A stretch of 32,227 nucleotides of DNA. Source: a virus. The stretch covers positions 1-32,227 of the IMG/VR virus record IMGVR_UViG_3300042914_004845. One strand, written 5' to 3'. Shown here one piece after another: positions 1 through 32,227 of this stretch (the first letter of the stretch is position 1; the number at the start of each line of letters is the position of its first letter). A program made the position numbers and the translations under genes. The notes under the pieces are model-generated. The model was not told the DNA's origin. It saw only the letters and a program-made list of their open reading frames with translations, and searched no databases.

Positions 1-34
1 GTTTATCTCTGGACAAAATAGGCCGTTTTCCTGA
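1..34 (+). CDS. Probable 3' end of large terminase, if the genome is circular
   Basis: The terminase gene at the right edge stops after two bases of a codon (AT). Adding base 1 (G) makes ATG, and the frame then reads MFISGQNRPFS to a TGA at 32-34. This would complete a terminase of about 507 residues, ending roughly 20 residues after its last acidic nuclease motif, which is a normal place for the family to end. A short open stretch at a join proves little by itself. The support comes from the terminase-then-portal gene order that the join restores. Confidence 0.55.
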   Translation, partial: FISGQNRPFS

Positions 35-64
35 TACGCTAAATCCGCCAATCCTATATGCGCC

Positions 65-75
65 CAAATAATTGC
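65..75. promoter_or_regulatory. Operator-like element CAAATAATTGC (weak dyad)
   Basis: These 11 bases are identical to the core of the dyad at 24843-24853 and close to the palindrome at 12971-12988. The outer arm is degenerate here (GCCCAA on the left against TTGCGT on the right), so this would be a weaker site. It lies at the start of the left control region, about 30 bases after the presumed terminase stop. Confidence 0.35.
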
Positions 76-120
76 GTTTTTACTTTGTGTTTTCGTGGTA
101 TGTTTTTATTTGTTCTAAAA

Positions 121-171
121 ATTGTACTATTCCTATGTCCGGTATTGTACAAAACCAATAATAAATTGTAC
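121..171. repeat. Three direct ATTGTAC repeats spaced 21-23 bp
   Basis: ATTGTAC occurs at 121-127, 144-150 and 165-171, so the copies begin 23 and 21 bases apart, about two helical turns. An ACTATTCC word also occurs at 126-133 and 183-190. Regular spacing on one helix face suggests cooperative protein binding. The short word length leaves chance possible in such A/T-rich DNA. Confidence 0.35.
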
Positions 172-199
172 TTTTTTTATGCACTATTCCGGCTTAATA

Positions 200-232
200 G
201 TGGGTATTATTTACCAAGTACCCACCATTTTT
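200..232 (+). terminator. Possible intrinsic terminator behind the terminase operon
   Basis: Arms GTGGGTA (200-206) and TACCCAC (219-225) enclose a 12-base loop, and five T residues follow at 228-232. The position, after the presumed terminase end and before the portal operon, suits a terminator. The long loop and short T run make it a modest one. Confidence 0.4.
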
Positions 233-233
233 C

Positions 234-260
234 ATTCCAACCGTTCCAACCGTTCCAACC
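234..260. repeat. Three tandem 9-bp repeats (A/G)TTCCAACC, left cluster part 1
   Basis: ATTCCAACC at 234-242 is followed without a gap by GTTCCAACC at 243-251 and 252-260. The same word recurs at 350-389 and, in both orientations, at 24827-24951, but it is not seen as an array inside genes. Tandem 9-mers beside an A/T tract resemble replication-origin iterons or activator sites. Confidence 0.75.
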
Positions 261-264
261 GACC

Positions 265-304
265 TATATATATATATCATTATTATTATTAAAAATATAT
301 ATAT
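265..304. other. A/T-only tract between repeat clusters, candidate DNA-unwinding element
   Basis: About 40 bases are A or T except for one C, made mainly of TA and ATT steps. The tract lies between the two left 9-bp repeat clusters. Iterons flanking an easily melted tract are the classical layout of a theta-type origin. The same layout could also serve a promoter. The origin role is inference. Confidence 0.4.
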
Positions 305-349
305 GAGGCAGTTACGCACAGCAGCCAGCTGCGGAATCGGGGTTTTGTC

Positions 350-389
350 GGTTGGAATGGTGTTCCAACCTGTTCCAACCGTTCCAACC
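350..389. repeat. Second group of 9-bp repeats, left cluster part 2
   Basis: One inverted copy (GGTTGGAAT, 350-358) faces three direct copies of GTTCCAACC at 362-370, 372-380 and 381-389. The first two direct copies are separated by one base and the last two abut. With the upstream group this makes seven copies within 156 bases around an A/T tract. Confidence 0.75.
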
Positions 390-441
390 GGCCAAAAAAT
401 ACTTGTCCTAAAAATGCCAAGTAAATGGCCGGATATTCGTA

Positions 442-771
442 ATGTTGAAAATGGCAGAATTAAAAATCAATCAGATTTTGACAATGATTCATACCAGCAC
501 TGGCGAGTTTGAAATTGAGTTCATCCGGAAGGATGGAAGCGAGCGAGTAACGAAGCCCAGGGTAAGAACCGGCACTCCGGCCAGCGCAAGCAAATTGCGA
601 AAGCTGCGAGGTGAACCAGTAATTGCCGGGAAAAGCTGGGGGCATCAGGTTAATAGAGAACATAACCTGCTGCTTTTCGACATCGAAAAAAACCGACCTT
701 TCGAAATAAAAATCGCCCTGCTGATGGCGTTTAATAAAATATTAGTTCGTTGGCATAATGAAAAACGATAA
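442..771 (+). CDS. Hypothetical small protein between terminase and portal
   Basis: Function is not recognised. The 109-residue product has a beta-rich N-terminal half (TSTGEFEIEFIRKDGSER) and ends in a likely helix (IKIALLMAFNKILVRW). It is basic and has no membrane segment. The last 14 bases overlap the portal start, so translation is probably coupled. In the circular reading it is the first gene after terminase and the left control region. An alternative ATG at 451 would remove three residues and is equally plausible because no ribosome-binding sequence decides. A head-assembly or packaging role would fit the position but is only inference. Confidence 0.65.
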   Translation: MLKMAELKINQILTMIHTSTGEFEIEFIRKDGSERVTKPRVRTGTPASASKLRKLRGEPVIAGKSWGHQVNREHNLLLFDIEKNRPFEIKIALLMAFNKILVRWHNEKR

Positions 772-2038
772 TCACCTGGTCGCATTCCTGCGAAAAAGCC
801 GTTCAGTAATGACACTGACCAATACTAAAAATGTTTTGCGAACCAAAAATCAGGGTAACCTGGATGGTTTCAAGTTTGAAAAATTCGGATCAGATGATAA
901 GCTGCCGGATGAAATCCTGACCGCAGTTTGGGAAAACGATTTTATGCCGCAGCTGCTTCACACTGAAGCAGCATTTTTGCACGGCGCAGGATTGGGTTTG
1001 TTCCGCCGCCGGATAGTAACCGGCACAGATCAAATGGGCGCAAAAGAAATCATTGAACCAGTAAGTGATCCGGCCGTTGAAAACTGGATGGATCAGGTTC
1101 ATTTGTCCGATTACTGGCTGAAGGCTTGCATTCAGTTTGTAACCGGCGCAAATGTTTATACCGGTTTTAACCTGAACATTGCCGGCCAACCGGTGGAATT
1201 GAATGTGTACGATTGGAGTACAGTCAGGGCAGAACAAGTGGATGAGGCCACCGGGCAAATTAACCAGTACCTGCTTTTTGGTGAACGGATTATTAATGAT
1301 AATAAAATTAAGGTTCAGGCACTGCCCAGGTATTACACCGGAATTCAGAATCAGTATCCGCAATTTATCTATCATGCAAAAATGCCGACATCAGGACAGG
1401 CCGTTTACGGTTTGCCGATTTGGTACGGCGCATTGGAAACAATTAAGGTTTTGAACCGTGTTCCTAAATTTCACGGCAGCGGAATTGATAACGGATATAA
1501 TGTAAAGTATCATGTCAAAGTGCCCAGCCTGTACCTGGATCAGTTTGGAACGCAGGAAGAAAAAGACAAAGCCTGGAAAGATTTACAGGATGCGATGGAT
1601 GAACAGCTGTGCGGAGTGAACAATGTGAATAAAACCGTGATGACAAAGTTTTTCATCGACCCGGTTTCAAATAAGCCGCTGCCAGGATTTGATATATTGG
1701 CACTCCAGCAAGTGAAAACAGATGAGCAATATTTGAACCTGTCAAAAGATTTCCGGATTAATGCTGCCAGTTCAGTGGGCATCCATCCGGGCCTGGCCAA
1801 TGTGGATACCGGCGGAAAACTGGGTGGATCAGCATCGGAAATGCGAGTGGCGGCGCAGCTGCACCTGGCCCTACGCACGCCTATTCCAAGAACGATTCTT
1901 TTGCAGCCGATAAAAATTGCAATGAAGCTGATGAACTTTGCGCCGGATTTATTTATTGCGCCGAAGGATTTTGAACTGACTACCTTAGATAATAATCCAA
2001 CCGGAAACCAAACTGTTGCAACCAATGTTACTTTCTAA
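758..2038 (+). CDS. Portal protein
   Basis: The 426-residue protein has the size and character of siphovirus portals, the dodecameric ring at the capsid vertex through which DNA is packed and to which the tail connects. It is soluble and mixed alpha/beta. The central part carries the motif IYHAKMPTSGQAVYGLPIWY, which matches the portal pattern of a short invariant segment with P-x-YG-P before a long helix. The C-terminal third (SSVGIHPGLANVDTGGKLGG) resembles the loop before the portal tunnel helix. It starts inside the preceding gene and its end overlaps the next, consistent with an operon. Terminase lies immediately upstream if the genome is circular, as expected. The assignment rests on motif character and context. 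Confidence 0.8.
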   Translation: MKNDNHLVAFLRKSRSVMTLTNTKNVLRTKNQGNLDGFKFEKFGSDDKLPDEILTAVWENDFMPQLLHTEAAFLHGAGLGLFRRRIVTGTDQMGAKEIIEPVSDPAVENWMDQVHLSDYWLKACIQFVTGANVYTGFNLNIAGQPVELNVYDWSTVRAEQVDEATGQINQYLLFGERIINDNKIKVQALPRYYTGIQNQYPQFIYHAKMPTSGQAVYGLPIWYGALETIKVLNRVPKFHGSGIDNGYNVKYHVKVPSLYLDQFGTQEEKDKAWKDLQDAMDEQLCGVNNVNKTVMTKFFIDPVSNKPLPGFDILALQQVKTDEQYLNLSKDFRINAASSVGIHPGLANVDTGGKLGGSASEMRVAAQLHLALRTPIPRTILLQPIKIAMKLMNFAPDLFIAPKDFELTTLDNNPTGNQTVATNVTF

Positions 2039-3014
2039 TATTGAAGAAATCAAAGGGTATTACTCCCGGCTGAACATCAATTCAGATTTTGAATCGTTCA
2101 GTTCTTTCATCGCCGATGCGCAAATAAAGTATTTGCTGCCGCTGGTTGGCCAGGAAACCATTGATGAAATGGAAAGCTGGTATGCCGGATGGGATGGCAC
2201 AACCGTTGATCCGGTTGATGAGAAAAACGCAAAGCTGCTGAACTGGATACAGCGAGTGCTGGTGTATTACACGATGCTCGATGCTGCTCCTACCCTTGCA
2301 CTGGATATGGGCGATAATGGCCTGACCGAAAAAACTACCGATGGAACTACACCGGTTCGTTTGTTCGTGTATGAAAAACTGGTTGAATATCTCAGCCAGT
2401 CGGCCGACCGATTCGCCGAGGTATTGCTGATGAATTTGGAACTGGCCGCAGCTGATTATCCGTTTTGGGATGAATCAGCCAGCCGCCAAAACCAGCGGAA
2501 ACTATTTTTGGAAAGCGGCGTAAGGCTGGCCGAATTTATGCCGATATCTGAACCGATGCGGTTTTACTTGGGAATGATTCCGAGCATTAATAAAATCGAA
2601 ACGCTGGTAATTCAGGAACTAATCGGCACAGCTTTATTTGATGAATTAAAAACGCAGATGGAAGCCGGAACGCTTACCACTGAAAACGCATTGCTGGTTT
2701 CCAAAATCAGGCCGGTTGTTGCTTACCATTCAATGATTGATTGTCTTCCGAATATGTCGGTGGCTGTTGGTTCAACAGGTATCCGGGTGTTGAATCAATA
2801 TGATAGCCAGCGAAATCGTGGAACAGATGATACACAGAACGGCATCGTTACCCAGTATCGGGGCAATGCGGTTACTTACGAAGGATTGCTGCGCAAATTC
2901 CTGAATGACAATTTCAGCGATTACCCACTTTGGCCAGTTGCGGTTTTTTCCACCGATCCAGGCGCAGTGTTTCAGATTCCGGATAATACTTTTAAACGCT
3001 CATTTAGATTTTAA
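2025..3014 (+). CDS. Putative head-tail connector or head-completion protein
   Basis: The 329-residue protein starts at an ATG overlapping the portal end by 14 bases; a TTG nine bases earlier is possible. It appears to be mostly helical and looks like a duplicated unit. Each half has a stretch of the type SFIADAQIKYLLPLVGQETID or KIETLVIQELIGTALFDELK followed by helices. It resembles an uncharacterised family common in Bacteroidota phages (perhaps DUF6712, from memory). Helical proteins directly after the portal are often connector or adaptor proteins, which is the basis for the call. No catalytic motif is visible. Confidence 0.6.
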   Translation: MLLSNIEEIKGYYSRLNINSDFESFSSFIADAQIKYLLPLVGQETIDEMESWYAGWDGTTVDPVDEKNAKLLNWIQRVLVYYTMLDAAPTLALDMGDNGLTEKTTDGTTPVRLFVYEKLVEYLSQSADRFAEVLLMNLELAAADYPFWDESASRQNQRKLFLESGVRLAEFMPISEPMRFYLGMIPSINKIETLVIQELIGTALFDELKTQMEAGTLTTENALLVSKIRPVVAYHSMIDCLPNMSVAVGSTGIRVLNQYDSQRNRGTDDTQNGIVTQYRGNAVTYEGLLRKFLNDNFSDYPLWPVAVFSTDPGAVFQIPDNTFKRSFRF

Positions 3015-3015
3015 A

Positions 3016-3264
3016 ATGTCTGCGGAAATCATCGCCACCATCATCGCCATTTCATTTGCCATAATGGCCAGCATCATCGGAATTTACATTCAGCTGAATT
3101 CTAAGGTTTCAGTAATCGATGAAAAAATTGCCCGGCTGGAAGAACAAGTTAGGATTGATGCGGCCGAGCGAAAAGAACAAACAAAAGTATTGCACAACCT
3201 GGCACTGAGCATTCAGAGATTATCCGGATTTTTGGAGGCGCATCAGAATTTTCCTAAAATATGA
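3016..3264 (+). CDS. Small membrane protein with coiled coil, lysis-cassette candidate
   Basis: The ATG at 3016 follows the previous stop by one base and gives 82 residues. Residues 4-25 (EIIATIIAISFAIMASIIGI) form one hydrophobic helix. The rest is a predicted coiled coil rich in E, K, R and L (VIDEKIARLEEQVRIDAAE), without cysteines. An open frame extends further upstream, but it overlaps the previous gene. Single-span proteins with a coiled coil at the head of lysis cassettes include haemolysin XhlA-like and holin-like accessory proteins. The domain order here (membrane segment first) differs from XhlA, so the exact role is unknown. Confidence 0.7.
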   Translation: MSAEIIATIIAISFAIMASIIGIYIQLNSKVSVIDEKIARLEEQVRIDAAERKEQTKVLHNLALSIQRLSGFLEAHQNFPKI

Positions 3265-3881
3265 AATCCATTCCGCTGCCTGTAATATTAATCGGGGTGA
3301 TGGTCGCAGTGATTAGCTACCTGATTTATCGGGAGCGGAAGTTTGGGCAGGTAATTTCCGAAAATGGGAACCTGCTTAAATTATTGGTGGCAAAAAATCA
3401 GGAAGTAATTAAAGGCGATTCGGGCGAAACCTTAATTCGCCAGGCGAAAGTCGAAGTAAGCCGGGAAACATTCGGCCAGCTGATGGGCGATAAAATTGAT
3501 AACCTGGAGGGGCGGATGAATACACGATTTAACCGCATTGAATCGATTACTGAACTATCCGTGAAGACTATCACCAAACAAAAAATTTACGGAAAAGACA
3601 CTGTGATGGTTTGGCACTTTGATTCAACGGCCGCACCAAAACTGGATACCGTAATGGTGTTCCGGTTTTCCGATAAATTTGGAAGCAGCCAAATAACGGT
3701 TCGAGGAAAAGAAGCCATAAAAATTGACAGTACAATAAATTCGTTTTACATAATTGAAGACAGAGAAAAATGGAAACTGAAACACCTGTTCAAAAAAAGA
3801 GAAAGAAGGTACAACCTGATCATCATGAATCCCAATTCGAAACTGGATACCTTACGGAACCTACAAATTATACCAAAGTAA
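3261..3881 (+). CDS. Membrane-anchored protein, spanin-like candidate in the lysis cassette
   Basis: The 206-residue protein overlaps its upstream neighbour by an ATGA. Residues 5-23 (PLPVILIGVMVAVISYLIY) form an N-terminal membrane anchor. A helical region follows (to about residue 100), then a beta-rich C-terminal part with KDTVMVWHFDSTAAPKLDTV and a final NPNSKLDTLRNLQI. The layout, an inner-membrane anchor with a long periplasmic helix, resembles an inner-membrane spanin. The family is familiar from Bacteroidota phages (possibly DUF6549, from memory). No outer-membrane lipoprotein partner was found. The last 112 bases overlap the next gene in another frame, an unusually long overlap. Confidence 0.65.
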   Translation: MKSIPLPVILIGVMVAVISYLIYRERKFGQVISENGNLLKLLVAKNQEVIKGDSGETLIRQAKVEVSRETFGQLMGDKIDNLEGRMNTRFNRIESITELSVKTITKQKIYGKDTVMVWHFDSTAAPKLDTVMVFRFSDKFGSSQITVRGKEAIKIDSTINSFYIIEDREKWKLKHLFKKRERRYNLIIMNPNSKLDTLRNLQIIPK

Positions 3882-4210
3882 ATCGCTGGTGGCGCACCTG
3901 GAATGAATTGGTATTATCGCCGCTGGCGATGCTGGTTTTTTTTGCCGGATACTATTTAGTTTATCAGCAGTTCGGGCCGGAGGCCGGACTGATTCCTCCC
4001 GGATATTTTACCAATATACTTGCAGGGGCTATGATTATGTATGTTGCCGGAATGATGGCCACGATGGCCACCAAGTTTAATTTTCCAAAGTATTACTATA
4101 GCATTTTCGTAACTAATTTCATCGAAAAAGAAAGCATCACGATTACCGGATTATGCATCTACTTTCTTTATTATGGCTTATCAGTTTGGGCATTAACCGC
4201 CCTGCTGTAA
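3770..4210 (+). CDS. Putative holin, three-span membrane protein
   Basis: The 146-residue product starts at an ATG 112 bases inside the upstream gene. Its first 45 residues are basic and polar. Three hydrophobic segments follow: about 49-66 (LSPLAMLVFFAGYYLVYQ), 78-98 (YFTNILAGAMIMYVAGMMAT) and 124-145 (TITGLCIYFLYYGLSVWAL). Three spans directly upstream of an endolysin fit a class I holin, which would open the inner membrane at the end of infection. The end overlaps the endolysin start by 58 bases. Similarity to a named holin family was not recognised, so the call depends on topology and position. Confidence 0.6.
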   Translation: METETPVQKKRKKVQPDHHESQFETGYLTEPTNYTKVNRWWRTWNELVLSPLAMLVFFAGYYLVYQQFGPEAGLIPPGYFTNILAGAMIMYVAGMMATMATKFNFPKYYYSIFVTNFIEKESITITGLCIYFLYYGLSVWALTALL

Positions 4211-4686
4211 ATCAACAGCCAACCGACTGGCAGCTAAACGCACAGTGTCTGCTGGATCGTGCCAGATCAATGCTGCATATCCGGGAAAGCGGAGGTAATA
4301 ACCGAGGGCCAAAAGTTGAGGCGATTATAATTTTTGCCGGGGGAAAACCTGGGCAAGCTTGGTGCGCATATTTCCAGCGGTACATTCACATCAAGTGCGG
4401 AAGACAAGCGGCCAGCGGTTATTCACCCAGCTGGTTTATTCCTGCCCGGTTGGTGAAAAATAATCAGGTTCCTGGCGATGTGTTTTCGATTTGGAACAAT
4501 GGTAAAAACCGAATCGCACATATTGGAATGATAGAACAAGTTTTGCCCAATGGAAAATTTATAGTTACCATTGAAGGAAATACCGGCACAACCGGAATTC
4601 GTGATGGCGCAGGTGTTCATCGCCTGACTAGATCAGTAAATTCAATTTATAATTTTGCACGATGGTGGAACCTGAAAAAAATCTAA
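4153..4686 (+). CDS. CHAP-domain endolysin with N-terminal signal-like segment
   Basis: The 177-residue protein has the CHAP (cysteine, histidine-dependent amidohydrolase/peptidase) pattern. The catalytic cysteine is probably Cys71 in GKPGQAWCAYF, the histidine His123 in NRIAHIGMIE, and the third polar residue Glu141 or Asn143 in TIEGNTG. The segment RESGGNNRGPKVEAI before the cysteine is typical of phage CHAP lysins. Such enzymes cut peptidoglycan. Residues 1-14 (MHLLSLLWLISLGI) are hydrophobic but carry no N-terminal basic residue, so export or release could be slow or holin-dependent. The long overlap with the upstream membrane gene supports a coupled lysis cassette. Confidence 0.85.
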   Translation: MHLLSLLWLISLGINRPAVNQQPTDWQLNAQCLLDRARSMLHIRESGGNNRGPKVEAIIIFAGGKPGQAWCAYFQRYIHIKCGRQAASGYSPSWFIPARLVKNNQVPGDVFSIWNNGKNRIAHIGMIEQVLPNGKFIVTIEGNTGTTGIRDGAGVHRLTRSVNSIYNFARWWNLKKI

Positions 4687-4928
4687 ATGTAAAGCCGGGC
4701 ATAACCGGCTTTTTTATACTTGATCTCATGTTAATTTATTTTTCCGGAATGGGATTTTGGTCAGTTTTCTTTTGGGGCATTAGTGATGGGAAAAGTATTT
4801 TATCCAAAGACATTATTGAAAATTCCAATTATCTGATGTTGCCAGTTGTTGCTGGATGGTGTTTGGTTTATTTAATTCATAAAGCATTTTGGGTTGGTAC
4901 GGCTAGAAATCGGAAAGATAAAAATTGA
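4662..4928 (+). CDS. Small two-span membrane protein
   Basis: The 88-residue product starts 25 bases inside the endolysin gene. It has two hydrophobic segments, about residues 14-40 (ITGFFILDLMLIYFSGMGFW) and 56-78 (NYLMLPVVAGWCLVYLIHKA), and a basic tail (ARNRKDKN). Two spans with a charged tail would fit an antiholin or accessory lysis factor. No family was recognised. Its end overlaps the next gene by 35 bases. Confidence 0.6.
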   Translation: MVEPEKNLNVKPGITGFFILDLMLIYFSGMGFWSVFFWGISDGKSILSKDIIENSNYLMLPVVAGWCLVYLIHKAFWVGTARNRKDKN

Positions 4929-5664
4929 TTTTCCTGAGAAGTGGGAAGAACTTACGCCGGAGGATTTTGGCCGGGTCGGCCATATATTGCTGAACGAATG
5001 GAATCCTGCTTTGCAGTATATGATAATTCGGATGCTCACGCCATCCGTGCATCCATCTGTTTGGGTTAATCTAACAGATGATGAATTGCTGGCACTGCTG
5101 CCGCTTACGAATTTTATGAAAGAACCAGTTAAGCTGAAATCAATGCGGCTTTTTCGCATTGGTTTTCGGTCTTATTATTTACCGGATCGCAGCAATATCT
5201 TGCTGGCAGATTGGGCATTTTCCGAACAACTAGTGAAAGCATTTGTAAACACAGGCAACGAACTTTTTTTGAACCAGCTGGTGGCCACTATTTGCCGCCC
5301 GAAAAAGTGGTGGATACAACTTATTCCATTTTGGAAAAAGTTTAATTTGAAATGGAATGGAGACATCCGGGAAAAATTTCATTCGGCGATTGCCGAAGAT
5401 CGTACTCCAAAGATTGCAAAAGTTCCCCTGCACAAACGCCTGATGGTGGTGTGGTGGGTAGTACAATTGCGCTGGGAAGTTCAGCGCACAAATCAAATTT
5501 TATTTTCCGGAGGTGGCAAAGGAGGCGGCGGCGATTGGGTGGAAGCTGCAATGGAAATTTCGGAAAGAGGTTTGTTCGGGAATTTTGAACAGACAATGCA
5601 AACTCCTTTTTCAATGGTGGTTAAATATTTGAATTTGCAAAACAATAAGGCCAAATCAATATGA
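4894..5664 (+). CDS. Putative tail assembly protein
   Basis: No ATG is available near the 5' end. The frame opens after a stop at 4873-4875, and TTG at 4894 is the most likely start, giving 256 residues. Starting at the next ATG would lose about 42 residues of good-looking protein (KIKIDFPEKWEELTPEDFG). The C-terminus holds a glycine run (FSGGGKGGGGDW) followed by EISERGLFGNFEQTM and a helix. Similar short helical proteins occur just before tail genes in Bacteroidota siphoviruses and may be assembly chaperones. No slippery frameshift site was identified. It joins the next gene by an ATGA overlap. Confidence 0.6.
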   Translation: MVRLEIGKIKIDFPEKWEELTPEDFGRVGHILLNEWNPALQYMIIRMLTPSVHPSVWVNLTDDELLALLPLTNFMKEPVKLKSMRLFRIGFRSYYLPDRSNILLADWAFSEQLVKAFVNTGNELFLNQLVATICRPKKWWIQLIPFWKKFNLKWNGDIREKFHSAIAEDRTPKIAKVPLHKRLMVVWWVVQLRWEVQRTNQILFSGGGKGGGGDWVEAAMEISERGLFGNFEQTMQTPFSMVVKYLNLQNNKAKSI

Positions 5665-6131
5665 ATAATTTCCTGGCACTTAAACAATATTTTCAAGGAC
5701 TTGCAGACAGCCATGTTTTGCTGGATGGCAATTTTGTTCACGGCGGAATTTCAAAACTCCGGGCTGATGTTTTGTCTAAAAAGAAATATCCGCTGTTGTG
5801 GTTTGAAACACCATCAATTGAAATTTACCATTCCGGTTCGGCGATCCTGGCAAACAAAAAATCTGCGGTGGTAATCCTGGGAAAGATGAATGCCAACAAT
5901 GACACGGAAGCAGATCAGGATGATACGCTGGATGTGCTGGAAGGCATTGCACTTGATGTGATTTCAAAGCTGCGAAAAGATGCAGTTGATGGGCTGCACA
6001 AAATAAATATTTCTGAATGCGACCTCGATCCGATTGATCCGCTGCTGGTGGATAACTGTATTGGATGGCGGTTTGAATTCACCATTACAAACGCAATAAA
6101 CATTTGTTTTAATTCCGAGAACTGGACATAA
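5661..6131 (+). CDS. Putative tail completion or terminator protein
   Basis: The 156-residue product begins with helices (MNNFLALKQYFQGLADSH), then alternates beta strands and helices. It contains an acidic stretch (NANNDTEADQDDTLD) and ends with strands (IGWRFEFTITNAINI). Size and fold character resemble tail terminator or neck proteins that cap the tail tube. Position between a putative assembly protein and large tail genes agrees. The start overlaps the previous stop by four bases and the stop lies two bases before the next ATG. No diagnostic motif was found, so the specific role is inferred. Confidence 0.6.
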   Translation: MNNFLALKQYFQGLADSHVLLDGNFVHGGISKLRADVLSKKKYPLLWFETPSIEIYHSGSAILANKKSAVVILGKMNANNDTEADQDDTLDVLEGIALDVISKLRKDAVDGLHKINISECDLDPIDPLLVDNCIGWRFEFTITNAINICFNSENWT

Positions 6132-6133
6132 AT

Positions 6134-7228
6134 ATGGCTTGTTATTATTCAAAAAATCCAATCAATGTTCAGGTGGTTACTACCGGTACATTTAACACAA
6201 CCGAAATTCAGGTATTTGGCGAAACACAGGCAGGGTCTGATGTATTTAATTCGCTGGGTACTTTTCGTTTTATAAGTGATGGAAATTCGGAAGTGAATCA
6301 GGACATCGCAACTGTACTGGATGCATACTGCCTGAAATTGCTGAAAACATCCGTGCCAAATAACGGCGGCACAATTGATGAACTGCCATTGCATTCAATT
6401 GGCTGGTACATTTCCAGTCGGCACTACGATTCAGGAACCTGGACAAGCTGGGTGGATCAAGAAACAAATTATGTATTGTATGGTGGTGTCGGTTATGAAG
6501 AGGTAACCAGCGCAGGGCTGGAATTAAGCAGCCGATTTTTGCAGACAAACGATTACGATTTTACCACGAAAATTAATGACCCGGCAGTTTATGCCTTAAT
6601 TGAAACGCCGGGAACTTATCAGTGGGAAATTGAACACGAAGAATTTCAAGGGTCATACAACGGCGGTTCGGATGGCACAATTACAACTACGAATGTTTGG
6701 TCGGTTGTAAAATTTCCGGTATCCATTCCGACCGATACTTATAAAACAACAATCAGCCTGAATTTAGATGGCCCAATAATTGAATGCCATTTAATAAATG
6801 ATACCTATCCGCACGATGCCAAAGAAGAATTCATTTTTCTTTCAATGCGTAATGGCTGGCGATCACTTACCTGCACCGGGAATTTATCTTCCGTTTTAGA
6901 GGTGGCACAAAATACTTACGAAACACAACAGCAGCTGGAATATTACGATAATGCCAATATTGCCACGAGCGAAGTTTGGCGGTCGCTTGGTAATAAAAAA
7001 TTTAAAGTAGCTACCGGATTTATGCCTGAAACAATGATTGACCAGCTGCTGCAAGATTTTTTGTTATCACCCAAAAAATTCAAGTATGATATAATGCTGG
7101 ATAAATTCCTGCCGGTGGTGGTAACTACTAAATCGGTTGAGTACATGAATTCAACCAAAAAAGGATTGAAATCGTTTTCATTTGAATATCGGCCAGCATT
7201 TGATAACAACATGGTAAGTAAGTTATGA
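6134..7228 (+). CDS. Tail or tail-tip structural protein
   Basis: The 364-residue protein is beta-rich and almost free of cysteine, and looks like a virion component. It starts two bases after the previous stop. Its first third resembles an immunoglobulin-like or tail-tube fold (VQVVTTGTFNTTEIQVFG). The last third carries a helix followed by strands (ETMIDQLLQDFLLSPKKF), much like a distal tail or baseplate hub adaptor. It overlaps the large tail-tip gene by four bases. Distal tail protein is the best guess from order, but a tube-associated role cannot be excluded. Confidence 0.6.
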   Translation: MACYYSKNPINVQVVTTGTFNTTEIQVFGETQAGSDVFNSLGTFRFISDGNSEVNQDIATVLDAYCLKLLKTSVPNNGGTIDELPLHSIGWYISSRHYDSGTWTSWVDQETNYVLYGGVGYEEVTSAGLELSSRFLQTNDYDFTTKINDPAVYALIETPGTYQWEIEHEEFQGSYNGGSDGTITTTNVWSVVKFPVSIPTDTYKTTISLNLDGPIIECHLINDTYPHDAKEEFIFLSMRNGWRSLTCTGNLSSVLEVAQNTYETQQQLEYYDNANIATSEVWRSLGNKKFKVATGFMPETMIDQLLQDFLLSPKKFKYDIMLDKFLPVVVTTKSVEYMNSTKKGLKSFSFEYRPAFDNNMVSKL

Positions 7229-9699
7229 ACCTCACATTAATCGCAGAGGACGGAACGCAATTAGACCTGAATCCGGGAACGGTGGTTCAGGTTAATTTTT
7301 TTAATTCAATATTCAGCACGGAAGTATTGCGAGGCAGTTATACCTACACATTTGCGCTGCCGATGTCTCCGGTAAATAAATTGTTTTTTGGGTTTTCCGA
7401 CCACATTAATTCCCTGGCTACTTACCAAAAGGAATATACCGGATTTAAATTCAAATCGGGCATTATAGAAATTCCCTGCACTTTGTCGCTAGATTCAATT
7501 TCAAGCGAAGGTTTTAATGTTTCGCTGTACCTGGCCAGCGGTGCGGTGGCAGATAAGTTAAAAGAAAAACTGCTGACTGATATTACAACCGAAACTATCG
7601 AAGTAAAGGATGAGATTCAATTTGCCCAGTACCGGCTGACATTTAACGCATCACCGGTAATGAATGAATACCTGTATGCCACCGTGCGATATGAATCGGC
7701 CGGGCCGACCTACGATGAATATGTTTATGGCATTGAATACACCGGGCAAACCGAATCTGAATTAATGCTGGCCATTGCTGAACAAATTAATACTTATCGA
7801 CCAATTCAACCGTACAATGCTGCAACCAATTACATGGAATATGACCTGGCACTTGATACGGCAACAGATGATATTTATGCGAGTGATCAGGATAATAATT
7901 TAGGTAATACATTTCCGGGATCAACCTGGCTTTTCCTATGTTCAAAAAATGACTGGCCAACAAAAAGGGCAGAATACAATTCATCATTAGACAATCCTAA
8001 ATGGTGGAAATATGATTTGTTTTTGGCCAACAAAGGATTCCGTGCTTATTCAAGTGGCAATTCAATAACATTATATGAATATAATGCATCAGCATATACC
8101 TTAAATTTCGATTCATTTAATCAGTTTTTAGACCAAAATAATGATGTTGGAGTTTGGGCATTTTTAGGAGGTATTAATTACACTTATCCAACAGCCAATA
8201 TTTTTAATGATTACCTGGCAATTTTTTTAACTAAAAAAGTAAACAAAGCAGTAGCTGGCGAAAACTTTATTGCGTTTCCTTATTTAAATCCAACTTTTTC
8301 TCCACATCCGGATTATTGCGGAATTGTAAATTATTGGAAGAACGGTGGGTTTTTTGGTAACGATTATGATTTTAATGATTTTCAAACTCACGCACACAGC
8401 ATTTCAATTAATGCTTTATACACTATTCAAAAGCTGCACGATTATTTATCAAATGAATTTGATGGTAATGTGGATATGCCAAATATTTCCGATGATAATT
8501 TCGTAATCGGATTATATCTTTTTTCAAATTATTCGGCAGATCGGTTTACAAAATTCAATTCAGGCGGTTGGAAAGAAGCGGATTTGGGTGCAAATATTTT
8601 AAATCTAAGCCAATATTTGCCGCCAATAACTTTGGGCGATTTTCTGAACGGATTTCGTAATTATTTTTTTCTTGGAATCTTTTTTGACTTTTTTTCTACT
8701 AAAGTAAAATACCGGAAGCTGGCAGATGTTCTTTCAGATTTTGCAAATGCCATAGACCTGACCGCAGAGGTCGGCCAGTTTCAGGAAATTGTTTACGAAA
8801 ATCCAAAAGGATTTTTTCTGCAATACAGCCACGATCCTGGCGATGAGTTAATCGGTAAATTCACAAACGATATTTATAATAATGAATTTACACTGGTTAC
8901 ACCGGTGGCAAATTTTGCCAGCTTACCAACCAGCCCAGATGAAAATGATTTGTGCCTGGTTATTGATGAGGATCAATATTATTTAGCTGTTCAAATAAAT
9001 GATGGTACAATTGAATGGCAGTATTTTTCCAAAAATCTGTACGGATTAAAGCTACCCGATAATGATGGAAACACTGTTACAATTTACCAGCCGAAGTCAT
9101 CAACCACATTAATGTACACCGGCCACGATTGGTTGGAAGGGCCGAGATACTTTCCGGCATTTTTCATTCAGAATGCGGAAATAACCTACCGGGTTGGCGA
9201 TTTTGTTCGTGATGAAAACGGAGATTATTATGAATGCCTGGTGGAGCATAACAACCAACCGTTGAGCAGCGCAGCATATTGGGCATTGCGCAATTTTGAT
9301 TTTGTAAAAATGCCGATGTCCAGCATCAGCCGGAACTCAAAGACATTTAAAGAAAAAACAAAATGCACTCTGCGTTTTCTCTATTATGCCGGAATGGTTC
9401 AACCATTGGCTGGCAACGAAGTTCAACCGCACGCAACCAACGATGCCGGTTCAATGGGTTCATTAAAATGGGAGGGTGATTTTGGCCTATACAATATGTG
9501 GGGCAAAGAATGGATTGAATTTGTAAACAAGCGTAAACGCACAACTGTGCAGCTGCCGATAAACGAAACGCTGTTGCAGGAATTACGGCCTGATCGATTG
9601 ATAAAAATTCACAATCAGTTTTATTTGTATTTAGAAATAAAAGCCAGTTTTCCAATGGAAAACGGACTTTCGACATTAACACTTTATTCGATTAACTGA
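7225..9699 (+). CDS. Large tail-tip protein with a carbohydrate-binding-like module
   Basis: The 824-residue protein begins LTLIAEDGTQLDLNPGTVVQ, a start typical of central tail-tip proteins in Bacteroidota siphoviruses. The middle (about residues 250-520) is rich in aromatic residues and asparagine. Around residues 653-692 the sequence YRVGDFVRDENGDYYECLVE, then an H-N-x-x-P and a W, matches the ChiC/CBM5-12 type of carbohydrate-binding module (Y-x-x-GD-x-V ... YxC ... H ... W). That module could touch cell-surface glycans. The C-terminal segment is beta-rich. The gene is coupled to its neighbours by 4-base and 1-base overlaps. Baseplate hub or adhesion device is inferred from these features. 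Confidence 0.75.
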   Translation: MNLTLIAEDGTQLDLNPGTVVQVNFFNSIFSTEVLRGSYTYTFALPMSPVNKLFFGFSDHINSLATYQKEYTGFKFKSGIIEIPCTLSLDSISSEGFNVSLYLASGAVADKLKEKLLTDITTETIEVKDEIQFAQYRLTFNASPVMNEYLYATVRYESAGPTYDEYVYGIEYTGQTESELMLAIAEQINTYRPIQPYNAATNYMEYDLALDTATDDIYASDQDNNLGNTFPGSTWLFLCSKNDWPTKRAEYNSSLDNPKWWKYDLFLANKGFRAYSSGNSITLYEYNASAYTLNFDSFNQFLDQNNDVGVWAFLGGINYTYPTANIFNDYLAIFLTKKVNKAVAGENFIAFPYLNPTFSPHPDYCGIVNYWKNGGFFGNDYDFNDFQTHAHSISINALYTIQKLHDYLSNEFDGNVDMPNISDDNFVIGLYLFSNYSADRFTKFNSGGWKEADLGANILNLSQYLPPITLGDFLNGFRNYFFLGIFFDFFSTKVKYRKLADVLSDFANAIDLTAEVGQFQEIVYENPKGFFLQYSHDPGDELIGKFTNDIYNNEFTLVTPVANFASLPTSPDENDLCLVIDEDQYYLAVQINDGTIEWQYFSKNLYGLKLPDNDGNTVTIYQPKSSTTLMYTGHDWLEGPRYFPAFFIQNAEITYRVGDFVRDENGDYYECLVEHNNQPLSSAAYWALRNFDFVKMPMSSISRNSKTFKEKTKCTLRFLYYAGMVQPLAGNEVQPHATNDAGSMGSLKWEGDFGLYNMWGKEWIEFVNKRKRTTVQLPINETLLQELRPDRLIKIHNQFYLYLEIKASFPMENGLSTLTLYSIN

Positions 9700-12197
9700 T
9701 GCCATCACCAAAACGAATTCGGCTGCGTGATCTGCGCAAATCGCCAGGGCTGGTAACACATGAACAGCTAGCCGCTGTAATTGATGCAGTAGTTTTAATC
9801 GATGAACAAACTGGAGGCGGCGGCGGCGGCGGCGCAAGCTGGTACGATGGCAGCGGCGCACCGGCATCCGGATTAGGAGCCAATGGCGATTATTATTTAA
9901 ATGTGGCAAATGGTGATGTCTATGCAAAATCTGCTGGATCCTGGTCAGTAGTTGGTAACATTAAAGGGCCAACCGGTGCGACTGGTGCGACTGGTGCGAC
10001 AGGTGCGACAGGCCCAGCTGGCCCTGGTGTAGCTGCCGGAGGAACTGCCGGGCAGATACTGGCTAAAATTGATTCGACAAATTATAACACCGAATGGATT
10101 GACAATTTTACGAGTCAGGTAAAACATTTGGTAAAAGCCGGGGTGGACCTGACAAAGGGCCAGGCGGTTTATGTAACCTCCGCCAATGGCACAAATATGA
10201 TTGTCGGGAAAGCCGACAATTCAACCGAAGCCACATCCAGTAAAACGATGGGTTTGATTGGGCAAAACTTGGCCAATAATGGACATGGGTATGTTATTAC
10301 GGAGGGCTTGTTGGCCGGCCTTGATACCAGCGCAGCAGGTGCAGATGGTGATCCGGTTTTTTTGGGAACGAACGGAAATTTACTTTACGGTTTAAGCAAT
10401 AAACCAAGTGCGCCAACCAATTTAGTTTTTATCGGAATTGTTACCCGAAAGCAATCCATTAACGGCGAAATTTTTGTTAAGGTTCAAAATGGTTTTGAAC
10501 TTAACGAATTGCACGATGTTGCGATTTCCAGTATTGCAGATAATAATTTATTAATGTATGAATCATCAACGCAACTTTGGAAAAACAAAACGCTGGCTGA
10601 AGTTATTATTGGTGGTATCGGGGCTGGAACAAATGGACAGTATTTACAAACCAATGGATCAAATACATTTTCTTGGCAAACGATTCCCGATGCGACCGAT
10701 GCCATTAAAGGTTTGGTAAGTATCTCCAATCAGACTTTTGCCGGAATTAAATCATTTGGCAACGGCATAAATGCTGGAGAAATTAGATTTCTTGAACCAT
10801 CCGGCAGCGGTTCAAACTGGGTAGCAATAAAAGCCCAGGCAATAACAGCGGATTATTCAATTACCTTACCACCAGCTGCACCAAGTGGTGCGCAATATTT
10901 ACAATCAACCGGTTCCACAGGAGTGCTACAATGGACATCAGGAACTACAACCGGAGTAAGTAGCATTGGCACAATTAATTCAGCTACTAAAAATCCAAAT
11001 GGTGCGGTGATATCAGGGTCGAACATTATCATGCAAACAGCTGATGCCACATCAGTTGGATTAGTCAGCATTGGGACGCAAGTATTTGCAGGAGCAAAAA
11101 CATTTCAGGCGCAAGTAAATGTAGGAAATGCCACATATGTTTCTGCCGTTCTTGCAATGGGAGGATCGACAAGTAATTTAATTTCATTCCCAGCTATTGG
11201 GACAAGCGTTCCTACAAATGGAGCAACACCCGGATCAGGTACAAAAATTGTTATTTATCCATCGGGTCAAGCTGGCATAACCAATGCGGCAATTGGATAT
11301 TCAACTGCCACTAACAACAATGAAATGTGGTTTTCCTGTCGGCAAGCTGGCGTGGATAGAATTAGTTTTTACAATCAAACTACAAGACTTGGCTACTGGG
11401 GAACTGTCTTAGGCATTGGTGGTGGACTATTTATTGGAGAAAGTACAATAACTGGTTTATTATTTATGGGCAGTACAACCAGTAATCTAATTTCATTTCA
11501 GGATGGAGGTGTTGCTGTGCCATCTACCACATCAACAAGAAGTGCAGGTTCAAAAATTGTAATCAAAAATGGAACTGGTACTAATTCTACCGATTATGCA
11601 ATTGGATTTAATACTAATGAAATGTGGCTGTCCAATCCCACCGCAGGGACAACATCATTTTATGTTCTTGCAACAAGATATGCTAGATTTGGATCTATCA
11701 GTGGTAATACTGGATTGCATTTAGGCGATGGGACAACAAATGGATATTTAGGGTTTTTAGGGACATCAGCAAACCTAATTAATTATGGAGATGGAGGAGT
11801 AGCTGCACCAAACTCAAGTACTACACGAAGTGCCGGTTATAAATTAATTGTAAAAACTAATTTTGGCAACGGATTAAGTGATTACGGAATTGGATATAAT
11901 ACAGATGAATTGTGGTTTGCCGGTGGCTCAACAGGAGGAACTGGCCAGGTGGCATTTTATCTTGGATTTACTACGCCTAGAGTTACAATTGCAAACGGAT
12001 TTTTAAATTTAGTTTCCGGATTTGCTTACCGCATCAATGGAGTACAGGTTGTTGGTAGTAGAATTGGCGGATGGAGCGCACCAACTGCAACACAATTAAG
12101 AGCAGCATTAACAAATACATCAACCGCCACGGATGTTTTGCAAACACTTGCTGCATTAATAGTAGATTTGAGAACACACGGATTAATTAATAATTAA
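9699..12197 (+). CDS. Tail fibre protein with collagen-like repeats
   Basis: The 832-residue protein has a short basic N-terminus, then seven consecutive glycines (residues 39-45) and a collagen-like Gly-X-Y stretch near residues 87-108 made of four GAT units. This segment probably forms a trimeric stalk. The shaft includes three related units of about 95 residues (11158-12015) with shared words SNLISF, RSAG and NEMW. The C-terminus (GGWSAPTATQLRAALTNTST, then LAALIVDLRTHGLI) is the ending common in phage fibres. The start forms a TGATG junction with the preceding stop. The likely role is host recognition; the receptor cannot be read from the sequence. Confidence 0.85.
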   Translation: MPSPKRIRLRDLRKSPGLVTHEQLAAVIDAVVLIDEQTGGGGGGGASWYDGSGAPASGLGANGDYYLNVANGDVYAKSAGSWSVVGNIKGPTGATGATGATGATGPAGPGVAAGGTAGQILAKIDSTNYNTEWIDNFTSQVKHLVKAGVDLTKGQAVYVTSANGTNMIVGKADNSTEATSSKTMGLIGQNLANNGHGYVITEGLLAGLDTSAAGADGDPVFLGTNGNLLYGLSNKPSAPTNLVFIGIVTRKQSINGEIFVKVQNGFELNELHDVAISSIADNNLLMYESSTQLWKNKTLAEVIIGGIGAGTNGQYLQTNGSNTFSWQTIPDATDAIKGLVSISNQTFAGIKSFGNGINAGEIRFLEPSGSGSNWVAIKAQAITADYSITLPPAAPSGAQYLQSTGSTGVLQWTSGTTTGVSSIGTINSATKNPNGAVISGSNIIMQTADATSVGLVSIGTQVFAGAKTFQAQVNVGNATYVSAVLAMGGSTSNLISFPAIGTSVPTNGATPGSGTKIVIYPSGQAGITNAAIGYSTATNNNEMWFSCRQAGVDRISFYNQTTRLGYWGTVLGIGGGLFIGESTITGLLFMGSTTSNLISFQDGGVAVPSTTSTRSAGSKIVIKNGTGTNSTDYAIGFNTNEMWLSNPTAGTTSFYVLATRYARFGSISGNTGLHLGDGTTNGYLGFLGTSANLINYGDGGVAAPNSSTTRSAGYKLIVKTNFGNGLSDYGIGYNTDELWFAGGSTGGTGQVAFYLGFTTPRVTIANGFLNLVSGFAYRINGVQVVGSRIGGWSAPTATQLRAALTNTSTATDVLQTLAALIVDLRTHGLINN
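9975..10010 (+). repeat. Four tandem 9-bp units encoding Gly-Ala-Thr
   Basis: GGTGCGACT occurs twice, followed by GGTGCGACA twice, without gaps. Each unit keeps the reading frame, so gain or loss of units would lengthen or shorten the collagen-like stalk of the tail fibre without frameshift. A GGC triplet run encoding glycine lies at 9816-9833 in the same gene. Confidence 0.85.
11158..12015 (+). repeat. Three degenerate repeats of about 95 residues in the tail fibre shaft
   Basis: The units begin near 11158, 11460 and 11749. Each contains a variant of GSTSNLISF, then a G-V-A-x-P segment with TRSAG(S/Y)K, an A/G-I-G-(F/Y) and an N(E/D)(M/L)W motif, and ends in a glycine-rich strand. They are diverged at DNA level but align well as protein. 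They indicate duplication of a shaft or knob domain. Confidence 0.7.
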
Positions 12198-12502
12198 TGA
12201 ATAAAATAATCATACCGATAAGCGATGAACCAAATTATGGTTTTAAACGCACAGCAACAATGGCTGGTTTATCAATTAATGTTTTGCCATTTTTAGGCGA
12301 AAATTTGGTTCTAATTGTTCAAATTGATTATTATGATAAAACAGACAAATCAATTGACTTGATACCATCAAAAATTGTAAACCTGCAAGCATCCGGAGAA
12401 TCATTTTTTAAATATTTAGAAATGATAAATGAGCCGGTGATAATTAAAGATGAGGTTATAAAAAAAATTCAGGAATCTGATTTAGAAAAATTATTTGATT
12501 GA
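12197..12502 (+). CDS. Hypothetical protein after the tail fibre
   Basis: The 101-residue product starts at the last base of the tail fibre stop (TAATG). Strand-forming segments dominate the first two thirds (LSINVLPFLGENLVLIVQID), with a helical, charged C-terminus (DEVIKKIQESDLEKLFD). There is no signal peptide or membrane segment. No family was recognised. Its place at the end of the tail operon suggests a fibre-associated or chaperone role, which is inference. Confidence 0.65.
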   Translation: MNKIIIPISDEPNYGFKRTATMAGLSINVLPFLGENLVLIVQIDYYDKTDKSIDLIPSKIVNLQASGESFFKYLEMINEPVIIKDEVIKKIQESDLEKLFD

Positions 12503-12503
12503 T

Positions 12504-12908
12504 ATGATAAATTATAAAAAAGTAATAACGCTGACCAATTTTTACGATGTTGTTAAGGCGATGCCTAATGTAAATGATTATCCACAGGTAATTCAGCTGG
12601 GTAAGCTGGCGAAAAAAATGCAGCCGGTACTTGAGCAGATGAATGATGAAGTCGATGATATTAGAATTGATCATTGCAATAAAGAAAAAAATAAAATCAC
12701 AAGAGATGCCCAGGGCAATTATGAATTTACAGCAGATGGAGAAAGAGCATTCAAGAAAGCCTATCGGGAATTACTGATAAAGCCTATAGAGGTTCAATTC
12801 ACGCCGTTGAATTATGCTGATCTTTGCCAGGTATTACCCGAAGAATTCGCCAGGCAGAATTCATGGGAGGCGGTATCTGAGTTTTTAGAACCGTTTTATT
12901 TTGTTTAG
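12504..12908 (+). CDS. Hypothetical helical protein, last gene of the tail operon
   Basis: The ATG at 12504, one base after the previous stop, gives 134 residues; a TTG at 12495 is possible. The protein is largely helical: LTNFYDVVKAMPN, a long helix around QVIQLGKLAKKMQPVLEQMN, then an acid-rich linker and a C-terminal helix pair. It is loosely reminiscent of small phage proteins of the DUF1617 type found near tail genes, but this is not firm. A terminator follows 17 bases after the stop. Confidence 0.65.
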   Translation: MINYKKVITLTNFYDVVKAMPNVNDYPQVIQLGKLAKKMQPVLEQMNDEVDDIRIDHCNKEKNKITRDAQGNYEFTADGERAFKKAYRELLIKPIEVQFTPLNYADLCQVLPEEFARQNSWEAVSEFLEPFYFV

Positions 12909-12925
12909 TTATTTTTTTTATAAAA

Positions 12926-12961
12926 AACTGGTCTGAAAATGAACCAGTTAAATATTTTTTT
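12926..12961 (+). terminator. Intrinsic terminator ending the tail operon
   Basis: Perfect 7-base arms AACTGGT (12926-12932) and ACCAGTT (12943-12949) enclose a 10-base loop and are followed by a T-rich run at 12954-12961. An A run precedes the stem (and a T run lies at 12912-12919), so it could also act from the other strand. It separates the tail operon from the early-gene promoter. Confidence 0.65.
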
Positions 12962-12970
12962 AAAAAAAAG

Positions 12971-12988
12971 TGTGCAAATATTTGCACA
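12971..12988. promoter_or_regulatory. Operator-like 18-bp perfect palindrome
   Basis: TGTGCAAATATTTGCACA reads identically on both strands. It covers the -33 element (TTTG, 12981-12984) of the early promoter, so a bound dimer would block RNA polymerase. The same arms, GTGCAA and TTGCAC four bases apart, occur again at 24840-24855. The XRE regulator at 13617 or the ribbon-helix-helix protein at 14712, both under this promoter, are candidate ligands. Confidence 0.65.
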
Positions 12989-13013
12989 TATGGTTTCCGG
13001 CCTGCTACATTTG
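12981..13013 (+). promoter_or_regulatory. Bacteroidota-type promoter for the early gene cluster
   Basis: TTTG (12981-12984) and TACATTTG (13006-13013) match the -33 TTTG and -7 TAnnTTTG consensus of the Bacteroidota primary sigma factor, with 21 bases between. Transcription would begin near 13020, leaving a leader of about 30 bases before the first ATG at 13051. It lies just after a terminator and overlaps an operator-like palindrome. Confidence 0.75.
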
Positions 13014-13050
13014 TATCAGTTAAATTTTAAGCCATTAAACATTTACCGTT

Positions 13051-13209
13051 ATGTCTTTCGTTTTAAAAGCCGTTGCACCTACTGTTTACCAGTATCAATC
13101 CGTAAGTTTTTTTGGCCGTGTCCGCAATTGCGGCGGTGCTTATGTTTTTGAAGAAAAATTTGACAGCCGTGAGGATGCCATTGAATACCTGCATCACTGT
13201 GTTGGCTAA
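13051..13209 (+). CDS. Small early protein, 52 residues, unknown function
   Basis: This frame is short but convincing: its ATG lies about 30 bases downstream of the predicted start of transcription. The protein has a strand pattern (FVLKAVAPTVYQYQSV, then FFGRVRNCGGAYVFEEKF) and ends with a helix (SREDAIEYLHHCVG). Two cysteines are present. It has no membrane segment. No family was recognised. As the first gene after a strong promoter it could be a host-takeover or regulatory factor, but nothing in the sequence shows this. Confidence 0.6.
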   Translation: MSFVLKAVAPTVYQYQSVSFFGRVRNCGGAYVFEEKFDSREDAIEYLHHCVG

Positions 13210-13270
13210 CCGAGGTTGAAGATTTTGAAACTGAATTTTAATTTAATCAATAAAACAGATGCATAAATTT

Positions 13271-13387
13271 ATGAAAATCAAAATGGTAAAAACTCCGCTG
13301 GGAGCGCAGTTTTTGATGGAATGGTGGTACGAATTTAACGGCCACAAATACCTGGTGGATTGGTCAATCAGAAAATCCATAAAATGA
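13271..13387 (+). CDS. Small early protein, 38 residues
   Basis: The frame from the ATG at 13271 encodes a 38-residue product with PLGAQFLMEWWYEFNGHKYL and a basic end (IRKSIK). Its stop overlaps the ATG of the next gene (ATGA at 13384-13387), which is the main reason to regard it as real. A 61-base gap separates it from the preceding small gene. No function is recognised. Confidence 0.5.
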   Translation: MKIKMVKTPLGAQFLMEWWYEFNGHKYLVDWSIRKSIK

Positions 13388-13620
13388 CAATTCATCATTT
13401 TATGATTGAAACAAAAGCCGGTGATTACCGGCTTGTTTCTTTTGCAAACCTGCCATACACCAATCAATTTAATCGACCAGGATCAAATAATCGTATCGGT
13501 GATTACATTAAGGTTAGACCCGGTGTTGAAGGTAGAATCGTAAAAATTAAGCATGAAATTTATCATGCTTGTAAAGGACATCAGCAAAAAAAAGTAATGA
13601 GTTTTACGCTAAAAAAATGA
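13384..13620 (+). CDS. Hypothetical basic protein
   Basis: The ATG at 13384 overlaps the preceding stop and gives 78 residues; a GTG further upstream at 13360 is possible but less likely. The product is beta-rich and basic (KVRPGVEGRIVKIKHEIYHA, then KKVMSFTLKK) and could bind nucleic acid. It overlaps the XRE regulator start by four bases. It does not show the RelE or HigB toxin pattern despite sitting before an antitoxin-like regulator. Confidence 0.55.
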   Translation: MTIHHFMIETKAGDYRLVSFANLPYTNQFNRPGSNNRIGDYIKVRPGVEGRIVKIKHEIYHACKGHQQKKVMSFTLKK

Positions 13621-13835
13621 ATAATGAAGTACGAAATTTATTCGCACAGCTTAAAGCGGAGCGAATCAGACAAAAAAAATCTCAAATTGATATTGCGGAA
13701 GCAATGGGAATCGATCGTTCAGCTGTATCAAAAATGGAGGCAGGGGCGAATATTAGTATTGGCAGAACGATTGAATTTGCAAAAATTCTTGGTGGCAAAT
13801 TATATGTTGAATATGGAAATAAAGATTGGAGGTAG
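13617..13835 (+). CDS. XRE-family helix-turn-helix regulator
   Basis: The 72-residue protein is a minimal Cro/CI-type DNA-binding domain. Helix 1 is LFAQLKAERIRQKKS; the helix-turn-helix is QIDIAEAMGIDRSAVSKMEA (residues 24-43), with the typical SAVSKME recognition-helix end. It finishes FAKILGGKLYVEYG, a strand-forming tail seen in HipB/HigA-type regulators that helps dimerisation. It probably binds an operator as a dimer. The palindrome at 12971-12988, overlapping the promoter of its own operon, is the obvious candidate, so autoregulation is likely but unproven. The gene is coupled to both neighbours by overlaps. Confidence 0.85.
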   Translation: MNNEVRNLFAQLKAERIRQKKSQIDIAEAMGIDRSAVSKMEAGANISIGRTIEFAKILGGKLYVEYGNKDWR

Positions 13836-14118
13836 ATATTGGACAATTAAGCCGCCTATGGATTCGGCAGATAAGTTTGTTCGGCCCTGGCTGGTTGAAT
13901 TTTATGCGAGTGATCAGGGTGTTGATTATTTCAGAGATGAAAAAGGAAATGGATTTCTCATTTCCAGCCAAAAAGACCCGGCAGAATTTCTATTTCAAAC
14001 AGCAGAAACAGCCATGAATGCGTATTACCATCGTAAAATTCAGATGAATGAACAAAAGGTAATGGAATTATTGCAAGAAAATGCCATTTACTACACGATG
14101 ACAAAAAGCATATTATGA
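13813..14118 (+). CDS. Hypothetical early protein
   Basis: The ATG at 13813 lies 23 bases inside the regulator gene and gives 101 residues (MEIKIGGRYWTIKPPMDSAD). A later ATG at 13858 would remove 15 residues. The core has strand-rich segments (WLVEFYASDQGVDYFRDEKG), then a helix (PAEFLFQTAETAMNAYYHRK) and a second helix (EQKVMELLQENAIYY). No motif was recognised. The stop overlaps the next ATG by four bases, placing it in the early operon. Confidence 0.55.
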   Translation: MEIKIGGRYWTIKPPMDSADKFVRPWLVEFYASDQGVDYFRDEKGNGFLISSQKDPAEFLFQTAETAMNAYYHRKIQMNEQKVMELLQENAIYYTMTKSIL

Positions 14119-14429
14119 ATGATTTCAATAAATTCTGCGCATTTGTTAAATGCACTCTAATCACCAGCGAGGTAGTGCATTTTTCCGGCAAAAAAATGCG
14201 CCATGAGGTTAAATACCATTTTAACCAAGTGCGAAATTCCTGCACCCTATTTGAAAAATTTATTCACCGGGAACTTGGCGAAATGGCTGAACACGAAGAT
14301 GAAATAAATTCGGGCATTTGTAACTTGGTTTGGCAAATTTTTGACATGAACCCGGAAACAAGAGACAAATTTTTAGAGCATATAAACAAATTTGAATATG
14401 AAAGCGAAGGATCAACGGACAATTCTTGA
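14115..14429 (+). CDS. Hypothetical early protein
   Basis: The 104-residue product starts at an ATGA overlap. It contains a beta segment (CAFVKCTLITSEVVHFSGKK) followed by helices (SCTLFEKFIHRELGEMAEHE and a C-terminal helix LEHINKFEYES). Three cysteines are spread out with no metal-binding spacing. It is soluble and slightly acidic. No family was recognised. The 3' end overlaps the next gene by 32 bases. Confidence 0.55.
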   Translation: MNDFNKFCAFVKCTLITSEVVHFSGKKMRHEVKYHFNQVRNSCTLFEKFIHRELGEMAEHEDEINSGICNLVWQIFDMNPETRDKFLEHINKFEYESEGSTDNS

Positions 14430-14706
14430 AAATCAACTGGAAGAAATCTTAAAAATTATTTCCAGCAAAGGCCACGATTACGCTGGCGAGGAAGATGTGT
14501 TGAAAGTTTTCCGCCAGGTAGGCGAATTGCTTGAAATGGATATGGCGGCGGTGTGCCAGGTGTTTATTACCACCAAAATTTTACGCCTTAAAAACCTATC
14601 CGAGGCCGGAAAGCAGCCAAAACACGAATCAATCCGGGATACACTGCGAGATTTGCAATGCTACAGCCTGATTTTGGAACATATTTATTTAAGCCAAAAC
14701 CAATAA
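14398..14706 (+). CDS. Nmad1-like (DUF1599) protein, nucleotide modification associated
   Basis: The 102-residue protein has the pattern of the Nmad1/DUF1599 family. KGHDYAGEEDVLKVFRQ lies at residues 24-40, a central helix TTKILRLKNL at about 59-68, and ESIRDTLRDLQCYSLIL at 77-93. The family occurs in phages and is associated by name with modified nucleotide metabolism; its fold is thought to be an all-alpha, MazG-like helical bundle. A role in nucleotide pools or base modification is inferred. No other modification enzyme was recognised in the window. The start is ATG 14398; a TTG six bases upstream is an alternative. Confidence 0.65.
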   Translation: MKAKDQRTILENQLEEILKIISSKGHDYAGEEDVLKVFRQVGELLEMDMAAVCQVFITTKILRLKNLSEAGKQPKHESIRDTLRDLQCYSLILEHIYLSQNQ

Positions 14707-14711
14707 GAGGT

Positions 14712-14909
14712 ATGGGAGCAGGGAAAAATAATCAGAATGCGATTAAGTACGGCAAAAAAATGATTCACGCCGTTACTTTTAAAATGCCGATTAATGAATT
14801 TGAACAATTTCTAATTTACACGGGCCAGCGATGCCGATCAGAAGTTATCAGGGAAATAATAAACAAAAGAATCAATGATGAAAAAGCAATGGACACCAGC
14901 CGAAGATAG
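14712..14909 (+). CDS. Small ribbon-helix-helix DNA-binding protein
   Basis: The ATG at 14712, preceded by GAGG a few bases upstream, gives 65 residues. The pattern is an N-terminal basic tail (GKNNQNAIKYGKKM), one strand (HAVTFKMP), then two helices (INEFEQFLIYTGQ and SEVIREIINKRIND). This is the ribbon-helix-helix layout of CopG/Arc-type repressors, where a strand pair inserts in the major groove of operator DNA. It could regulate early or late genes through the dyads described in this window. The 3' end overlaps the HNH gene by 35 bases. Confidence 0.6.
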   Translation: MGAGKNNQNAIKYGKKMIHAVTFKMPINEFEQFLIYTGQRCRSEVIREIINKRINDEKAMDTSRR

Positions 14910-15501
14910 ACATTTAGCTGATATTTATCCGAAAACGCACAATCACGAAGTGGCAAAACTGATGAATCGAACATATGGAAGCATAATTGGAAGGGCATCC
15001 ATTTTGGGATTGAAAAAGGATCCAGGATATATTCACGAATTGCTGATGATCGAGGCGCAGAAATTGCAGAAGCTTGGTGGAAACACCAGGTTTACAAAAG
15101 GAAGAACTCCGGTTAATAAGGGCGTTAAGCTGACAGCGGATCAGAAGGCTAAAATTCAATATACATTCTTTCCAAAGGGCCATATACCGGCAAATCTGAA
15201 ACCAATCGGTTCAGAGCGCATTAGTCAGGATGGATACATAATGGTAAAAATTCGCAATGGTAAATATGTGCTGAAGCATAGGCTAATTTGGGAAATGGAA
15301 CACGGCCGTGTTCCTGCCGGACACTGCCTGAAATTTATTGATGGTAATCCGCTGAACTGCGTTTTATCGAACATCCGGCTGACAACTAAAAAAGCGGTGA
15401 TGGAATTTAATCAAATTCATAACCTGCCGGATGACATTAAAGAAGTAATAAGATTGAAAACTAAAATAAACAGAATTTGCGATGCCAAAAAACAAGATTG
15501 A
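14875..15501 (+). CDS. HNH endonuclease with N-terminal SANT/Myb-like domain
   Basis: The 208-residue protein has two parts. Residues 6-47 (WTPAEDRHLADIYPK ... YGSIIGRASILGLKK) form a Myb/SANT-type helix-turn-helix. The C-terminal part is an HNH_3-type nuclease: His135 in KHRLIWE, His150 in PAGHCLKF, then Asp156-Gly-Asn158 and Asn161. The residues expected for a beta-beta-alpha metal site are present. Such proteins are often free-standing homing endonucleases, although some phage HNH proteins help packaging. A double start codon (ATGATG) makes the start uncertain by one residue. The linker contains repeated KG motifs (RFTKGRTPVNKGVK, FFPKGHIPAN), common in this family. Confidence 0.85.
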   Translation: MMKKQWTPAEDRHLADIYPKTHNHEVAKLMNRTYGSIIGRASILGLKKDPGYIHELLMIEAQKLQKLGGNTRFTKGRTPVNKGVKLTADQKAKIQYTFFPKGHIPANLKPIGSERISQDGYIMVKIRNGKYVLKHRLIWEMEHGRVPAGHCLKFIDGNPLNCVLSNIRLTTKKAVMEFNQIHNLPDDIKEVIRLKTKINRICDAKKQD

Positions 15502-15703
15502 AGATTTGCGAAACCATCTATTCGCCACTATTGAAGCCCTGCTGGATGAGGAAAACCCGATGGACATTGAACGAGCAAGGGCAGTATCGGATGTTGCCCA
15601 GGTAGTTATTAACTCCGCAAAAGTGGAAGTAATGTATATGCGCCTGACAGGCACAAACGGTACTAATTTTATTCCTGAATCAAATCAAATTGACCTGCGA
15701 TGA
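15482..15703 (+). CDS. Small helical early protein
   Basis: The 73-residue product starts 20 bases inside the HNH gene. Its core, IEDLRNHLFATIEALLDEEN followed by ARAVSDVAQVVINSAKVEV, is a helical sequence that recurs, from memory, in small early proteins of many unrelated phages. The function is unknown. It overlaps the next gene by four bases. The wide family distribution supports that it is real. Confidence 0.7.
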   Translation: MPKNKIEDLRNHLFATIEALLDEENPMDIERARAVSDVAQVVINSAKVEVMYMRLTGTNGTNFIPESNQIDLR

Positions 15704-15939
15704 ATAACCTAACAGCGTTTATATTAATGATGATTATAGGTTTAGAATCATTTCTAACCCAAAATCAGCAGATTATTCCTGGGATCCATTTATTGTTTAT
15801 TTGGGTATTAGTTCCATTTATTTTAATTCCGGCGATGGTAATGATGTTGATGGAAGCTAAAACCAAAAGTAAAAAATTTGAAATAGTTTTTTATGGCACA
15901 ATTGGGTATTTTTTAGGGGTTTATATGTTTAATGTATGA
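15700..15939 (+). CDS. Small membrane protein, three hydrophobic segments
   Basis: The 79-residue product is mostly hydrophobic. Segments lie at about residues 3-18 (NLTAFILMMIIGLESF), 27-50 (PGIHLLFIWVLVPFILIPAM) and 60-77 (FEIVFYGTIGYFLGVYM), with a lysine-rich hinge between the last two. It could be a second holin-like or superinfection-related protein, but no motif supports a specific role. It is embedded between early genes, with 4-base overlaps on both sides. Confidence 0.6.
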   Translation: MNNLTAFILMMIIGLESFLTQNQQIIPGIHLLFIWVLVPFILIPAMVMMLMEAKTKSKKFEIVFYGTIGYFLGVYMFNV

Positions 15940-16142
15940 TAAAATATACAAAATTGAACAACATGGATATGAAACAATTAATACCGTACACCGCAAAATT
16001 ATTGTGCGAGGCAGGGGTAAATAAGTCAAATTATAATTTAAGCCTGTGTTTAAAAATTTTGGGAAGTCATAGTAACCGAATCAATCTGTTATCTTGTATC
16101 ATGCGAAACGAATCGGCTATATTTGAGGCGTTAAAATGGTAA
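15936..16142 (+). CDS. Small hypothetical protein, last of the early cluster
   Basis: The 68-residue product contains helices (MKQLIPYTAKLLCEAGVNKS and LSLCLKILGSH) and three cysteines without a clear metal-binding pattern. It starts with a 4-base overlap, but inner ATG codons at 15963 and 15969 could also be used. It resembles small helical proteins rather than a known domain. A terminator follows about 40 bases after the stop, closing the early operon. Confidence 0.5.
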   Translation: MIKYTKLNNMDMKQLIPYTAKLLCEAGVNKSNYNLSLCLKILGSHSNRINLLSCIMRNESAIFEALKW

Positions 16143-16182
16143 GTGTATAAACTTGGTTAGAATTGAACAATTCATTCAAATG

Positions 16183-16206
16183 CGGCGGTCAGTGATCGCC
16201 GTTTTT
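16183..16206 (+). terminator. Intrinsic terminator closing the early cluster
   Basis: Arms CGGCG (16183-16187) and CGCCG (16197-16201), extendable inward by a G-T and further pairs, are followed by TTTTT at 16202-16206. It lies between the early gene cluster and the tape-measure pair. No full promoter is visible between it and 16234, so the downstream genes may rely on readthrough or on antitermination. Confidence 0.7.
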
Positions 16207-16223
16207 GTTTAGTCCTATATTCA

Positions 16224-16250
16224 GTCGCAAATTATGGCAACATTTGCGAC
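16224..16250. promoter_or_regulatory. Perfect 9-bp inverted repeat around a start codon
   Basis: GTCGCAAAT (16224-16232) and ATTTGCGAC (16242-16250) are exact inverted copies with nine bases between. The spacer contains the ATG at 16234. In RNA this would be a hairpin with the start codon in its loop; in DNA it resembles the GCAAAT/ATTTGC palindrome at 12971. A second in-frame ATG at 16252 sits right after the repeat. Either translational control or an operator is possible. Confidence 0.55.
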
Positions 16251-16797
16251 AATGGCGGTAAAAGAACTAAGTGTGGAAATGGTGGAGGAACTGCACGATG
16301 CAGTTGCGGCTTGGATGGAAATAGCCATCCAGCGGTTGCGCAAAAATGCAGCTGACAAAAAGCTGGAAAATACCGGGGAAAGCATTCAATCAATAGCCGG
16401 TCGGATTATTGCCGGGGCAGATGGCCAGTTTGATGCCCTGATTGATTTCAAAGCATCGGCCCGATTTGCCGATTATCGGAAAAATGTTCAGTATTCAAAG
16501 CTACCACCAGTTCAAATGCTGGCTGAATGGGTTTTGGGTAAGGGAATTGGCAAATTCAAATACATTCCTGGGTATCGGGCTGGGAGAGTCCGGCCGATTG
16601 ATGAAATTGCTGCTCGGCGCATTGCCTGGGGCGTGGCTGTTCGAAGGTATCAAAAGGGATATGGCCGAAAAAAACCGTGGTTTGCAAAATTGATGTACGG
16701 CCCATTAATCGCAATGCTTATTAAAACATCCATTGATACAATCGGGACTACATCGATCAAATTATTTGAAAACAATTTAGATAAAGAAATAAGCTAA
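16234..16797 (+). CDS. Minor tail or tail-assembly protein upstream of the tape measure
   Basis: The 187-residue product (starting MATFATMAVKEL) is helical in its first half (VEELHDAVAAWMEIAIQRLR) and basic in its second (RAGRVRPIDEIAARRIAWG, then RRYQKGYGRKKPW). Such proteins, with a GK-rich loop, commonly precede the tape measure and may be tail completion or gp10-like proteins. The last base of its stop overlaps the tape-measure start. If translation starts at the inner ATG (16252), the product loses six residues and the inverted repeat lies just upstream of the gene. No enzyme motif is seen. Confidence 0.65.
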   Translation: MATFATMAVKELSVEMVEELHDAVAAWMEIAIQRLRKNAADKKLENTGESIQSIAGRIIAGADGQFDALIDFKASARFADYRKNVQYSKLPPVQMLAEWVLGKGIGKFKYIPGYRAGRVRPIDEIAARRIAWGVAVRRYQKGYGRKKPWFAKLMYGPLIAMLIKTSIDTIGTTSIKLFENNLDKEIS

Positions 16798-19274
16798 TGG
16801 CTGGAAATAAAACCGAAACCCAAATTGGGTTAAAAATTAATGGCGAAATCGCTGCCAAAACCATCCGTGAATTAGAAAGTGAGGTAAAAAGCCTGAATCG
16901 TGAAATGCGATTGCTGCCGGTGGGCAGCCAGGAATTCGCCGATAAAGCAAAAGAACTTGGAACAGCGACTAACCGGTTAAACGAAGTAAGAAATGCCACC
17001 AGGCAGGTTCGTGAACAAATGGCGCAAGTTGGCGATACGGCGAAAAAAGCCAATGCGGATATACTTGGGATGACTAATACCGGCCGGATGATTCAGGATT
17101 TTGCTACCACATTTACTGCTGTAAGATCGGCGGTAATGGCTAATGTAGCTGCAATGGGTGCATTGCGACTGGCACTGGCTGCAACAGGAATTGGAGCAAT
17201 CATTATTGCATTGACATCATTATACACATGGTTTACAAAAACAGATGAAGGCGCAAAAAAGTTGGAGGGTATCACTACCGGGTTGGGGTTGGCGTTTAAA
17301 GTTATTACCGGGATAGTGGCGCAATTGGGTGAGGCTATTTTTAAGGCATTTGAAAATCCAAAACAGGCATTAATAGACCTTAGTAACTTAATTTTAAACA
17401 ATCTAATCAACCGATTTACAGCATTTGGAATTATTCTCGATGGCATAATTAATGCCGATATGGAAAAAATAACAAACGGAACTGTTCAATTGGGTACTGG
17501 CATTGAGAATGCCACGGTTAAGGTTAAGGAATTTAATAAGGAATTAACTGCTGCGGTGGCCGTTGGTAACGAATTGGCAGAATTAAACGATAAACTGGAT
17601 GAGGATTCGGCAAATAACCTGGTTAAAACGGCGCAGCTGGAACAGCAAATTACCCGGTTAATTCTCCAATCAAAAGATCGGACAAAAACTGAACAGGAAC
17701 GGTTGGCAATTTTGGACAGAGCCAGCGCCCTAGAACGGCAGAAACTAAACCAGGATTTGGCGATTGCGCAGCAAAAAACAAAAATTGCAGAACTGGAATT
17801 TAAGCAAATCGGCGAAAACGATGTTGCATCGGATGAAGCCAGGCGAAAATTTAGAGAGGCACAAGCTGAAGAAATAGCCCTCCGAACCGAATCGATTAAT
17901 CTACAGGAAAAAATAACAAACCGAAGAAATCAATTACTTGATTCAATCGAATCGGAACAGGAAAAATCGCTTGAAAATCAAAGAAAAATGCAGGAAGATG
18001 CCGATAAAGCAGCATTAGATTATTCGCAAAAACTGACAGATTTGAAAATTGCCAACATCAAAGATGAATATGAAAGAAAAGATGCGGAAATTATGGTGGC
18101 ATTTGAAAGAGAACTGGCAAATCTTCAGGCAAATGGCCAATTAACAGCAGAAATCGCTATAGAACTTGAAAAAAAACAGGATGCTGCGTTACTGCAAAAC
18201 CGCATTGATCGGGAAACAGCTGAAGAAGAGCGGAAGAAAAAGAAAAAAGAAGATGAGTTAAAAGCGGCAGAAGAAGAATTATTATTGGAGGAAGAACGGC
18301 AAACTATTGCCGTTGAAAGATTGGTGGCATCAGAAACGATTAAGGAAGAAAAATTATTTCAGGTTAAGCGTGCTGGGCTGGATAGGCGGTTAAAATTATT
18401 GCAGGAACAAGGATTGGGAGAAACAGCTGAAGCCAAAAAAATCGCCATTCAAATTGAAAAATTAGATATTGATCAGGCAAATAAGCGAATCGAATTAGCC
18501 AAGAAAACAAAAATAACCGAAGATCAATTGGCGCAAGCCAGACTGGATTTATTCCGTTCGACAGTTGGTGGCATAAAAGCCGCATTAGCCGAGGATGAAA
18601 CCAACCGCCGCAAATTTTCCGGAATAATTAAAGCATTAACAATCGCAGAAATTGCAATGCAGGGCGTTAAAGAAGTCCAGGGAATTTGGGCAAATGCTAA
18701 TATGAATGCCCTAAATGCACTAATTCCCGGATGGGGGCCAGCGTTTGCGGCGATTCAATCTGCATTCGCAATTACAAGAACTACTTTTGCCGCAACAAAA
18801 GCCGCCGGTATCACTTTTGAAAAAGGGGGGATGATAACGCCAAAGGGTGGATACCTGGCCAATGGTGGCCGACATTCAGAGGGCGGCATCCAATTACTCG
18901 ATGGTCGCACCGGGGCGCACCTGGGCGAGGTGGAACGAGGCGAATTTTTAACCGTGTTCAGCAGAACAGCCTACCAAAATAATAAATCAACAATTGATGC
19001 CCTGCTGAATGCGAGCCTGTACCGAGGCGGTGCGCCGATTGAGGGCAGGAAGTATGCCGATGGGGGGATGATTGATCTTGGCACAAAAGCTGGGGCTGGC
19101 GGAGATTCCGCAGCGGTAAATGTTACGCTGGCCCAGGCGCAGATTGCCGAGATGCGCCGCCTGAACGATGCGTTTACTGCGTTCCCAAAACAATTGTCTG
19201 CGGTGGTGGTTTACGAACAGCAGCAGAAACAGCATCAGGAGGCTGCGAGAATCGAAAGCCGGGCAAACGGATAA
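16797..19274 (+). CDS. Tape measure protein
   Basis: The 825-residue protein sets tail length; at about 0.15 nm per residue it predicts a tail near 120 nm. It has an N-terminal helical region, a hydrophobic stretch at about residues 107-146 (ALRLALAATGIGAIIIALTS) that could enter the host membrane, and a long coiled coil from about 230 to 620 with a charged block (EEERKKKKKEDELKAAEEE near 476-494). The C-terminus is typical of the family: glycine-rich repeats in FEKGGMITPKGGYLANGG, then GEVERGEFLTVFSR. It lies far from the other tail genes (4894-12908), between early and replication operons. That separation is unusual. Confidence 0.9.
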   Translation: MAGNKTETQIGLKINGEIAAKTIRELESEVKSLNREMRLLPVGSQEFADKAKELGTATNRLNEVRNATRQVREQMAQVGDTAKKANADILGMTNTGRMIQDFATTFTAVRSAVMANVAAMGALRLALAATGIGAIIIALTSLYTWFTKTDEGAKKLEGITTGLGLAFKVITGIVAQLGEAIFKAFENPKQALIDLSNLILNNLINRFTAFGIILDGIINADMEKITNGTVQLGTGIENATVKVKEFNKELTAAVAVGNELAELNDKLDEDSANNLVKTAQLEQQITRLILQSKDRTKTEQERLAILDRASALERQKLNQDLAIAQQKTKIAELEFKQIGENDVASDEARRKFREAQAEEIALRTESINLQEKITNRRNQLLDSIESEQEKSLENQRKMQEDADKAALDYSQKLTDLKIANIKDEYERKDAEIMVAFERELANLQANGQLTAEIAIELEKKQDAALLQNRIDRETAEEERKKKKKEDELKAAEEELLLEEERQTIAVERLVASETIKEEKLFQVKRAGLDRRLKLLQEQGLGETAEAKKIAIQIEKLDIDQANKRIELAKKTKITEDQLAQARLDLFRSTVGGIKAALAEDETNRRKFSGIIKALTIAEIAMQGVKEVQGIWANANMNALNALIPGWGPAFAAIQSAFAITRTTFAATKAAGITFEKGGMITPKGGYLANGGRHSEGGIQLLDGRTGAHLGEVERGEFLTVFSRTAYQNNKSTIDALLNASLYRGGAPIEGRKYADGGMIDLGTKAGAGGDSAAVNVTLAQAQIAEMRRLNDAFTAFPKQLSAVVVYEQQQKQHQEAARIESRANG

Positions 19275-19286
19275 CCGTTTGCTTTT
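19263..19286 (+). terminator. Intrinsic terminator overlapping the tape measure stop
   Basis: Perfect 8-base arms GCAAACGG (19263-19270) and CCGTTTGC (19275-19282) with a 4-base loop are followed by TTTT at 19283-19286. The stop codon (19272-19274) lies in the loop region, so the gene end and the terminator share sequence. It separates the tape-measure pair from the replication operon. Confidence 0.75.
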
Positions 19287-19317
19287 AAATTTACTTTTCA
19301 TTTGCTTTTTTTATAAT

Positions 19318-19350
19318 TCAGCCGGAGGTTTCTGGCTGAGTTCTGTTTTT
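19318..19350 (+). terminator. Possible second terminator before the replication operon
   Basis: Arms TCAGCC (19318-19323) and GGCTGA (19334-19339) enclose a 10-base loop; a T run is at 19346-19350, six bases after the stem. The gap between stem and T run makes this weaker than the terminator just upstream. It may act as a back-up. Confidence 0.4.
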
Positions 19351-19358
19351 AACTTAAT

Positions 19359-19390
19359 TTTGTAAACTGGGAAAAAGTTGTATAAAGTTG
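19359..19390 (+). promoter_or_regulatory. Candidate promoter of the replication operon
   Basis: TTTG at 19359-19362 and TAAAGTTG at 19383-19390 are 20 bases apart; the second differs from TAnnTTTG at one position. The start would be near 19397, about 15 bases before the ATG at 19412. An exact TAATTTTG also occurs at 19355-19362 but lacks a good -33 partner. The paired AAGTTG words at 19375 and 19385 resemble those at 24857 and 24866. Confidence 0.5.
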
Positions 19391-19411
19391 CAAAAAATAA
19401 AACAGAACAAA

Positions 19412-19627
19412 ATGGCTATACGAAGAAAAGACAGACCTAAATATTTGGCCCAGTTGTCCGAGGTTCGGCAAAACACCTATTTTGGATATGGCGAAAAGGT
19501 TTTTGCGGCTGCGCAAAAATCAGGGAAACAAATAACCCACAAAGAAATTTACCGGGTGGTTTCGGGCCAGCTGAAAAGTTGGGAAATTTTGAACATTATA
19601 AAAGCGGTATTGGCCGAGGAAATATGA
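19412..19627 (+). CDS. Small possible DNA-binding protein upstream of the primase
   Basis: The ATG at 19412 gives 71 residues; an earlier start at 19388 is possible but lies in the promoter. The protein is basic at its N-terminus (AIRRKDRPKYLAQL). It then contains helices around KVFAAAQKSGKQITHKEIYR and VVSGQLKSWEILNIIKAVL. The second part resembles a helix-turn-helix of the type found in small Bacteroidota regulators, although the match is loose. It overlaps the primase start by four bases, so the two are co-translated. A replication regulator or origin-binding protein is a reasonable guess. Confidence 0.6.
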   Translation: MAIRRKDRPKYLAQLSEVRQNTYFGYGEKVFAAAQKSGKQITHKEIYRVVSGQLKSWEILNIIKAVLAEEI

Positions 19628-22494
19628 TTGAAGTAAGTTTTTTCGAGGGCGGCATCGCAGTAACGAGGCCAACCAAAACCGTATCGCTGGAGTGGGCGAT
19701 TGACTATATCAGGGAGGGGCGAGGATATGCCACCATCCGGCCGGTCAGAATTGAAAAGGATGATAAGAAAAAGAAGGAACTGAAAAAACGCTGTTCCTAC
19801 TTTACATTTTCCGGAACTTTTTCTGCCCGAAATGCCGGGAGCCTGGTTAAGCATTCCGGCCTGATAACGCTGGATTTCGATGATGTGGGAGATGTGGAGG
19901 CCGTGGCACTCCAGCTGATGGAAGATCGTTACATTATGGTAATGTTTAGGAGTACCGGCGGCGAGGGATTAAAAGCACTGGCCAAAATTGACCCGGATCG
20001 GCATTTGGAATCATTTGTGTCGCTGGCTAAATATTTCCACCATAAATATGGGCTGACACTGGATGCATCCGGGAAAGATGTTTGCCGGGCCTGTTTTGAA
20101 AGTATCGATGAAAACATATATGTAAACGAAAATTCCAGCGTTTACCTGCCGGACATCGAAATGGAGGTCGATATGGAAACTGGCGAGGTAATAACTCAGG
20201 AACGGCAGTATCCAAAATTTGAAATTAAATCCGAAATGGAATATGTTCAGGGCATTGCCGACCAAATATCCAATAAAGGAATCGACCTGACCATTGGATA
20301 TAATGAATGGCTGAAGATTGGGTTTTCGCTGGCATCACTAGGCGAGGCTGGTCGGCCGTTATTTCACCAATTAAGCCGACAGAGTAACGATTATAATGAA
20401 AAGGATACCGAACTAAAATTTGATAATTGCCTGAAAACAACAACCTGGCGAGATCCGGCCTATTTCTTGAGCCAGGCAAAAAAAGCTGGTTGCGATATGC
20501 GTAAATTCATCCGTACGGAAATAAGCCGTACAGCTGAACCGGGAGCAAGTCGGGAGCAAGCCGGGAGCAAGTCGGAAGAAGATGAAGAAAGGGTAAGCAA
20601 TGTGCTGGCCATCCGGTTTCCGGTGAAGCTGACAAAATCCGAGGAAAAGGAATGCGGCGATTTTGTGCGGAAATACGGATTTCTCAGCTGGAAAAACATT
20701 ACCTACATTGGCAAAATTCGTGATGGCGAAATGACATTTGAACCGAAATCCAATTTCTCGATGACACCGCACTACCTGGTTACCGATGAAGAGGGCAAGA
20801 CAACCAGGATTATCGAATTCACGAATTCAAAAAAAGAACGGAGGATTGACCATATCACCACCGATGCATTTGTTTCGGTGGATGCTTTCGCCAAATATGT
20901 GGAGCGAGGTAATTTTTGGTCGCTGTTTGATCGCCGGGAGTGGACTAAGGTAAAATCGTGGCTGTATGAGGTAACACCGGCCGCAAAAGAAATCAACACA
21001 CTGGGGCAGCAGGAAGATGGGTTTTTTGCATTTTCCAATGGGATCCTGGCAGATGGAAAATTTCACGAAATCAATAATCTTGGCATTGTAAGCCTGAAAA
21101 ACAAAAATTATTTTTTTCCGGCGCTGAGTGATATATACCGCACTAACCGCATGACTTACCAATTTGAACGAGAATTCATTCATACAAGGCGAAATGTGGC
21201 GTTCAGTAGCTGGGCGGAATTGTTCTGCAAAGTGTACGGCGAGAATGGCCGGATAGGATTAATGTATTGTTGTATGGCGATGTTTTCGGATATCGTTTTC
21301 AAAACGGATGGATTTTTCCCGATGCTGTATTTGTACGGCAAACCTGAATCCGGAAAATCCACAATGGCCTATTCAATTCTAAGTCTTCTGCACAAAACAG
21401 AGGGCAAAAGTGTGGGTAGCAATATAAATTCAGTATCAATGGCTGCGCTATTTCGAAAGCTGGGCCAAGTGCGCAATGGTATGGTTCTGCTGGAGGAGTA
21501 CAACAACGAACTTGACACGAAACAGGTTGAAATCCTGAAGCAAATTTGGAATCGTGATGCTTATCTGAAGGCCGACAGCAGCCAATCCAATACATCGAAT
21601 CGAACGGTAAGCCACCAAATCGAATCCAGCGTGGTAATCACAGGGCAGCATCTTCCGGTTGCCGATGTGGCCCTGTTTACCAGGGTAATACTTTTGCAGT
21701 TTTTCAAAAACGATGGATTTTCGGAAGAATCGATGGAACTGATCAGCGATTTGAAATCGCTGCAAAACGAGAGCCTGACCCAAATCGCCACCAGCATTTT
21801 GAAGCACCGGCCGGAAATGGAAGAAAATTATGCGGCTAATTACAAGTACTGGAAAAAGCGATATGCAAAACGATTTGTCGGCACTAATGTAAGCCGGATT
21901 GGCCAGCATTGCGCCATTGTGATGGCCATCTATCAAACGCTATCCGGCAAACTGAATTTTCCATTTTTGGAAGAAGAACTGCGGATTTCGCTAGAAAAAA
22001 TTGCGGAGGCGCAAAACGGAATGATGCAGAACAGCGAAGAAAGCAGCCAGTTTTGGGAGGCAATGGCTTACCTAGTTCACTCCGGCATACTGGAGGAAAA
22101 CCGCCAGTTTACATTCCGGGAAATGAATCAAATTGCAGTGCGCAGAGATACGGCAAAATCGGAAACTATCCATAATTTTCCGCAATTATCTGAGGTGATG
22201 TTTATTCGCCTGAATCAAATTCAACCAGTGTATGCAAAGGAAATGCGCCAGCGAGGGCAGAAGTACATGGATTCAGATACCCTAAGATCGTATCTGAAAA
22301 ATTCACCTGCCTACATCGGCGAAAAGAAGTCGATGAAATTCGGCGAATCAAATTCATCGGCAATGGTGTTTAATTATTCATTATTGCAGGAAGATTTTTC
22401 ACTGCGTAAAATCGCATTTATGGCCGACACCAGCGAAACGCAGCTGATGACACCTGACCATCTCGAAATTGAAACTGAAATTGTACCATTCTAA
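19624..22494 (+). CDS. VirE/BT4734-type primase fused to an SF3-like helicase
   Basis: The ATG at 19624 gives 956 residues. Residues 1-170 form a BT4734-like primase domain: LITLDFDDV (Asp84, Asp86) matches the metal-binding DxD, RSTGGEGLKALAKID (109-123) the second motif, and DVCRACFES the third. About 219-292 (YNEWLKIGFSLASLG ... WRDPAYFLSQAKKAG) is a PriCT-like linker. The ATPase domain has a Walker A GKPESGKST (572-580), a Walker B MVLLEEYNN (Glu624-Glu625), and an arginine (Arg687 in TRVILL) at the position of an arginine finger. The protein probably primes and unwinds phage DNA. No separate DNA polymerase is recognised. Confidence 0.9.
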   Translation: MIEVSFFEGGIAVTRPTKTVSLEWAIDYIREGRGYATIRPVRIEKDDKKKKELKKRCSYFTFSGTFSARNAGSLVKHSGLITLDFDDVGDVEAVALQLMEDRYIMVMFRSTGGEGLKALAKIDPDRHLESFVSLAKYFHHKYGLTLDASGKDVCRACFESIDENIYVNENSSVYLPDIEMEVDMETGEVITQERQYPKFEIKSEMEYVQGIADQISNKGIDLTIGYNEWLKIGFSLASLGEAGRPLFHQLSRQSNDYNEKDTELKFDNCLKTTTWRDPAYFLSQAKKAGCDMRKFIRTEISRTAEPGASREQAGSKSEEDEERVSNVLAIRFPVKLTKSEEKECGDFVRKYGFLSWKNITYIGKIRDGEMTFEPKSNFSMTPHYLVTDEEGKTTRIIEFTNSKKERRIDHITTDAFVSVDAFAKYVERGNFWSLFDRREWTKVKSWLYEVTPAAKEINTLGQQEDGFFAFSNGILADGKFHEINNLGIVSLKNKNYFFPALSDIYRTNRMTYQFEREFIHTRRNVAFSSWAELFCKVYGENGRIGLMYCCMAMFSDIVFKTDGFFPMLYLYGKPESGKSTMAYSILSLLHKTEGKSVGSNINSVSMAALFRKLGQVRNGMVLLEEYNNELDTKQVEILKQIWNRDAYLKADSSQSNTSNRTVSHQIESSVVITGQHLPVADVALFTRVILLQFFKNDGFSEESMELISDLKSLQNESLTQIATSILKHRPEMEENYAANYKYWKKRYAKRFVGTNVSRIGQHCAIVMAIYQTLSGKLNFPFLEEELRISLEKIAEAQNGMMQNSEESSQFWEAMAYLVHSGILEENRQFTFREMNQIAVRRDTAKSETIHNFPQLSEVMFIRLNQIQPVYAKEMRQRGQKYMDSDTLRSYLKNSPAYIGEKKSMKFGESNSSAMVFNYSLLQEDFSLRKIAFMADTSETQLMTPDHLEIETEIVPF

Positions 22495-22496
22495 TT

Positions 22497-22688
22497 ATGC
22501 CCGATATTTCAATGTGTAAAAACGATTGCTGTTCACTATCGGAACAGTGTTACCGATTCCGGGCAATTCCGGATGAATTCAGACAAGCATTTGCCGATTT
22601 TCATCCGAACGATGATGGCCAGTGCGATTTTTTTATTTTAGACAAAAATTTTTATTCAGCAGATTATGAAGGCGATTTTGAAATTTGA
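22497..22688 (+). CDS. Small cysteine-rich protein
   Basis: The 63-residue product has cysteines in MCKNDCCSLSEQCYRF plus one in GQCDFF, giving five candidates for metal or iron-sulfur binding. The rest is acidic and aromatic. It begins two bases after the primase stop and overlaps the next gene by 23 bases. Similar cysteine-rich small proteins occur in replication operons of Bacteroidota phages, from memory. The function is unknown. Confidence 0.65.
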   Translation: MPDISMCKNDCCSLSEQCYRFRAIPDEFRQAFADFHPNDDGQCDFFILDKNFYSADYEGDFEI

Positions 22689-22896
22689 TTTAAGCGATAT
22701 TGATGAAAAGGATGAGCATTTCAGGTGCATCAAATCTTTGGATATGGCTTTGGCTTTGTATCAAATTGGAGAAAAATTGAATGATACTTTGGACACCAGC
22801 GAAGATGGACAAACAATAAATGGTGTCAAATTGCAACAGGACATTCAGGATATATTTGCCGATTATGATATTAACCTGGATAAATTAATTCGATGA
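22666..22896 (+). CDS. Small acidic protein of the replication operon
   Basis: The 76-residue product starts MKAILKFDLSDIDEKDEHFR, then a helix (KSLDMALALYQIGEKLNDTL) and an acidic C-terminal helix. The strand-then-helix beginning is common in small proteins of Bacteroidota phages and has no assigned function. It overlaps both neighbours, by 23 bases upstream and four bases downstream. No motif is visible. Confidence 0.65.
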   Translation: MKAILKFDLSDIDEKDEHFRCIKSLDMALALYQIGEKLNDTLDTSEDGQTINGVKLQQDIQDIFADYDINLDKLIR

Positions 22897-23024
22897 AAAA
22901 AACCAAAACAAGTAATGGCCCAACAACCAAAACAACATTCGGAAAGCGGCGAGAAGGAAAGCACACCAAAAGCACTGGCCCGAAAAAATCTAAACCAAAA
23001 CGCTACCGAGGTCAGGGGCGATAA
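22893..23024 (+). CDS. Very basic 43-residue protein
   Basis: The ATG at 22893 overlaps the preceding stop (ATGA) and the frame encodes a peptide with many lysines and arginines, ending KSKPKRYRGQGR. That ending is familiar from small basic proteins in Bacteroidota phages (from memory), which supports that it is translated. It may bind nucleic acid. Most of it (110 bases) is overlapped by the next gene in another frame, so both are probably real, or the next gene starts later. Confidence 0.6.
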   Translation: MKKTKTSNGPTTKTTFGKRREGKHTKSTGPKKSKPKRYRGQGR

Positions 23025-23244
23025 TCAGACAGCGGTAAACTGGTTAATTGATCAGCTGGAGGTTTGGGCGGCTGGTAAAATTCATTTCCCCCATCATCTG
23101 TGGGAAGCAGCGGAAGAACTGGAGAAAAAGCAAATTGAAACTGCCTATGAAAGAGGTATGAATTTTCCGTGGGTGATGGGGTTTACCGACATTCAGCCGG
23201 ATGAAGAAGCAAAAATTTATTTTAAAAATATTTATGGAACCTGA
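22915..23244 (+). CDS. Hypothetical helical protein
   Basis: The 109-residue frame from ATG 22915 contains a clearly protein-like part starting about residue 39: QTAVNWLIDQLEVWAAGKIH, then WEAAEELEKKQIETAYERGM. This core is typical of a short family in Bacteroidota phages, which usually begins at the QTAV segment. The first 36 residues are the overlapping frame of the basic peptide gene and may not be translated, but no ATG, GTG or TTG exists between them. The start is therefore uncertain. The function is unknown. Confidence 0.6.
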   Translation: MAQQPKQHSESGEKESTPKALARKNLNQNATEVRGDNQTAVNWLIDQLEVWAAGKIHFPHHLWEAAEELEKKQIETAYERGMNFPWVMGFTDIQPDEEAKIYFKNIYGT

Positions 23245-23575
23245 AGGAGCAAAAAAAGAGCGATTGAATGTTTATTACTGCCCAAGCCGCCATATGGTGG
23301 TAACTAGTGAACCAGTGGTTCCTGGTTGGAAAGCACCGGATATAATTACCTGCCCACATTGCAAAAAAAAAGCCGAAACCTGTTACCATCCGGAAGGCAT
23401 TCAGGATCGGGCCGATTTGGTTGAACTGAATTTTTATCAGCCAATCGACCATTTGCAAGTCAAAAAAAGTTTGGAAGCCAACCGGCCGAATGAGGTGTGG
23501 ACATATGGCCGAGCGCAACAGGTATTCGATAAATTACACCTACAGAAACAATTTTATTATAATAAAACAAAATGA
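23234..23575 (+). CDS. Zinc-ribbon-like small protein
   Basis: The ATG at 23234 overlaps the upstream gene by 11 bases and gives 113 residues; an upstream ATG at 23201 is less likely. YYCPSRHMVV is followed by ITCPHCKKKAETC, so a CxxC pair and neighbouring Cys and His residues could bind one zinc. The C-terminus is helical (NEVWTYGRAQQVFDKLHLQK). Such proteins often bind nucleic acid or serve as adaptor subunits. The specific function is unknown. Confidence 0.6.
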   Translation: MEPEGAKKERLNVYYCPSRHMVVTSEPVVPGWKAPDIITCPHCKKKAETCYHPEGIQDRADLVELNFYQPIDHLQVKKSLEANRPNEVWTYGRAQQVFDKLHLQKQFYYNKTK

Positions 23576-23856
23576 AGCGAGAAAACATAGGTTTGGCTTT
23601 AGCCATTCAGGACAAACTCCAATACTGCGAAATGTGGATCAAGTTTTTAGAAAATCCGGATAAGCTGGAAATTTTAATTCGGAATCCGGAAGGGCCGGAA
23701 AGCCATAAGCTGTTAAGCATCAAAAAAAATATTGATCCGGTTACCAGTTTGCCACAGGTTTATTCGACCAAATACACCGATGATTTTTTGAAGTGGGCAA
23801 AGCAGTACCTGTTTACTGAACGCCTGATATTGTTAAACGATTTGGAAAATTTATGA
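23572..23856 (+). CDS. Hypothetical protein of the replication operon
   Basis: The 94-residue product starts at an ATGA overlap and contains helices (IGLALAIQDKLQYCEMWIKF and DFLKWAKQYLFTERLILLND) with a strand-rich middle (KLEILIRNPEG, SHKLLSIKKN). It is soluble, with no cysteine pattern and no signal. No family was recognised. It is coupled to the next gene by four bases, supporting an operon. Confidence 0.6.
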   Translation: MKRENIGLALAIQDKLQYCEMWIKFLENPDKLEILIRNPEGPESHKLLSIKKNIDPVTSLPQVYSTKYTDDFLKWAKQYLFTERLILLNDLENL

Positions 23857-24152
23857 GGCGATTTTCTGATTTGGATTTGAAATTGATTGAACGAGAAACC
23901 AAGTTTCACCGATATCACAAACGAATCGTTTATGTTTATTATCGGCAAAATTCAGCACCGTTCAAAAAATATGATAAAATGAAATTTTGGGCGTACACCC
24001 ACATGGAGGAAATCGAAACCCGGCATCGTCTGAAAGATTTGGGGTGGAATTGCTTTTGTCGGCACTGGCGATCACCAAAGAAATCGCCGCCTGAAAATCA
24101 CATTGAAGTCCGGGAAAGCCTGATCCGGCCACCGGTTAAAAAAACAGAATAG
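23853..24152 (+). CDS. Hypothetical basic protein, last of the replication operon
   Basis: The 99-residue product is rich in basic and aromatic residues (RETKFHRYHKRIVYVYYRQN, then KMKFWAYTHMEEIETRHRLK) and includes CFCRHW, a possible metal site. It could bind nucleic acid. No family was recognised. A strong terminator follows 20 bases after the stop. The start overlaps the previous stop by four bases. Confidence 0.6.
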   Translation: MRRFSDLDLKLIERETKFHRYHKRIVYVYYRQNSAPFKKYDKMKFWAYTHMEEIETRHRLKDLGWNCFCRHWRSPKKSPPENHIEVRESLIRPPVKKTE

Positions 24153-24171
24153 AGAACAGGTTTTAAAAATG

Positions 24172-24198
24172 CCGTCCGGTTTCCGGGCGGTTTTTTTT
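24172..24198 (+). terminator. Strong intrinsic terminator ending the replication operon
   Basis: Arms CCGTCCGG (24172-24179) and CCGGGCGG (24183-24190) pair over eight positions with one T-G wobble and a 3-base loop. Eight T residues follow. It is the first of three intrinsic terminators within about 225 bases. Confidence 0.85.
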
Positions 24199-24249
24199 AT
24201 GTTTGCATCATCATATCGCTTCTGTTTTATTTTTTCTGAAGTCAAAAGA

Positions 24250-24273
24250 ACCGGCAGATTTGCCGGTTTTTTT
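24250..24273 (+). terminator. Second intrinsic terminator
   Basis: Perfect arms ACCGGCA (24250-24256) and TGCCGGT (24261-24267) with loop GATT are followed by a run of T residues to 24273. It lies immediately upstream of the GC-rich candidate RNA, which suggests insulation of that unit from upstream transcription. Confidence 0.85.
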
Positions 24274-24290
24274 GCATATTTGAAATAATA

Positions 24291-24397
24291 AGGCTGGCCA
24301 CCGCAATGCGGCAATGGGTTGGCTTTCGATGCCCGACCGCTGATCAGCGAGGGCGAACCTGGGCGCAGGTTTCTCCGGCAGTAATGCCGGATTTTTT
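24291..24397 (+). ncRNA. Candidate small structured RNA ending in its own terminator
   Basis: This stretch is about two thirds G+C in an otherwise A/T-rich genome, and nearly all of it can pair. Visible stems are CCGC-AAT-GCGG (24302-24312), GGTT...GACC around a GGC/GCC hairpin, the 12-base palindrome CGCTGATCAGCG, AACCTG-GGCG-CAGGTT, and the terminator stem TCCGGCA-GTAA-TGCCGGA (24374-24391) with a T run. A CATATTTG box at 24275-24282, one mismatch from TAnnTTTG, would start a transcript near 24289. No known RNA class was recognised. A 37-codon open frame also passes through the region, so a small coding gene cannot be fully excluded. Confidence 0.5.
24374..24397 (+). terminator. Third intrinsic terminator, end of the candidate RNA
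   Basis: Perfect arms TCCGGCA (24374-24380) and TGCCGGA (24385-24391) with loop GTAA are followed by six T residues at 24392-24397. The T run touches the stop codon of the convergent minus-strand gene. On the minus strand there is no T run after the stem, so it acts in the + direction. Confidence 0.8.
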
Positions 24398-24656
24398 ATT
24401 TCTGTTTTATGGCAAATAAATAAACTACAAGTGAGCCGAGTAAATAACCGCAAGCTGTGGCCAGTGCCAGTTTTAATCTGATGTTCCAGTTTTTCGATTC
24501 CACCATAAACCCGGCAAATGGCAAATTCAGGAAAGGTCCGATGAAAGCCATTAAGAGCATTGCGGCCGATTTATCGCTGATTGTGGTAATGTACAGTGTG
24601 CTGGCCATTTCCAAAATAAAAGCAGAAATAAAAATAATCAGGTATTTTTTCATCAT
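24396..24656 (-). CDS. Small membrane protein on the opposite strand
   Basis: The only convincing minus-strand gene encodes 86 residues (ATGATG start; the second ATG would give 85). Segments at about residues 4-20 (YLIIFISAFILEMASTL), 31-50 (AAMLLMAFIGPFLNLPFAGF) and 63-83 (LALATACGYLLGSLVVYLFA) are membrane spans. The sequence style (MKKYLIIFISAFILEMAS, then AFIGPFLNLPF and FMVESKNW) recurs in Bacteroidota phages from memory, always unassigned. It is divergent from the late promoter at 24993 and convergent with the candidate RNA. It could be a superinfection-exclusion or lysis-control protein, but this is only inference. Confidence 0.7.
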   Translation of the reverse strand: MMKKYLIIFISAFILEMASTLYITTISDKSAAMLLMAFIGPFLNLPFAGFMVESKNWNIRLKLALATACGYLLGSLVVYLFAIKQK

Positions 24657-24826
24657 GTAAAGATGTTGATGATTTTTTAGTTGGCTACAAATTGAAGTCA
24701 TCTCAAAACGCAAAATCTTGGAAAAGTACAATTTTATCATTTGCCTAATGCCAAGAAAATGATACAAAAACCTGATTAACTTATAAGTAAAATACCAGCA
24801 AAACCCGGCTTTTTGCCAAAAAAACC

Positions 24827-24951
24827 GTTCCAACCAAGCGTGCAAATAATTGCACAAAGTTGGAAAAGTTGGAACACCCGTTCCAACCGTTATTTTGTTG
24901 ATGCTCTTTGCGTTTGGTCAGGTCGCTAACAAAAGTTGGAACGGTTGGAAC
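24827..24951. repeat. Six 9-bp GTTCCAACC-type repeats, right cluster
   Basis: Direct copies are GTTCCAACC at 24827-24835 and 24880-24888. Inverted copies are AGTTGGAAA at 24858-24866, AGTTGGAAC at 24867-24875, AGTTGGAAC at 24934-24942 and GGTTGGAAC at 24943-24951. Pairs of adjacent inverted copies suggest dimer binding. The nearest copy ends 41 bases upstream of the -33 element of the late promoter, a position suiting an activator. Confidence 0.75.
24840..24855. promoter_or_regulatory. Operator-like dyad GTGCAA-N4-TTGCAC
   Basis: GTGCAAATAATTGCAC has exact 6-base arms separated by ATAA. The arms are the same as in the early-promoter palindrome (12972-12987), and its core is shared with 65-75. 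It lies inside the right repeat cluster and about 150 bases upstream of the late promoter. Confidence 0.6.
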
Positions 24952-24992
24952 GATTTTATGCCATCGAGGGTGAGAGCATCCGGAAATCCAAG

Positions 24993-25022
24993 TTTGCGAA
25001 TCCGATTTTTATCATAATTTTG
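24993..25022 (+). promoter_or_regulatory. Bacteroidota-type promoter for the capsid and packaging operon
   Basis: TTTG (24993-24996) and TAATTTTG (25015-25022) match the consensus exactly, with an 18-base spacer. Transcription would begin near 25029, about 100 bases before the ATG at 25132. The repeat cluster lies just upstream. Confidence 0.7.
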
Positions 25023-25131
25023 TCCATTCAAGACACATAAAAAAACAGAGCTAAAATATTGATTTATAATATATTTATGTCCTGTTTAGTCCATCCGGAC
25101 AAGCATCCTTTTACCCTTAAATTTTGCCGAT

Positions 25132-25611
25132 ATGAAACTGCACAAACTGCCCTGTAAACCCTATGTTCGAAAGTATGTTGCACCTGACCTTTCCAACCGG
25201 GGAGTTTTGAAGATTAAAAACCGGGTGGTGCGCACCATCCGGGACAAAAACGCAGTAACCAAATACTTTGAAAAGTCCAATTCTGCGACCTCGTTTATTA
25301 TGGTCGAAATGAATTGTTCATCGCTCTATACACTGTACGCTTTGCATTCCACATTTGAGCGAGAATTTCGGGATAAATTATTCAGCGTAATGGCTTACGC
25401 AGTATTTAAAGGGATCCCGGCAAGGGAGGCAGCGAGGGAATTTTTGTCGATGTACGACATCACGGCAGATGAATACGATTTAGATTCCGCATATCGAACC
25501 TGGCAGCGGCGAAAAGAACGCTATTTGCACCCGACTAAAGTCCGCAATGAAGAACAAAATGAACCAGTTAATTTGAATTCGATTCAATTGAAATTATATG
25601 AACTTGGATGA
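25132..25611 (+). CDS. Hypothetical protein at the head of the capsid operon
   Basis: The 159-residue product starts MKLHKLPCKPYVRKYVAPDL, basic and probably partly beta, then becomes helical: YTLYALHSTFEREFRDKLFS, FKGIPAREAAREFLSMYDIT and YDLDSAYRTWQRRKERYL. It has no membrane span or enzyme motif. The basic N-terminus and basic helices could bind nucleic acid. As the first gene after the late promoter and repeats it might be a late regulator or an assembly factor, but this is inference. It overlaps the next gene by 14 bases. Confidence 0.65.
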   Translation: MKLHKLPCKPYVRKYVAPDLSNRGVLKIKNRVVRTIRDKNAVTKYFEKSNSATSFIMVEMNCSSLYTLYALHSTFEREFRDKLFSVMAYAVFKGIPAREAAREFLSMYDITADEYDLDSAYRTWQRRKERYLHPTKVRNEEQNEPVNLNSIQLKLYELG

Positions 25612-26089
25612 TCTAATTGATGGAGCGGAAGAAATTTCGACCTGTGATGTGGAAATCGCTGGCATCGATGCCCTGTACCTAATTCCGGCCGACATCAGCC
25701 AGTTATTTATTTTTGAACCGGATACCATCACGGACATCGTTACCGGATCAACGGCCTTAAAAATTGATTTCGATTTTCAAAGCTGCCTGTTCAAGGGCCG
25801 GATGAGGCAATCCGATGCAGGAATCAATTACGATAATTCGATTTCATTCAGGTATAGCAAAGATGTAACGGAGTGGCTGCAACTCAATAAAGAGCAGGGA
25901 TTTTTTGCCGTCTTCCTTAAATCGAATCAGTGGTATGTTACCGGATCAAATGCTCTGCCTTATTATTTGAATTTTGAATATCAAACCGGCAAGTCCGCCG
26001 GTGAGCAACAGGGTTACGATATCGAATTAACATCCAGCCAGCTGCGGCCATTAATTAAGTACGAAGCACCAGCACCACCGCCGCCCTGA
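25598..26089 (+). CDS. Putative virion or head-assembly protein
   Basis: The 163-residue protein is beta-rich (ADISQLFIFEPDTITDIVTG, FDFQSCLFKGRMRQSDAGI), acidic, and ends with a proline run (EAPAPPPP). It follows a 14-base overlap with the first operon gene and is separated by 52 bases from the protease-scaffold gene. The balance of strands suggests a structural or adaptor protein, such as a head completion or tube-end protein. No family was recognised. Confidence 0.6.
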   Translation: MNLDDLIDGAEEISTCDVEIAGIDALYLIPADISQLFIFEPDTITDIVTGSTALKIDFDFQSCLFKGRMRQSDAGINYDNSISFRYSKDVTEWLQLNKEQGFFAVFLKSNQWYVTGSNALPYYLNFEYQTGKSAGEQQGYDIELTSSQLRPLIKYEAPAPPPP

Positions 26090-26141
26090 TAAATTCGCCG
26101 AGTCCTAATAATATCCAGCGAAGTCGGGGGAAATTTGTTTT

Positions 26142-27542
26142 ATGATTAATCGCCTGATTCGTGTGAATTCTCAGGGCTGGGCAACCAGATCCATTGCCGG
26201 AATGCTGACTGGAATGCAGATTGATGCAGAAAAAGGCATTCTGTTTGATGTGGTTCTTTGTCAGGCCATGCAGCCAAAAGGAGCAGCTGGTGAATCTTAC
26301 ATTGAAACCGATGGGGAAATGCTTCCGGTGGTAATCAAAACTCCGAATGAATTCATTAAACGCCTGGTGAACATCGCCGAAACAAGGCACGGCGAAAGTG
26401 GCCATCAGGTGAGATTCGGACATCCGGGAATGTGCGACCAAGTACTGGGTACTTATGCTGGCAGGGCGAAAAATATCCGGCAGCGTGGAAATCAAGTTAT
26501 CGGTGATATTCACCTTTCCGCAGCTGCGGAAAATGCACCCGGCAAAGGCAATTTGCGCCAGTACATTTTGGATTTGGCCCAGGAGGATAGCGAAGCCATA
26601 ATGATGAGCATCGTGTTCACTCCGGGTGATCATTACTTTATTAATGCCGATGGAATCCGTGAGGTGTGGACTGGTGAACAGGATCAGGTAAAGTATATGG
26701 CCGAACTATCCGATGTGGATCGGGTACTATATGAAACTGTTATGGACTGGCATTTCACCGATTTTGTTGATCAGGGTGCTAATACCAACGACCTGTTCCG
26801 TGATAGCCGTGGAAACGAATTATTGAGTGCAAAAGCATTTGAATTTCTCGATTCAAACCCGGCGGTTTGGGAAATCCTTTCCAACCAGCCGGAAATAGTT
26901 GAGGAGTTTTTTATTAAGTATGAAAATTATCGAAATCGAAAAATGAATAAATCCGAAAAAAAAGCTGGCGGTTTGCTCCAGCGGGCCAAAGCTGCTTTGG
27001 AAGCGGTTTTCACGGCGCAAAAATCAATCGATGCCACCACCGTGGACGGCGTGGCCATTTCAATTCAAACCGATGCGGATGTGCCGGCGGTTGGCGATGT
27101 TGTGTTCATTGCTGGATCAACCGAGACCGCTCCGGCCGGTGATCACCAGCTGACCGGTGAACTGGAAGGATACACCATCACCACCGATGAAGCCGGTGTA
27201 ATTACAGCGGTTACCGAACCAACAGCAGAAGAAGCACCATCTGAAACTGCACCATTGATGGAAGATGTGGTGGTAGTGGAAAATCAGGCGCAGCTGGAGG
27301 AAACAAGCCGTGCGCTGGATGCAGTGGTTTCCATAGTTGAACGCCAGCAGGTGATCTTGGACAAGCTGACCAACAGCGTGAAAAATCTAAGCGAAGAAGT
27401 AAACGCACTCCGCAATGCTCCGCTGGCCGCAAGAGTTTTTGCTGCATCAGATGTAAACATTTCCAATCTGCGTGGCGCAGATGGGGACAATTTGTCCCCG
27501 TGGGAAGCAGAACGCCGCCGGATTATGGCAACTAAAAAATAA
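26142..27542 (+). CDS. Prohead protease fused to a scaffold-like C-terminus
   Basis: The 466-residue protein has an N-terminal protease domain (to about residue 225) with VRFGHPGMCDQVLGTYAGR, where His94 is a likely catalytic residue, and SEAIMMSIVF, where Ser156 is the likely nucleophile. It ends DFVDQGANTNDLF, close to the end pattern of phage prohead proteases. After a linker comes a basic helical stretch from residue 268 and a beta-rich module (TTVDGVAISIQTDADVPAVG, then HQLTGELEGYTITTD). A coiled coil near residues 375-420 fits a scaffold. It lies just upstream of the major capsid gene. The catalytic residues are proposed by position and not proven. Confidence 0.8.
   Translation: MINRLIRVNSQGWATRSIAGMLTGMQIDAEKGILFDVVLCQAMQPKGAAGESYIETDGEMLPVVIKTPNEFIKRLVNIAETRHGESGHQVRFGHPGMCDQVLGTYAGRAKNIRQRGNQVIGDIHLSAAAENAPGKGNLRQYILDLAQEDSEAIMMSIVFTPGDHYFINADGIREVWTGEQDQVKYMAELSDVDRVLYETVMDWHFTDFVDQGANTNDLFRDSRGNELLSAKAFEFLDSNPAVWEILSNQPEIVEEFFIKYENYRNRKMNKSEKKAGGLLQRAKAALEAVFTAQKSIDATTVDGVAISIQTDADVPAVGDVVFIAGSTETAPAGDHQLTGELEGYTITTDEAGVITAVTEPTAEEAPSETAPLMEDVVVVENQAQLEETSRALDAVVSIVERQQVILDKLTNSVKNLSEEVNALRNAPLAARVFAASDVNISNLRGADGDNLSPWEAERRRIMATKK
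26943..27542 (+). CDS. Possible internal-start scaffold protein
   Basis: An in-frame ATG at 26943 (Met268 of the protease fusion) is preceded by an A-rich leader and begins MNKSEKKAGGLLQRAKAALE, much like a normal protein start. Translation from it would give about 199 residues carrying the beta module and coiled coil without the protease. Lambda uses exactly this arrangement: scaffold Nu3 is translated from inside the protease gene C. Separate translation here is inferred, not shown. Confidence 0.4.
   Translation: MNKSEKKAGGLLQRAKAALEAVFTAQKSIDATTVDGVAISIQTDADVPAVGDVVFIAGSTETAPAGDHQLTGELEGYTITTDEAGVITAVTEPTAEEAPSETAPLMEDVVVVENQAQLEETSRALDAVVSIVERQQVILDKLTNSVKNLSEEVNALRNAPLAARVFAASDVNISNLRGADGDNLSPWEAERRRIMATKK
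27483..27499 (+). promoter_or_regulatory. Strong hairpin just before the capsid gene
   Basis: GGGGACA and TGTCCCC pair perfectly over seven bases with a 3-base loop. The hairpin lies near the 3' end of the protease-scaffold gene, 72 bases before the capsid start, and no T run follows. It could stabilise or process the capsid messenger. Overlap with coding sequence means chance is also possible. Confidence 0.35.
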
Positions 27543-27570
27543 GTTTTTAAATTTTAAATCATTTATAAAA

Positions 27571-28521
27571 ATGGCATCAGTAAACATTTCCGCATTAAAC
27601 TCCGCCCTGGGCGCATATGCCCGGCAGGAAAAAGTTGAAATCTTCAACAAAATTCTTCGTGAAAGCACTGCCCAGTATTTCACAACAGTAACCGGATCAA
27701 TCGATCAATTGCCGCTGGCCAAATTGGTAACCGGCAGCATCCTGAAACCTTACGCTGCTGGCGGTGGATTTACCGCTACCGATGATGCACTGGTTTTCGG
27801 CGCAAGAATTCTGAACGCTCGCCGCATCTCTGCTGATGTGGAAATCGTTCCCCTGGATCTGTACAATTCTTGGTTGGGTCAGCTGGCCGGGGCACCTCCT
27901 GCATCGCCATTCGACATTCCATTTGAGCAGTTCATTATGGATGCGATTGCAAAGCAAGCCCAGGATGATTTGGAAGGTGCGATTTGGAACGGTACTTACA
28001 ACGGTTCAGGCACTACCTCTGCCGCCACTATGGACGGCGTTTTGAAATTGGTTAAAGCTGCGGTTACCTCCGGTGAAATTCCTGCTGGTAATGTTACTGC
28101 GTTTACTGCAATAACATCTTCCAATGCATTGGATGAAGTGAAGAAAGTACGCACCAAAGTTGCAGCCCAGTATCGCAATAAGCCGATGTACTGCTTCCTT
28201 TCCGTTGCCAATTTTGACAATTACATGGACGATTACCAAGCATCTGTTGGTTCAGTGGTTTACAATCGTGATTACACTCAGGTTTTTATCGAGGGTACTC
28301 AAACCCAGCTGGTGGCAATCCCCGGAATGGTTGGTACTGACAGCAACCGCATTTTGATTACTCCGAAAGAAAACCTGGTATTCGGATACGATATCGAGGG
28401 TGCAGCTTCCAACATCATCACTCAGGAGTATAACCGTACCATTAAGGTTATGATGGATTTCCGTGCCGGTGTGAATTTCCGGGATGGTGGTGTTATTTGG
28501 TGTAACGGTAACGAAGCCTAA
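27571..28521 (+). CDS. Major capsid protein
   Basis: The 316-residue protein follows the protease-scaffold gene by 28 bases. Its N-terminal segment is helical and charged (NSALGAYARQEKVEIFNKIL), like the arm of HK97-fold capsids. Later parts show the expected mix: EQFIMDAIAKQAQDDLEGAI for the spine helix, KPMYCFLSVANFDNYMDDY, and a final strand region IKVMMDFRAGVNFRDGGVIW. The upstream open frame is not counted because it overlaps the protease end. HK97-fold identity is inferred from size, position and character. Confidence 0.8.
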   Translation: MASVNISALNSALGAYARQEKVEIFNKILRESTAQYFTTVTGSIDQLPLAKLVTGSILKPYAAGGGFTATDDALVFGARILNARRISADVEIVPLDLYNSWLGQLAGAPPASPFDIPFEQFIMDAIAKQAQDDLEGAIWNGTYNGSGTTSAATMDGVLKLVKAAVTSGEIPAGNVTAFTAITSSNALDEVKKVRTKVAAQYRNKPMYCFLSVANFDNYMDDYQASVGSVVYNRDYTQVFIEGTQTQLVAIPGMVGTDSNRILITPKENLVFGYDIEGAASNIITQEYNRTIKVMMDFRAGVNFRDGGVIWCNGNEA

Positions 28522-28532
28522 TTTTTACCAAT

Positions 28533-29081
28533 ATGTGCGTAACTCTAATTGATATGTCCGCCAGCTGCGAGAGCGCAGCTGGTGGTATCGCCCGGCTTTT
28601 CGGGATTCAGGCAGATGATGTGGCGAGCATTGCCGCAGTGAATTCGACTACTAAAAAAGTGGTTCCGGAAGGTTTGGTATTTACTCCTACAGGCGTAATG
28701 CGTGAGTTTGATTTCGTAAAAAACTCCGAGGGTGGTAAAGCAGGTATTGATGAAAACGATATTGGCACACCTCAATCGCCAGCTTACGAAACCATCGTTA
28801 CAATGGCTGTTAAAGGTAATTCTGCTGTGAATCGTGCCTACCTGAATGAAGTGCGCCAGGGATTCCGTGGAGTTCTTGCAGCAGTAATGAACACCGGACA
28901 GATTTTCCTAATTGGTACACCCAGTACTCCAGCCATTCTTCGCAAATACAACCGCAAATTCGGAAACGATCTGGAAGTGGCCAATGTGCAGGAACTTGAA
29001 TTTTATTTTAAATCTGCCACCGGGATGGTTGAATATGCAGGAACGGTTGAAGACTTGCAAACCGTTGGTTTGAACGATTAA
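28533..29081 (+). CDS. Virion structural protein, tail-tube or decoration candidate
   Basis: The 182-residue product starts 11 bases after the capsid stop. It begins MCVTLIDMSASCESAAGGIA and has strand-rich, glycine-containing sequence (VVPEGLVFTPTGVMREFDFV), ending in strands (ELEFYFKSATGMVEYAG). Both size and composition fit a tail-tube or capsid-associated protein. It is followed by a terminator, so together with the capsid gene it could form a highly expressed pair. Which role it plays cannot be decided from sequence alone. Confidence 0.6.
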   Translation: MCVTLIDMSASCESAAGGIARLFGIQADDVASIAAVNSTTKKVVPEGLVFTPTGVMREFDFVKNSEGGKAGIDENDIGTPQSPAYETIVTMAVKGNSAVNRAYLNEVRQGFRGVLAAVMNTGQIFLIGTPSTPAILRKYNRKFGNDLEVANVQELEFYFKSATGMVEYAGTVEDLQTVGLND

Positions 29082-29106
29082 CCCATAAATTTTTCGGTCT
29101 TAAAAG

Positions 29107-29131
29107 GGGAGCAGCAATGCTCCCTTTTTTT
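29107..29131 (+). terminator. Intrinsic terminator after the capsid genes
   Basis: Perfect arms GGGAGCA (29107-29113) and TGCTCCC (29118-29124) with loop GCAA are followed by seven T residues. The next gene starts only five bases after the T run. Downstream packaging genes therefore need readthrough or a promoter not seen here, and the terminator may reduce their level relative to the capsid. Confidence 0.8.
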
Positions 29132-29136
29132 GTTTT

Positions 29137-29871
29137 ATGAATTTAAATAAGGAAATAAAAAACTGGCTGGAAGCAGAACACAAGGATTTTTATTTGGGCC
29201 TATCGCTTTTACAGCAAGTATGCCGGAATAAGGTTTTGGTAATGAATCTGGGCAAAAAGCAAACGCCAAAAAACCTGGACAAAATTAATTACGAGTTATC
29301 AATCTACCTGAAGGTATTATACCAGCCGGTATTACTTGATGTAATAGAAGAGCCAAAACCAACCGAACCAATACAATCGAAACCAATTGAAGAAACCGAA
29401 TTTGATGTAAAAGAATTGCCCGATCAGGTTCAGAAATTATTCACTCAGAAAAGGGGGTTATATCTTGAACGCAATAAATTGAGCCAGCAGGTTCAGGATG
29501 AAAGCAAAGGGGAAACAGTAGTTTCAAAACCTGTTCAGGAAAAAGTAAAATCGATATTGGAAATTGATGAACTGATTAAGGCGGTGGATTCCAAAGTCGA
29601 ATATTACTGGAAACACGGTGCATTGCCGGTTGATGCGGCACAGCCAATTAATGAAGAGCAGAGGAAAGTAACATTGGAACAAATCCGGAAGCAAATCAAG
29701 AATCAAAACACATATGTAACTAAAGCGAGGCAGCGATTTGAAAAGAACCCGGAAAACTTGCGTTATGCCGAGGACTTACAAAAAAAGCTGTATGAACTTA
29801 AAGAACTCCATTACCAGCGTGATGCCTTACAAATCCAAACATCAGCTGAACAATTACCTGATTCGCCATAA
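29137..29871 (+). CDS. Hypothetical helical, coiled-coil protein
   Basis: The 244-residue protein begins MNLNKEIKNWLEAEHKDFYL and is dominated by helices. Residues about 75-90 form a proline-rich linker (EEPKPTEPIQSKPIEE), and the second half is a charged coiled coil (KLSQQVQDES, EEQRKVTLEQIRKQIKNQN). It lies after the capsid terminator and upstream of terminase. A virion-associated or packaging-accessory role would fit the place. No enzyme motif is present, and the family is unknown to me. Confidence 0.65.
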   Translation: MNLNKEIKNWLEAEHKDFYLGLSLLQQVCRNKVLVMNLGKKQTPKNLDKINYELSIYLKVLYQPVLLDVIEEPKPTEPIQSKPIEETEFDVKELPDQVQKLFTQKRGLYLERNKLSQQVQDESKGETVVSKPVQEKVKSILEIDELIKAVDSKVEYYWKHGALPVDAAQPINEEQRKVTLEQIRKQIKNQNTYVTKARQRFEKNPENLRYAEDLQKKLYELKELHYQRDALQIQTSAEQLPDSP

Positions 29872-30211
29872 TTTTCACGAATTGGATATTTACATCGCAA
29901 GCCATCCGGCCGAGATGTTTGATTATCTCCGGGTAAAATCGATTCGGGAAATTGACAGGTTTGATGCTTTATTTTTTGAAAAAATAGTTGGCTATGACAA
30001 ACGCCGCCGCCGGGCGTTTATCTGCATCAATATGCTTATGATTGATTTATTCACCGATATGCATCGGGTAATTCGGGAAGGGATTCAGGAAGCCGATACA
30101 ATCGTGGCTATTACCAGAGAAGATACCATTGCGGAATCCTTTATGCTGGCCACTAATTACTGCCAGCAGATTGGATTTGCGGTTGCATTTGGCAACCGGT
30201 CGCATATTTGA
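29822..30211 (+). CDS. Hypothetical protein upstream of small terminase
   Basis: The start is uncertain. The ATG at 29822 gives 129 residues (MPYKSKHQLNNYLIRHNFHE) and overlaps the preceding gene by 50 bases; ATG 29792 is the main alternative. The product is rich in basic and hydrophobic residues: YDKRRRRAFICINMLMIDLF and NYCQQIGFAVAFGNRSHI. Hydrophobic segments look like buried helices, not clear membrane spans. No motif was recognised. The following 27 bases are A/T-rich and contain no gene. Confidence 0.55.
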   Translation: MPYKSKHQLNNYLIRHNFHELDIYIASHPAEMFDYLRVKSIREIDRFDALFFEKIVGYDKRRRRAFICINMLMIDLFTDMHRVIREGIQEADTIVAITREDTIAESFMLATNYCQQIGFAVAFGNRSHI

Positions 30212-30238
30212 TAAATTATTAATCATTTACTTTACAGA

Positions 30239-30796
30239 ATGGAATCTGATAAAATAGATCGGTATCGGGAAATTGTTTTAGGCCGAAAAAACGGAACTGA
30301 AAAACAGAGGGCCAGCGTGGCGAGATTTCGGCACGCATTTACAATGATGTGCGAAGGTTATACACCTATGCAAGCGGCCGGAAATGTAATGGAGGTTTTT
30401 GGCGTTTCTCAAACAATGGCAATGCGAATTATCCGGGATGCCATTGCGGTTTTTGGCGATGCCAACAAATTTTCCAAGCGAGGTATGAAGGTGGCAAATT
30501 ATGAACGCCTGATGAAATTGGCCCAGCGATGCGAGGAACGAGGTGAATATTCAACTGCCCGTTTACTCATTAAGGATGCCAACGAATTGCTGGGATTAAC
30601 CGGTGATGATGATGAACATTTGGAAAATCCAAATGAATGGATGCGGCCTGATGGTTTTATAATTGTAACGGATCCAAAAGCACTGGAAAATGCCAGCAAA
30701 ATAATTGAAGTAGAAACAGAAGATGCAGAAGTAATTGATGATGAAGAAATCGAAGGAGCATCTCCAAATAATTTACCTGACACCCAAACAAGCTGA
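30239..30796 (+). CDS. Small terminase subunit
   Basis: The 185-residue protein lies directly upstream of large terminase, overlapping it by 59 bases. Residues about 24-76 contain a helix-turn-helix (HAFTMMCEGYTPMQAAGNVM then FGVSQTMAMRIIRDAIAVFG), as expected for the subunit that recognises the packaging site on phage DNA. The middle is helical (ERLMKLAQRCEERGEYSTAR), and the C-terminus is strongly acidic (EVETEDAEVIDDEEIEGA), a common feature of small terminase tails. It probably forms a ring that directs the large subunit to viral DNA. Confidence 0.75.
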   Translation: MESDKIDRYREIVLGRKNGTEKQRASVARFRHAFTMMCEGYTPMQAAGNVMEVFGVSQTMAMRIIRDAIAVFGDANKFSKRGMKVANYERLMKLAQRCEERGEYSTARLLIKDANELLGLTGDDDEHLENPNEWMRPDGFIIVTDPKALENASKIIEVETEDAEVIDDEEIEGASPNNLPDTQTS

Positions 30797-32227
30797 GTTT
30801 TTAAATGCCAGGCAGAAACGCAAGGCATTAATCGCTGGCCGTGGTTTTGGGAAAACCCATGTAATGGGCCATCACCTATACAGGCTGTTCAGGAATTTGC
30901 CAACCGGAAAATCGCTGGCGGTTTCATCGACTTATTATCAGCTGCTGACCAAGACCTGCCCGGAAATGGAATCCGCCTGGAAAGAATACGGACTAGTGGA
31001 ATGGGATGAGCGGAAAAAATCAGGGCAATGGATTTTTGGCCGAAGGCCACCGGCCCATTGGGTGAAGCCGTACAAAATGCCCAAGAATCCTGAATACTGT
31101 TATTTCTTCATTAACGGCCATGTTATCGAACTGGGCAGTTTGGAAGTAAAGGATCGATTCCGGGGTGGTAGTTATGATGCCCTGACAGGGGATGAATCGG
31201 CACTTTTTAAAGAAGATGTATGGAATAAGATTTTTGTAACATCCGTTCGAGGTCGCACTATTGGCCCAGGATCCTTTGACCCGAGGTTAAATTTTATGCA
31301 CCAATCAATCACGCACTTTACATCTGCTCCCTGGTCTCCGGAAGGGCAATGGGTTTTCAAGTGGGAAAAGCTGGCGCAGGAAATGCCGGATAAATATTTT
31401 TTTATGTCAGGCAAAACCACCGACAACATTGCCATACTGGGAGAGGATTATATTGATAACCTAAAAAATAGTTTATCGCCGCTGGAATACTATGTGGAAG
31501 TTCTTAACGGCCGAATGGATCGGCAGCCCGGTGGTGGATACTATCCAAGTTTTTCGGAAGAGAATCACACCACCATTATCACCTACGATTACGATTGGGA
31601 TTCCGGCGGCAGGATGACCATCAAAAGGGATTCGTTTGTTCACCGTGATAAGCCGCTGCTGTTATCGCTGGATTTCAATATTACTTTCACCTGTATGATT
31701 GTCTGCCAGCAGATAAACCAAAACCAGTTCCAGGAATTCCGGGTTTGCGATAATCTGTTTGCCAAACCTGATCCATTGTCAGATAAAGATGGCGAATTGC
31801 TGATTGATACTTTGATTGATCAGTTTTGCCAAAAGTATGCGCACCATCCGGTGAAGATGGTCGAATTGTATGGTGATGCTACTGGGAACAACCGGAGGCT
31901 AGGTGCGCCGCCATTATTTGAACAGGCAGTGGTAAGGTTACGCCATAATGGATGGCAAGGAATTATTAAGGCCAGTGGTAGGTTACCGCATCACGAAATG
32001 CGCCATATACTTATCAACAATATATTGCGCCGAATTGATACTAAATACCCGGTGGTAATGCTGAACGCAAACAACTGCCGGGCATTGATTATGTCGATAA
32101 TGAATGCGCCGATTAAGGGTGATTATTCAAAAGACAAACGATCTGAAGCGCAAAACATCCAGCAGGAGTTTGCAACACATTTGAGCGATACATTCGATTA
32201 TATCCTGGTTAGCCTGTATGCAAAGAT
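30738..32227 (+). CDS. Large terminase subunit (runs off the right end)
   Basis: The ATG at 30738 gives 496 complete residues before the window ends in mid-codon; a second ATG follows directly. The ATPase half has a Walker A-like ALIAGRGFGKT (residues 30-40) and a Walker B LTGDES with the catalytic glutamate (about 152). The nuclease half has acidic residues in LLLSLDFNITF (Asp312), ELYGDATGN (Asp380) and THLSDTFDYI (Asp484, Asp487). These motifs fit the packaging motor that pumps DNA into the prohead and cuts it. If the genome is circular, the gene ends at base 34. It overlaps the small subunit by 59 bases. Confidence 0.9.
   Translation, partial: MMKKSKEHLQIIYLTPKQAEFLNARQKRKALIAGRGFGKTHVMGHHLYRLFRNLPTGKSLAVSSTYYQLLTKTCPEMESAWKEYGLVEWDERKKSGQWIFGRRPPAHWVKPYKMPKNPEYCYFFINGHVIELGSLEVKDRFRGGSYDALTGDESALFKEDVWNKIFVTSVRGRTIGPGSFDPRLNFMHQSITHFTSAPWSPEGQWVFKWEKLAQEMPDKYFFMSGKTTDNIAILGEDYIDNLKNSLSPLEYYVEVLNGRMDRQPGGGYYPSFSEENHTTIITYDYDWDSGGRMTIKRDSFVHRDKPLLLSLDFNITFTCMIVCQQINQNQFQEFRVCDNLFAKPDPLSDKDGELLIDTLIDQFCQKYAHHPVKMVELYGDATGNNRRLGAPPLFEQAVVRLRHNGWQGIIKASGRLPHHEMRHILINNILRRIDTKYPVVMLNANNCRALIMSIMNAPIKGDYSKDKRSEAQNIQQEFATHLSDTFDYILVSLYAK

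Follow-up and report, generated by a model that had tools for sequence, protein, structure and literature searches.

RNA-B: a candidate free-standing structured RNA gene at a variable site in probable Bacteroidota phages

Small RNAs carried by phages and prophages are a known kind. DicF is a small RNA of the Qin prophage (PMC10448788) and the Pas sRNAs are encoded by phages and prophages (PMC13192938). A further precedent comes from the Racr RNA anti-CRISPRs, small RNAs that mimic CRISPR repeats (PMC10651486). The entity described here, which we label RNA-B, resembles DicF and the Pas sRNAs in being a short accessory RNA on a phage or prophage genome, and the Racrs in standing alone as a small RNA unit of a phage genome. 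It departs from the former in having no Rfam sequence or covariance match, in belonging to another phylum and in having about two thirds of its bases in pairs; from the latter it differs in consisting of four hairpins. Our data support the view that RNA-B is, very probably, a genuine non-coding RNA: neither a protein gene nor a chance hairpin. We further consider it reasonably likely that it is a free-standing non-coding RNA gene, an accessory cassette in a variable site whose product would regulate in trans or serve as a decoy.

The window, that is, the whole stretch of DNA analyzed, is the 32,227-base IMG/VR virus record IMGVR_UViG_3300042914_004845. It encodes a terminase large subunit, a portal, a major capsid protein and a primase with a BT4734-like N-terminal domain. 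Relatives of the portal and capsid proteins occur in Cellulophaga, Polaribacter, Flavobacterium and Microcystis phages (∼20–33% identity), and the plasmid relatives of the primase are nearly all from Bacteroidota; from these affinities we infer that the host is probably a member of Bacteroidota. RNA-B is carried by three related uncultured phages, in a small group of tailed phages that probably infect this phylum. An upstream operon ends with an ORF at 23853–24152, after which comes its terminator, T1 (24171–24197, plus strand); the next plus-strand genes after the RNA region lead to the capsid genes (from 25132). Between the two, the sequence and terminator scoring define three plus-strand terminators: T1, T2 and T3.

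RNA-B lies on the plus strand at 24287–24397 (∼111 nt including the U run; both ends are predicted). It comprises four hairpins in series, spanning 24290–24391, and a T run that extends to 24397; the last hairpin is an intrinsic terminator. The first element, P1/P2 (24290–24326), is a 10-bp P1 stem with conserved G-U wobbles, topped by a 4-bp P2. It is followed by P3 (24331–24354), which carries a 3x1 internal loop (GAC/A), by P4 (24355–24372), with an invariant core stem of ACCUG/CAGGU, and by T3 (24374–24397), the terminator of RNA-B, with a GUAA loop ahead of the T run and a stem that is invariant in the three known members. The heptamer UUUCGAU (24324–24330), made up of the last three bases of P1 and an unpaired CGAU linker, is identical in all three members and could possibly serve as a pairing seed. 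A multi-hairpin segment that starts after one intrinsic terminator and ends in another is thus present where the original prediction placed it; its description as GC-rich also holds, although the figure given there, two thirds G+C, was too high (60.7%, or 64.4% without the T run, versus 42% for the window).

The segment as first reported has a minimum free energy of −47.2 kcal/mol, and none of 3,212 window segments (108 nt, taken at 20-base steps along both strands) is as stable as RNA-B. Against dinucleotide shuffles its z-score is −2.05; values for the three homologues are −2.4, −2.3 and −2.9. In all three members the RNA-B strand folds better than its complement, by a slight margin in L003. 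Taken by itself the folding z-score is modest: what places RNA-B beyond chance is its conservation with compensatory change.

A search of IMG/VR with the major capsid protein (MCP) identified five records as close relatives and three as distant ones; queries with the downstream ORF (A2) and the upstream ORF (A4) retrieved the identical five close records. Two of these five, which are independent records, contain RNA-B homologues at the same locus (L002:5075–5187 and L003:5079–5191), with covariance-model bit scores of 133–140 for the homologues. The window sequence is 85% identical to either of them over RNA-B, with 47–49% identity in the spacer that follows and roughly 70–77% in flanking aligned stretches.

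Compensatory changes, which the original prediction had named as a check, are present. In P2 the arms CCGC/GCGG of the window become CACC/GGTG in L003 and CATC/GGTG in L002, with pairing intact; the closing pair of P3 is G-C in the window and A-U in L002 and L003; and P1 shows a single G-U to A-U change. Across the three sequences 99 of 99 pair cells hold standard pairs, with three pairs changed on both sides and none broken. When pair partners were slid by one to three columns as a control, standard pairs fell to 23–44% and no compensated pair was found. Since the comparison covers three members and two of these are almost the same, the changes represent few events, and most of P1, P4 and T3 is invariant and so provides no structural evidence. 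The case for a conserved fold with compensatory change is accordingly good but limited. It is because the shape is kept while the letters change that we regard RNA-B as very probably a real non-coding RNA.

Directly upstream of RNA-B lies T2 (24249–24274, plus strand), a stem with a T run that is also scored as a minus-strand terminator, and which is kept in L004 with altered but complementary stem arms. Between T2 and P1 is the promoter-like −7 box that the original prediction had called near-consensus: it reads CATATTTG (24275–24282, plus strand), or CAnnTTTG, one mismatch from the consensus TAnnTTTG, and in L002 and L003 it reads CATTTTTG. In Flavobacterium psychrophilum the TAnnTTTG box occupies −12 to −5 (PMC9723704); on this basis the start of RNA-B is predicted at ∼24287, three bases before P1; the box stands at the expected distance. 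No clear −33 box was found upstream of this start.

A second candidate small RNA may lie immediately upstream. A TAnnTTTG box (24198–24205), right after T1, is kept in six of six phages; it is followed by a core, ATCGCTTCTGTTT, that is invariant in five of the six, and then by T2. From box, core and T2 we predict a plus-strand RNA of ∼65 nt (24210–24274), RNA-A, which would end at T2. Its 5′ part is mostly unpaired, and it is found in more relatives than RNA-B; L004 keeps the RNA-A box and a compensated T2 stem. Further downstream, ahead of the capsid genes, a non-coding stretch at 24819–24990 contains GTTGGAAC/GTTCCAAC in both inverted and direct copies and is kept in all six phages; it is possibly a replication origin, an operator or a packaging site. 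Close to the start of the window, translations (58–512) suggest similar TTCCAACC runs.

Comparison of the close relatives defines the behavior of the RNA-B unit. In L005 and L006, both without RNA-B, T2 runs directly into the common spacer: −7 box, RNA-B and T3 are absent together. In L004 other genes occupy the RNA-B site. Given joint absence on the one hand and replacement by genes on the other, box, RNA and terminator behave as a removable, moron-like RNA cassette. Two of the relatives carry exact terminal repeats (127 bases in G002, the source of L003; 123 bases in G004, the source of L005), and are therefore probably complete, circularly closed assemblies.

Wider searches returned no further members: the family as known consists of the window sequence, L002 and L003, and six of eight related IMG/VR records, some of them fragments, show no RNA-B match. 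At the gathering cut-off no Rfam 15 covariance model matches the window, and all matches within 24100–24700 are far below cut-offs, in line with the initial impression that no known RNA class is represented. Blastn searches of annotated phages and plasmids revealed no relative at that method's sensitivity, and four named phages from the broader group gave no match with a covariance model, R1. A 19-base core motif had no Bacteroidota match among the GTDB genomes searched; three matches in other phyla were set aside, being unlike RNA-B beyond the core. Scans for the motif, using fixed as well as gapped patterns, recovered only L002 and L003, plus matches without a covariance-model score. Five same-length pattern matches proved to be two recurring, protein-coding-looking sequences unlike RNA-B and were likewise rejected.

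What might such a unit do? One special case of the reading we prefer is a counter-defence decoy, in which RNA-B would mimic a host RNA and tie up a defence complex. RNA-B is indeed a solitary, accessory, structured RNA with a promoter-like box and a terminator in a variable site, and solitary phage RNAs have a precedent in the Racrs (PMC10651486); even so, we hold this specific role to be rather improbable.

Less probable still is that the segment is not a gene, and merely a stack of terminator-type hairpins that ends one operon and insulates the capsid operon. The order of the locus invites this reading, with three terminators in a row, and hairpin stacks of this type do occur at operon ends. 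Against it, P1–P4 lack T runs after them, the promoter-like box is present or absent along with the unit, and the linker keeps an invariant sequence.

The free-standing gene has also to be weighed against an antisense RNA controlling the convergent gene. As the original prediction noted, a minus-strand gene meets RNA-B in the window: it encodes an 86-aa putative membrane protein (24396–24656) without a family match, and its stop codon (24396–24398) overlaps the last bases of RNA-B. Since T2 also scores on the minus strand, the minus transcript may extend that far, which would give complementarity over the length of RNA-B. However, the two are convergent in the window phage only. In L002 and L003 (from G001 and G002) RNA-B passes directly into the spacer and the gene is not beside it, whereas the L005 and L006 phages (G004 and G005) have homologues of the gene, elsewhere, upstream and on the plus strand, and no RNA-B; weaker matches occur in G003 and G002. 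Joint conservation of RNA and gene was thus not seen among the close relatives, the gene is not a conserved antisense partner, and the antisense proposal, unsupported in general, is very unlikely. The mobility of the small membrane-protein gene, which shifts both place and strand among close relatives, is an observation in its own right.

A short coding gene is more doubtful again. The 37-codon frame beginning MRQWVGFRCPTADQRG is open in all three members, with no internal indel over RNA-B. Yet seven of the eight codons that differ are non-synonymous, and changes fall on the three codon positions in the numbers 5/3/4, while the neighboring ORFs show a strong third-position bias (14/5/37 and 18/10/69). 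The ends of the frame vary among members, and the changes track base pairing instead. The three members show no purifying selection on the codons, and the coding conservation that would have spoken for a protein was looked for and not seen; that RNA-B encodes one is highly improbable.

The phi29 pRNA is a multi-helix phage RNA of a size roughly like that of RNA-B, and RNAs of its type partner a phi29-type packaging ATPase, which takes the place of an ordinary terminase. Despite the similar size and the several helices, a packaging role of this kind, one sense in which the packaged RNA of the original prediction could be taken, is the least credible alternative, given an ordinary terminase large-subunit gene in the window and the related records that lack RNA-B.

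Candidate targets of RNA-B were considered and set aside. A 9-nt complement between RNA-A and RNA-B in L002 and L003 gives pairing energies within those of shuffled sequences (21, 14 and 76 of 100 shuffles do equally well), and in the window the match has disappeared. A conserved 10-nt complement is located where the tape-measure gene ends (window 19251–19260; orthologous phage sequence), where ATCGAAAGCC complements the GGCUUUCGAU of RNA-B. This site is present only in the three RNA-B-bearing phages; an equally good match arose in 7 of 300 shuffles, and cofolding was strong in G001, weak in G002 and absent in the window. Statistically weak and inconsistent in cofolding, the tape-measure target is not claimed here.

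Returning to the free-standing RNA gene, we envisage the following. RNA-B would be transcribed from its own sigma-A-type promoter, with a start at ∼24287, and its transcript would end at T3, near 24397. Its action would then be in trans, either regulatory or as a decoy. A regulatory RNA is also among the roles named in the original prediction, which placed it late in infection; nothing in our data ties RNA-B to that stage. In the likeliest mode its rigid hairpins would stabilize the molecule and present the invariant UUUCGAU, with its unpaired CGAU, together with the hairpin loops, to host or phage RNA or protein. A bolder proposal is that RNA-B represents a new family of phage RNAs that counter defence or take over the host: an RNA-only moron in which the structure, rather than a pairing seed, is the active part. 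This is a speculative possibility, to which we attach little weight.

As far as we know, small RNAs of Bacteroidota phages have hardly been described. The three members of RNA-B already yield a structure model for use in searches. An RNA gene complete in itself, present or absent at a variable site that holds other genes in related phages, would make a good candidate for an RNA aiding the phage against its host.
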